From the NCBI GenBank assembly GCA_961205875.1, contig OY540813.1, forward strand, positions 7,659,001 through 7,723,000: DNA of 64,000 bases, read 5' to 3'. The stretch's first letter is position 1. Each line of letters opens with the position of its first letter. Below, piece by piece: positions 1 through 64,000 of the stretch. The notes under the pieces were generated by a model that was not told the DNA's origin, searched no databases, and saw nothing but the letters and a program-made list of their open reading frames with translations. The position numbers and the translations under genes are program-made. This stretch comes from Sialis fuliginosa (Eukaryota; Arthropoda; Insecta; Megaloptera; Sialidae).

Positions 1-3000
1 GACAGTTCTTCTAAACTTTAGTCGTTTATTTTTAGCAAATTGAAGGATAAAAATGGTCGCCGAAGGAAATTACATATACATTAGTGTATGTGAGTATGTG
101 TGTAACAATGACGATACATTTACGTTTTGTAATTTAATAAACCTTACCGTATTCAATTACCTCGTCATAAATTTTCATTACGGTTACTTTAAATTGTCAG
201 TTTAGCTGAATCTGGTACATACACGTACGTGTACAATATCCTTTAAGATACAATTCAGATTTACCGTAAAATAGTTTCAGAAAATATTCTTGTGTGTTCA
301 AAATTGATTATTTCATAAATGTATAAATTGTAGAGCGGGTAGATGCAAATAAAATTTCTTCTGTTTGGCGTTATATTAAATACTTTGAAACTATAAATTA
401 CAGAAACTTACGTGTCAGTTAACAGTTAAAGAAGAAATTAAGAAACGAATGTGGCCACTACAAGATTTTATTAGAATTCTGTCCTGACAGGCACAGGGCC
501 AACATGCATTCCGTACTGCGTCTCCCGTTTCTACATTTTGTACGTGTATGCGTTTCAACAACATACGTTGCAGGTTCGTTATTTTTACAAGAATTTTTTC
601 CGACCCACAGTTTTCCAAAAATCGACGCGAAATTAACAAAAAAATTTAAAATAAAAAATGGGGGGGGGGAATTTTCTGAACTGCCTAAGGGCACCGAATT
701 CCTAAATTCGGGCCTGTATGTACATTGTACGTACATATGCACAATTTAATATATATTTTTAAAAATCAAATAAGTACCATATATTTATTTGTACCTATAT
801 TATCACTAACAATAAGTTCATTTTTATTTTACCCATTTTTGTCAATATTATTATCATTAGATACTTTCAAACTTTATTTACATTTATTACATCTGGTGGG
901 TTTACTGAATATGTATTGAAATTATATATAACTTCTCGTAAAGTTATTTTATTATTACATTAAAATGATAGCGATGTTTATATAGCACTTACTAAATCAT
1001 TCATAATCTAAAACAATTACAAGCTGCCAAATAGAAGCAGATTAATAGAAGTTTTCCTAGATTAAAATTGGATCAAAATATTTACACATTTTCTGTTATA
1101 AAATGAAATGAAACAAAAGATTTTTATCATCATTCCGTTGATAAAACAAAAGTTTTGTAATTTTATAAGGCCCATTTTAATCTTTAGAATTTTGTTTTGA
1201 ACGTGTTAATCAGAACCTAAATAAATATTGTTTAAAAGTTTTACTAATAAACATTCTCAAAGCAAAGTATACAAATGTTTTTTTTAAACTTTCTCCATTA
1301 AAATGTTTTGTCAAGTTCAACATAAATAGCATAGTTACCAAAATGACTAAATTCATTTTTATTATTGAATTTCTAATTAACTTGATGAGCAAACAAATTG
1401 ACAAATAACAGGCTGTCTGTGACGAAACGTTGACCGATAACACGATCAAACCGACGCGGCTTACACCCGGAAGCCAAGATCCATATTAGGATACATATTA
1501 TAAATATATATAAATCTGAATTTCACTAAGCTTTTTTTTAATGTTAATTTTGTTCTTAAATTTTATTAAAACTGATAGTGAAAATTTATAACGATATAGG
1601 GGACTAAATAATAATAATAATACAGAATACATGGATTGGTTTCTTACTCAGGTTTTAATTTATTTGATGTTTCCCTTAAGTGTTCGTAACTACCTTACTG
1701 TTCCCTACATGAAAAGTAATGAAAATTGGAAATAAAGTGAGGGTGTAAAAGTAATTAAAAACAGTTTTGAAGCCTCATCCATTTGCTTTTATTTGTTCTT
1801 TTGTATTTGTAATGAAAAAACATAGTTATAATTGGTATGTGGAGCTAAAAATTATGAATTTAATAACTCAATAAGAATAAGTATATTTTTTAACATTTTC
1901 AATTACAAAAAACTTCCCATTTATAAATTTCGTATTGTATATACTATAAATTGGTATCTAGCGGCACACCTGTTAGGAAGCTCTGATTTAAAGGATATGT
2001 TGAGTGAAGTACATAATGTATACATTATATATACATATACATACATACTAGATTCTCTACTTTACTTAATATACATTAATTATTGCGACGCGTGCTTATT
2101 GCAACTGTACAACTCTACAGAGAAGATTACAGTCTAAAGTAAAGTCAACTTCAATGGAAATTAAGGGCAAACTGTGTAAAGTGTACAATACTATAACTCC
2201 AAATTTTCGAGGAATGAGACAGTCTGAAATAGCCTGAAATAACAATGAAATCGATATTAGGAGTTAGTACATGCTGATTACTTTACATAATAAACACGCC
2301 TAAATTTAATTAAATCTTAGGTATAAGTTATCTTGTATCTATGGTAATATAACTACAACTTTAGTAGAAAAAATTCACAGTACGTTATTTGAATAATATA
2401 AATCGGGTTGCTCTGAATTTAAACCAAGTATAGAGCTTACGTATTTTAAGGTGCCAACTTATTAAATAGTCGAGAAAATTGATGTTTTAAAATAGTACTT
2501 AAATAGAGTTTTTTTTTTGTTAATAATGGTAAAATATCGATAAAATTTATAAAGATGCTCCACTATAGGCGATCAGGAGCAGAATTTTTTTTTTTAAATT
2601 ATAAAATATACTAACAATTTTAAAGTTAGTAAATCTACTGAGAACAATAATATAATGCTCATTAAAAACAAAAATCAAAACAAACAAGTATTAAAAAATT
2701 TCCCCCTCCAAACTAAGAAACTATTGTCCGATTTTTACTTTTTTATACATACACGAAATGTACTGTATAATAAAGTATAGTGATCATGAAAAATTCTAAC
2801 TCAAGATTATTTATTAAAAAAAAAATGTATAATAAAATATATATATATATTTTTTAATTTTATTTCAAATGGTTCATAACAGAAAAAAATTTTTATAATA
2901 AAAATTGTAGAGAACGTTATTTTCTATAATTTATATCGTATTCTTTTTTGTATCTTTTATGAATTGATCAAAAAATAATAAGTTTAGTTTTTATTTAAAA

Positions 3001-4120
3001 ATAATTTTCTTAATATGAATAATCTACAATAGTTATCTATGAAAATAAAAGCATTTATTCTTACAACTGTCAATTAAATAGATGTATAGAAAAAATAATA
3101 TCTAAAACGTGTTGAACTATTGAAATATCAAACAAATAAGAATCCATTGACAAAAAAAAAAATTTTTAACAGAAAAATTACTTATTATAACGATTTATAA
3201 TAAAAACGTTTGAAATAAAATCACAGAATAAAATTAAAAAATTAACAAAAATAACAATTAATGCAATGCAAGCAAGTGTTAACTTATGTACTTTCTTCTG
3301 TACTGATATATGTATGTATAAAAAAGTATTGTGCCGACCAGGGCAGTTAATTTTTTCTGTAAACAGCTTATTGTTCGAAATAAAATATGGTACCAGCATT
3401 TTATTTTGAACACCTGTTATCTCACTCACTCTGAAGCTTGAAATATAATAATTTAATACAAACAATCCCACGTGTAAGAATTAAGCTAATTAAGCGAATT
3501 CTACATGAAATCAAACAAAAACGTTGTTATGTGGGCTGCTCATTTATATTTCAAGTTATACGAGTGTATTTTAGAGAAATTCTTAATACTAACTCATATG
3601 CATAATACAGAGACGAAGCTAGGCTTTTACCGCCCTTGGCAAAATTGTGATTATTCTTCCTTGTTCAGATGGAAATTGCGCCCAAAATCTGTGCGGTGCA
3701 GGGGAGGGGGGATTGCTGGGAGGGTTCGGTTAATTGGAAATAATGGAAATTTATAATGTGTTGTCCTGGTGATATGGCTGTATAAACAATTTGTATTAAA
3801 ATTTAACGAAATACAAACGTTAGATTATCGAGGAACAGGTCATGCCACCCCAATATCACCTTGTAATTTCGACGCTGTTCATCTGTTTCTACTCCGTAAT
3901 TTAAATTATTTACATGAATTAATGTGTGTTAAGCAGAAGTTTTTAACATTCAAAATATATGATTTTTTAACCAAATTTGTGGTCGTAGGTACACAAATAA
4001 ATATTTATTTTTATGTGTAAAATAATATCTCATTTGAAGCCTTCTCATTTTATGAGATATGCAAATACGCAATGTTTTGTTATCTGATGCCAAAAAAAAC
4101 AAATTTTTGTTGAATTTTAA
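1..4120. other. AT-rich intergenic DNA with a transposon-end fragment and one repeat fragment
   Basis: No exon or gene was recognised. A run of nine or so Gs at about 661 followed by AACTGCCTAAGGGCACC resembles the decayed end of a poly-C-bearing transposon. Open frames here are low-complexity AT translations without domains. Confidence 0.5.
1417..1482 (+). repeat. Fragment of dispersed repeat with hammerhead-like core (copy 1)
   Basis: It contains TGACGAAACGTTGACCGATA and then the shared tail GCGGCTTACACCCGGAAGCC. It matches, with a few changes, the same block at 24541-24655, 41199-41285 and 41301-41387. Confidence 0.8.
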
Positions 4121-4288
4121 GGGTCGATTCAGATTATCGGTCAGGTCTCAGTCCAATTTCGCTCCGATATAGTGTAAAAATATTTTACTGGAGTGTAATC
4201 GAACCTGGCATGGATTGTACCGAGACCGGCTCGTTAATGTGAATATCAGAAGATTTGATTGGACCTGCTCGATAGTCTGGATCGACCC
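4121..4288. mobile_element. 168 bp inverted-repeat MITE, piggyBac-like
   Basis: The ends GGGTCGATTCAGATTATCGG and (reverse complement of the right end) GGGTCGATCCAGACTATCGA match with a few differences. The left flank is TTAA; the right flank is TAAT, a degraded version. TTAA plus GGG ends suggest piggyBac mobilisation. It has no coding capacity. Confidence 0.65.
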
Positions 4289-5274
4289 TAATACACTTTT
4301 TTTTAACAAAAAACATGCTTACAAAATAAACTGACTAAATTGCTTTTTAGTACTTCACAAAAAGTTTCAAATAGATATTCTGTGAATATTGAATACATGC
4401 AGAAATATAAATACTTCAGATATTTTTTAATACTTAACGTCAAGTACATTTATGTATATTACATAGCAAAAAGTACTTGATACTTTAAGTACTTTTTTCA
4501 GAATACTTGATTTTAACTGAAATACATATATCTAAAAGTAGGTAACTAAAAGTTCTTTGATAAAATTATTTTGTAAAAATGAAAAGTTTTCAAATTTTCT
4601 TCCGAGGTTTATATTGATCCTAAATATAAAAATAAGTACATTCTTCTATGCATTTTTGTTTATCAATTACAGTGTCTACATACAGACTGACAAATATCAT
4701 GGTGAAAATGGATTGAGAAAAGGTGAAACAGATATTCCACCCAAAAATAAATCCTACTAATATGTAGTAATAAAACTTACAGGTCTGATTGTTCTGACAA
4801 GAAACAACGAAAAGCTCAACAATATTAAGAAAATTTACCAAAATTAGTCTTCGTTCTTTAGCACGAAGGATAAAGTTATAGGATTAAATGTGTTTTCAAA
4901 GAAAATATTTGTTACATTATATGTAAATTGGGTACGAAATACCAAAACAAGAAAACAAAATACACGTGTCAAGAAAACGCTGATAGAAGTAAAACAATAT
5001 GGAAATACAGTTTAGAAACAACAATGTATATAACACATAATTTATTTGTGTGGTTTCTACGTTTAGTTCATTCCACAAAAGCAATTTTAATTTTCTTGCG
5101 CCCACAATTTTCTATATATATGGTTTGAATTTTTGCTTGGATTGTTATCAAGAAGTAAACAAAACGTTTTATAAAGGAAGAAAAAATAAAATTTATTTCA
5201 AATCATTTATCCGATGCATAAAAAATTAACATAAAGAAAATCAATGTAAATTTTAATCATATCAGAAAATACCT

Positions 5275-5650
5275 TATATAAAAATGAGTTTTCGTTTGTA
5301 TGAGGCTTATAGACTCGGGAGTTACTGAACCGATTTCAATGCGGTTTTCACCAATAGTTAGATAATTTTTTTAGTGCAATATCGTGGCTATTAACATTTT
5401 ATGAAAATCTAAGATTTAACATCAAAAGACTAAAAAATCTTTATCAAATCGTGTTGATATCACAGCATACAACTGTCATTTAGGTACCTATATAAAAACA
5501 TAGTACCTAGCCATGAATTTAGTCTGTAAGAGAAATGTTGGTTCCTTTATATTTATTTTAAGATCCGAATGATACGTCATTGCTTTTACGGAGCTTTTTT
5601 GCGAAGCACACTGGTAACATCAAATTAGATTAATAGTGATATGAATTAAT
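5275..5650 (+). repeat. Helitron-like or other dispersed repeat fragment
   Basis: The text ATGAGTTTTCGTTTGTATGA, then GACTCGGGAGTTACTGAACC and GATTTCAATGCGGTTTTCAC, is a phrase seen in abundant arthropod repeats, often annotated as non-autonomous Helitrons. Ends are not clear; the assignment is from memory of similar text. Confidence 0.35.
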
Positions 5651-7105
5651 TCATATATTCAAGCCAGTGAACTGACGTGACTGATTCAAATGAAAAAACA
5701 TTTTTCCATTTCTAAATAGAAACATTACATTAAAAGAAAACTGAGTAAAATTTGATTTGATAGCAGTGTATTTCTGATTTGTTAATTTGATGTGAAACAG
5801 AAAAAAGTGGGTTCGAAAATATCAACCACTTACCCACCCTTCGTGAGAACATACATTTTATTTTCACGTATTTTTAAAAATTATTTTTAATTAAGTTTTT
5901 AGAAAAAACTGTATTAAAAACAAAAAAAATATATCAACCTAAAATGCTGCAAAAACAACCTTATAATTTTTAATATCAGAATATCTTAACAGAATTATTT
6001 AGTTAAAAAAATATATAATTTGTTTTTAATAAAGACTTTAGGATAAACCTATATACCGTATATTTAATATCGAACAATTTATAACCATAATTCCAAACTA
6101 TTTCCAAGTAATCACAGTTTAAAATTATTATACGATTAGGGTTTTAGATGTCAAATTTTCAATTACCCTTTGTTGATAAAATTGATCTGAATTGATCATG
6201 ACATGAATACGGTTTCTAGTGATAATGAATCGCAGTGATTAACTACAAAAATAATACCAAATTAAATGAAGTATCATCATAACGATATACACCATTTTTT
6301 ATCGATAATAAATTGAAAATATAACAACATGAAGTATAATATCTTATACTTATGTGGTTATCAGAAAAAAATCTGAGAAAAATTTCAGAATGTAGTTTTT
6401 AATTAGTACTTTCAATGAAAATTATATCCAACATTATAGCAAATATAGTTTATGAAACATTTAGAAATAACTATTTTTAATTAATTGTAGTGAGAATGAC
6501 TACGGAACTCTATCATGTGAGTGCCTACGTTGGTCGTTTTATTTAGTAATAATACCTCGGACCTGAATGAGCAAACTACTTATGATAATAATAAGAAAAA
6601 CCAAACCAAGAAAAAAATTATCCCTATCCGAATCCGAAACTAAAACCAAGAAAAAATATTCCTATCTGTATACGTAACCGATTTATCCCTAAACACCCTA
6701 GTTCTTTAGGTAATTTTTGACTATATACATTTTTGTTTTAGGTATGTATAGTATATGTAGAAGAAAAATTCTAGAAATCTATATTTTTTAATGACAAAGC
6801 TTATAAATAGTTCAAAATATTCCACTTTGTCATTACAAAATATTTTTGTTTGTTTTTTGTTTATGTTAGGTAGCTACTATATATATAATGCTTATTCCAC
6901 TTACCTAGATACATTTCTCTGGAAATAATATAATTAAAAGTTTTTAAATCATCAAACATAATTTGTCTAGCTAGCAAATTAACTTTGATAACATAGTTTA
7001 TAAACTTTTGTTGTTTTATATGTCATTGTAATTTACTATTCAATTATTTCTCCTGTCTATTTACGAGTAGTAATGAAAACTTTAATTTTCTTAATATAAT
7101 AGTAT

Positions 7106-7149
7106 CTTTCAGGATATGTATATATATCCGGATATGTATATCCTGAAAG
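7106..7149. repeat. 44 bp near-palindrome
   Basis: The ends CTTTCAGGATAT and ATATCCTGAAAG are perfect reverse complements around an AT core with TCCGGA at its centre. It could form a cruciform or hairpin. No function can be assigned. Confidence 0.8.
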
Positions 7150-7237
7150 GATATAAGCTACATTACTTCAGTCTTTTTCAGGTTTATCAATGACGGATAT
7201 CTATATAATATGTTTTATGATTAAGTTAATTTTAAAT

Positions 7238-7304
7238 TCGACGTGGCTTACACCCAGAAGCCAAGATCCAAATCAATATCACCGCGAAAGCCTCAAGACT
7301 TGTA
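7238..7304 (+). repeat. Fragment of dispersed hammerhead-like repeat (copy 2, tail only)
   Basis: It shares GTGGCTTACACCCAGAAGCC and ends GAAAGCCTCAAGACTTGTA, the same 3' tail found in inverted orientation at 41165-41198 and 24540-24570. This marks a conserved repeat terminus. Confidence 0.8.
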
Positions 7305-9027
7305 TATAAGCGTAGGGTCTACTTTCAAAATATATTAACCATCTGGTGAATAAAACATAGGATAATAATGTCCAAAAAATATTTAAAAAACTATAAATAT
7401 ACATATATTTAATACAAATATGATATATCAAACAATATCAAAAAATAATTGAAAAGAAATCAACGTAAATTTTATATGGCTGCTTCATTGTCTCATCTCT
7501 AATTCTCGACTATTACCGAACACTGGTATCTCCTGCCACTCTATGACTTCAATAGATTTCAAATAGAACGGAATCCCAATCAACATTTCTCCAATAATTT
7601 AATAGTAATTAAATTTGACATGTAGTCTACAATGAGATTACTTCTTATTTATGTAACTATTAAATTAATCAAACTAAAATCTTTCAGCTTCTCAACTACT
7701 AATTGCAATCGTACTTGTTGTTTTTAGTTCCTTTTGTCAGATAACTGACTTTAACATTTGTATTTTTGCATCAGCAAAATCAAGAAAATCATTAATATTT
7801 ATTTTAATTAAAATAATAATAATATTTTTTGGGAACAAATTAAACACGCACTATTTTAAATGAAATGAGAAATAGTGAAGACCATTAAATAAACTAACAC
7901 TTTATAAACTATTATAGCATTTGTAATTTAGCAATTTGTGTTTTAGCAATAGTTAATATAAACTAGCGTTAAGAAAATACTTTTTGTTCATTAAAGAAAT
8001 AAAATGACAGAAAAAAAAACTCCTGGTTAAAATGGCTAAATGAGTATTAGGTTGGTGAGATTTGTACTAAATAAGCAATAACATATATTTATTTAATATT
8101 TTATAAATCGTACAGAGTTGATATTCTAATAAAATTAACTGTTCTTGTTTAGGGGAATCTATTGGGGCGAAATCGAGTTGATTAGCATTTATTATTATTA
8201 TATAATTTTAATACTCAAAACGGATAATGTTATTGCTCAAAAAAAGTATTTTTTATGTATCACTTTATATTTAGTATAATGCTCAGAATTCATAATGTTA
8301 TTGCTCAAATACAATATATTTAATGCTCAACGTATATTAAATATTGCGCGCTTAAATACTACCCATATTTTTTCACTAATTTTCAAAAATTTTAACAACC
8401 ATCATTTAATCTAACGTATTAAGTGCATTTTTATCGATTATTGACTATTATAGCAATAGAAAAAGAAATTAGAAAATTAAATTATATCAGATAGTTTAGA
8501 GACCGCTAATATTATTTATAGGTATGTGTTAACAGTTAAAATCAAAAACTCTGGTACACCACTGTCTTTATATATCAAGTGAATGTGATGCTGTTAGTAC
8601 TTTCGCAAAACTATTTTCATGACGTTAATCATATATAGTACCTATATAGGAAGGCGTGAGTATTTTTATTACAGTTTAATGTTTGACATCTTTGTTTTAT
8701 GTTACCTTATAAAAACACATTTATTAAAGATGTGTTGATCAAACAAGTTATTGAATTTTTTTCAGTAAACAACGATACAATTTTCAATGTCATTTTATTT
8801 TTCTTAAATTTTATTTTAACGTTTCAAAAGTTTTGTAAAAAAATATTTATTTAATTAAAAATGTTTGTTTTGAAACATTATAATTTTTTAATTATATTTA
8901 GATAGAATTAAATCTATGTAGGCATGTTTAATTTAAAATTTGTTTTTCTAAATATACTTTTCGTAATTTTGAGAAATAAAAACAGATTATAAAACTAAAA
9001 TAAGAATTTTAATATGTTATATGTGGC

Positions 9028-9274
9028 CAGTGTTACTGTCAAGCCGGTAACTACCACCGGAGCAGCTCCCCCCCCCCCCACCCACGAGCATAGGGGATCC
9101 CGCAGCAGCGTAAAAATGAGATTGAGGTACAAAAAAAGGTTATTAAAATTAGTAACGTGCAAAAATTGTAGACTAAAGTGGCAACGAAAAAAAAATATAT
9201 TTATATTTTGCATATAGTGAGGGCCGCTCAGTCACTTGCTGCCCCAGAGCCTCTAGTTATGGCCCTGGTTACTG
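9028..9274. mobile_element. GC-rich hAT-like short element (family shared with 43832-44519)
   Basis: The left end CAGTGTTACTGTC and right end GGCCCTGGTTACTG are roughly inverted. The 3' part CACTTGCTGCCCCAGAGCCT recurs at about 44472, where GTTCTGGGG lies between CACTTGCT and CCCCAGAGCCTC. It includes a run of 14 or so Cs at about 9070. Non-coding. Confidence 0.55.
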
Positions 9275-9548
9275 TGCTGCTATAAACTATGGACATTGCC
9301 AAAATCAATTATTAAATTGATATAAGTTACTGAAATGTTATTCCACGAACGATTTAACGTATTTCTTGAACACAAACAATAGCAAACGAAAGTGTTTTAA
9401 GAAATGTTGGTGTCAATAGAACAGTAATTAAAAACTTTAAGAGCCAGGCAATTAAATTTTCTAGTGTATCAGAAAAAAGTAATTAGCACAGGCAATACTG
9501 TTCAGTCAAAAACAAGAGGAAGAAAACTAATTAATCCTCTTAATAGTC

Positions 9549-9600
9549 TAACGTCCGGTTTTATAAAGAAGCTAACAAAAATGTTTTAGCAAACAATCAC
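9549..9600 (+). repeat. Solo end of the TCCGGTATTATAA inverted-repeat family
   Basis: ACGTCCGGTTTTATAAAGAA, then GCTAACAAAAATG, resembles the terminal repeats of the elements at 19406-19697 and 57299-57553. The partner end was not found nearby. Confidence 0.5.
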
Positions 9601-11663
9601 TTTGGACGGAGTATTAATTCTGTGATATTCTCTATGGATTTATTTTGGAATTTAGAATAGTGGTACACAGGACAGAGAAAGAAATGGACTGGTCCGTATA
9701 ATGTTTAGTCTAAATTAGTTTATACCACTAGATATCAACTCCGGGAGGTACGAAAGAGGCGATGGCTCATCTTTGGCGTGATTCTGCGGTGGGTTTTTGT
9801 TTAATTTGTAAGTTAAGATTTTCCTTTTTATTTTTTCATCTTTAAAGGTTCCCACAGACTAACGCGAATATCCGCAGCGCCTGCGGCACGGAAAAAAACG
9901 CAGCCGCTGCCGCAGCGGAATTAAAAATGTTATTTTATCAAATAAAAATTATTTTATCAACCCCCCCATCATTACGCCACTGTTTTATTTACTTTTTTTT
10001 AGTTTAAGTTTACTATTTTTTTAGGTCATTAATAAAATATAACATAATTAGTTATCGGCTTGGTCATTCCTTTTTCGACAGCTCAGTAGGTAATATATTG
10101 CTATTAAATTGATATTTATAGAAAATTGACGTTAAAATGTTGATTTTTGTAAAAAAAAATAATATTTAAAACGATTATAAGTTTTAACTTATTGCATTTA
10201 GACCTATAGCTCTCTAAACTATTTTTATAGAGAGTTAAATTTCCTACACAATTTTTATAGTTTAGCCTTGAGAGCCTTTTAGACGTACAATTTAACGTTG
10301 AATTGAGAAACATGACTTGTAGAGAATTTTATCTTCTACAAAATTTAAAATTTAAAATTTTTCATCAGTTATCATGAATAATTATTCATTATATAATATA
10401 TTTTTATATATATATTATTATAATAATTATTTCCATATTGTTTAAATGGGAAACGTGACCCCCCTTGTGGCATCTCTTAGAATTGAACTACAGGGTAATG
10501 CTTTAGCAAGGATTTATTTTAGGTTATAAATTAACTTATTTCGTAACAAGAGAAAATGTCATTTTTTTGACACACCCTAATGTATATATTTATATATGTA
10601 TAAATGTATATGTATATAATTTTAATTAAAATTTTGAACAGTGCTTATCACTTAGTAGAAGTATAGTGAAAACAAAACACCTTTTAAATTAAATAAATCT
10701 AATATATTTAATTTAAAAACTTGTAATAAAAACATTTTGGAAGAACTTGATACCCCCTTTAATTCACTACATATAAACATGCCGTCAATCATGAAAAACA
10801 TTTATGAGATGTACATAGACATAACATGATAGAATCTTTCGCAATTTCTTTACTTTGTTGTTTGAGGAAGGTAGGTATATATATAGATAATTGTCTTGAA
10901 TTTCAACGATAAAATTACGAAAGTTTAAAAAAATTGTTTTATTTATGATATCAAATTATTACTTCATTATATAAAAAAAAAAATATATTTATAGGTGTAC
11001 CTACTTTATATTAATAGCATATCTTAAATTGAAAAACAACAGTTATTATTATGTCTGTTTCTATTAAAACAAAATTAACAAAATTCTTGTTGGAACGTTC
11101 TTTTTATTCTGTAGATGAGTTCCTGAGTAATTAAAGTCACCAACATATCTTAATTTTAATTTTAATTTTTCTTCTAATTATTATAAAGGAATGAAATATA
11201 TATCTATCTATCTATGATTCTTATTTAAAAATTGGCTCATAAATGTTCTAGCTTGCTAGTTTTTTGTTTAGCCATAATTTACAGTGAGTCCCAGGATAGC
11301 TGTAACAAGAGGTGTAATGAACAAGAAAATTTATCATTTTGGAATAACATTGGAGATCGATACCAAAAATTAGTTTATTTGGTATTCTACAGGTGTTTTA
11401 TAAGCAAAATTGTAAAAATAACGAAGAACAAACTATCTATGTATATTTTTCAAAATATGAAAAAAAATCCACAAAGAAAGTTTGTTTAGAATGCAATTTT
11501 GTAACCCTATACCGAAACTCAGAGCATTAAAAAAATAACACTTTCAATAAATAAAGTAGGTATAAAATGTTGTATAATATATTGTCGGCCAGTGTAATAA
11601 TTTGCAGGTATTGCAACTTTTATAGTATTTTATTTATAGTTATAAAAAAATATTCAAGTTAAA

Positions 11664-11705
11664 GGGATGTGTATTTTATGGCCAAGCCATGTTATTTTAT
11701 TGTAC
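11664..11705. repeat. Short dispersed repeat shared with 32382-32415
   Basis: ATTTTATGGCCAAGCCATG occurs at both sites in similar AT-rich context after AAAGGG. It is probably a transposon terminus. Confidence 0.55.
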
Positions 11706-13032
11706 CTACTGATTATATGATAGATATGCTAAACTTTAGAAAGTGTCACAAGACCCATACGCAAATATTAGTTAATTCAATCTGGGTATAATCAGCTTAT
11801 ATTTAAACATTATTACAAGCATTTGATGGTGTACTGAAGTGTACTCTATACTAACACTTACGCATATATAACTACAGTACATACAGTCAAATTATGAATA
11901 TAAATGTTGTTTAAACGGATTACAAATAAGCTTTCCTTTTGAAATATAAATACCTAACCGAATATTTTAATAAATGAGTTCTTGAATAAATTTTACAGTT
12001 AAGGCCTTTATACACCACCCAATTTGACATCCAATCTGCAGGCCTTTATCGAATTTATTTTCTTTCTTTATTATATAAAACATGTTAAATCACTATTTGT
12101 CTATTAATATAGGCTAATTAACAATAAAATGTGAAGTTTAATAATACTTGAAATAATTATTTTTCCTTTCACAAGAAATAATAATTTATATTAAGAACTA
12201 TCAGACAGCAAATTAAAAATGTAATAACTCACCCTTACAGTTTTCTTGTTTCGATCACACTCTTCAGTTTAGTAAATGTTAATTTCCGGCAACATGTAAA
12301 TTTTAAGACGACACAATAATTTTAGTAATTTCTAACAAAATTATGAAAATGTCTCCGCTAACATTATTTAAATATGACAATTACATGTAAATGAAGCAGA
12401 AAGTTTTTGAAATGCCTATTTAAAATTCGTCTAGTCAGTTTATTTTCTGTTAATACAACCTACAAGATATCTATAAAATTAGTTTGTGCCATTTAGCACA
12501 TTAATGTTTTATTATATTCTAATTAAAGTGGTTCATAACTTTATAATTTTATCTTGTTTTCGCGCAATTTAAGTTATCGTTCATTATCATGTTTGATATA
12601 TATTGAGATTAAATAATTTGTAATGTAATTAACATTACAAATTACAATCTGTTGATTTTTTGAGAAAATTTATAATAATTATATTCATAAATTATAAAAT
12701 ATTTTCATATTTAGTATATTAATAGAGCATGCAAGTTTTACTTTTTATTTAATCGTTCTGGCTTCTGAATATCGACAATGTATCAACCCACAAAAATATC
12801 AATTTCTGAATTATTTGATTGAAAAGCGAATTATTATAAATAAATGTTTTTTTCTAATTTGGTAGGAAGTTGTATCTTATTACCAACCTAAAGCCAAATT
12901 ACTTTTTTCCAATAAAAATAAGTGAAACAAAATCTCAAAGGTATATTTTTGTGCGCATAAAAAACGTTGATATTTTGAAATGAGCTTTGTGTAGGTTGAT
13001 ACATTAGTGCATAAAATTGTCTATATATACCC

Positions 13033-13165
13033 AGTGGCGCCGGACCTAATTTTACTTGGCTTCTTAAAATTCAAAATTGACTTCAATTAGCTTGATTATT
13101 TGTTAATAAATAAAAATAAATAGAAATACAATGGAATCTCGTTAGTACGTTTTTAAAGAGACTGG
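13033..13165 (-). mobile_element. Composite repeat, hAT-like end plus Tigger-like end (inverted copy of 15927-16241)
   Basis: It starts CAGTGGCGCCGGACCTAATT and runs to ATGGAATCTCGTTAGTACG and the GACTGGGGGAAAACACTAA block, the reverse-complement order of the second copy. Confidence 0.6.
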
Positions 13166-13565
13166 GGGAAAACACTAAACATTTTGAGGAGCAATAGCCC
13201 TCCTGCCCCTCCAGCTGTAATGCTCTGTATATTACTCATTCAGAAATCAATTATTCACATTTTCGATTTTGTTATTTTAACTGAAATAAAATATTATTTT
13301 TCATACAAACAATTTAATGAAAAAAATATTCTGATGTCATACAGTTCATATAATAAATATTTAAGTATTTTAATGTCGTATCTCAAAGAAACCATATGTG
13401 TAATGTACTTAAAAAAATAAACATAGTATATTATAAACAATTTTATCGTGTGATACGAAAATTATATCCATTGAACTAAAAGCACTCAAAATTATTTTAA
13501 ATTGATACATATTCTTTTTAAAATATTTCATTTCAAGTCAGCAATATAAATAATAATGTAGAACG

Positions 13566-14045
13566 CAGGGACTTGAACCTGAACCCGAACCTTTTCATGG
13601 ATAACCCGTGACTATATATATTTTTAAAAGGTTCAATAAATTATTTTTAATATTTATCTGCAATGATTTTTAAAAGAGATTATAAATGTCCTAACAGAAA
13701 ATCTATTTCTACTAAAATTTACATCTTTTTTACCTTCTTTTTTAATTCTATGACTAAATTAAAAGTAGAGATTTGAATCTTTAAAATGTAATTTTATTTT
13801 TTGTCCTTTTTTCTTGCAATATTTTAAAGACGATTAATGTTTTTTCTTCTTCAGAAAATATTTTATTTTTTAATTATAATTTTTTTTCGAACAAAATAAA
13901 TTACAAATTTGGACTCGAACCCGACGTGAACTCTAAAAAAATAACGGTTTTTGAACCTAAATAGTCTTTACCATGCTGAACCTAAACCCGAACCAAAATT
14001 TATATTTTAACTCGAACCATAAATAAATTCTGGTTCAAATCCCTG
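13566..14045. mobile_element. 480 bp hAT-like non-autonomous element
   Basis: The ends CAGGGACTTGAACCTGAACC and GGTTCAAATCCCTG are inverted. The flanks GTAGAACG and GTAGAAAC (8 bp, 6 matching) look like a target-site duplication of hAT type. The interior repeats degenerate GAACCTGAACCCGAAC-like text and has no coding frame. Confidence 0.7.
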
Positions 14046-14339
14046 GTAGAAACACATTTTTATAAACATAATATAAAGAATAAGTAAACAAAAATAATGA
14101 ATGACATATTTTCTTTCAATACGTTTTGTTTACCTTAAATAATAAGAAAGCTATAGTAATATTGTCTTTAGATATTCAATGATATCATGTTTTTATTATT
14201 TTTAAATATACAATTGAACATTTTATTTGCTAATTTTATAACACCACTAAAACTTTAAATTGTTGACCACATTTTTTAAATTTTCATCAAACTATTTACA
14301 AAAACGTTAAACTGTATTTTACGTTAAGACGTCAACAAT

Positions 14340-14565
14340 CGCGAACATTGAAATTTCGTGCGCGTTCTCAGTTGTGCGTATCTCGCAACGGCCGCTGAGA
14401 TAATAAGCTCTTGAAGCTTTTCAACAGGTTGCAATATCGGAACTTGTTTCGCCTGCGCTGTAGATTTGCGGGGGGTGTTATGCCGCAAGTGGTATTGTAT
14501 TGCATATCATATCCCAATGGATTTCTCGCATGGCCAACTCGATAACCGTTATTAAAAATTGTAAC
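14340..14565. other. GC-richer unassigned island
   Basis: This patch is clearly less AT-rich than its surroundings (CGTGCGCGTTCTCAGTTGTG; CGCAACGGCCGCTGAGATAA; GCGGGGGGTGTTATGCCGCA). A 67-codon minus frame covers it without domain similarity. It may be a transposon fragment or a regulatory island. Confidence 0.4.
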
Positions 14566-15059
14566 ACACAAACTGATATAAATTGTCTATCTTTACATAC
14601 TTGAAACAAAATTTATGATAACTTTTGTATTATGTTTTTTATTTATATCTCAAGTAAATACTTACATTTTTATTTGTTAAATTAGGAAAGGGAGTATATT
14701 CCGGAAAATGTTTAAAAATACAAATATACAATACACAGATATTTATTTTAGATTTTTTGGCGACATTTTTCGTTTGTTTTTTTGTTAGACGGCCTTTTTT
14801 TAAATTACTTAATAAATATTTTTAAAACATTCTTAAAATAATTTTTTATATTGATTAACTAATTTTAAGAACTTTTCATCCTTTCCAAAATTTTCTAAAA
14901 GTTGATCCTTTAGAAGATAAAATAGAAATAAACGTTATTATAGAAATTACGGATTTTTTTAGGTTGCACTCATTACAACTTTTGATCAGCAAATTTTGAA
15001 CTATCATTTCCCCAAATTAAAAAAAAATCAGCCAAAAAGCAAAATTCATTGCTTTTGTG

Positions 15060-15200
15060 CGGGGTCCTTTCTTTTGCTCTACTGCTACTGTTTGTGGACA
15101 TGGGTTTATCAACAAAAAAGCGATTGTTCTAATGTCCTCCACAACTTCTGCAAGTCAGTCGGTATGTCCCGTGAACATATCGACTAACTTTCAGGAGTGA
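15060..15200 (-). repeat. Dispersed transposon fragment shared with 41772-41910
   Basis: AAAAAGCGATTGTTCTAATG and GTCCCGTGAACATATCGACT match, in opposite orientation, the block TGTCTCGTAAACATATCGAC at 41779, including the CTCTACTGCT segment about 130 bp away. The two are copies of one family with a TGTCCCGT-type terminus. Confidence 0.65.
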
Positions 15201-15926
15201 ACATATTTATTCATTATCATTTCAATATATGAAAAATAATTCAGTCAACATGATGACGTCACAAAATTTAAGGACACAGCTGTCAATCCTACCTTCTATA
15301 TTTGTACCATGGACTTCCAGCTTTATTGCCGCTGGGCATAGTATCAATAAATGAAAAGATGGAAATATTTTCTAAATAAAAATCTTATTTATTATTTATT
15401 TCAAAATGTTTTTATAAAATGAAATTTTAACATATCTACTAATAAATAAATTTTTAATGGAATTTAAAATGGAAAAAAAAAACTTTATTTCATAAAAAAT
15501 GTAATTAAGTGATTTTAATTGATAAAGTAATAGCAAGTAACAAATTTATAATTGACAAACTGCTTTTGTATTTCTTTTGTAATTATAGCCAATTAATAAA
15601 GTTAATGCAGATTTGATACAGAAATGATATTTAAATTTAATTAAGAGTTTTTAAGTTTTAGGCTCGAAAGTGAAAAGCTGTTATCAGTGACGCCTGAGCT
15701 GGTGGGGCAGGGAGATGAGCTGGGTGGGCAATGACTACTTTTTGCACCTCCAAAAATTGAACCTTGTTTTCTTAGGGTGAGTTTGAAGCGACGTAAAATT
15801 ATAAAAATTTGTTTTCTGTAAATTTTGTATTCTTAAAAATTCTTTAATTTTTGTAAACTGTCACAAATAAATTATAAAATGTAATCACCAGTCTAGTCAA
15901 AGACAAAGAAAAATAAAAAGTGAGTA

Positions 15927-16241
15927 CAGTGAAACCTCGATAGTACGTTTTTTTTTCTTTTTTTAAGTCTCGACATTCTTCGATAAGACCCCATGTTAAA
16001 ATATTTCGTTAGTGCGTTCTTCTCATTAGTACGTGTTTCCCCCAGTCCCTTTAAAAAGGTACTAACAAGGATTCATTGTATTTCTATTTATAATTATTTT
16101 TTTTAACAAATAATACGATATATTAATCAAGCTAACCATAACTGAAATCAATTTTGAATTTTAAAAACGCCAAATAAAATTAGGTCAGCTTAATTTTTGA
16201 GGTTCGTAACTGCCCCCACCCCACAGATTTTGGCGCCACTG
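15927..16241 (+). mobile_element. Tigger/pogo-like MITE within a CAGTGGCGCC-ended repeat
   Basis: The inner part has inverted ends ACAGTGAAACCTCGATAGTA (15926) and TACTAACAAGGATTCATTGT (about 16060-16079), typical of TA-targeting Tigger/pogo elements. The outer repeat ends TTTTGGCGCCACTG at 16241. The same composite occurs inverted at 13033, so the two parts travel as a unit or were joined before copying. Confidence 0.6.
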
Positions 16242-17474
16242 AGTTTTATAAATAAGCATTATAGTATTAATTTATTGATATATTTCTGAGACATTATTGC
16301 TTTCATAACTATATTTAATATACAACGGAAAAAAAATGTACGAATTTATATGCAATAATATACATGTATATTTGCAACACAATTTACTTACTTATTTTCA
16401 ATGCAATATATTTATTCATAAACTAAACACTGAACAAATTATAAAAATATCTTTTTAATGCGTATATGTGTAGAATTCGGTTCAAACTTGTTCATATGAA
16501 ACCAGTTTGAACTGATAATATACGCGCAAAAAATACACGAACTATGGAAATCAGCACTTAAATATTCGAAGCATCATAATATATTTATGAGTTATGCAAA
16601 AGCCGAAGCTTGTTACTTCAATTTTTTATTTGAAAGGGCGTAATGGAAGATTATAAAATGAACGTTTTAAACCTTATCCATGTTTACATAAATGATATTT
16701 AATAGTTATTATTTATCTCTTCAGTATTTAACTTTTTTTTTACCATATTGATTTGTCTCGCGATGGTAGCGACGCGTTCAGTGGTAAAGATCGAAACTAA
16801 CTAAAAGTCGTTAGTGTATAAGAGGTCTTAAAGTATTAAATTTCTTTTATAAAGAAAATAAGTATAACTAATGAAAAAGATGAAAAATACCTCTGAAAAG
16901 AAAATCTTTAGTCTTTTAGTTTAATAATAATAGAAAAGAACGTGTGATATAGAAATTGCGAATTATTTAATTAAACATGTTTTTCAAACTAACAACTAAC
17001 AGCTCATCCGATAGGAATAGTTCCAATTTTCACCACACCCGTGGCGTACAATCTAAGACACATATTAATAACACAATCGACAAAAATATCATCTACAGTA
17101 AGAGGTTGAGAAGATTTCTGTAAACTAGTGGCAAATGTTAAGGTTTATTTTCGAGTGCAGAAGGCTGAATGGAAAACCGTTGTTGCACTTAAGGAAAATC
17201 TCATATCCCCACGGCAAATCACTAGTATTGGAATATTATCTATTTATATAGTGATCGCATGATTATTACGATATTATACCATATCCAATGCACATAAGTT
17301 TCAACAAGACAGAAACAAACAAATTGAATTTAAAAAAAATACGTTCACATATTATTAATAACAAAGCGTTTGTTTAGTTACATTGTTTTATATCTAAACT
17401 ATTCAACTTACACTACATAAAGACAAACTTTTTTTTTAGAATTCAGTACACAAAAAAAATTATTTCTAAACTCA

Positions 17475-17693
17475 CACTGAAAGAAATATCGTTCATTAAT
17501 ATTATGAAACGCATTCAACATCCATGAATTCATAGTAATAATGAAGAAATACTTTATATTAAAGTTAAAATTCATTACTTTTTTACTTTTAACGAATGTT
17601 TACCTTAATATGAAGTATTTCTTCATTATTACTATGAATTAATTGTTGTTCGAATGCGTTTCATAATATTAATGAACGATTTTTCTTTCAGTG
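17475..17693. mobile_element. 219 bp foldback MITE
   Basis: Arms start CACTGAAAGAAATATCGTTC and end with its near-perfect complement. Nearly the whole length folds back, through ATTAATATTATGAAACGCAT and AATAATGAAGAAATACTT, onto the other arm. No coding frame. Confidence 0.85.
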
Positions 17694-19405
17694 CATAAAA
17701 AAAATAACATAGACGCATTATTTATGAAAATTACTTTTACTATAAAATTTTCAATTTAATATTGTCATATACGTTTATTTTATTTTGAAGTCCAATTTCC
17801 CCGTGCATGTTAGCGAATCGACATGCGACAGTGAATTTTATCAGCGCACCTTGCGAGTATACTAGCGTTTTCTCAATTTAAACAGTAATCCAATTGCATT
17901 TTGTGTTACGTCTTCTTGAGACGTGAATACGACATTGCACTAATGTATTTACACTCGGGATTTATTATCTGTTACTATTTGACACATTTTTTAACTTAAT
18001 ATTACGGAACTTATTGAAGGTTTTTACAAAAATAAAAATAAAAGTGATTAAAATTTATCTATGCACCATTTAAGATTCGTATGGTTTTCTGTATGAAAAC
18101 CAGGAACCTATTAGGTATTGTACATGTTATTATTACATTCAAAATATTAACTTTTACATGCAATAAAATATATGAGTTCATTCAATTCCAGGCATATATA
18201 ATCGCCAAATACCGTCCCTTTTTTAAAATCCTATATATTTTTCATATTTTTAGCAGTATTATCAACGATTTATACTTTTATTTAAAATTCTATTTCCAGG
18301 TCATCTCAATACCACGTGAATATTGTGAATAATACCATCTAATCGAGTTTTTGAAGTTATTAAATAAACATTTTTCTCTAAAACTCATCCCCTTCGATTT
18401 ATCTCAGGGTCCGATGTTTTTTCTCGCCATGTATATATGTATATATATATTAACTATTTATCCTTATACCTGTTTGAATCCTATTTTGGACTGTCCAATG
18501 TTTATGACACAAGTATTCATATCACAAAGCATTATAAAAGAATATAGTATATACTGTTTTCCAGTGTACATTTATCACAGTACAAAAGGTTAAACATAAT
18601 TCATTTAAATTCACTTATGGGTATGATTATTCTTGCTGGATTGCAGAAACAAAATGAATTATACATATTTTTTATTCAAACAGGAGCTACATCGTCAAAG
18701 AGATAAAACAAAACAAATTGTAGAGAATATCAGCAGAATCTGTTACAGTGTCGTACTTATACATAAAAATTATAAACTTATGAAATTATTCTCTTCCACT
18801 TTTTTTGTTTTAAATATTTTTCTCGATCAACTGTTCAAGTTTGTTCCTTCTGATATAACTCAATCCTGTATATATATGTATTTACAAAAAAAACAGTTAA
18901 AAATATTTATCACAGAATTTTGATTTAGATTGATAATTCTTATCTTATTTTAATTTGATACCCAATGTTTTTTAGTTGCACCGTCCTTGTTACAAATGTC
19001 TTCGTGGTAAATTTGGAATTTAAATAATTTAATTTAGTATTCCGAGGTGATCTGACTGAATTGTTTTCAAACAAGGTCCTGCACGGAGGGTTCGTTTTTA
19101 TTCTTGCAAAATTTCACTGTATTACGTAACAAAATACAAATTGTAAATAAATGCTAATCGCGGAGTTGTTACAAACAAACTACAGAGAGCAGCACGATTA
19201 ATAGTTAGAATCTTATATGCCACTCGTTGTGTTTTCTGTTAGATATACTTGACATTCTCAATTGATTTACATATAAAAAGTATAATAATATAATGAGACT
19301 TTTATACTTTTATAAAATAAACGTATATTATTTGAGGTTATGTTTAACTTTGCAAGAATGTTTGTAACTGTTCAATTCTTTTTAAATCGAAATATCACAC
19401 TTACG

Positions 19406-19697
19406 TCCGGTATTATAAACGAGCTAGCAAAATTCGCTAGCTCACAAGCACTTCCAAATGAGGTTTCAAACGTATCTGACAGTTTTTTTTAAGTTTCATG
19501 AAATGTTTGACTATTAAAACAGTGGTGATATTATGAAAATTATTTTGTACGGTTAAATTCCTCAACTGTGTTACAATTAGTTGAAGTATCACTGCTCTAA
19601 ACTTTATAGCTAATCCATAGATACTAGTATAGAATTAATACCTCATTTGAGAGTGCTTGCAAGCTAGCAAATTTACTAGCTCCTTTATAATACCGGA
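19406..19697. mobile_element. 292 bp inverted-repeat element, TCCGGTATTATAA family
   Basis: The left end TCCGGTATTATAAACGAGCT and the reverse complement of the right end TCCGGTATTATAAAGGAGCT differ at one base. Homology continues inward through GCTAGCAAA and CAAGCACTT. The family recurs at 57299-57553 and as a solo end at 9549. Confidence 0.85.
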
Positions 19698-19844
19698 TAT
19701 TACCTATCGAAAATTAATTAACCTCTTCTTCATAATTATTAGGTTATTTCAAACCAACATTTACAAAAAAAATTTAAGTGTTTTAAAAACTAAAATTATA
19801 TAAATAAATAATGTTAAAGAATTCCCTAGTAAAGGCCCCTTCTG

Positions 19845-19885
19845 GAAAATTGGCTGGGCCCCCCATTTCTATAGTTACGTCACTG
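19845..19885 (-). repeat. End of a poly-C/GGCCCC transposon
   Basis: GGCTGGGCCCCCCATTTCTA then TAGTTACGTCACTGG looks like the CAGTGACGTAAC-type terminus of hAT-like elements; no partner end was identified. Confidence 0.4.
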
Positions 19886-20320
19886 GACACCTAGTATATT
19901 AATATTTAATAATAATATTTTATAATACAGGAATAGAAAAGTATGAGAATTTTTTTTCGAACGTTTCAGTTGATATTTTCTAAACAATCATAAATATGTT
20001 ATCAAGCTCGAGTATAATTTAAGAATAGATTTGAAATTAGCATAATTATAATTTAAATGCTTCTAAGAATTATCTGAGAAGTTATCCAGTTCGTATTAGT
20101 TTTGTGTAATAAAATCCGCATAGCTAGAATTACATAAGCTGTTCAAAGGTCAAAGTAATTATCTTCACTTTCAATTTTCTAAGTCATATACCAAACTTGA
20201 TTAGTGGTTTATTTTTAGAAAACATAATTACTCATTCACTATAAATAGTAAGCTATATGTGGAGTAACGCATGAACAGTGCTTGGAATTTATGAATAGTA
20301 TAGTATATATGTATACATAT

Positions 20321-20526
20321 AGGGTTTTCACCCGGAGTCTCAGGGTATGTATACCGTTTCTCCGAGCTCCGAGTTTAGTTTTAATTTCTTCAGGGTCATC
20401 AAAAATAGCTGAGAGCACAAAAGTGAAGATTACGATGTGAACATTTTTAGGTGTCAACGAAAAAAAATAAAAAAAGGTCTTCATTTACATCTCAGGGTTT
20501 ACAAAAACTAAAATTTGGTCATTCTA
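20321..20526 (+). mobile_element. AGGGTG-ended MITE copy A
   Basis: It shares CCCGGAGTCTCAGGGT near the left end and GTCTTCATTTACATCTCAGG plus ACTAAAATTTGGTCA at the right end with the better preserved copy at 49303-49533. Confidence 0.75.
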
Positions 20527-21112
20527 TATACAATACACACGAGGGTCACGGCCGAAATCTAAGAAAACCCGAGTAAATTTGAATATCTAAATATGGCGCA
20601 ATTGGAAGTTGGGGCGCGAAGCCCTTAGTTATTATAATATACAATTTATAATAATATTATTGTTATTGTAATAAGAAACATTATTGACACTTTATTCTAA
20701 AATTACATTTTAATTTAATTTAATTACTCTTGAAAGCATTTATTTTTATCGGATTTAATTTTAAACGTCTTATATATTTATTTATAATTAGTTCAATAAT
20801 AAAACTTGTATAAAAGACACTTTTACTCTACATTTAGCATAACTACTCGAAAATTACATTCCTTGCAGTTCGGGCAGTTATTTCTAATAACATCTTAATT
20901 ATTTTCCTCTTCCTTTGGTAGATATGTGAAGTAGCAGCGGTATTTGGAAGAAAACAAACCGGAAACTGCAGCAAGAATTTTAATTGTTCCTGTTCTCAAT
21001 TCAATATATATGCAGATACAAATGTACATTTTATCCGGTGTGTGTATTGCAATTACTGTACTTGAAATGAAATGTTTTGTTCATGTATTGAATACGTAGT
21101 ACAGTGGTCCCC

Positions 21113-21150
21113 AACCCTATACCCGCGGCCACTGTGCGAAAACGATTAAA
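21113..21150 (+). repeat. Solo hAT end
   Basis: CAGTGGTCCCCAACCCTATA then CCCGCGGCCAC is the classic Charlie-like hAT terminus; the partner end was not located. Confidence 0.5.
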
Positions 21151-22654
21151 TATTATTTAAGTTTTCAATAAAATGTAACATGAGACTTTTTTAAATGAAA
21201 CGAGAGTGAACATTGTACATGTTTCTAATTATATCATTTTTCCATACAATTTTTCATATACAAATTAATAAAGTATAAATTATAAAAAATAACGTTCTTT
21301 TATAACTTTATAACTTATAACCAATTAAAATATGTATTTTAAAAAATCGATAATATTTTTTTAATAAAAATTATTAAAAAATAAATTTTAGATTATATTA
21401 TTCTTTACAATTTTTATCTGAAATATTTTTTCTAATTCGCGCAGTTTCGAAAATGAATCGAAAATCTAAAAATCCAAAAATGGCAAGAGTTTGTAATAAA
21501 CATAAGATCGTTTTAAAAAATAGGAGTTTTATCCCGACGAAAATTAAAATAGTCAAAATTGATTCTAGAAAGGTCAAAATGGATATTTCCATCAAAATCT
21601 CGAATATTTCATATACTTATGAATGTAGTATATAATATGTAGTATTGTATATAGTATGTAGTATATGTAAATAAAAATAATACCTACATTAAATGAAAAC
21701 GATTTTTTGTAAGTTTTATCAAAAACAATAGCATATTTACTATAATAAAAAAATCTATATTTTACATACATATTATACAACAAAATCATAGGTATGTCTA
21801 CATAGCAGATATATGTATGTACATTTGTACATACCTACATATTATGTAGATACGCATAACACAAATAAGCAAATTAACCAAAGCTTGTGTTGAATTACAA
21901 ATATGCGTTCTCTTGATGATAAAAATTCGTCGTATGCATAACAAATGCTGGCATTTTTTACATTTTCACATATCTATCAAACACACAATGGAATGAAGTT
22001 TTCAAACAATTGTAACTGGGTTCTACTCAACTTCTAGATACCTACTTATGTAAAAATGATAGTTTTATTAGTAATATTACTTTAACTAAAGATCAATTAA
22101 GTCTGGTATGTAACTTTCACGATGTAATTTCTCGAATTTCGATTTATCTATTTATATGTGTAAAGAAAGAAGTCTCAGGACTCATCAACACACAGCCCAA
22201 ACCCCTGGATTGTGTATTGTGTATGATAATACAACTCTAATAGGTCGAAACCGCGAATTAGCCGCTAGTTATAATATAAAAATGCCCTTATTAGATAACT
22301 ATTAAGTTTGTATAATACAAAACTAATTTATTGCTTTTTTACTGTAGTGCAAGGACAAATTGATTTTCTACTATACATTATTCAAATGTAGACACGAAAT
22401 AGAAATGCACGGTTATTATAATTTATTAAATTCAGTAGTATTCATCGTAAAATTTATTTTAGGGGAAAAGGTAAACGTGTAAACGTGTTATAATTACAAC
22501 CATACTTAAGCCGAACAAAATGTAAAAAACTGCATTTGTGTTAATAAAATGTTATTATATTATAATTAATATATTTATGTTTCATTTTTTAAACAAAAAT
22601 AACGTCTCTTACTTATGAATATCTTAGTAAAAAGTATTAATAATTAAATTTCAA

Positions 22655-22765
22655 AATTCCGGCAAAATCAGGCTGGAATTTACCAACTCCGACCGGAACC
22701 GTAGTATAATCGTGAATTATGACAGGAATTTCAGCCAGACCGGAATTCCGGTACACCTCTAATCT
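22655..22765 (-). repeat. GC-richer repeat ending in TAGAGGTGTACCGGAATTCC
   Basis: On the minus strand it reads AGAGGTGTACCGGAATTCCG, then a run of CCGG/CCGGA words to GATTTTGCCGGAATTTTG, which mirrors the start (CCGGAATT at both ends). It is probably a transposon remnant. Confidence 0.45.
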
Positions 22766-24539
22766 TAATATAATAAAAGTGATGCTAAAGTTTGATCGAA
22801 AATACCTTAATGTAGGAACCATAAGACTATTTTTGTAACAATTAAGTATTTGTTTGTTCTTCTTTTGTTTTGGCAATAATATCCATGTTGCTTCTGTGTT
22901 AACAATTGACAATTAAGCTTTGTTCATTTGCATATTCGTGCTAATTACATTTGATGAATAATTGAGTCGCAAAACGATGATTTGTTCCATCAATAAGCCC
23001 ACCTACTAATCGATTAACCAGTTTCACAATAGATACAATCGTTTTATTGTCAATGATTACCAGATTTTGGTAGTCACAGTGGTAGATTTGCAAAACTAAT
23101 CAAATTTAATACTAGCATTGAACGATCTTAATAGTACTATTAATTTTATTATTGTTTTTGTTAGTTAATTTAAAAGAGATTATGGTAAACTTCTATTGTG
23201 AATTTTAATGATTTTAGAACACTAATAAAAATGATTTTGTTTTAATGTAAACTTTCAATTAAATAGTTATATATTTTTTCATGTAATATAATACATAAAT
23301 GTTGCTGACAATATTGACATAATTTTGACTTGTCCTGTATATAACCGATCCTTATATTTTATTAAAAGTATCGTGAATTATATATGCATTAACAATGCAG
23401 TCGTTTAATTAAACTGCTATTATACTTTAAAATGCCACAGCCAGATATTTATTATTTCTATTTATAGCAATGAAATGAGTACATACATAATGTCTCTAAT
23501 TGAATTTTAATATTAAAGAACAGAGGCTAATTGCTTTAACTTTATTTTAATTATATAATGATCATATGTACCAATATTCAGAAGGTACAAAATTGGATAA
23601 TTGAGTTGTATAATACTGTGTTTAGACCGAAGAGACAAAACAGCATTACGGTGTATTTTAGACAAAATTGCAACAAACTCTATACATTTTAAATACGAAG
23701 TGCTTTAAAAACACTGTGTTATTTTATTTTCTTTAGTCTAAAACACAGTATAAGCAGTCTATGTCATAATTCAAAATCTATTTTAATTCATTATTTTACA
23801 AGAAATGTACGTAAAGAGAGGATAATAAATGTAGTGTAGGGTATAGTATTTACGAACACCTAAGGAAAAATCAAACAAATTAAAATCTGAGTAATAAACC
23901 ATTGCTCTGTACTTATGTAAAATATTCGGTATTAAGATGACTGATTTTACAAAAAATAAATAATAATAATAAGCAATGGCATTTTGGTATTTTTAACGAA
24001 GAGATAACGTGGTTGATGATCTAACTTTAGAAGAAGCACGATAAAGAACCAAGAATATTCGAATATAAATTAAAATAAACGTAGGTATCCAATTTCCGGA
24101 TTCTTTTTTACGAAATTGTTTTCATGAAACAAATTGCTAAATTAAACCGAGAAACTTGTATAATTTGAAATGAGAAAACGTAAAACGTAATTAAAGTATT
24201 AAGAGAATTGGTAATACGCATTATAAATTAAAATCTCTTTTAAAAATTCGCTGATGGAAGAAATTTCTTAGAAATAAAATTATTTAAAGTTAGTCAAATG
24301 TAAGGAATGGGCAATTTAGTTGCTTAAATATCAATTACATATAACAAAACAAGTATCTCAGCCTTCTGACAACTGAACTCATAACAATATAGCAATGGAT
24401 TCTTCTGATATTAAATAAAAACTAATAACTTTTAAGGGGCTCTATGCAAATACATGAACATATGAAGTTTTTTGTCTATAATAACATTTTCGATTCACTG
24501 TAAAAAGTTTTTTACAAAGTTTTATACCTCTAGTATTAT

Positions 24540-24710
24540 ACAAGTTTTGAGGCTTCCGCGATGATCTAGATATGGATCTTGGCTTCTGGGTGCAAGCCGC
24601 GTCAATTTGATCGTGTTATCGGCCAACGTTTCGTCACAAATTGCAGTGGACATCTTCAGGGCTCTTCTCCACGGTCAAATTGGCACGGCATATACCCAGA
24701 AACCAAGATT
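24540..24710. repeat. Dispersed hammerhead-like repeat (copy 3), two copies head to head
   Basis: 24540-24660 is a full minus-strand copy from tail (CAAGTTTTGAGGCTTCCGCG) to core (GTTTCGTCACAAATTGCAGT; GGACATCTTCAGGG). It is followed at 24673-24710 by a plus-strand partial copy (GGTCAAATTGGCACGGCATA; CCCAGAAACCAAGAT). This is the same inverted arrangement as at 41165-41387 but more diverged. Confidence 0.85.
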
Positions 24711-25729
24711 CATATCTCTATTATTAGTGTCGAAACCATACGTATAATTTTTTGCAGTTTGTTAAGTATATTATTCCAGAACTAAAAAACGGACATAAAG
24801 TTCATAGTTTAATGTAGTTTTATTACGTTGAGTGTCATTTGGCAAAGTGACAGTTAATTTAAAGTAAAAACTACTATCTACTTTACATATTTATTTGTTT
24901 TGTGCGCTTTGCCAAAAAAGATTCCAAAATCTAACGTATAATATATTTTTTATAGTAGGTACTTCATTTTAAAATGTAAATATAAATATATAAAAAGGGT
25001 AAATAAATCTTTTACTTCAAAGAACACTTTTTTTAAATCAGAGCAGAAACAAAGGCCGGAAGTAGGATCAAATGTCCAGTGACAATGCAATATACAATAA
25101 TACCTATATCTAATTGTTCTAAATTATGGCGGATTAACTTTTTCTTCATAACCCCCTTGACATGGGTATCATATAAAAGGGTTTGACGAGCTTTTATTTA
25201 ACTTTACCTGTTAGTATGTTAGATCGTTAGTCAGTCAGTAACTAAAAATTTGAAAATAATAATAAATAAAAAATATATATATTTTTTTAAACAAGCTTTT
25301 ATTAATTATGTACCCAAATGTAAAAAGAATCAGCTATCACAAAATTTGCAGAATGTATGGAAAAAATATCTTGTGAATTGATATACTATAAAAGGGTAGA
25401 AAATTTGTACATTTCTTAAATTCATTAGTTTAATTAATATTTGCCTTTATAAAGCCCTACGCTTTCATTGATTTTAGTCATACAAATTTACAAATTTTAT
25501 GATATATGTATATATGATAAAATAATAATCATACACTTTGAGATATTTACAATATATGTATGTACCTACTATTATGATAACATATACTTATATAATGCTT
25601 CCTCTATACTTCGTCTATGGCGAGGAAGTAACATATATAAATAATGGTATCTTGGTATATTTGATAATAGAATAATAGCACAGTCAAAGCGTCGTATAAA
25701 ACAGGGCAACCATGCATTTTTGGTAGGCA

Positions 25730-25985
25730 GCGGTTTTTTTAGGGGATTTCGAAGGGGGGTCGGTCGTGAGTCTTGGGGACTGTGAACGATGCCTTTTTAC
25801 CGTAATTTTGAAAATAAGGGTGCAATTAGTTTTTTTATTCATCTCAACAGTCTGACAAAAATTTTGTAAAGGGCATTTTTGTAGGTATAGTAATTCTCTG
25901 TAACTTCTTGGCATTACATTTATAATAAAAAAGTTATGAGAAAAAAACGATAAAAAAATAGGGGATGAAATACATTGAGTCAAGA
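25730..25985. repeat. Unclassified repeat-like block
   Basis: The block runs from GGGATTTCGAAGGGGGGTCG to GGGGATGAAATACATTGAGT. Its phrases (GTAATTCTCTGTAACTTCTT; AAAAAGTTATGAGAAAAAAA) resemble the kind of text inside the foldback at 48157. A 99-codon minus frame here has no domain. Confidence 0.35.
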
Positions 25986-27656
25986 TGACTATTGAATTTT
26001 CAGTCTTAAAAAAAATGCTTCTTACTTTCTTATCTTTTTTGTAGAGCGTTTCCTAACAAACAATTTAACCTATTCATTTTTTTATTCAGTTTATTTGTTT
26101 TTGCACAACTGATTGTATGATTTCCGAAAAACTTATATAATCGATTGCCACCATATAAAAATCAAATATTCAATTATTTGAAAAATTGCAGCGGTTAAAA
26201 ACTTTATTGTGATATTTTTATAACAATAAAGTTAAAGCGCTGCTGTACTATAAATAAATTTGAAGATAAACTTTATTCCAAAGTATTTACTTTTATAATT
26301 TTATATAAAAATATACAGAGCTGGAAAACGACAGTATTAAAGACATGTAAGGTTAAAAAGATTATTTAAATTAAGAAGGATGAAGTAGTTAAGGGTGTAA
26401 GATTAGATTTATTGTATGTACCCAAAATAAAATAAATAAAGTCAAACACAAAATTTATTGTATTTTCTGATGGAATCCTTACTTCAGTTTTACGAAAACG
26501 GAGTTTTGTAAAATTGAAAGAAATTTATCATAATAACCAATTTACGAGATTAATTAAATTTATTGGAAGGTATCTACTACACGTTTCATAATATATAATT
26601 ACGAGTATGTTGTTAATCTTCCTAATTTTACCACTTCACAAGAATAGTCTCAATATTCATCTATTTCATATTAAATTGATTTTAGTATGAATTCTATGCA
26701 AGTTACCAAAACTTGCAAATAATAAATGTTTAAAATCACTAAAAAGGCCTGAGTTGACGTAATTAAAATAGTTGTTTATTTTGAAAATGTGTTGCATTAA
26801 AATTTTAATAAACGTTTGAAACTTTGTGTCAATGTAAAAGTAAATGAATTTCCAGTCATTCCTTTATAAACATTACATATTTACATTACGTACCTTTTAA
26901 ATGTATACTGTCAAAATGGTCTGAAATTAATCTGCACATATTAATGTCAGCTACCCCAAAATTTAAATAGACGAATGATTTTATTTACTTAATCTTAAAA
27001 TGAATTTTCAAGCTGTAACCAAATCAAAGAAACGTCTAACGTTTAATTAAAAACGAAATATTTTATACAAAATACACAAATCTCATATAATAAAATAGAA
27101 ACCTTTCAATATTTATGTGTGAAAAACTTGCCTAGACATTTTACTCAATGATTCTTCCATTACATCTACATATTTCAACGAAAGTCTAACTTGATTTTTT
27201 TAAATTTTCCATAAAAAATTTTAAAGAAAACTATCTTGAGAGCAATCATATTTCATATTATATTTTTTGTATTAAAAGAAGAATAATGATGTTGTTATGG
27301 TAAGTCCTTGTGGCTGTACCAAGTTATGTAAATTATCTTATCAATCTGATGTTATCCAAACTGCCGTCGTGGAACAATTAATATAATACATTACTTTTAT
27401 ATATAATATGTTTATAGAAAGATAAATTAAATCTGTTATAGGTATACCTATGTACAAACTTTATATACATACATATATTTATTATAATGTATTGTAAATT
27501 TTGTTCATGTGATAATAACAAAAGCATACAGACCAATGATTAAATTAGCTGCGTCAATAAAAAAAATTCAATCTTAATAGTACTTCATTTTGTTCTAGAA
27601 TCTATACTAATAAATAGTAGGTACACACAGTATTAGATTTTATATATTATATAAAA

Positions 27657-27706
27657 ACAAATACAACGCCGCGTACGAAGCCACGAATGGCCAGCTGGTT
27701 TTATAT
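27657..27706 (+). repeat. Possible Helitron-type 3' end
   Basis: ACGCCGCGTACGAAGCCACG then AATGGCCAGCTGGTTTT resembles the ACGAAGCCGCGGG-x-CAGCTAGT 3' terminus common in arthropod Helitron-like repeats. Confidence 0.35.
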
Positions 27707-28656
27707 CAAATTCATAGAACATCTAATATTAATTGATGCATATTTCTTAACTTATAATAAAAAGTTGAAAAACATTTTCATTGAGAAAAAGAATGAATTT
27801 CTTAAAAAAGAATTATGTAAAGTTATAATTGACGTCAGTCTCCTCCGTTAAATTGAATTACATATTTAATATTGTACTTTTTTTATTTTAGATCTAAAAG
27901 AAATGATATAACATTGCAACACAAAAAAGTTTTTAAAATGTCATGTCATAACATTAATTAAAAAGCAGATTTTGTAGTAAAATGTTATCTTCGACATCAA
28001 AGAAATTTTCCAATCAAGATGTTAAGAATAAAAAACAAACAGAACAAATAAACATATTCAATTTAAACTCATTTTACATTAAAATTATTGTTTTACGTAC
28101 GAAGTAGGAATAAGAACAAATTGAAAAGGTCATGTTGAATTAGATCCAATTTTATTAAGCCAAACAGGAAATATACATATATTAAATATTTATCGGGACA
28201 CAGTTGTGATTGCCAGGTGAAAATGTTATAACAATATACTTTATGAAAATAGAAATTTTGGTATATTTTATTTAATATTTTAAATATCACCCATTTCTAT
28301 TGTAAGGGTCCATAAGTATAAGATAACCCCCTCCTCTATCATTACTTAAAGTTTTTTTTATATATGTATAGTAGTTACAAAATTACATTGATTAATGAGA
28401 TTCCAATAGACTTAATATACGAAAAACAATTACCAAAGTTAAAAATGATTTAAATTAACATATTTAAAAATGATTAATTAGAAAAAACCTTACGTAAATA
28501 ACGCATTTGACACTACCCCCTCCTCCACCTAAGGATACGTAAGTTTTACCCACCCCCCTCAAAGTCTTGTGTATTAAATAGACGCTTCCGTATAATTTTT
28601 TGTAAGTAACATTATTACCATTACAACATAAACTTTCATGTAAAATTTAAAATGTG

Positions 28657-29222
28657 AGGCCCTCCGCACACGGAGTAACCGTTTTGCAACGAGAATTGCA
28701 AACCAGTTGCGTAAGCAACCGTTTGGTGACTTTGTACGTGTAACGTAATGGCCCTCCGCACACGGTGCGACCGAAACAAAACTGATTTGCAATCAGTTTC
28801 TAACTGATTTCGTGCAACTGTGCTTGCAGGTCGAATTTCGGTTTCAGTTGCGTGGTTGCATGATATTTTAGCTTTATAATTATAATAATATTATTATTTA
28901 TTTATAATGCAAATTATTAGTTAATTATCATAATTCCTATTATTCCTTATTAATTCTTAGTTCATTCTGAATAAATGATCAGTTAATAAACATTAAATTC
29001 GTCAAGGAGAATGTTTGACATGTTGCCAAAAGTCAAAAAAACATAAAAACTTTTAAAAAATCGCGTTTTTTCTTCACGGCAATTCTCTTAAAACTGTCGA
29101 CTGATCAAGATTCAGTTGCGCTCGTGTGCGGAGCGAGGATTTAAATCGATTGAAAACCAGTTGTAAAATAGTCGCTTCCGCAACTGGTTTGCGATTCTTG
29201 TTGCAAAACAGTCGCACCTTAT
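28657..29222. mobile_element. Inverted-repeat element with duplicated GGCCCTCCGCACACGG start
   Basis: The left inner arm CCGTTTTGCAACGAGAATTG then CAAACCAGTTGCG is matched in inverted orientation by CGCAACTGGTTTGCGATTCT then TGTTGCAAAACAGTCG at 29176-29216. GGCCCTCCGCACACGG occurs at 28659 and again at 28751, and GTGTGCGGAGCGAGG at 29124, so a second element of the family is nested in the first. Confidence 0.75.
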
Positions 29223-29835
29223 GTTTCTTCACACATTCTGTGGATATCGTTAAGGAAAATTATGACGTTTATAAATATTAAACAGTCATATAAGTATACC
29301 TTGGTTAAAAATTGTTTATTTTTCAATATTAATTATTAAGAAATGCCTTTTAAATGATTTGTATTATCAATAAAAATTTAGTTTTTATACGAACAACGTT
29401 TTATAGAGCATAAAACATAACTCTGACTTTAGCAATAATTATCTAATGTGTCAATTTCGACCTTAACGCTATAATCTATAAGATAAATGAATATTTATGT
29501 ACTGTTCCTAAAAATGTGATAAATAATCTCATCACGCTATAAAATTGTAAATGTTGTATTTTATGTTTACTTCCAATAAAACTGAAAGTAAATTATAATG
29601 GTTGAAATAAAATGTAATATTGGTAATATAACTATAAATAGAACGCATATAAAGATGTGATACATTATCAAGGGATGCAGTGAATGGTACCCAAAGGGCG
29701 TCCATCATTTATTTTTGAAAATGTATCAAACTTATTTATTGTTATTTTCAAAGATTACATCGTTATTTTATTAGTTAGTATAATATATCTTGTTAAATAC
29801 AACGTATATGCGATAAGTCAAATATTACAGTACGG

Positions 29836-30193
29836 CAGCGATTCTCAACCTGTGGGGCGCGCCCCCATAGGGGAGCCTGATAAAACTCAATGGAGGACGT
29901 GAGCATATCGAGAAAAAATATTATTAAATAATTTATTTAATTTACTGGAAGAAAAGCAATAAAATACATTCTGCCATAATAAAAAAGAAAATACACGTTT
30001 ACATTTACACTGATATAATACACTTATAAATAGGATATATTAATTAAAAACAATATTAATAATTATTAGTGACTCCCTGTTTTACAAAGCAAAGTTTTTC
30101 GAAAGAAGGTTTAATAAAATTATTGTATGTGGGGGGGGATGAGAATTGTGATTGAAAATTGGGTCGCAAATACTAAAAGGTTGAGAAACGCTG
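29836..30193. mobile_element. 358 bp hAT (Charlie-like) non-autonomous element
   Basis: The ends CAGCGATTCTCAACCTGTGG and (reverse complement of the right end) CAGCGTTTCTCAACCTTTTA match at 15 of the first 16 bases. Such CAGCG-TTCTCAACC ends are characteristic of hAT/Charlie elements. The 8 bp flanks do not match well, so it is probably old. Confidence 0.75.
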
Positions 30194-31648
30194 CATAAGA
30201 CTAAACAGCTTCCTATTTGATTGCATACGATAAACAGATATTTAGAGATGAAATCAGACGTTTCTGTTGGCCAGATCAAAGGAAAGAATGATTCGAGCGG
30301 AAGCGAATAAACATTAAGAATGCATTGATGTGAAATCTCAATTTTGCTACCTTTGTCAGTTAGGTAGTATCCAGGGTATTTACCAAGTGACGTTACATGC
30401 TATTGCACTATCAATAACAGTATATCTTTGCCGTTCAAAGATAAATCATAAGATGCATTTGAATTTGATGTATAAAATCTATATAAATGTATATATACTT
30501 CACATTTTCCTTCATTTTTTTAGAGAAGGGGGGGGGGGGGTAAAGTCGACTTATGTTACATTTTTTAATACGTAATTATTGTTTGGGAAATAACAAAAAT
30601 CGAAAATTTAACAAAAAGTGACTTTTCATAGATGAATGACGATATGAAAGTGATAAAAGTTCATTAAAAAAATGTAGTCTTATTGTTAGTTAAAAGAACA
30701 CTTATGGAATCAGAACTGTGTATGTCACAGCTTTTTAACTTCTGAATAAACATGAACATAAAAAATTAAATAATATGTTCTTGGCACTTTTTGATGATTT
30801 ATGCCAATTTATGGGTTATCAATTAAAAGCTGTCACTTCAAAGAATTTAAATATGTAAACGTTTTATTATTACATATATTAAAATCATTGGCAAATAAAA
30901 ATTCAATTTTTCTGCTATTTAGTTGATAGTAATTTTGTTCTTACCATATTGGTATATTGATACCAATTTTCTCGAAATTCCATCATATGGAAATATACAA
31001 CTTTCAAATATCAGATAATTATAACTTTTTCAAATATTTGTATTTACTAACCAAAGCAATAACTTCTACAACCAAATGATCATACACATTCCCTTCACAA
31101 AACCTTCCCAAGATAAATATACAAAAATACATATTAGTACAATTTTTGAACCTCCGTACACACGAATATCTTCTATAGTCAGTATATTTGATGTATAAAA
31201 ATATAGCGCGCGTCTGCGCGAATATAACCAGATAATTTGTTATCTACATAAATGTGTAAGTGTAGGGCTACTAAACGTAAATCCAATTATCCCGGCCCCG
31301 TGGTGGTCCCTTACTCACATCGCTGACTCAGTTTATGTACAATAACTCGATTGTAAGTGGGTCAAGAGAATCAATAAATAATACTCTTATTTCAATAATA
31401 ATATTTATTTTATTATAATGTGATTAAATGCATTTCAGGTTTTCTTTACGATATAGGTAGAGAATCGATTACCCGCTACCGTGTTTTAGCGTTATTTATA
31501 CATCGTTACTGTAGAGATAGTCTTGTAAGAGTTATGACAGCGTCGCCATTTTTAGCCAAACCAACAATGACGCAATTTATCCAAAAATTAATTTATAAAT
31601 TTATTATTTTTAGCAAAATTAGCATTATATATTAAATTTCTTTAGTAA

Positions 31649-32080
31649 CCCACTTAAAAGTTTACATTTTCTGAAAGAAAACATTACAGTTTCCATATTT
31701 ACTCAGTTAAATATCTATTGGTTTTAATTTTAAAGTTAAATATGTCGTAAAACTGAAATTTTTAAGTGACGACAACACGCTACAGGTCGCAAAGCGTAAT
31801 AAATCCTTTTGAATCAACTTTATCTTTTATCAGAATAGAACGCTATTAAAATTCATTATCAGTCAAATCGGATAACTAGAAGTAAGAAAATTTTCAGTTT
31901 ACTTAAATGGAAAACTATATTTCTGAAAAAAAAATTGATTATAAAATATTTAGTTACTCTGATAGTTAAAAAAATATTCGCCGAGAAGCACCACAGTAGC
32001 TGCAACTGGCATATTATAATAATCTGTAGTATTTTTTAATTATTTTATTCAAAGGTATGACTTTTTTGCAAATTAAAATA
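31649..32080 (+). repeat. Dispersed repeat, copy A (copy B at 58617-59060)
   Basis: ACTTAAAAGTTTACATTTTC and TGAAAG at the left end, TATCTATTGGTTTTAATTTT, and CGCTACAGGTCGCAAAGCGT are shared in order with copy B, which lies in a hemicentin intron. Confidence 0.75.
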
Positions 32081-32268
32081 ATCTTGTTTTTTTGTTGAAA
32101 TTGGATATTTTTTTAATTCTGAGAAATTATAACTGTACGACTGACGTGTTATGATAAATGTAGGTATTAGGTATTTATTATTTATGGAATACTTTTTTCA
32201 GTTTTTGTATTTATTTATTCTTTTGTGACGGATCAATGTAAGAAAAAATATAGGTAATTATAATGTGA

Positions 32269-32292
32269 GGTTAGGTTAGGTTAGGTTAGGTT
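32269..32292 (+). repeat. Interstitial TTAGG telomere-type repeat
   Basis: This is nearly five uninterrupted units of GGTTA (TTAGG), the canonical insect telomere repeat, embedded in AT-rich DNA. Its short length suggests an interstitial trace rather than a chromosome end. Confidence 0.85.
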
Positions 32293-32381
32293 TCATATTA
32301 ATGTTCTTACATAATCACTATTATTACTAAAATTGAAAAAGTAGACAACTTTATTAATTAATACATTTTTAAAAGTTTAAA

Positions 32382-32415
32382 GGGTGTACATTTTATGGCC
32401 AAGCCATGCTATTTA
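32382..32415. repeat. Short dispersed repeat shared with 11664-11705
   Basis: GGGTGTACATTTTATGGCCA then AGCCATGCTATTT matches the earlier copy at most positions. Confidence 0.55.
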
Positions 32416-33610
32416 ATAATATTGATTGATAAAGTCAGAAAATACGGCTGTGAGTGAGTGAGACTCTACAATCAATTAGAAATCGATTCAGGCTATCAGA
32501 ACTCTTACTACGAGTATCTCTACTCCACTGCGGTGGGATTGCTGATATGGTGAAAGGGGTAAACACCATTAACCTATTAATTAACTATTTAGAATTCGCC
32601 GAAATTTGCGTGATATTGAATGATAAAATAGCTATAATAAAATGTAAATGCATTTTTTTTTCTATTCTTAACCTATTTTTTAATATGTCCATTTCGTATA
32701 TATACCTACATCAATAAAAATGTTCTCGGAGTGTCATATAATTAAATTAAATAAAAAGTAATGATAATAAGGCATGCGACAACTGCACTATAAAAAATTA
32801 ATATACAAAAGATTCCCAGACCTAATTTAAAAAATTCATTTTGTATGAAAAGTACCTAGATAAGATTTTTAATAAAAATCTCATTAGATCATAATATTGT
32901 TATCTTAATAAAGATACAAAATATAAAATAAATAATTCTGCTGGTAATTAAATTTAATATAATAATAATTGATATTAAATTGTTGTCATTATCCATGTAG
33001 GCATTATTTTTTAGAACAAAAATTCCACCAAAAAACTATATTGAATTCATTATTACTTTACTTTAGAAAATTTAATTAGGTACTCCATTTGACATTTATT
33101 TACCTCCATTTTTCATCTCCCATTTAACATTTTGTAAGTTTAATTAGTTATTTTCAATTATACATAAATATAATCTCGGTTATCAAATAAAAAAATAAAT
33201 CTAGTATAGTATAGAAATAAATTATATTGTATAGAAACATGCCTACTACATGAAAACTGTTCTAAGGTTTCCGAGATCAAGAGGTATATGAAATGAATAA
33301 AGAAGCTCAGTAAACTTTCTGCTACTACTTCGTTGTCAACAACTATATTTTTCATGTTGTGTATTTTAAAATCGTTTAATTGTTTTACAAATTTCTGAAT
33401 ATAATATATTGTCACAAAATGTATCTACATTTTTTATTCTAATTTATGAAATCTAGTATCCAACCAAGTCCTGAATTGTCACGGAATATTTAAAAATATT
33501 GAATTTAATAAAATTTTAATTTATTTTAAAAAAAATTAACACAAAGAATTGAACTAACAGCTATTCAATTTTATAAATTTTAATATGTAAGTGTAAATTG
33601 TAAAAAAATA

Positions 33611-33687
33611 ATGTTCATACAATTGTTTTTGCCAATTATATGTGTACTGTTCCTCAGTGTTCCTTCAGCTACATATTGCTCTAAAAT
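33611..33687 (+). CDS. Channel exon 1: start codon and signal peptide
   Basis: It reads [20 protein letters not shown] then TYCSK, a classic hydrophobic signal peptide with a small-residue cleavage site. It ends in AT followed by the strong donor GTAAGT, phase 2, which exactly accepts the single leading T of exon 2 to make isoleucine. This phase match over a 5.7 kb intron, and the total length divisible by three, are the evidence for joining it. No upstream in-frame start is needed. A transcript would confirm it. Confidence 0.75.
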
Positions 33688-36600
33688 GTAAGTTTTGAGT
33701 ATTTTCTTTTCTGAATTTATCAGTTTTCATGAAAGTTTGGAAATTTAATACTTATTGAAGAAGCCTTATAAAATATTTAATTTTAATTTGTTGTTCATTA
33801 ATTCTGGTTATCTTAAATAAAAGCATTATTTTCATACCATTTCTTTAAATTATATGGACTGTAATATGCACTAATGTATCAATCCTCCTAAATATAATTT
33901 ACGATTTATAGACTTAGTTTTATTCAAACCCATCCTTTTGCTGTTTGAAAAAAAAGAGAGAATTATTATTTAAAAAAATGTTTTTCAAATGTTTTAACCA
34001 ACCAAACGATAAATTATGTACTATGTTTCAATAAAAAGAAATTTAACAAAATCAAAAATGCTTTTTTTATTTATTATTATTATTTTATAATATCTTGAAA
34101 TTAACTTTGTGTTCGTTGCGATATATTAGTACATAACACAGTCCAAATGAACTTTTACTCTACAAAACGATGTCTTAAAAATTTTAAAATATTTATAATT
34201 ACAGATCTATATATTGTCACACTGTCATTAACGAATGTTTAATTTTCGCTAAAAACCTCCCTTAAAAAAATTTTATTTGAAATAAAACATTTATTTAGCA
34301 TGTCATTATGGCATAAATGAATATTAAGACTAGATGAATAATTTGGAAAATATAAATTGATTATAATTATTATTATGTTATGTTATTATGTTATATTTTA
34401 TTTTATCTAATTTCAACATCTGTGAAAGATATAATGAAATACATAAATAAATATGCATTTATATGTTAATTAAAATAAACAGAACTCTTAATTTATTGCA
34501 CTAAAACAAAAAAAACAATACAAAGCTATAAAAATTATGTTTTCTCTGGTATATACATACCTTCTAATTTATAATTAATGTATACGAATAAGAATGCACA
34601 ATTGCATATTTTATAACGTTGGGGGAAACCGTTAAAATGAATACTAACTGAATGTATAATTGATATAGGTACTCCATTATTAATGGTTCAATCCATATGT
34701 ATTATATTTTTCAGCGTTAGTACTAAACCATTTAATAAATATATTTTTGTTGATGTGTAATTCAAAATGACCGTTATTTTAATTGCATTGTTTTTTGTCT
34801 CCGCGTGGCGGTTATATATTTTTTACAAATCACAGCTTCTAGGATTTTTTATTTAGTCAAATTCTTAAAGATGAAATTACAGCTTATTCAATAAATACAT
34901 GTTTTTTGTTTGCAGTGGCCCTAATGTGCTGGTATGTAATTTAAAATGACCGTTATTTTAATTTTATTGTTTTTTTTTTCGCGTAGCGGACATATTTATT
35001 TTACAAGTCGCAGCTTCTAAATATTTTTATTTTAATCCAATTCTCAAGGGTGAAATTACAGCCCCAATAGTTGAATTTTGATTCTGGGGGTTAATTTCAT
35101 GGAGTAAATTGGAAAATGGAAAAAAAAATTCGAGGATATTGTGTAGTGTATTTTTTGTTTAACATTTTTCGGATTTTTTTTTAAAATTTGCTGTTCTCCA
35201 CCAAAAGGATTGCTTAGAAAAATCTGAAAAAATCATAAACATTGAGTAATTCTCAAATGTCTCGCTAAAATTTTTCAATCCTGATCATTTTGAGCTAAAT
35301 TATAAACCATTAATATAAACAATTTATTTGTTTATTTACTTAATACTGCTGTACGATTGTTTCGAGAGAAAAAAATCTTTTGACAAAAATATTTTTCACG
35401 ATGTAACGTTTGTCTTTACACGTTTTTCAAAATTTTCAATAAATTATGTGGAAGGCTGATGGCACGGAACACTAATTGTGCAAGTATAGCTTGCAGTAGA
35501 CTTTTACTTTAACACTTAATGCCGGCAGGTATGAATCTAGTCTGACAGTACTCAGCAGTAGTATTGATTTCGGTATTATTAAATACTTACTATTAGGTAA
35601 GAAACCCGAGTAAAAAAAAACACACAGCCCTGCCATGGTAGTGGTGCGGCCGTGCTATGACCGTGGTGCATTCGTACGGCCTTGCTTGTTTCCAGTGGCG
35701 TAGGAACGGGAGGGGTTTTGGGGCCGACCCCCCCCCCCCCCCGAAATATTAAATGTTCTTAAAATATATGAAATAATTATTACAGTTTTGAATCGAATGA
35801 CCTTTTTAGTGATTATAACCCCCCCCCCCCCCCCGAAATATTTAATGTTCTTAAAATAAGCGAAATAATCATAATAATTTTGAATTGAATGACTTTTCTG
35901 TCATGTTTTTTTATCATACAGTTAACTGCCACTTAGTTATATGACTAAAAAAAAATCGAATGACTTAACCCCCCCCCCCCCCCTCCCCGAAAAATTTTCT
36001 TACTACGCCACTGCTTGATTCACAAACAAACCTAGTGCTGCCGTCGTGATTTGGTGCGGCCGTGAACGTTCACGGGCGTACGAATACACCACGGCCATAG
36101 CACGGCCGTGCGTTTTTTTTACTCGGGAAATAAATAAAAAAATTATAGACAATTCGATATAATATGTATGATAAAAATATTTTAATTGAACATGAAAGAA
36201 TCGTTCTGACGCCATCGGCACTTACCTCAATGACATGTTATTCCTACGACACAGCACTCATTGTCATTTATAACATCAATATACGCAAATAGTTCGGTAG
36301 AAAATAAAATATGATTTTTATTAATCCCATGTAGACATAATAACTATAAAAATATGCATCATTTTACGAAAAAATGTATGTATATATCGTTATCACGTTC
36401 ACTCCAATATAAATTTATGTTTGTATCTAAAAATGGCACAAGTTATATGAACTTTATTTGCTTCATATATACGTTATGAGAACCATGACCTTTAATATTA
36501 TTTCGATTTTTATATAGTCTTTCATCATTTTTAAGAGGTTCATTTAAGTGATGTTTTTTGTGTTTTATTTTTGTTTTTAAACCTATACATAAATTATTAT

Positions 36601-39600
36601 TATATATGACACATTTACAGATTGAACTAAGATTACAAATTTTAAATCGAGACCGAGATGAGCTTAAATTTGGACGAGACGAGACCGAGACAATCTCATT
36701 TTTTTACGTAAGCGTTATCGAAAGATTCATTTTTAAATAATTATTAGAAATTAGTAAAACTTTACAATCTGTATTAACCTTTAAATAAATAATTAAAATA
36801 AAATTCGAGAGGGCACTATATTTTAATTTAAAAAGTTATATTAGTAATACCTGAGATTTGATTAAACTACAATATTCACAATTTCATTTATATTATATAG
36901 TATACAAGTGAGAAGGTGAGTTCCAAAACTCGTTTTTTTTTAAATCGAGATGCAGTGGATTTAATAAAAAAAAGTTTAGCATTCTTTCATATGGTGATAG
37001 CAGTTTTAAGTAAAACTTGCTCAGTTATAATATGATTGAGTGAGTTTTGCTCAAAACTGACATTATCATATGAAATAACGCCAAAAATTCTTTCAAAATC
37101 CACTGCATCTCGATTTTTTTTAAATGGAACAAACGAGTTTTGGAACTCACCTCCTATATACTTACTTAAAAACAATAAACATAGATCGCAGTGAACGTGT
37201 TAATACATATCTGCAGATTTTTATGAAATAAAACATCTGCACAAATTCTTCCAAAAAAGTAAATACCGAAGTAAATCTAAAACTCCTTTATAACTGTGGA
37301 GTCACGAACATTCGTGTGTTGCAGAAAAGTGTAAATGGTTCAACTTTATAGTTGAGCTATTCAGTCTTTAAAAGTATAGAATAATATTCTCATCTTACGT
37401 TCGCGTAGATAGATAATTATATTGACACAGACATTTTCGAAAAATCAATAATTTAATACTAGTATATACATATATATTTAATTGTAGACTGTTCAGCGTA
37501 AGATTTATTTATTTATTTCTATCTTTTTACAGTCAGAATATTCGTATATTACTATTTGTTTTTAAAAAATCGGTATAACAATACTTATACTATATGTATT
37601 TTTTTAAATAGACATAGAGATCATTTTAAAAATAAATTGATTTTCATTATTATTTTTTAGTTAATATCTTTATTTTATTTTAAAGATCATATTTAATTAA
37701 TATTCCTATAATTCCTATAATCCTGAAATGTTCGTTGTAACCTGCTATGATTGGCCCTTCAGCAACTTCCCATTCCATAGTGTCCCAATGTTCCCTAACA
37801 CACATATATTCTCACAAAAAACACGCACAACACATACTTCAATTAAAATCAACCACGAAGGAACTGTCTGAAAAGGCCAAGCCAACAAACAAAAATGTAT
37901 GACGAAGAATTTGATTTTGGAATGACCTTGAAAGTTTATAATAGATATATTCTACGATATATCGACTTAAAGTTATTAAAACCACTCAATTCAAAAATTC
38001 CAATCCATTAACAAAAGTTCAATAATATATAAATTGAAAGAACACTAAAATTATATTAACCAAGATACGTATCAGAAATAAAATTAATGTCTTATTTTTC
38101 CTCATATGTAGAGAAAAACTAATAGTAATTGAATGAAACATAATAGATACTTTAAAGTTTTATTGATAAAATTTTAGTAGTTTTAGTATCTTCGTGAATA
38201 ATAATGTCGTTCATATAATATAAAGGATATAATGCATTTAATAAAAGCCAGCAAATTGCACAGAATGTTTTCTAGGTTAAGCATTGCATTTGTACTTGAA
38301 TATTACATACTTACATTTTATGATTTATAGAGTGTTTATTAAACGACCATTTAAACTAAATTATTAATTATTGTATCACATTTTGCTATCTTATGCAAAT
38401 ACAGTAGAAATTTACAGATGGTGGAGGTGTCGAGTAGCAAAAAAATATTACACTAACAAATTATTAGATAACCCCTTCCCCCACCCCCATTTATTTATGT
38501 AAGGTTTTTTATGTAAATGTGTAGTGGCTGACTACTATGTACATTAATTAAAAAAATTAATTGATTTCATATATGAATAAACAATAATTAATTGTTTGTT
38601 TAAATTATATTTAAATTTTGATTATTTGACATTACAAAAACAAATAGAGCGAATTAGCGAGAACTTATCATGAATTATTCATAATCATGTTGCTTCTAAA
38701 ATTTACGTAGAGCATGAAAATATTTTCATCGTAAACTAAATATTTGTGTAAAATTTTAGTCTACCCATATACGCCCTTAGCATTGTACATTACATTAGTT
38801 TTCAAATCACCTAAAAAAATATATCTAAACAATTTTTTTTTTCTTATACTATATGTATATGAAATATAGAATTAATATAATATGTATATAATTTGACTAT
38901 ATTTCTTTAATAATATCTATACATGATTTTATTTTACTACACTACATAAAATATTTGATAATATTTTTCTCATTATTATCTGGGGGAATTTTTTTTTGTG
39001 CGTTTTAATTATTAGTGTGGGTAAGTTCTTCAATTAACGTGATCAAGGTTTGAATTGGTAATCGATTATTGTGGTTTTTATAGTTACTAACAAAATTATC
39101 ATACAATACTAGATTAGGTTCATATTCAATTATTAAGAATTATGTAGCTACAACTGTCAATAAAAACTTGACAAACGCCATTTTGTTTTTTCCCATCAAA
39201 AAAATAGAAATATTATGGAGATAAATATTATAAAAAGTGACTAATTACACTGTAATATTTCTTTGATAATAGTTGAAACAACAACTGTTTGATCATTAAA
39301 ATTATAAATCATACTTTAAAAAAAAAACGTTAATATTTTACTCTTTTTCAGTAATGGAAACTCGAGTTTTGTTGGTATCGAAGAGACCAGTTTGTCATTA
39401 CGTGACATTCTGCCGATCAGACCGAAGCAATACGACAAGAACCGTGCCCCGCGACCTCAGAATCATTTACCAACAGTTGTCTACTTCCATGTCACCGTAC
39501 TGCAACTAGATTCTATTAACGAGGAATCAATGGTAAGAGATGTAATAAAAATAAGATATATTTTTTCATCAATTATTATTATTATTAGTTTCGTCTCTTC

Positions 39601-42600
39601 ATACATTTCCATGATAGATGCAATGTATGGATTACAAAAATATACTCATAAAGCCAAAATTGTATTTATGAATTTATGTATATTATTGAAATACTTGAAT
39701 ACATAAAAATGTATATGTATAGGTACAAATATACATAATTAACTTCCCATTAGGAAGTTATTGTAATCGGTCCGAAAATCAATATAAAAAATTTCTGTTG
39801 GGGTAAAAAAGGGTGCAAAAGTTTGTGTGGGTAAAAATATTTTTTTGGTCGGATTTACTTGAAACTTAGCATGAATAAATATTCTACAATACAAAAATAA
39901 TGAAACATATATTTCAATACTTTTCATACGTGCCTAATAATAGCCATTGTAGGGGTAAAAACCACCCTCAAAATTTGAATTTTAAATACTAATAAATACG
40001 TTTACTAATTTACGTTGCCTTGTAAACAAACGCGAATTAACTAAATTCATAATACAAAAGTGATTTTTATTTCTGACAAGTCCTATTAAAAATTTTTATT
40101 TACATATTAAAAAAAAATCACATAAACTATATGGAAACAATAAATAATCAGAATTCAAGTATTTATAGTCATACCATGTTGAGAAGCTGGTTGTGTGGAC
40201 CTCAAGGATTGAACTCATGGCTTGTTTCAAAATGTTTTTGCGCCATAAGATTTTTATGGAAACATGTTTTTTTATCATTATGTAATAGGTTGAAAATTAT
40301 ATGATATTTGAACTGAATAAAGATTAAACAACGCAATATCTACACTACAAGAGGATGAAGTCCAGCTGACAAGAAAACCGCGTATAAAAAATTGAATATT
40401 AGAATTTGAATAAAAAATTCATGAGTTCCAACTTTTTATATCAAAAAACTTTTAAAATCTCACATAACAAACTTTTTATTAGTTTTCTTATGTATTCAAA
40501 TCTATTATAACTACTTTTATTAAGACGTAATTTAATATAAATAACCTTTAAAAATTCTTCTACTTTTTCCATTTGTTGATCGGAGCACTTTTGTGTATTT
40601 TATAGTTTAATTGTACATATATACTGGGTGGTCTATTTAACGTAACAACCCTTGACAACTTTTTATGGCGAGGTCTTATTTGTATATATACATATATGTA
40701 TTTTTTTTTTAATTAACATATATTATAAAGGTTAAGATTTCGAAGAAACGCGGGTAAAGCCGCAGAAAATTTATAGTCTGTAATAAATGTACCTATACTT
40801 ACAATAGGCCATTAAGTAATTCTGCAGATCCTTCATTATAAATGAGAAAAAGGGTAAACAAAAAAAAATTCAAAAATTATATTATATTATAGTAATATAT
40901 TTTTTTACAAATATTTATCGTAATGAAGTTGTTAATCATATTAAAATTTTGTAATTAATATTTCATTAGGGTATAAAATATGTCAAAGAAATTGTTAATA
41001 AAATAATTAATTGATTTTATTTGAAAACCGTCAAATTATATTTCCATATTTTCCGGGTTATTAATTAAATTCTATAGAACATTATTACATATTTAATTAT
41101 TTGTGATAAATAAAAATTGTTACGTTGGTAATGACTTATCTAACACCAAAAATGCATACCTTTTACAAGTCTTGAGGCTTCCGCGGTGGTCTTGATATAG
41201 ATCTTGGCTTCTGGGTGTAAGCCGCGTCAGTTTGGTCGTGTTATCGGCCAACGTTTCGTCACACATTGCAGTGGACATCTTCAGGGCTCTTCTAAAAGTG
41301 CCTGAAGATGTCCACTGCAATGTGTGACGAAACGTTGGCCGATAACACGACCAAACTGACGCGGCTTACACCCAGAAGCCAAGATCTGCATACCTTTTAT
41401 TTATATTCATGGCCAAACATTTCTTATTAAATTCCCTGGTGAACAAAACCTAATTAACGAATACAATAATTACAATAGCGACATACATAATATTAATAAA
41501 ATATTTTTTTTCAAACAAGATAATTAATTAAATAATTTAAAAATTAAATAATTATAAACCATAATTTTTCGAAAACCGAGATTATAATGAAATGTTAACA
41601 AATATTTTTTCAGGCATTGTTTTCATTCCGCAAATAGAAGAATGTATTTGGGAGTTTCACATTAAAATAAACATTGTAATACAATATATTTCAATTCCCT
41701 AGTTGACGCTCCACCCTCTCAATTTTAGTTTAATGTCTATATATAGAATGTGTTCTTTGATAACTTATTATACAGTATGTCTCGTAAACATATCGACAAA
41801 CTTTCAGGAGTTGTAGATGACATCAAAACAATCGCTTTTTGCTTATGAACATATTATGTCCATAAATGAGCTGTTTCAGCAGTAGAGTAAAAGAAATTAA
41901 TTTTACCTTTTGTTGTAATATCTTTTATATGAATAAAATGTCAAATAAATAAAAATAAAATTTATTATCATATTGAGGATATTATATTAACATATTAACA
42001 AGATTTTATTTAGCTTTTTCAATCTTCAATTTTCAAAAAGAACGAGGTTTTGTTTCTGTACGGCGGCCAACTTTACTAAAAAAAATGTTTATTCATTAAA
42101 ACAAATTAAATATATAAACGTATTATATTGGTATCTTTAAAATCTTCGTTTAACAAATTTAAAAAAATCGTAATTATTTCATTCATATAGAAAACTAGAT
42201 CCAGTAAATTATTACTAATTAAAATGATTACTCAATCAGTTTTTAATAATTATCAGCAGATTATAAATTAGCAATAGTAGGTACTAAGGGCTTTAGAAGT
42301 CGTCTACCACCATAACAACAGATTCGACAATATTAAGACAAACATCATCGGTTATCTTTTTCTAAGGCGGAGCTTATATAGTTATATCATTTTAAATAAA
42401 AACACAAATATACGTCAATTTCATTAATTTATTTTATATCAAGTTTAATATATTATTATTTAAATAATAAAATTCGGAATATCAAATATTTATCGCCACA
42501 AAATTTACGTATAAAATTTTCAATAGATTACATAATAATTTAATCGCACAAATATATATGAGTACTATAAACGAAGAGTACTTCTTAATCTAGCAAATGA

Positions 42601-45600
42601 GTTTTAAAATATCTGTCTTTGTTTGGTACATGGAAAAATAATTTAAATATTATAATAATATAATCAAATGGAAGGAGCCTACCAAGTTTGTGATAAGCGA
42701 ATTTGAATGAAAATTGGTTGACCACTTTTGCATGCGACTGTACTTAAATACAATAATATACAATTTTCAGTTTGTAATAAAGCCGCAAAACCAATCATGT
42801 ATGTACATATGTTATTGACAATTATGAGTATATATTTCAATACTTCGACTGATTTACTTATGCTACATTTACTCAATACAAATATCCAATAAAATAATAT
42901 GAAATCCCACACCAATGATCTGATTATATTTGTTACAGACGTACGTCACTGACATATTCCTAGCACAAAGCTGGCGAGATCCACGACTACGACTTCCCGA
43001 ACACATGAGCGAGGAGTACAGAATACTCGATGTTGATTGGCTGCACAACATATGGCGTCCTGATTGTTTTTTTAAAAATGCTAAAAAGGTTACATTCCAC
43101 GAAATGAGCATCCCCAACCATTACCTTTGGTTGTATAATGACAAAACGCTGCTCTACATGGCAAAGTTTGTAATATGATTTCTTTTTTATTATTGTTGCA
43201 TTTCTCTCGTATAATAATTTATGTACTTACATTAAATGTAGAAGTAATATATGTAGATAATATGATATTTTAATTGGTAAATTAGATTAAGTATAAAATA
43301 AAATATATTTCTTGATAAAAATAGCGATATGAATGTTTGCAGTTTTTAAATATGCAAATAAGTAAGTATATTGTTATTACTATTTAAACTACAGATATTA
43401 TAACATTTATAACTACAATTTATTAATTAAATAAAAACAGTGCTCCCCCAAATCGACTTGAGCTCTGGTTAGAATAGGATTAATAAAAAAAAAATTAAAA
43501 ATCATATATTTTTTTATTATAAAACTTGAAAATTAAGAATAAAATAATGATTATGCTAACACGCTAAAAGCGACCACCTATCAAGAAAAAAGTATCTGTG
43601 TAGTATGTACTTAAATAATGATCGGTTTTTATTTCAATTATAATCTACTAATTCACTCTATTGAAAAATATCTTTGCTTGTTAAAATCAAGTCCTAATTA
43701 ATGCTTAAGCTCATTAGTTAAGCTTACTGTATTGTATAAAAAAAATATTAACGATTATATTTAATTCATAATCAGTATAACTCGCAATCTTACGTTTAAA
43801 GTAGGCAGAAATAATAACAGATTATTTTATCCAGTGGGGCCGGAATCGGGTGGCAGTGGTGGTTGGGGGTTGGGGGGCAACCATCGCATAGTACATAAAA
43901 AATTTACAAAAAAAAGAACCTCCCTTTACCAAGATATTAACGAATCAATTTTTATTTTTAAATGTGTTTTTAAACCGTTTTGATTATGAACTTGTCACAC
44001 TTACATTTTTTTCTAATCATAAGGAATATATTTTCCCAAAATTTTATTAAAATCTATTTACTATATTGTTCGTTGTAAAAAAGTACTGCTTTTTTAGGTT
44101 TTGTATTAAAATTATAAGATTTTTATAAGGAAATTCATAACATGATTTTTTGCAATCCGTCCAATAAAACTGGAGATATTTTTAAAAAATGTACACGAAG
44201 AACCGTAAAAATGGTAATTTTTTCAACAAGGTACAAAAAATTTCGACTCCACTATAAATCGAGTTTTATGCAGTTCGATATGAGAAATTATTGTTTGTTT
44301 TTTTCAAAAAATGATTTACTGGTGTAAATTCTATTGTTTACAAAAAACATTAATAATTACAATTTTAAAGTATTCACATTTTTACTGAAAAACTTTTATT
44401 TTTTTCGAAAATAGTCACATATGTACCTACATAAAAATTGTTCAAAATTTATTTATAAGGGGCCCCTTGATCACTTGCTGTTCTGGGGCCCCAGAGCCTC
44501 TAGTTGCGACCCCGACTAACATAGTAAATTCTGAACTTTATTTTTATATTTTTCAAAGTACATTATATCGATAATAATAAATTTGGTAAGTACATAAAAT
44601 GTATTTGTAACTACATTCCTTGTTAAATTGAATTTTATTTACGAATATTTATAAAATTTATTTCTGTACTTCTAAAATTAAACATTATATTAAACTTTAT
44701 CTTAAAATTGAAATATAATTTAATTATTATCCAAATAAAAAACGTTTAAAATATTTTGTTACAATTAAAAAAATAATTATGTTTGCAAACAATTCTTTTA
44801 TTTCTTCCTCGTTAAAATACCTCCTTTCAAAATTGTTTTTCTTAGAATCCATTAGAGTTTTTTATATCCTTAGCAAATTCAAGTTCTTTTATAAAAAAAA
44901 TCTTATCAAGTAATCGTATATAAACCACGGTATTAAATGTCATATAAGTTTCGAATTCGCTGGCATGAATTGGAGTATATATGAGTTATTTAAGCAAGCG
45001 ACACGAATATGGGAGGGGGAATATCAGGCAATACCCCTCGCTCTGCTATCGGAAACTGTCAATACATTAGGTTCACGAATGAAGTCAATGTGAAATAGTA
45101 AATTGCAATATTAACTTTAAAATACGTTTACATTTATTGAGTTACCCCTTGCCTTCCTTTTGTAAAATGTATATAAGGTAGTGGCACCAGTCTTGGCAAG
45201 GACCCCAGTAATAGCAAATTTTTAATTAAATGTACTGAATTAGAAATATGTGTTGATATTTGATTACTACCATTTCTGAATATTAATCTATATACATTTA
45301 ACTGTCTTACAGCGTGATTTGATGACAATCGGCCAATAGGTGTCAAAATGGTGGACATTTAAACTAATTATTAGTATGATTTATTTATTAATTATTATAT
45401 TATCATAGCAACTACTTTACATTGTTTCAAATTTGACGATTCATTCTTTTATATCTTTTGTGTCCTAGTACTTATCATTTTATAATCATTAGCAAGTGTC
45501 CATCACTGCGTGCTCATTACTGGTTTTACCTTTGCCATAACTGGAGAAAAAACATGAACAAAATAAAAGACTATAATTTAAAAAACAAACTATATTTGCG

Positions 45601-48600
45601 GACTTTAGTAATTAAATTGATTAAATAAAGAGTTACTTGTTTTATTAGTAACATAAGTTCATGAGAATTAAAAAAACAAGCCCATTAATCCAAAAATAAT
45701 TTACGTGCAATGTTTATAATATTTTAAAAAAAAACTATACGAGGAAGGTATACTTTTCTCAATGATAATTCCACTTACAGAATTATGAATTTGTCATACT
45801 CCCAGAAACGTATCAAGGGTTCCTTGCGCCTCTGGCAAGGATCTGTATCAGCACCCCCTATATTCAGAAGATAGAAGAAGAAATGATTAGAAGAATAACT
45901 AAGATTGTTTTGCTAGCTTTTATAAGGTGCTTTACCGTCTCCTATCTTGATCCCTTCGACACCGACCTAAGCCGATTACAACAACCCCTAGATATACCTT
46001 CGCAAACGCTATTTTTTTCATTAAATGTACATAGGTATATGTAGTACATAGTGTTGCAGTTTCCCAATAACAATAGTGTTTCAGAATATTAAAAAAAAAC
46101 ATTGTACATCAATCTGAGATAGCTTCAATTTTCACGAGACTATGACTTGTAAAATTCGAAACCGAGACAAGACTTCAGTTCCAAAAAACTAGACGAGTCT
46201 TATCTCGTGTGAAACCCTAGAAAACGATTCCTAAAATCAATTATGATTCAAATAAATAACTGAACAAATATATTTCGAATAATGTCTGCTCACTCTATAA
46301 TTATGTTTGTATTTATCTATTTAAATTTTAAATTAATTAAATGTCATTCATACATGAGAATTTACATATATTAGATTTTGATGGTTAATGAAAAATTATA
46401 CAAGCATACTGATACACTTGTATGTTTATGTGTTAGTAAATATGTTTGTGTGTGTGTAACAAAAAGCGAATATGTATGTAATTATACAAACATAGCAATG
46501 CACCAACAGTTTTGATAATGTTTGTTTACAAATAACGCAGACATAATACCGAATGTATTGAATATGTATGTAGTGAACATAATAAAGACTATATTATTAT
46601 TAATTAATATTATACATACACTTATGAATAGATGAAGAGATGTGATTAAGATTTAGGGTAGGGGTGCATAAGTTACACGTACATAACTGCCTCATATTTT
46701 GTGAAATTGTTTTTGTTATTTCATTCATATCAAAGATGTGTAACAAAATATCAATTTTAGAAAATCTGTTAATGCATTAATGTATAAAAACAATTCAATA
46801 TTATTATTCATCATTTATAATGTAATCTAGATTATTTAAATACAACATCTTCCCATTCTGACTATAGATTCGATTAATCAGAGCATAGTACATAGGTATT
46901 GTTATCTTTTATTAAATTGTTACTAAAACTCTATAATAGCCATTTATCCAATTAAGTTTTTAAATTTCTTTTTAATATGAGAACGTTTTTAAACGTGTTT
47001 TATTATATATCGCTATCGTATAGTCTAAATTATTTAGGTTGTGTGATATGAAATATATGTACGTATATATCTTTCATTGTCGAACAATAACAATTAAATC
47101 AGAGTTACCAATTGACAAATCAAGTTATAATTAGAATTATCATTAAATGCTCTAATTGGTCAGATTCATAATTACCGTACAGTTTACGATCTAATTGATA
47201 TTAAAACCAGATATTTTATGTATACATTTGTTTACATACGTAAATAAACCAATAAGTTTAGGTACGTTTTATGATTTCTGAATGGCTTACATAATAAATT
47301 CTACATACGTATTTCTTTAATTACAGATTAACGCTCGTTCTCTCTTGCGCAATGAAATTTGAGTCATATCCTCACGACACTCAAATATGTACAATGATGA
47401 TTGAAAGCTGTGAGTATTGTTGCATCCACACTTTATAAAATATATGCCCACCCCATTGAAATCCACCCCTAGCACAACCTTTCAGTATAAAAAATATCTA
47501 TTAACCCATTAGTTATAACGCCCAAAAATGTTTTAAATTTAACTGAAATTTATAATTAGTTTTGATTTATATATATTATATAATCGACACAGTAACTACC
47601 AAAGAGGGTTTGTAAGCACATATGGTTACTACAAAAAAATAATTTTGAGGTGCATTTGGGGTTCAAAGTTTATTGGTGTGATTACTTTTCATCATATCAT
47701 CGAAAAGATACATTTCTAGACTGTTACTATTTAATGTTAATATATATTTTTTTGTAATTTTTCCTTGAAATATTAAATAACCTATCAAATCAAGAAATAA
47801 AGTTTTTGCATTTTGATATTTATCGTCCGAAAAATTCGTTATAGGTATTACGTAGGTGTTATAACGCCCGGTAGTAATATGTAACTAAAGGTCATCCATA
47901 ACATTCGTCATGCAAATTTCAATCATTTTTGACCCCTCTCTACCTAATAAACAGTAATGAACCGTCCATGGAAGCAGAGGAAGCAGTGCTTCCCTTACTT
48001 TATTGGTAAATTAATACAAATCTGTGTTTTCAGTTAAAAAATAATTTAAATATATTATTAGAATATTCATTTTTATGCGCAACTCAAACCAAAAATCAAA
48101 AATAGCATGTAATATTAATTTACTTGCTCAATTATAAAGCTATAATACCTCTACGCGTTATTTTCTTGTATTTTAGTCGATATTTGTATGACGAGTTGAA
48201 GGAAATTTCACTAAAAAATTTCGAATTTTTGATTTCGTTAAAAGTATGTTTATTGTATAGAAAATGACGTGAAAAGTTGTTTGTTTCAAACCGCAGGTCT
48301 GTATCTCAAACCGTTCTCGAGATATAGCCTCTCAAAGTTTCAGTTTTTTTTAAATTTTGAAAAAAAATGGCCCTAACTTTTGAACGCGTGGTCGGAATTG
48401 ATTTTAGTTGACGGATTTGAAATCAGCGTGTCAAAATCTATATAATGACATGTATAATACCTTAAAATCAGAAAAAAAAAATTTCGCGAAAAATTGAAAA
48501 AATTCAAAGGGGTATACCTTAAAAAAATGTCGATTTTTGACCAAATTTTTTTTGTCGAATTTTAAAGTATTCTATATGTCATTATATAGATTTTGACACG

Positions 48601-51600
48601 CTGATTTCAAATCCGTCAACTAAAATCAATTCCGACCACACGTTCAAAAGTTATGGTCTTTTTTCTCCCAAAATTTGAAAAACCTAAAACTTTGAGAGGC
48701 TGTATCTCGAGAACGGTTTGAGATACAGACCTGCGGTTTGAAAATTTCAACTTTTCACGTCATTTTCTATACAATAAACGAAATCAAAAATTCGAAATTT
48801 TTTAGTGAAATTTCTTGCAGTGAACTTCAACTCGACATACAAATATCGATTAAAATACAAGAAAATAAGACGTATAATCATTTAGTTTCTATATAAATAT
48901 ATAAGGATTTTTTTCTAAGTAAAAGCTTGAACTTAAGGTGTTTCATAACTAGTTTTTTTGTTAATAGGAGGAAGAGGATTGACAAAATATGCTTCCCTTA
49001 TTAAAAATTTCCCGCCTCGCCACTGCTAATAAATCAATAGTTTAAAAAAATAAGCACGTTTGTTCGGACTTCCTCCCCCTACTCATCACATCATCATGCT
49101 AGGCAAATGCCTCCCCCGTATTTTATGGACGACTCTCTATCTGCATTCAAAAACATGTTTTTAACATACTATTAAACCGTTCTCTATGGCCGTAGTGGCT
49201 CATTACTACCGGGCGTTATAACACCCCTCATTTTCCAGCTTTTCCAGAAAACATATGTATATTTTTTAATTATTTTTTCTAGTGAACTACATGCATACAC
49301 ATAGGGTGCCCAGGTCTCCGGTTTTAACCCGGAGTCTTAGGGTTTGCACACTGAATCTCCGGGCTCCGGATTTGGGTGCAATTTCTCCGGGTTTTGCAAA
49401 AAATGACGACGACTTAAAAAAAAATAGAGCAGGGGACATAACAGTGCAGATTATGGTAACAAATTTTATGAAAATAAAAAAGGAGTCTTCATTTACATCT
49501 CAGGGTTTACCAAAACTAAAATCTGGTCACCCTACATACACATATTAAATTACAATAATCGGAGATAAAAAATAGTTTCAGTAACAAGTGGGTTAAATAC
49601 TAAATAATAAATAAATATGTCTTCACGATACTCTTATGAACACTACTTTTTTTAACAATTAATTACGTACTGTTTTCTCCACAGTATCGCACACAACACA
49701 CGACTTAGTGTTTCTGTGGAATCTAACAGATCCTCTCGTCGTTAATTCAGAAATCGAATTACCACAATTAGATATTTCCAATAACTATACAACTGATTGC
49801 ACTATAGCATATTCTACAGGTAAGTGCATGCTTATATCTTTTAATGATCTGTATTATATTCATATAAAAATAGTAAATAAAAGAATAATCATCTATATTC
49901 TTACTTCACCGTCTCGAACGTAGCCAAGAATGGTTAAACTCCTGTTGACAGTTGAAATTATATTTGTCTGTAAATATTATAATGATACGTACATAATGGA
50001 TAAATAAAATATAAGGAACTTTGATTTTAAAACCTAAAATATTATAGACTAGTAACTTTATGAAGATTCTCATATAATGCAAGTGATTTTTACAATTGCA
50101 TTGATCTATAGTCTATAGGGGCAAACAAATAATCAATTTTTATGAAACTATCAAAATGGATTATTTGTCTAAAAAACTCCAAAATATTTTAATTGTACAG
50201 ACAGAACCTATACTTATTGATATATAAGTATTGATTAGTTAGTAAGTACTTTTTATTCACTTTATAAGCGTTATAAAGATACCAATTGTCACAGAAAAAA
50301 AACTGAATTTTAACATTCATTTAATTATGACTAATTACGTAATGTACGAGTAGGTACTATTTTCCAAATCACAGTATTAAATCTCCATTTCAAGATCATT
50401 TTTCATTTATATCGTGTAAATGTATACAGGTATGTCATACAGTTACTAGAAATATGTTTTTATTTAATGTTATATGTATTTTACTTAAAAAAATCTAATT
50501 AATTTCTGAGTATCATATTAAAAAAATCCTTTAGTGTAATATAAGACACAATTTTATTTTACAGATGAACTAAATATATTAAATCATTATAATTCTATGA
50601 CAAGATGCAAACTGTTGAATATATGTAGCATAGCTATTCTTTTGTGTATAATATTTTCATTATAGGTAACTTCACATGTCTGGCGATTGTTTTCAATCTA
50701 CGTCGTCGACTTGGATACCATTTGTTTCATACGTACATCCCGTCAGCGCTGATTGTGGTCATGTCCTGGATATCATTCTGGATCAAGCCCGAAGCGATAC
50801 CGGCTCGCGTGACACTTGGTGTTACTTCTCTTCTTACGCTCGGTAATATACCTATTTTTTTTTATTTATGAAATTAAATTATAACTGTATGTTTTTATGT
50901 TAATATAACAAAAAATATCAGTTCATTTTTCCAGATTTTCTTAAAGTTATAATCATATTATTTTGATTGGACCGTTTATTTTGAAAGTGAAGCAATTCCA
51001 TTTTTGGAAAACGCAGACCCTTAAAATATTTCGTAATAACAAAAAATGGACTTGTCTCACTTTTAAAATAAATGACTCGTTTATTTCTGAAACGATTTCT
51101 AAAAGATAATATGTTTTTAATAAAAGTTACATTGCAGAATACGAGTATCTATAATAATTTAAATTAAATGTTTTTTTTTACAATTAGCCCTGCTTACTCC
51201 CTTCTAGTAGGTTGTGCATATATGTATATTTCTTATACTATGAATTTTATACTTAGGTATATATTTATATGTATAGGAAAAAAGTAAATAAAAAAATAAC
51301 AATAAATTTGTAGCAAATAGCAAGTTTGCAAAAAGGTCTTGTTTTTCTTTCTTTTAAAACAAAGTTTATTCTTGGGGAATAATAGTTCTATTCAACTATT
51401 CTAGAGCCATAAAAATTCTTTTTAATCTCATTGTCTTGAAACAAGATAAGGAGAAAGTTTATTTTATCACTTTACAAAATGTGTTTTTATTAGTTAATAA
51501 CTAATCTATAAAGCAGTGGTGTAACTCTGTAAGGGGTATAGAACTTTTCGAAGAGTAAATCTGTGGAACTTAACAGATACGTCACTGTATCGGCCTTAAA

Positions 51601-54600
51601 AATCTGTGACACTTTAGCTCCGTCGAAACGGCACGGCGCGGGCGGGTATTTAGATAAAACGCTTTGTTGGCGTGTAAGAACAACGGCCATCATGACCTCG
51701 AAGATATATATTATTGAATTCAATCAGACTGACATTTAATAAAAAACGGTGTCCGTCAAGCGTTGGAAATCTGTTCATTTATATTTAACGTTCTCCGTTA
51801 TTGTTAATTGCCATCACATTTACGCATTACAAAATAAACTTAGAATTCTCTAGAGGATGGAAAGCTTTCCTCTTACAATTATAAACAATATAAAACAACA
51901 ATCATATCTAATATAACATTTATTTCTAGTCTTACTATCAATTTTTCTTTCAGAAATGACCATATCCTTTTTATTTGACAAGGAAGCAAAAATATTAAAC
52001 AGGTTTATTAATTAACTTTTCAAGTTAGAAAAATAGAATCAGGAACTTTTCACTAGCCGCAACAAGTGAATAACTTGTAATTGCAATTTCATATATATGT
52101 ATGTACCTAGATTGTTTGTTTTCAGCAACACAAAACACCCAGTCTCAACAATCGTTACCACCTGTGTCTTACGTGAAAGCAATTGATGTTTGGATGTCGA
52201 GTTGCTCGGTGTTCGTGTTTCTATCACTCATGGAGTTTGCAATAGTTAATAACTATATGGGACCGATAGCAACAAAAGCTATGAAAGGATTCTCCGATGA
52301 TGATATACCTGGAGAACTAGACGAGTATAAGGTATTGTATAAGCTTTATGAATAGGAAGTTGAATATCTCTCACTAATGAAGTGTATTTTTGTTCAATAT
52401 AAGATCTATCAATAACCAGAATCTGCATTAGAACTGGAAGCAGGCCGTAAATTTTTGGGGTCACGTCGATTCACGACTGTGACCCGACGTGAGCGTGAGC
52501 GATTGTCAAATCTTGAATCGTGATCGTGAGTCAATGTAAAATAACTGTACGTGAGTACATTTTTATCGTGAAAAATATTTTGTTCGTTAGCGTGCGTGAT
52601 CGTGAGCAAAAATTACTCACACGCCCAGCTCTAATTTGCATTTTGACCTTTTTTCAGTGTACAGAAAATATTACCCTATTGCATTACTCTAATCCGGTAT
52701 TTGCCATAATATAAACCAGTATTTTTCAACCGGTAGTACGCAAAAGAGTTAATGAAGTATTGAGATTTTAAATTAATCAAATTAAAAATAATAATGCGTC
52801 AGTCAAAAATGAAAAGTTGGGAATTTTACTTGAAATGTTTACAAAAAAACTTTTCAGATAAAAGTTACTCAGTTTAAAGGGTGCAATATGATACTTTTTG
52901 TTTGTGGGGATTTTTATGTTTTTTTTTTTTTTAATGGTGCTTTGTTTTTAATGAGATTTGTTTTAAGAACCTGGTATGAAAAAATAAGAAACTTTCATAA
53001 CTGAAACATAACATAACGTATAACATGAATGAATGTATGTATCAAACGCGAGTTTTCAAAGGTTAAATTTCTTTCTCATTTTAAATAAACATTATTATAA
53101 ACACCCTCAAAAAAACATCATAGTTAGTGAAAATTTTTACTGACTGAGTAAACTTTACTTTTTAAAATAAAAACGTTTTATTTTGAACAACCTGTATAAT
53201 TTAAATTACCTATTATATGTATAGAAATGTGGGTACTCTATTTCTAAGATAATTGAAAATTATTTTTTCCAACAAAAGTTTCTATTTTCGTAGCGTTAGT
53301 TAACATTGAGCTAAATAGTGTTAAACTTTCGAATGCATTTTCTAACCTAAAACGCCTTGTTAGCCAAAATAAAAAAACACGTGTTTAATGTTTTTCGATG
53401 CACTGCATGTGTGCTACGGCGAATGGCACTTGAGTAGTGTTACTTGTTAGTTGATTGACAGATCTTTGACATATTTCTTTGATGATGTAATAGCGGTTTC
53501 ACAAGCAAATCAAAATATTTCCACGAGTTCTTGAATTGTATGATGTTTATGGATTTGTTTTTTATTTAACCCAGATTGCTAAATATACAATACAACACAG
53601 CTGTCAAGCGCACTGGAAATACTCCGTAGAAAGACTTTGATTTGATTTTGTTTGTGAGTTTTTAATACCGGATATAAGTGATGTTTCACACATGCCGATT
53701 TTGTATGTACGATATTTCTACGGAAAACTAAAAAACTATATTAATTAAAAATACAAACTATTCTTTTGAAACTACCATTTTCTTCGTGGAACTAGGGTGA
53801 CCAGATTTTGATTTTCATAAACCCTCTTATTAACAAATAAAATTGATAAATTAACAAATAAATTGATTAGTTAATATCTCAACTTGGCGCGATCCTACAG
53901 ATCCCAACTTTTTTTTAAAATATAGCTTACATCATTAACTTTAAGATTATCAAATGCCCAAAGACCCCCTTCCCCTATTATTAACAAATTAAAATTGATA
54001 AATTAACAATTAAGTTGATTAGTTAACATCTAAGCTAATACATTATTAAATGTTTTCTGGGTTGCTGAATAATGATTTGTTAGTTAACAGCTATCAAATA
54101 ATTGATTTTTCTTAGTTTTTTTTTAAATTATCACCTAGCTATATTTTTTACTTAATCGGGTTAACAGATCGACAAAAAAATTTAAAGATTAAAAAAAAAT
54201 TTACTCAAAAATTACAGCCTGTACACTGATTAAGCCAAAAAAGTCACTTATGTCCCAATGTGCGCCGCCCCACCTAGCCTGGCGCCCCGGGTGGTCGCCC
54301 TGGTCCCCCCCCCCCCTCTAAAGCCGGCGCTGTACATACATACTTAGGATAGATCATGAACTATTGTCCTTAGACAGACATGGAGCGCGCATTTGACTCG
54401 AAAACAGAGCCGTGTCAAAAGAAAGAGATAGAAAATGGTTTGGGATATACTTGTCCTTATTAAAACAGAAGTAACTATTTTATTATTCTTAGAAAAAGAT
54501 ATAGATACATCTCAAACGCCACCGCATCTCTCTCACAGTTTCGATGAAATGTTACACCATTATATTAATACAGAATGCGCGGTCCATGCTCTATATCTGC

Positions 54601-54800
54601 TATTCTCAGTATTTATACTTTATACCAAATCATTATTTATTTTTCAGAATATCGAATCACGTCCATCACTTGTATTACCACAATATGACACGTTTTGCAA
54701 CGGCCGGGAAACAGCGTTATATATTGATAAAATATCAAGATACTTTTTTCCTTTTTCTTTTTTTATTTTAAATATTGTATACTGGTCGACATTTCTTTGA
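33611..54800 (+). CDS. CG12344: Cys-loop ligand-gated anion channel subunit (insect CG12344 / glycine-receptor-alpha-like), complete, 8 coding exons
   Basis: This gene encodes a subunit of a pentameric ligand-gated chloride channel of the plasma membrane. Coding exons are 33611-33687, 39352-39532, 42939-43165, 47327-47409, 49685-49819, 50666-50842, 52126-52331 and 54648-54800. All junctions are GT-AG, phases match, and the sum is 1239 nt (412 aa plus stop). Visible are a signal peptide (about residues 1-20), the loop A motif IWRPD, the Cys-loop C169 to C183 with exactly 13 residues between, a second loop C disulfide pair C228/C239 as in GlyR, GluCl and HisCl, M1 (about 251-273), M2 with PAR at 280-282 (anion selective; T at 2', L at 9'), M3 (about 314-336), a short M3-M4 loop of roughly 50 residues, and M4 ending in YWSTFL. 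The STGNFTC loop C and the near-invariant M1-M3 block fit the CG12344 group from memory of the family; HisCl or pHCl are less likely alternatives. The ligand cannot be read from sequence. Upstream untranslated exons were not identified. Confidence 0.9.
34756..35061 (+). repeat. Direct tandem duplication, unit about 178 bp, in channel intron 1
   Basis: Units start at 34756 (TAATTCAAAATGACCGTTAT) and 34934 (ATGTAATTTAAAATGACCGT). Both continue through CGCGT-GCGG, ACAA-TC-CAGCTTCTA and TGAAATTACAGC in the same order with moderate divergence. Confidence 0.85.
35605..36127. mobile_element. Outer inverted-repeat element with a transposon inserted in it
   Basis: The ends CCCGAGTAAAAAAAAACACA and (reverse complement of the right end) CCCGAGTAAAAAAAACGCAC form the terminal repeats. 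Further inward, GTGCGGCCGTG and CACGGCCGTGC words are shared. The element is interrupted by the insertion at 35693-36013. Confidence 0.8.
35693..36013. mobile_element. 321 bp poly-C hAT-like element nested in the outer element
   Basis: The ends are CAGTGGCGTAGGAACGGGAG and CTTACTACGCCACTG. The flanking octamers CTTGTTTC (35685-35692) and CTTGATTC (36014-36021) match at seven of eight bases, a hAT-type target-site duplication. It contains three poly-C runs and two internal tandem copies of GAAATATTTAATGTTCTTAA-like text. Same family as 56431-56597 and 56865-57064. Confidence 0.85.
36914..37152. mobile_element. 239 bp foldback MITE in channel intron 1
   Basis: The arms AGGTGAGTTCCAAAACTCGT and ATCGAGATGCAGTGGATTT are repeated as reverse complements at the right side, ending ACGAGTTTTGGAACTCACCT. 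Nearly the whole element can form one hairpin. Confidence 0.88.
39352..39532 (+). CDS. Channel exon 2: N-terminal extracellular domain start
   Basis: It follows a pyrimidine-rich acceptor (CTCTTTTTCAG) and ends at ATG before GTAAGA. It encodes residues 27-86, including the start of the ligand-binding beta-sandwich ([20 protein letters not shown]) and one N-glycosylation sequon (NSS). Confidence 0.93.
39742..39985 (+). repeat. Dispersed repeat in channel intron 2
   Basis: AACTTCCCATTAGGAAGTTA then TTGTAATCGGTCCGAAAATC resembles an abundant insect repeat type (from memory). The ends are unclear. Confidence 0.4.
41165..41387. repeat. Perfect palindrome, 87 bp arms and 15 bp spacer, built from the hammerhead-like repeat (copy 4)
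   Basis: Left arm 41199-41285 and right arm 41301-41387 are identical as reverse complements by eye; the spacer is 41286-41300. The tail 41165-41198 extends the left copy. In the right arm the core CTGAAGA (41302-41308), hairpin GTCCAC/GTGTGAC and GAAAC (41329-41333) are visible. It lies in channel intron 2. The 66-codon minus frame over it is not a gene. Confidence 0.92.
41772..41910 (+). repeat. Dispersed transposon fragment (copy of 15060-15200)
   Basis: TATGTCTCGTAAACATATCG, ACAAACTTTCAGGAGTTGTA, CAAAACAATCGCTTTTTGCT and CAGCAGTAGAGTAAAAG occur in order, the reverse of the first copy. Confidence 0.65.
42939..43165 (+). CDS. Channel exon 3: ligand-binding loops D, A and E
   Basis: It starts [17 protein letters not shown] after TTGTTACAG. 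It contains [17 protein letters not shown] (loop A region) and [17 protein letters not shown]. It ends in phase 2 within AA before GTTTGT; the next exon supplies the third base of the lysine codon. Confidence 0.95.
43832..44519. mobile_element. hAT-like GC-ended element in channel intron 3
   Basis: It starts CAGTGGGGCCGGAATCGGGT and ends with CCAGAGCCTCTAGTTGCGAC then CCCGACTAAC, sharing the last block with 9028-9274. The interior is AT-rich and non-coding. The borders are approximate. Confidence 0.5.
45800..46050. repeat. Less AT-rich repeat-like patch
   Basis: GGGTTCCTTGCGCCTCTGGC and CAGCACCCCCTAT are transposon-like, with CCGTCTCCTATCTTGATCCC further on. No paired ends or gene were found. 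Confidence 0.3.
47327..47409 (+). CDS. Channel exon 4: Cys-loop
   Basis: It encodes [20 protein letters not shown] followed by CTMMIES. The two cysteines are separated by 13 residues, with the diagnostic FESYPHD (F/YPxD) turn. The donor is GTGAGT. Confidence 0.95.
47855..49225. mobile_element. 1.37 kb terminal-inverted-repeat element in channel intron 4
   Basis: GGTGTTATAACGCCCGGTAG (47855) continuing TAAT, and ATTACTACCGGGCGTTATAA (49202) continuing CACC, are perfect 24 bp inverted ends. The interior holds the foldback at 48157-48871 and, around it, AAGCAGTGCTTCCCTTA and TGCTTCCCTTATTAAAAATT flanks that suggest a second, inner insertion. GTTATAACGCCC also occurs once at 47514. No coding frame was seen. 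Confidence 0.85.
48157..48871. repeat. Large imperfect inverted repeat, arms about 320 bp
   Basis: Left-arm text (TTGTATTTTAGTCGATATTT; CAAACCGCAGGTCTGTATCT; GGAATTGATTTTAGTTGACG; AATCTATATAATGACAT) reappears in reverse-complement order in the right arm (ATGTCATTATATAGATTTTG; CGTCAACTAAAATCAATTCC; AGATACAGACCTGCGGTTTG; AAATATCGATTAAAATACAA). The centre is near 48515. Confidence 0.9.
49303..49533. mobile_element. AGGGTG-ended MITE copy B, 231 bp, in channel intron 4
   Basis: The ends AGGGTGCCCAGGTCTCC and CTGGTCACCCT are inverted. Internal GGAGTCTTAGGGTTTGCACA and GAGTCTTCATTTACATCTCA match copy A at 20321. A solo end (AGGGTGACCAGATTTTGATT) lies at 53797. The exon 5 acceptor is about 150 bp downstream. 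Confidence 0.8.
49685..49819 (+). CDS. Channel exon 5: loops B and C with second disulfide cysteine
   Basis: It encodes [20 protein letters not shown] through [14 protein letters not shown]228 is the first of the second disulfide pair typical of GlyR-like anion channels. The exon ends in phase 1 before GTAAGT. Confidence 0.94.
50666..50842 (+). CDS. Channel exon 6: M1 and M2 with PAR filter
   Basis: It encodes [20 protein letters not shown], then the M1 segment, then the M2 pore start [15 protein letters not shown]. The PAR motif before M2 marks anion selectivity. The exon ends in phase 1 before GTAATA. Confidence 0.96.
51500..51720. repeat. GC-richer repeat-like patch in channel intron 6
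   Basis: CAGTGGTGTAACTCTGTAAG (51514) and ACAGATACGTCACTG (51570-51584) look like short inverted ends of a small hAT-like relic, followed by CGGCACGGCGCGGGCGGGTA. A 77-codon minus frame here shows no domain. Confidence 0.35.
52126..52331 (+). CDS. Channel exon 7: end of M2, M3 and start of cytoplasmic loop
   Basis: It encodes [20 protein letters not shown] and the M3 helix, then [19 protein letters not shown]. It ends at AAG before GTATTG, phase 0. The acceptor is TTTGTTTTCAG. Confidence 0.95.
52440..52640 (-). repeat. CACGATC/GTGAGC-rich repeat in channel intron 7
   Basis: Degenerate repeats of CGTGAGC, CGTGATCGTGAG and ACTCACACGCCCAGCTCTAA. The right end, read on the minus strand, is TTAGAGCTGGGCGTGTGAGT, an AGAGCTGGGC-type terminus. 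Confidence 0.4.
54256..54335 (-). repeat. GC-rich poly-C transposon end in channel intron 7
   Basis: GCGCCGCCCCACCTAGCCTG, GCGCCCCGGGTGGTCGCCCT and a run of about 12 Cs stand out from the AT-rich intron. It resembles the termini of GGC-rich hAT-like elements. Confidence 0.4.
54648..54800 (+). CDS. Channel exon 8: end of cytoplasmic loop, M4 and stop
   Basis: After TTATTTTTCAG it encodes [20 protein letters not shown] and the M4 helix ending IVYWSTFL and TGA at 54798-54800. The frame happens to stay open upstream to 54435, but no in-phase acceptor gives a better start, so the extension is treated as intron. Confidence 0.93.
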   Translation, partial: NIESRPSLVLPQYDTFCNGRETALYIDKISRYFFPFSFFILNIVYWSTFL

Positions 54801-54838
54801 AATGAATATAGGTGCTATATATATACAATTATGTATAC

Positions 54839-55157
54839 CAGGGGTGGGCAACCTTTTGTGTAACCCGAGCCACAATAACATTTACGTTTTGTCCGTGGGC
54901 CGTAGTAGATAAAGGACACTTTTTTGTTGCTTGTATTTTTTTTTCTGAAAATATAAAAACGTTACGACATTAGTACTAAATTATGAAGATGTTTCTATAT
55001 GTGTTTAATTTAAATAAGACGAATTATATCGAAAATTAAACTGTATATATTTCTTTATGTTATGTACTAACCCAACCCTATTCTTTCATATTTTTGTATT
55101 TGAAAATATTTATTATTTCTACTAAAGATTTCGCGGGCCGGAGGTTACCCACCGTTG
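54839..55157. mobile_element. 319 bp hAT non-autonomous element just after the channel stop codon
   Basis: The left end CAGGGGTGGGCAACCTTTTG and the reverse complement of the right end CAACGGTGGGTAACCTCCGG are hAT-type. The flanks ATGTATAC and ATATATAC (8 bp, one mismatch) are a clear target-site duplication. It starts 38 bp after the TGA, so it probably lies in the 3' untranslated region. Confidence 0.88.
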
Positions 55158-55191
55158 ATATATACAATATTTTTCACCAGTTGTTACAGAA

Positions 55192-55197
55192 AATAAA
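55192..55197 (+). promoter_or_regulatory. Candidate polyadenylation signal of the channel gene
   Basis: This is an AATAAA about 390 bp after the stop, just beyond the hAT insertion at 54839-55157. The choice among possible AT-rich signals is an inference. Confidence 0.35.
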
Positions 55198-56430
55198 TAT
55201 ATAACCCTTTTAACCTACCCCATGTTTTCGACCACTTTAATTATTTTGTTTTGAACTAATAATAAGTTCATTTGTTTCATATGATTGTTGATAATTGAAA
55301 ATAACATATATTTATTACTCAAATGTTAATTATTTCTATTCATGTTTAATTGTAAGCGGTCGAAAACAGAAGGATAGTCAAAATTGTTTGCCCTAGATTT
55401 GAAATATAATGTGTTGTTTTACAAGAAAGATGACACCGGTGACACATTAATTTATATTCGTCTTGAAAGTATTGCATAATTTTGAAATACATCAATTAAT
55501 ATTAATTTTGGTTGAATACTACTTTGGTAATGAGTTTATAAAAGATTGGTTTGGGCCCTCTTGTTTGTAATTGCCCTTTTTCCCATTAAATAACGTACCA
55601 TTGAATTAAGATCAATATTTCTAATAATTTTTTAAACAGAAATTTTCACAAAAAAATTTAATTTTCTGTGAAAATTGGCACATGACATTCATATACAGTT
55701 TTTCAATAAAAAATACACATACGCAATCTGAATTCAAAAAATTCGTGTTGCTGCAAAGAAAATCATTTGCGTTGTATATTATGTAAATGTATTCTCATAA
55801 CTTGAATATTTTCTGTTTCTTTGAAGTTCGACTTATAGAAGTTATAGAATATTTTATGTACGTATGACTAAAAACATTTAAAGAGTAAATTTTGTTATCT
55901 CTAAAGATTTGAATGAAATTAGTCAAATAAATTCAAATTATTATCGTTCAATGATAACTTTTCGGAAAAATAGCTTAAAAGTTGGTACCTACGCAATATT
56001 ATTTGATCGTCATAAATAATATGTAAAAATGAGTCGAGGAACACTCGTCTGCTAATTGCCTTTCTATCTGGTGACAGTTGTCAAAAATGAGATTGCCCAA
56101 TTTATTGTACGTCAATAGTGGTTATTATCAAAAAAAAAAAAGATAACAAAATTCTCTAGAAAAATTGTATTCGTACATTTATTTTTCCTAATCATTCATT
56201 TCTGCAATAACAATGTAAAAATATGTTGTTTTTTTATATTAAACCACAAAAATTATTATTTAAAAAATGAAAATCAGAAAAGTTTGTCTAAATTATGTTA
56301 ATAATAAAAAAAAATCACGCATCAATTTCATTTAAAGGAAAATAATTTATACACAAAGATGTAATTATAAATTTAAAAAAAAGACGGAAATCTGTTTCAT
56401 GTTACTAATAGGGTAAGTCTAATAATTACC

Positions 56431-56597
56431 TGCGCAGTAAGAACATTTTTCGGGGGGTGGGGGTAGTTACATATGAGTTAATTTTGTTGAAGGTATTTTG
56501 AACTGATGTTTTCTCAAACATACGTTTTTTTAGAGCACTGAATATTTCGGGGGGGGGGGGGGGGGTCGTCCCTAAAAAAACCGTTACTACACCACTG
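56431..56597 (-). mobile_element. Poly-C element, copy in minus orientation
   Basis: On the minus strand it starts CAGTGGTGTAGTAACGG, has about 17 Cs then GAAATATTCA, CTAAAAAAACGTATGTTTGA, ATCAGTTCAAAATACCTTCA and a second C run, and ends near CTTACTGCGCA. This is the same order as 56865-57064. Confidence 0.8.
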
Positions 56598-56864
56598 ATA
56601 TGTAATATATGGTCCTTTTTTAAACGATTAGGCATCAATTTAATCTATTCGGACCTTTTAATATAAAAGTGTTTTATTTGCGGTTACTGGTTACAATTTG
56701 CAATCAATAATGGATGATATATTAAGGTCAATAAATTCTTTTGTTTCAAAGCATTCAATTACAATGCTTTAATCAATTTTTATTTGCTTAGATAAAAATG
56801 GGTGAGATAATTTTAATTAAAATATATGTATATATGTATATATTAGTCTTGGATCATACCTCAA

Positions 56865-57064
56865 AGGCGTAGTAAGGGGTGACAACAATTCCCTCACCCA
56901 CCCCCCACCCACCCCCCAACCCCTCCACCCTCCCAAATATTCAACGTTCTAAAAAAACGTATGTTTTGAGAAAAAATCAGTTCAAAATACCTTCAAAAAA
57001 TTTAACTGATATGTATTTATCACCCCCCCCCCCCCCATCCCGAAAATTTTTCTTACTACCACTG
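56865..57064 (+). mobile_element. Poly-C element, copy in plus orientation
   Basis: It starts AGGCGTAGTAAGGGGTG, then C-rich CCCACC repeats, AAAAAACGTATGTTTTGAGA, ATCAGTTCAAAATACCTTCA, about 13 Cs and CTTACTACCACTG. It forms an inverted pair with 56431-56597 across a 270 bp spacer. Confidence 0.8.
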
Positions 57065-57298
57065 CCAAGACCGGTGCCAATACCTTACCTACTTTTCTCT
57101 GAAAATAATAAAAACAAATTACAATACAATCTAATCTATATTTTATAATTAAAAAACAATCTATTTAAACATAACAATATTATCCTAAATAACAACTATT
57201 AAATGTCTACAAATAGCAGGATCTAATCTAAACATTTTCTACTTACAGAAATAGTTAACATAAGAGTAGAGATGATTATTAACTATTACTATTATGAT

Positions 57299-57553
57299 CG
57301 GTATTATAATATTTGCTAACGCTATCTGCGAGGTGTCAAATCGTTATGAATTTGCTCGCAATTCAAGAGCAGTGGTAATAAATGTATAATAATGTAACGC
57401 TATGAATTTTATTAATTTTTTAATTCACTGATTTCTACTTAACGCGCATGCGTCAAGATCATTCATATCAACTATACCATTCATTTCAACTGTCAGTGGG
57501 TTGTCATTTATATTTAATACTCCACAGATAGCGTTAGTTTCTTTATAATACCG
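57299..57553. mobile_element. 255 bp inverted-repeat element, TCCGGTATTATAA family
   Basis: The ends CGGTATTATAATATTTGCTA continuing ACGCTATCTG, and CAGATAGCGTTAGTTTCTTT continuing ATAATACCG, are inverted over about 29 bp with a few mismatches. Confidence 0.8.
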
Positions 57554-57653
57554 GGCATTAATCCTCCTTTATGATTAAATATTACAGTTACTACTCAAAG
57601 GCTCTAAGCAGATTCCTTGTTTTTTGACCTAAATTAGGCCCTGCTGTACTTGT

Positions 57654-57659
57654 TTTATT
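57654..57659 (-). promoter_or_regulatory. Candidate polyadenylation signal of hemicentin
   Basis: AATAAA on the minus strand about 150 bp after the tentative last stop. AT-richness makes chance occurrence likely. Confidence 0.25.
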
Positions 57660-57802
57660 TATAAGTAATATATAAGTAATTAAATAATATAATACATTTA
57701 AATCATTATTACAAATCTGTTACATAAATGTATACTATGAATTTTGTAGAATATAATATAGTAGAACCATATGCATCATAGGAATTACCAATTATTGTTA
57801 TC

Positions 57803-60800
57803 CTAGAAAAGATTAATAATAATTATTTTGTGTTTGAATGTTTTGTTATATTGATTTTTTGTAATAAATATGAGAATATGATAAAACTTTTTTTCTATGA
57901 ATTTCAGTTTTAAACTAGAATTATATTTATAAAAGAACTAAGGATTTGAGTGGTATACATACCTATGAACTCTATTGTAAACTGGCATTATTTGGATATA
58001 AATAACACCTCGATTATTTTCAGTGTATAAGGAGAAATTTGCATCTATAAATATCAAAAAATTATTACTATTAATATCATGTACAATATATGTATTATAT
58101 ATACCTGGTGTGGAATCAATGATACTGAAAAAATTATGCGTAAGAATTTTTCCATCAATATCCTTCATTTCCACTTCCGTTAAAGAATCGTTAATTTTTA
58201 TATCGTCTGCCTTTACTGATAATGTTATATAGTTAATACTCTGTGAAATTAGAGCTCCTTCGGAACAATCTGGTTTATGATAACCACCACAGAATAGAAG
58301 ACAAGATCTATTAATACAAGCCAGAAGTTAAAAATGAAATATTTATTGACATTTAATAATTTTTCATACCTTGATTCGATATCATGTTGATAGTTATCTG
58401 GACAAGGTGTTGGTATACATAAATAAGATCCTTTTGTATTTAAACATATTTGACTGTCATCACAATCATGTTTATCTGTTGAACACTCATCTACATCTTT
58501 AAATTTAATGAAACTATATTATTTATTTGGTAAAAATAAAACTCTATAAAATGTATCATATATTATTATAATATGTACGTTAATGAAATAAGTATTGTTT
58601 CTTTTTGTTCGGCAATGTACTTAAAAGTTTACATTTTCTGAAAGTGTACATTGCATACCACTCAATTTAATATCGATTGGTTTTTATTTTATCTTATAAA
58701 AATATAAATAAAGTTCATTATATTCGATTTTTCAGGAATGGTGAAATGCGCTATAGGTCGCAAAATGTAATAAATCAACAGCAATCTTTTTGAATTCACA
58801 TCATCTATTATTATAAATTATAATAAAACCCTATTTGAATTAAGCTAGAAGAAGGAGCTTTAACATTTAATTTAATTTTTTTAATTTACCGATTCATAAT
58901 ATTTCGCGCCAAATAAGTATTCATTTTTGGCATTTGATTGTTGAATCAAAGCTAGTTTCGATAATATTCGTGAACATGCAGCGCCAGTTGACATTTATTG
59001 ATTATTGTTTATTTTATTACAAAAATATGACAGTTTTGCAAATAGCAATGATTAAATGTTTATCTTGAGTTTTGTTTCATTACGTTACATCTTTAATCAA
59101 GATAAAATTAGGTAAGATTGCATTTTTAAAACACAAATATTGTACTTCAATGTTATTTATAAGCGATTCTAACCTAAAAACATTCTTTTTTTGGTATAAA
59201 ATTTCGTAAATTGTACACCCAAAGCAGGCTCGGTATAACTTTATAGATTCCGTGACTTCATCCAAATTATATAAGGGTTTTCATTATTATTTACCTTCAC
59301 ATTGAGCATTTTTCATTGCATAACCACTTACACAATCAGCGATTTCCTTATACCTCAAATAACGACTTAGTTTTGTAGAACTAGTTCTACTAGGTGGCTG
59401 TTTCTTTTGATACAACTTCTTTTCTAGGAATCGTATGTATGCTAAGACATCGGGAACCTTATGGCCTATAATTAAAATGTGAATGTTGAATAATATTGTA
59501 ATAAAAATATTATAAAATGTATTGTTTACATACCAATTGTAACACAAGTTTTCAGATCGTATGCAAGTAACATTCCTATCGGGCATAAACATTTATAACT
59601 TCCTGGAGTATTTTCACATTTATGAGAACACTGATGTATATCCAGTGAACATTCATTAATATCTAAGAAAAAATGACTAATTTATAGTCTATAATGTTAT
59701 AGTTAATAACATTAACTTATATTTTAGAGCCCAGAATAAAACTCCATCATAAATAAGGAGAATTATATTTGTTTTTTACCCAAACATTGACGTCCATTAG
59801 CAACAGAGCGAAAACCTGCCATACAATAACATCTGAAGCTTCCGATTGTATTTTCACACAATTGTGTTGAATGGCAACTTCCGTGCAACTTACATTCATC
59901 AATATCTTTAAGAAAAAATTAATGGTAGTAATAATTACTATATATAAATATTCACAAGTTATTTAATGCATACCCACACATCGTTGAGTTTCAGAGCTTT
60001 TCTCAAACCCATTAGGACAGTCTTTATTTTTATAAATTGATGTAGAAGCAATATAACTTAATTGTTTGTTCTTTGAATTATATTTTGTTTTTATATTTTG
60101 TGCTGATATTTTTTCTACCAAATACCTAAAAATTAATAAAAATTAATATTTTAAATAAATCCAAAATTTATACCATACATTGGTGTACTTTCTTCTCTAT
60201 TTTTATAAGAAATGTTACTATTCCACAAATATCCTAAGTCTTCACCGTTTACTTTAAAATTATTATTAGTACTGGCAATTTTTTCTCCGGGGCCAATTTC
60301 TACAAACTCTTCTGTAAAACATTATATTTAATTAATACTTTTTAAATAAATATTAAAATGACATTATACCAGAAAATGGCTCTATAATTATTTCTGCTTC
60401 TCGTTCAATAACTGGCACATCACCAAATACTTCAATTTCAACTTCAATGTTACCGTCCTCATTCTTTCCATGGCCAGTGTGCTTAAGTATCATTTCTTCT
60501 CCTGTGAAATATATATTCAATTTTTATATTATATATACCTACCCTTTATATTTTATTAAAATTTAAATATATTTAAAATTTCACCTGTAGAAAATGCAAT
60601 AACTGAATCTTGTTGGTATTCATTAAATTCATTTTCTTCAATGTTTCTAGACACAGGTGTTACAAGGAAAGTCATATATGGAAACCATCCATCCTAAAAT
60701 ATCAATTCTGATCATTATCATGAATAATTTCATTTCTTATAAGAACGTACGTTATCTTGTATTAAATCATCACTTAAAGTATTTATTGATGTTTCATTTC

Positions 60801-63800
60801 CTTTTTGTGAAAAACTTGCAGCTATTGTTGTGTTATCGATTCTTTTTCCATTTAGTGATCCTTTCACATTTAAAATTACCTTAATATGTTCTTTATCGCA
60901 TGCAGATAATGAACATTTTTCAACCTGAAATTGCAATAAATAATAAATTAAATTTTAAATTAAATTAGTTATTTTTAATACCATAATGCTATGTCCAGTA
61001 CACGATTTTCCATTATACTGTGGTAAAGGATTGTCACATGTTCTGCGTCTTGATCGGGAACCATTACCACAAGGTTTAGAGCAAATGCTCCAATTTGACC
61101 ATTCACTCCATCCACCATTTATCTAAAATAAATTTTGATATGTATTACAATTAGATTTATTTGATTGTAATTATTTCTATAATACTTACTGGACAAGGAG
61201 AGGCAAAACAATCAGTGGTGTCATTAGAGGGACCTTCACAAGGTTGAACCTCAGGATCTACAGTACAAATGCGTTTCCTTATTTTCTGTCCTCTACCACA
61301 AGAAACACTGCATTCTGTCCAATTTGACCATTCGCTCCACTTAGCAGGCTCTAAAAATTATTTTTATAATCAATTAAGTAATTAGATAGTATTTTTAAAA
61401 CACATACTTAATATTTTTACAAAGTATCTTTTATATATAATTCCAACAGTATTTTTTGCACTACAGACATATTCTCCTTCATCAGAAATACCTGCATTTT
61501 TAACTTGTATTCTGCTGTTATCCATTTTTATATGTTCACTTTCTTTAATATCTATTAATACAGTATTATTCTAAAATAAAATAAATTTACACATTTTTAA
61601 TATTTATATTATATAGAATTAAGAAGTTTACCTTATACCAATCAATAATTGGTTTAGGTACACCCTTTGCATCACACTCTAAGATAAATGCTTTATGCAA
61701 TAACACTGACATATTAGAGACACTGGTCGTATTGTTAATAAATTCAGGTGGTTCTATAACATAAGTGCAAGATTATTCATAAACGATAATAAAAAATATC
61801 TATTCTAACTTACCTTGAATAATAACATTAAAACTTTGTTCTGTTGCTCCAGCTACATTTATTGCAATACAAGTATATTGTCCGGTATCTTTAACAGTTG
61901 TATTTTTAATCACCTGCAATATTGTTACATAAAGTTACAAAATTAATTTATTATTTTTACAAACTTACCAAAGTCGAGTTATTATTTTTGTAAGTACTAC
62001 TATCAATAGCATTATTTGATTTTAACCAAATAATCTCAGACAAAGGATAGCTAGAAACAATGCATTGTAGACGAAGTGTATCTCCAGTTGTTAAAAACAC
62101 AGGTTGATCTGAATGATAGTTTTTATCAATTTTTGGAGCAACTACAAAAGTATCAATGTTATTAAATTAATAATAATTGTGATTAATTACATTTTACCTA
62201 AAATTGTGATATTGTACAGACGTTTAACTTTCCCTACTTCATTCTTTGCTACACAAATATATTTTGCTGAATGATTCATATTTGTATGATCAATATGCAA
62301 CGTAGATCCATCAGTACTTATAGAAATTCCAGTGTCATTTTTAATTTCAATTTCATCATTTTTAATCCACGTTATAACAGGAACTGGATTTCCTTTCACA
62401 GGACATACTAAAGAAATTGGTACTCCTTCAATGTAATTAATACCTTCATTATTCATGTAATCAAGAAACTCAGGTGGCCCTGTAAAATTATAAATAATTT
62501 AAGTAATATGAATTATTTTTATACGAGTAATTCGGAGTAATGAATGAAAACTTACAATGGATATTGATTTTAAATTGTTCCTCGCTCTGTCCTACTTTAT
62601 TTGTTGCAATACATTTATAAATTCCACTTAAATTAGGTTTAGCATTTCTTACATCCAAACTATAGTTAGTAATATTAGAATTTACAGGAGTTGCTCTTGC
62701 TGTAAAAGCCGTTTGGAAATCTTCATCAGTTAACAATTGCCCATCATGATACCAGTTAATAGAAGGTTTTGGCTTTCCAGTAACAATACATTCTATTTGA
62801 AATTTACTATCAATTTTTACTGTTATATTTTTATTTTGTGTTACATTAATAATAGGTTTTTCGAGCACTGTAACTTTTATTCTTTTTGTTACAACTCCTG
62901 CTTTATTGACCGCTGCACATTTATATACACCAGCATGTCCATAATCTACATTAATTATTCTTAACAATTGTCCACTCATAGCGACCGTACTTTTATCTAC
63001 AGTGCTAAAAGTATAATATATTTTTTAATTTACAGATTATTCATAATTTCTTATCAACAAACCTTGGATGGATCCATTCAATGTCAGGTTGTGGAAACCC
63101 TTTAGCATTGCAAGTTATTACTAAACTTGTATTTTTTAGTACCTCAATTTTTTCATTATCAGAGCCGATTAACTCAGGTGGTACTAAAAAAAAGCATTAT
63201 TATACATTTTTAAAAAGAACCGTTTTTACAAAAATACCTAAAACATCTAAATAAAACTTTTTTTCTTCTTTTCCAACAATATTTGAAGCCTCGCAAATGT
63301 AATAACCTTCATGATATTTATTTATATTTTCAATCAACAAAATATTTTCTTTTCCTATCATATCGCCATTTCGAAGCCATCTAATCTATTAAAATCAAAA
63401 GTATTATAATAATTTAAAAATACAAAACAGTATAACTAATAAATCATTACTGCTGGATTTGGTGTAGATGTTGCAGAACAATACATTCTGATATCTTCAC
63501 CAACAATACCAACTAAGTGCGTTGAATGTAACGTTATAATCTGAGGTTTTGTTAGTACAGTTAATAATATTTTATGTCTTGCACTTCCAACTGTATTTTT
63601 TACTGTGCACACATACTCCCCTGTATCTAAAGTTGTAGCAGATGTGACATTATAAAATGAAGCGATGGCATTTTTTGTCTCTGATAAGAATATCCCATTC
63701 TGTAAGTAATTAATCATAATAGATGTATGTATATATTAAATGATTAAATTAAAGTCTACCTTTGTCCATGTAATATCAGGTAGTGGAAATACTTTTTTAA

Positions 63801-64000
63801 CAGGACACTCTAACTGGACACTATTTCCTTCTATAATTTCGGTAATGTTCGAAATACCAGATGTTATCATATTTGGTGGTGCTTAAAAATATATAAAAAT
63901 ATTATTCATCTGTCTATAAGTTAAAAGCAAGAAGTATATATTTGTGTTAAATTACCGATTACTTGTAGATTGTATTCTTTGGAATCTTTTCCATGGATAT
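57803..64000 (-). CDS. hmcn: Hemicentin, 3' part of gene (continues beyond the window)
   Basis: Hemicentins are large secreted matrix proteins that organise basement-membrane and cell-cell or tissue-tissue contacts. Read on the minus strand from the window edge, the exons encode the C-terminal third in the diagnostic order: partial Ig, seven Ig (I-set) domains, two TSP1 repeats, nidogen-like G2F, three calcium-binding EGF modules, fibulin-type C-terminal domain. Exons (high to low): 63956-64000+, 63760-63881, 63451-63699, 63238-63385, 63063-63183, 62556-63004, 62198-62479, 61969-62141, 61814-61913, 61632-61753, 61408-61570, 61190-61350, 60982-61122, 60751-60924, 60585-60693, 60370-60501, 60174-60311, 59974-60126, 59780-59905, 59534-59662, 59295-59465, 58370-58496, 57963-58307, and a tentative last exon 57803-57914. 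All internal phases agree. About 1290 residues are visible. The vWA domain and most Ig domains must lie beyond 64000. The exact 3' end is uncertain. Confidence 0.92.
57938..58307 (-). CDS. Hemicentin fibulin-type C-terminal domain
   Basis: The exon reads RSCLLFCGGYHKPDCSEG, then a beta-rich segment ending NNRGVIYIQIMPVYNRVHR, which resembles the RGV-x-Y strand of fibulin C-terminal domains. Two ends are possible. One is read-through to TAG at 57938-57940 (adding YVYHSNP). The other is splicing at 57963 (AG before GTATGT) to an exon 57803-57914 encoding SLKLKFIEKKFYHILIFIT, which restores the last two beta strands expected of the family. The spliced form is preferred. Confidence 0.7.
58370..59905 (-). 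CDS. Hemicentin calcium-binding EGF modules and a lysine-rich linker
   Basis: Exons 59780-59905 (DIDECKLHGSCHSTQLCEN), 59534-59662 (DINECSLDIHQCSHKCEN) and 58370-58496 (DVDECSTDKHDCDDSQICLN) each start with the D-x-D/N-E-C calcium motif and carry six cysteines. Exon 59295-59465, between modules 2 and 3, encodes a basic stretch (LEKKLYQKKQPPSRTSS) before CVSGYAMKNAQCE. An 800 bp intron separates it from module 3. Confidence 0.92.
58617..59060 (+). repeat. Dispersed repeat copy B inside the 800 bp hemicentin intron
   Basis: It shares ACTTAAAAGTTTACATTTTC, TCGATTGGTTTTTATTTTA-like text and CGCTATAGGTCGCAAAATGT with 31649-32080. It fills most of the only long hemicentin intron seen here (58497-59294), which suggests an insertion enlarged that intron. 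Confidence 0.75.
59974..60924 (-). CDS. Hemicentin G2F (nidogen-like beta-barrel) domain
   Basis: Five exons follow the second TSP1. They encode a cysteine-poor beta-rich region (VILNVKGSLNGKRIDNTTIA; EVEIEVFGDVPVIEREAEII; KVNGEDLGYLWNSNISY), which is the position and style of the G2F barrel between TSP1 and EGF modules in hemicentins. The last exon ends in the first EGF-linked cysteines (KDCPNGFEKSS). Confidence 0.85.
60982..61350 (-). CDS. Hemicentin TSP1 repeats 1 and 2
   Basis: Exon 61190-61350 reads KWSEWSNWTECSVSCGRGQK and exon 60982-61122 reads GGWSEWSNWSICSKPCGNGS. Both have the WxxWxxW ladder, CSxxCGxG and the R-rich strand (KIRKRIC; SRSRRTC) of thrombospondin type 1 domains. Each exon is one module, phase 0 at its 3' end. 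Confidence 0.95.
61408..64000 (-). CDS. Hemicentin Ig block: one partial and seven complete I-set Ig domains
   Basis: Each domain has the two disulfide cysteines, the core Trp and the D-x-G-x-Y-x-C motif, for example LDTGEYVC, KYHEGYYIC, YGHAGVYKC, KPNLSGIYKC, KDTGQYTC and SDEGEYVC. One domain has NHSAKYIC, with Ser-Ala in place of the usual xG. Domains start with the linker PP-E/N/K (APPN, VPPEL, WPPEF, VAPK, EPPEF). Most domains are split over two exons, with the break near the core Trp strand, a common hemicentin layout. Confidence 0.93.

What the first reader, a model, noticed from the sequence alone, without database searches (positions are those of the whole stretch)
41301..41387. CTGAAGA ... 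hairpin ... GAAAC core resembles a hammerhead ribozyme, as carried by Penelope-like retroelements
Seen: CTGAAGA, then a bulged hairpin GTCCAC-loop-GTGTGAC, then GAAAC, repeated at 24.6 kb and partly at 1.4 kb. Known: hammerhead cores (CUGANGA and GAAA around stem II) occur in terminal repeats of Penelope-like elements, which often sit as truncated, inverted copies. Inference: this family may be a Penelope-like terminus or a retrozyme-like non-autonomous element. I could not find a clean stem III plus cleavage triplet, and there is one extra base next to stem II.
Basis: partly seen in the sequence, partly recalled or inferred. Interest (0 to 1): 0.72.

Follow-up and report, generated by a model that had tools for sequence, protein, structure and literature searches.

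The report
Penelope retroelement palindrome with hammerhead motif
The sequence is a small two-headed copy of the starting end of a Penelope-type jumping gene, including its self-cutting RNA motif, and copies like it appear to record how such elements insert themselves.

Summary
Window 41166-41386 is a head-to-head palindrome of the 5' region of a Penelope-like element (PLE), flanked by an identical 13-bp target duplication. The motif is a PLE-type minimal hammerhead: core, 3-bp stem I (kept only in the left, minus-strand copy), bulged stem II, and ACGU plus a UH site instead of a closed stem III. The extra base beside stem II recurs in related motifs. The 39-nt motif has 2570 genomic sites within 3 mismatches. 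Longer copies join it to PLE reverse-transcriptase and GIY-YIG coding sequence.

Beyond the finding: every head-to-head element with two readable ends (52 of 52) has one arm ending near +84 and the other near +113 from the ATG. Both target cuts favour TT at the second and third base after the cut. Arms usually share their source, inner ends cluster at a TATA-spaced site, and none of 119 lies at +27 to +31, around the predicted ribozyme cut. This fits target-primed copying of both strands from uncut mRNA with two internal start sites, one per strand. The parts are known for PLEs; the strict one-plus-one rule may be new. Self-cleavage was not tested.

The parts
41153..41165 (.). target site duplication, left copy (TGCATACCTTTTA, 13 bp)
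   Evidence: identical to 41387-41399
41166..41198 (-). tail: 33 nt present only in this arm, between the two inferred reverse-transcription start sites
   Evidence: outer end at +113 from the ATG; the other arm stops at +80
41199..41285 (-). tail arm, part shared with the other arm
   Evidence: 87 nt, 100% complementary to 41301-41387
41247..41287 (-). hammerhead motif with stem I GCC/GGC, bulged stem II, GAAA, ACGU and UH site
   Evidence: core match; stem I 3 bp for this sequence; minimum-energy fold has both stems
41174..41278 (-). open start of the PLE reading frame, 35 aa from the ATG inside CTGAAGATG
   Evidence: no stop inside the match at the 150 best-scored places, out of 6347 first-look candidates
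41286..41300 (.). head-to-head junction, about 24 nt upstream of the ATG in the left arm
   Evidence: 15 nt between arms; inner ends cluster at -24/-23 in the sampled copies
41301..41386 (+). no-tail arm; hammerhead core without its own stem I 5' strand
41387..41399 (.). target site duplication, right copy
24541..24716 (-). more diverged copy of the same kind: tail arm with hammerhead, and a truncated no-tail arm
   Evidence: ends +113 and +85 (W24); only 6 bp of exact duplication, a longer imperfect one read by eye
1418..1481 (+). fragment of the unit with a no-tail end
   Evidence: W1
7240..7304 (+). fragment of the unit with a tail end
   Evidence: W7

Best explanation
The element is a short insertion made by a Penelope-like RT-endonuclease from the 5' end of its own mRNA. 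The endonuclease cut both target strands about 13 bp apart. Each free 3' end primed reverse transcription inside the start of the reading frame, one at about +84 and the other at about +113. Both copies often ran to the 5' end of the mRNA, about 31 nt downstream of a TATA-like box, and were joined head to head. The hammerhead lies between the mRNA start and the RT start sites and was not cleaved in the template. Shown here: anatomy, fixed outer ends, similar base preference at both cuts, source variants mostly shared by the arms, link to PLE coding sequence. Inferred: two primed strands, one RNA template, the mRNA start, the joining step.
For: PLE link: the hammerhead unit is just downstream of the PLE C-terminal frame; pieces of that frame match the L037 frame (E 1e-38 and 1e-54), which has RVT_1 and, slightly under the cut-off, GIY-YIG, while its relative L035 has both over the cut-off; RVT_1 at E 7.9e-7, just under the cut-off, in L071. 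Outer ends: tail with no-tail in 33 of 33 two-ended elements among 39 loci not chosen for the tail, in 17 of 17 among 25 further loci, and in 2 of 2 two-ended among 4 window places. Target: T at the second and third base after the cut in 30 and 35 of 47 (tail side) and 30 and 29 of 46 (no-tail side); tail arm left in 23, right in 24. Same source: arms agree at +49 in 40 of 42 elements; 21 shared variants against a shuffled mean of 4.4, maximum 11 in 1000. Inner ends: -28 to -18 in 67 of 119 arms, 0 of 119 at +27 to +31 around the predicted cut at +29. Second family F2: 6 of 7 resolved pairs mixed; inner ends -12/-10 most often, 31-33 nt below its TATA box. In vitro a lizard PLE cuts and extends both strands and starts at two internal sites that bound the tail (PMC11167929, main text read).
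Against: No RNA data: the mRNA start is inferred from a TATA-like box and the ends. Shared variants fit fold-back copying of one arm from the other, or later gene conversion, equally well; 76 variants are in one arm only, 2 of 42 elements differ between arms at +49, and of 13 variants seen in exactly two arms only 3 join the two arms of one element. In vitro the lizard PLE showed no difference of start site between strands (PMC11167929), so the one-plus-one rule is not predicted by it. One F2 pair (L096/L097) has two no-tail ends; its outer flanks look unrelated by eye, so it may be two insertions. 6 of 39 and 8 of 25 loci did not have two readable ends. 52 of 119 inner ends lie outside -28 to -18, and three lie at +32 or +33, near the predicted cut.
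Confidence: 0.72

Rival explanations
1. Self-priming: one cDNA or antisense copy folds back near its end and copies itself, giving the head-to-head repeat.
For: Proposed for rotifer Penelope palindromes (PMC3846280, discussion read). Arms share variants. Many junctions hold the self-complementary TGCA.
Against: A fold-back copy has no evident reason to stop about 30 nt short at one fixed place; outer ends fall near +84 and +113 in 52 of 52. Truncation falls about equally on either arm (17 tail arm longer, 16 no-tail arm longer, 19 about equal), and both target cuts show a similar preference.
Confidence: 0.15
2. A palindromic master element with unequal ends is copied whole, so the pattern was inherited, and junctions changed later by deletion of the unstable centre.
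For: Seven of 52 elements share the -24/-24 junction; perfect palindromes are prone to central deletion (general knowledge).
Against: 42 distinct junctions in 52 elements; a much longer palindrome with the same two ends (L070, 608-bp arms); a second family shows the same plan with other sequences.
Confidence: 0.1
3. Non-autonomous retrozyme spreading through hammerhead-processed circular RNA.
For: Small size, type I-like hammerhead core, thousands of motif sites.
Against: 33 of 39 unselected loci are inverted, not head-to-tail, pairs (a direct pair does occur, for example C1:19582883 and 19582965); no arm starts at +27 to +31; the unit belongs to a PLE with coding sequence.
Confidence: 0.03

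Closest known systems
Penelope elements of Adineta vaga with pseudo-LTRs, inverted pLTR and optional tail (PMC3846280, passages and discussion read)
   Same: RT + GIY-YIG frame, pLTR with TATA box reaching into the start of the frame, inverted pLTR, 31-bp tail, short target duplication
   Different: Most sampled copies here are reduced to two inverted frame starts; the tail is on exactly one arm in every readable F1 pair, where the paper calls it optional on one of the inverted pLTRs
PAc, Poseidon element of Anolis carolinensis (PMC11167929, main text read)
   Same: Frame starts at stem II of the hammerhead; two internal RT start sites bounding a 30-40 bp tail; RT start at 111-118 nt of the frame; both target strands cut and extended in vitro
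   Different: PAc prefers cutting at 5'-ATT-3'; here TT follows one base after the cut. PAc showed no strand difference in start site
Minimal type I hammerheads of PLEs (Cervera and de la Pena 2014; Lunse et al. 2017; seen only as cited in PMC6155905 and PMC7761336)
   Same: Core, stems I and II, no closed helix III, found in pLTRs, thousands per genome
   Different: An extra base between A9 and stem II in the motifs compared here; whether those papers report it was not seen

Membership tests
Penelope-like element (PLE) | One frame with reverse transcriptase and GIY-YIG endonuclease | tested here: met
   F1 frames in L070/L071 are broken. L070 pieces match the L037 RT-endonuclease frame at E 1e-38 and 1e-54 (Pfam of L037 and L035); RVT_1 in L071 just under the cut-off. 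Pfam GIY-YIG itself did not score on F1 pieces; GVY...YIG is visible by eye
Penelope-like element (PLE) | pLTR: 3' end of the frame followed by a repeat that holds promoter and frame start | tested here: met
   L049, L069, L070 and relatives; promoter function itself not tested
Penelope-like element (PLE) | Inverted pLTR, tail extension, short target duplication | tested here: met
   exact duplication most often 13 bp (13 of 39 and 8 of 25 loci)
Hammerhead ribozyme (PLE minimal type) | Core CUGANGA, GAAA and UH cleavage site | tested here: met
   CUGAAGA, GAAA, ACGU-U; core and UH were part of the search pattern
Hammerhead ribozyme (PLE minimal type) | Stems I and II pair in different families despite different sequences | tested here: met
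   22 of 24 pairs in each stem over 8 motif families, stem II with one base skipped (11 of 24 without the skip); 0.0002 and 0.0008 of all 40320 permutations do as well. Strand limits were set by eye
Hammerhead ribozyme (canonical) | Closed stem III | tested here: not met
   Only ACGU lies there, self-complementary, so pairing between two molecules is possible (sequence)
Hammerhead ribozyme (Rfam models) | Reaches an Rfam hammerhead score | tested here: not met
   No hammerhead hit in the window or at this element, nor at the F2 PLE hammerhead, so the models seem not to cover this kind
Hammerhead ribozyme | Self-cleavage | not testable with these tools
   needs an RNA assay
Retrozyme | Head-to-tail repeats with hammerheads | tested here: not met
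   33 of 39 unselected loci are head-to-head pairs; the other 6 have one arm or one readable end
Retrozyme | Circular RNA | not testable with these tools
   needs RNA data

The most novel reading that the evidence does not exclude
PLE insertion obeys a one-plus-one rule: a symmetric RT-endonuclease dimer cuts both strands at the same kind of site and uses the two RT start sites of a single uncut mRNA once each, one per strand. Head-to-head PLE structures would then be the normal product of insertion, not an accident of self-priming, and the hammerhead would act at another step than making the template.
Probability: 0.45. Interest if true: 0.72.

Novelty: new member of a known kind. Interest (0 to 1): 0.5.

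Why it matters
How PLEs make their inverted, tailed structures is open in the papers seen: self-priming on an antisense template was proposed in 2013 (PMC3846280), and priming on both strands was seen in vitro in 2024 (PMC11167929). This genome holds many young palindromes whose ends, target duplication and source variants can be read, so the two models can be told apart by counting. It also bears on what the PLE hammerhead is for, called still a mystery in PMC7761336: in the sampled copies the template seems not to have been cut at it.

Tried and rejected
Rfam gave nothing at the gathering threshold; the permissive search gave only below-cut-off matches, the best of them microRNA models that fit any long palindrome, and no hammerhead for a second PLE motif. 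Pfam and NCBIfam on short F1 pieces gave no GIY-YIG match; sub-threshold hits to unrelated families (ABC_AB, STI1-HOP_DP, DUF6498, DUF3854) were taken as chance, and the link was made by comparison with L037. A place with a 215-aa frame (L068) looked like a chance extension, not a parent. No intact F1 parent was seen: the rows with 70% identity or more lie in frames of at most 488 aa, and that one has a stop. A CGGAAR-like motif before both RT start sites in three families was seen by eye, but it lies in coding sequence and may be protein conservation; not used. First-look candidate numbers (781, 6347) are not copy counts and were not used as such.

Limits of the counts. In one search an element counts as two-ended only if a minus arm lies left and a plus arm right, so the 52 are head-to-head by definition; the result is the mixed end types. 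Loci without two readable ends: set A 6 of 39 (L012, L013, L049, L050, L058, L060); set B 8 of 25 (L047, L076, L077, L079, L082, L083, L086, L087); window 2 of 4. Set A holds the best-scoring, young copies. In one search, 5 of the 52 had exact duplications under 9 bp and were left out (L025, L054, L055, L057, W24), and one more on the no-tail side. The first base after the cut (G or T in 33 of 47 and 30 of 46) is biased, because the longest exact duplication cannot be followed by the element's own first base; only the second and third bases are relied on. In one search, L103, L104 and L105 were unresolved, and ten single F2 places were not fetched. In one search the L032 motif was not included because the pattern excludes it; skipping a base in stem II pairs better in 7 of 8 families and equally in F2.

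Full report
The motif and its setting. CTGAAGA...GAAAC is present at 41302-41335 (+), 41251-41284 (-) and 24626-24659 (-), with none in 100 shuffles. The whole element, 41166-41386, is flanked by TGCATACCTTTTA on both sides. The 39-nt hammerhead sequence occurs 2570 times within 3 mismatches, control 0.

The hammerhead. In the left, minus-strand copy the RNA would read AGAGCC-CUGAAGA-U-GUCCAC-loop-GUGUGAC-GAAACGUU-GGCCGA. Its minimum-energy fold has stem I GCC/GGC and the bulged stem II. In the right copy the junction removed the 5' strand of stem I, leaving 1 bp. There is no closed stem III: ACGU, which is self-complementary, takes its place, with UU as the likely cleavage site. Minimal PLE hammerheads without helix III, which may cleave as dimers, are described (PMC6155905 and PMC7761336, passages seen; the 2014 paper was not held, and the 2017 paper was not looked up). 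Stem I also keeps 22 of 24. Of all 40320 pairings of strands between families, 0.0002 (stem I) and 0.0008 (stem II) do as well. Not all 8 families were shown to be PLEs. Rfam finds neither this motif nor the F2 one.

The parent. Copies with longer arms carry upstream sequence (L049, L023, L065). In L069 a 120-aa frame runs into the same region; its relatives, among them the places of L049 and L070, are. L070 is a head-to-head element with 608-bp arms and a 13-bp duplication; its frames match the 640-aa frame of L037, which scores for RVT_1 and, slightly under the cut-off, GIY-YIG; the related L035 frame is over both cut-offs. L071 holds an RT piece at E 7.9e-7, just under Pfam's cut-off. So the unit is the pLTR and frame start of a PLE. 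The ATG lies in CTGAAGATG, as in the lizard element PAc, whose frame begins at stem II (PMC11167929). No intact F1 parent was seen.

The one-plus-one rule. Set A is the 39 loci, outside the window, found with a query that stops before the tail. Of these, 33 have both outer ends readable, and all 33 have one end at +74 to +94 and one at +105 or more. Set B is 25 further loci: 24 taken in list order from a search for the tail arm, and L070, taken as a long copy though in the same list; 17 of 17 readable are mixed. Of 4 window places 2 are two-ended and both are mixed (all). Set B by its choice cannot show pairs of two no-tail arms. In a second family, F2, ends are +82 and about +116 to +120; 6 of 7 resolved pairs are mixed, one (L096/L097) has two no-tail ends, and three were unresolved.

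Cuts and source. Oriented on the tail arm, the second and third bases after the cut are T in 30 and 35 of 47 elements on the tail side and in 30 and 29 of 46 on the no-tail side, where other positions have 12-24 (tail) and 13-23 (no-tail); the tail arm lies left in 23 and right in 24. The first base is mostly G or T but is biased by the way duplications were called. At +49, where C and T lineages exist, the two arms agree in 40 of 42 elements. Shared variants number 21 (11 of them at +49) against a mean of 4.4 when partners are shuffled; 76 variants are in one arm only. Of 13 variants seen in exactly two arms, 3 join the arms of one element. The two arms of an element thus mostly come from one source, most simply one RNA; fold-back copying or later conversion would also do it.

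Inner ends. 67 of 119 arms end between -28 and -18 from the ATG, with -24 and -23 most common, and none ends at +27 to +31, around the predicted hammerhead cut at +29; three lie at +32 or +33, where alignment ends are uncertain by a few bases. Position -23 is 31 nt below TATTTAA, read from L049. In F2 the inner ends of short pairs, most often -12 and -10, lie 31-33 nt below TATATAAA. The template was thus probably the uncut 5' end of the mRNA. This agrees with the lizard element, where hammerhead mutants did not change insertion in vitro (PMC11167929).

Models. Head-to-head palindromes of PLEs were put down to self-priming on an antisense template in 2013, with sense templates not excluded (PMC3846280, discussion read). 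Fixed and different outer ends, the similar cut preference, truncation of either arm (17, 16, 19 about equal) and 42 distinct junctions in 52 elements fit two primed strands better. The tail on one of two inverted pLTRs is already in print as optional (PMC3846280), short 3' extensions are noted in a curation guide (PMC8969392, passages), and the two start sites that bound the tail are described (PMC11167929). That exactly one arm carries it, insertion after insertion, I did not find in the held library; the PLE papers of 2014 and 2021 were not held, so this novelty is unsettled.

Noticed in passing
L032, 2949 (+) and 215 (-): A further hammerhead-like family with GAAACACGTGTC, a longer self-complementary stretch where stem III would be, and no ATG at stem II.
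   Followed up: no
G000:C14, mostly the first 7 Mb (lists): GIY-YIG and PLE pLTR matches are crowded on contig C14, including similar sets at about 0.30, 1.08 and 1.17 Mb that look like segmental copies.
   Followed up: no
L071:1811-2323: A frame resembling a Copia-type polyprotein end (by eye) lies beside the broken PLE copy.
   Followed up: no
L092-L100, L104, L105: Several family F2 copies sit in (TA)n tracts, whereas sampled F1 copies sit at AT-rich sites with duplications most often of 13 bp.
   Followed up: partly
window 7240-7304 and 1418-1481: Single-arm fragments of the same unit, one with and one without the tail.
   Followed up: partly
three PLE families, before both RT start sites: A CGGAAR-like motif precedes the two RT start sites (by eye); could be a start signal or protein conservation.
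   Followed up: no
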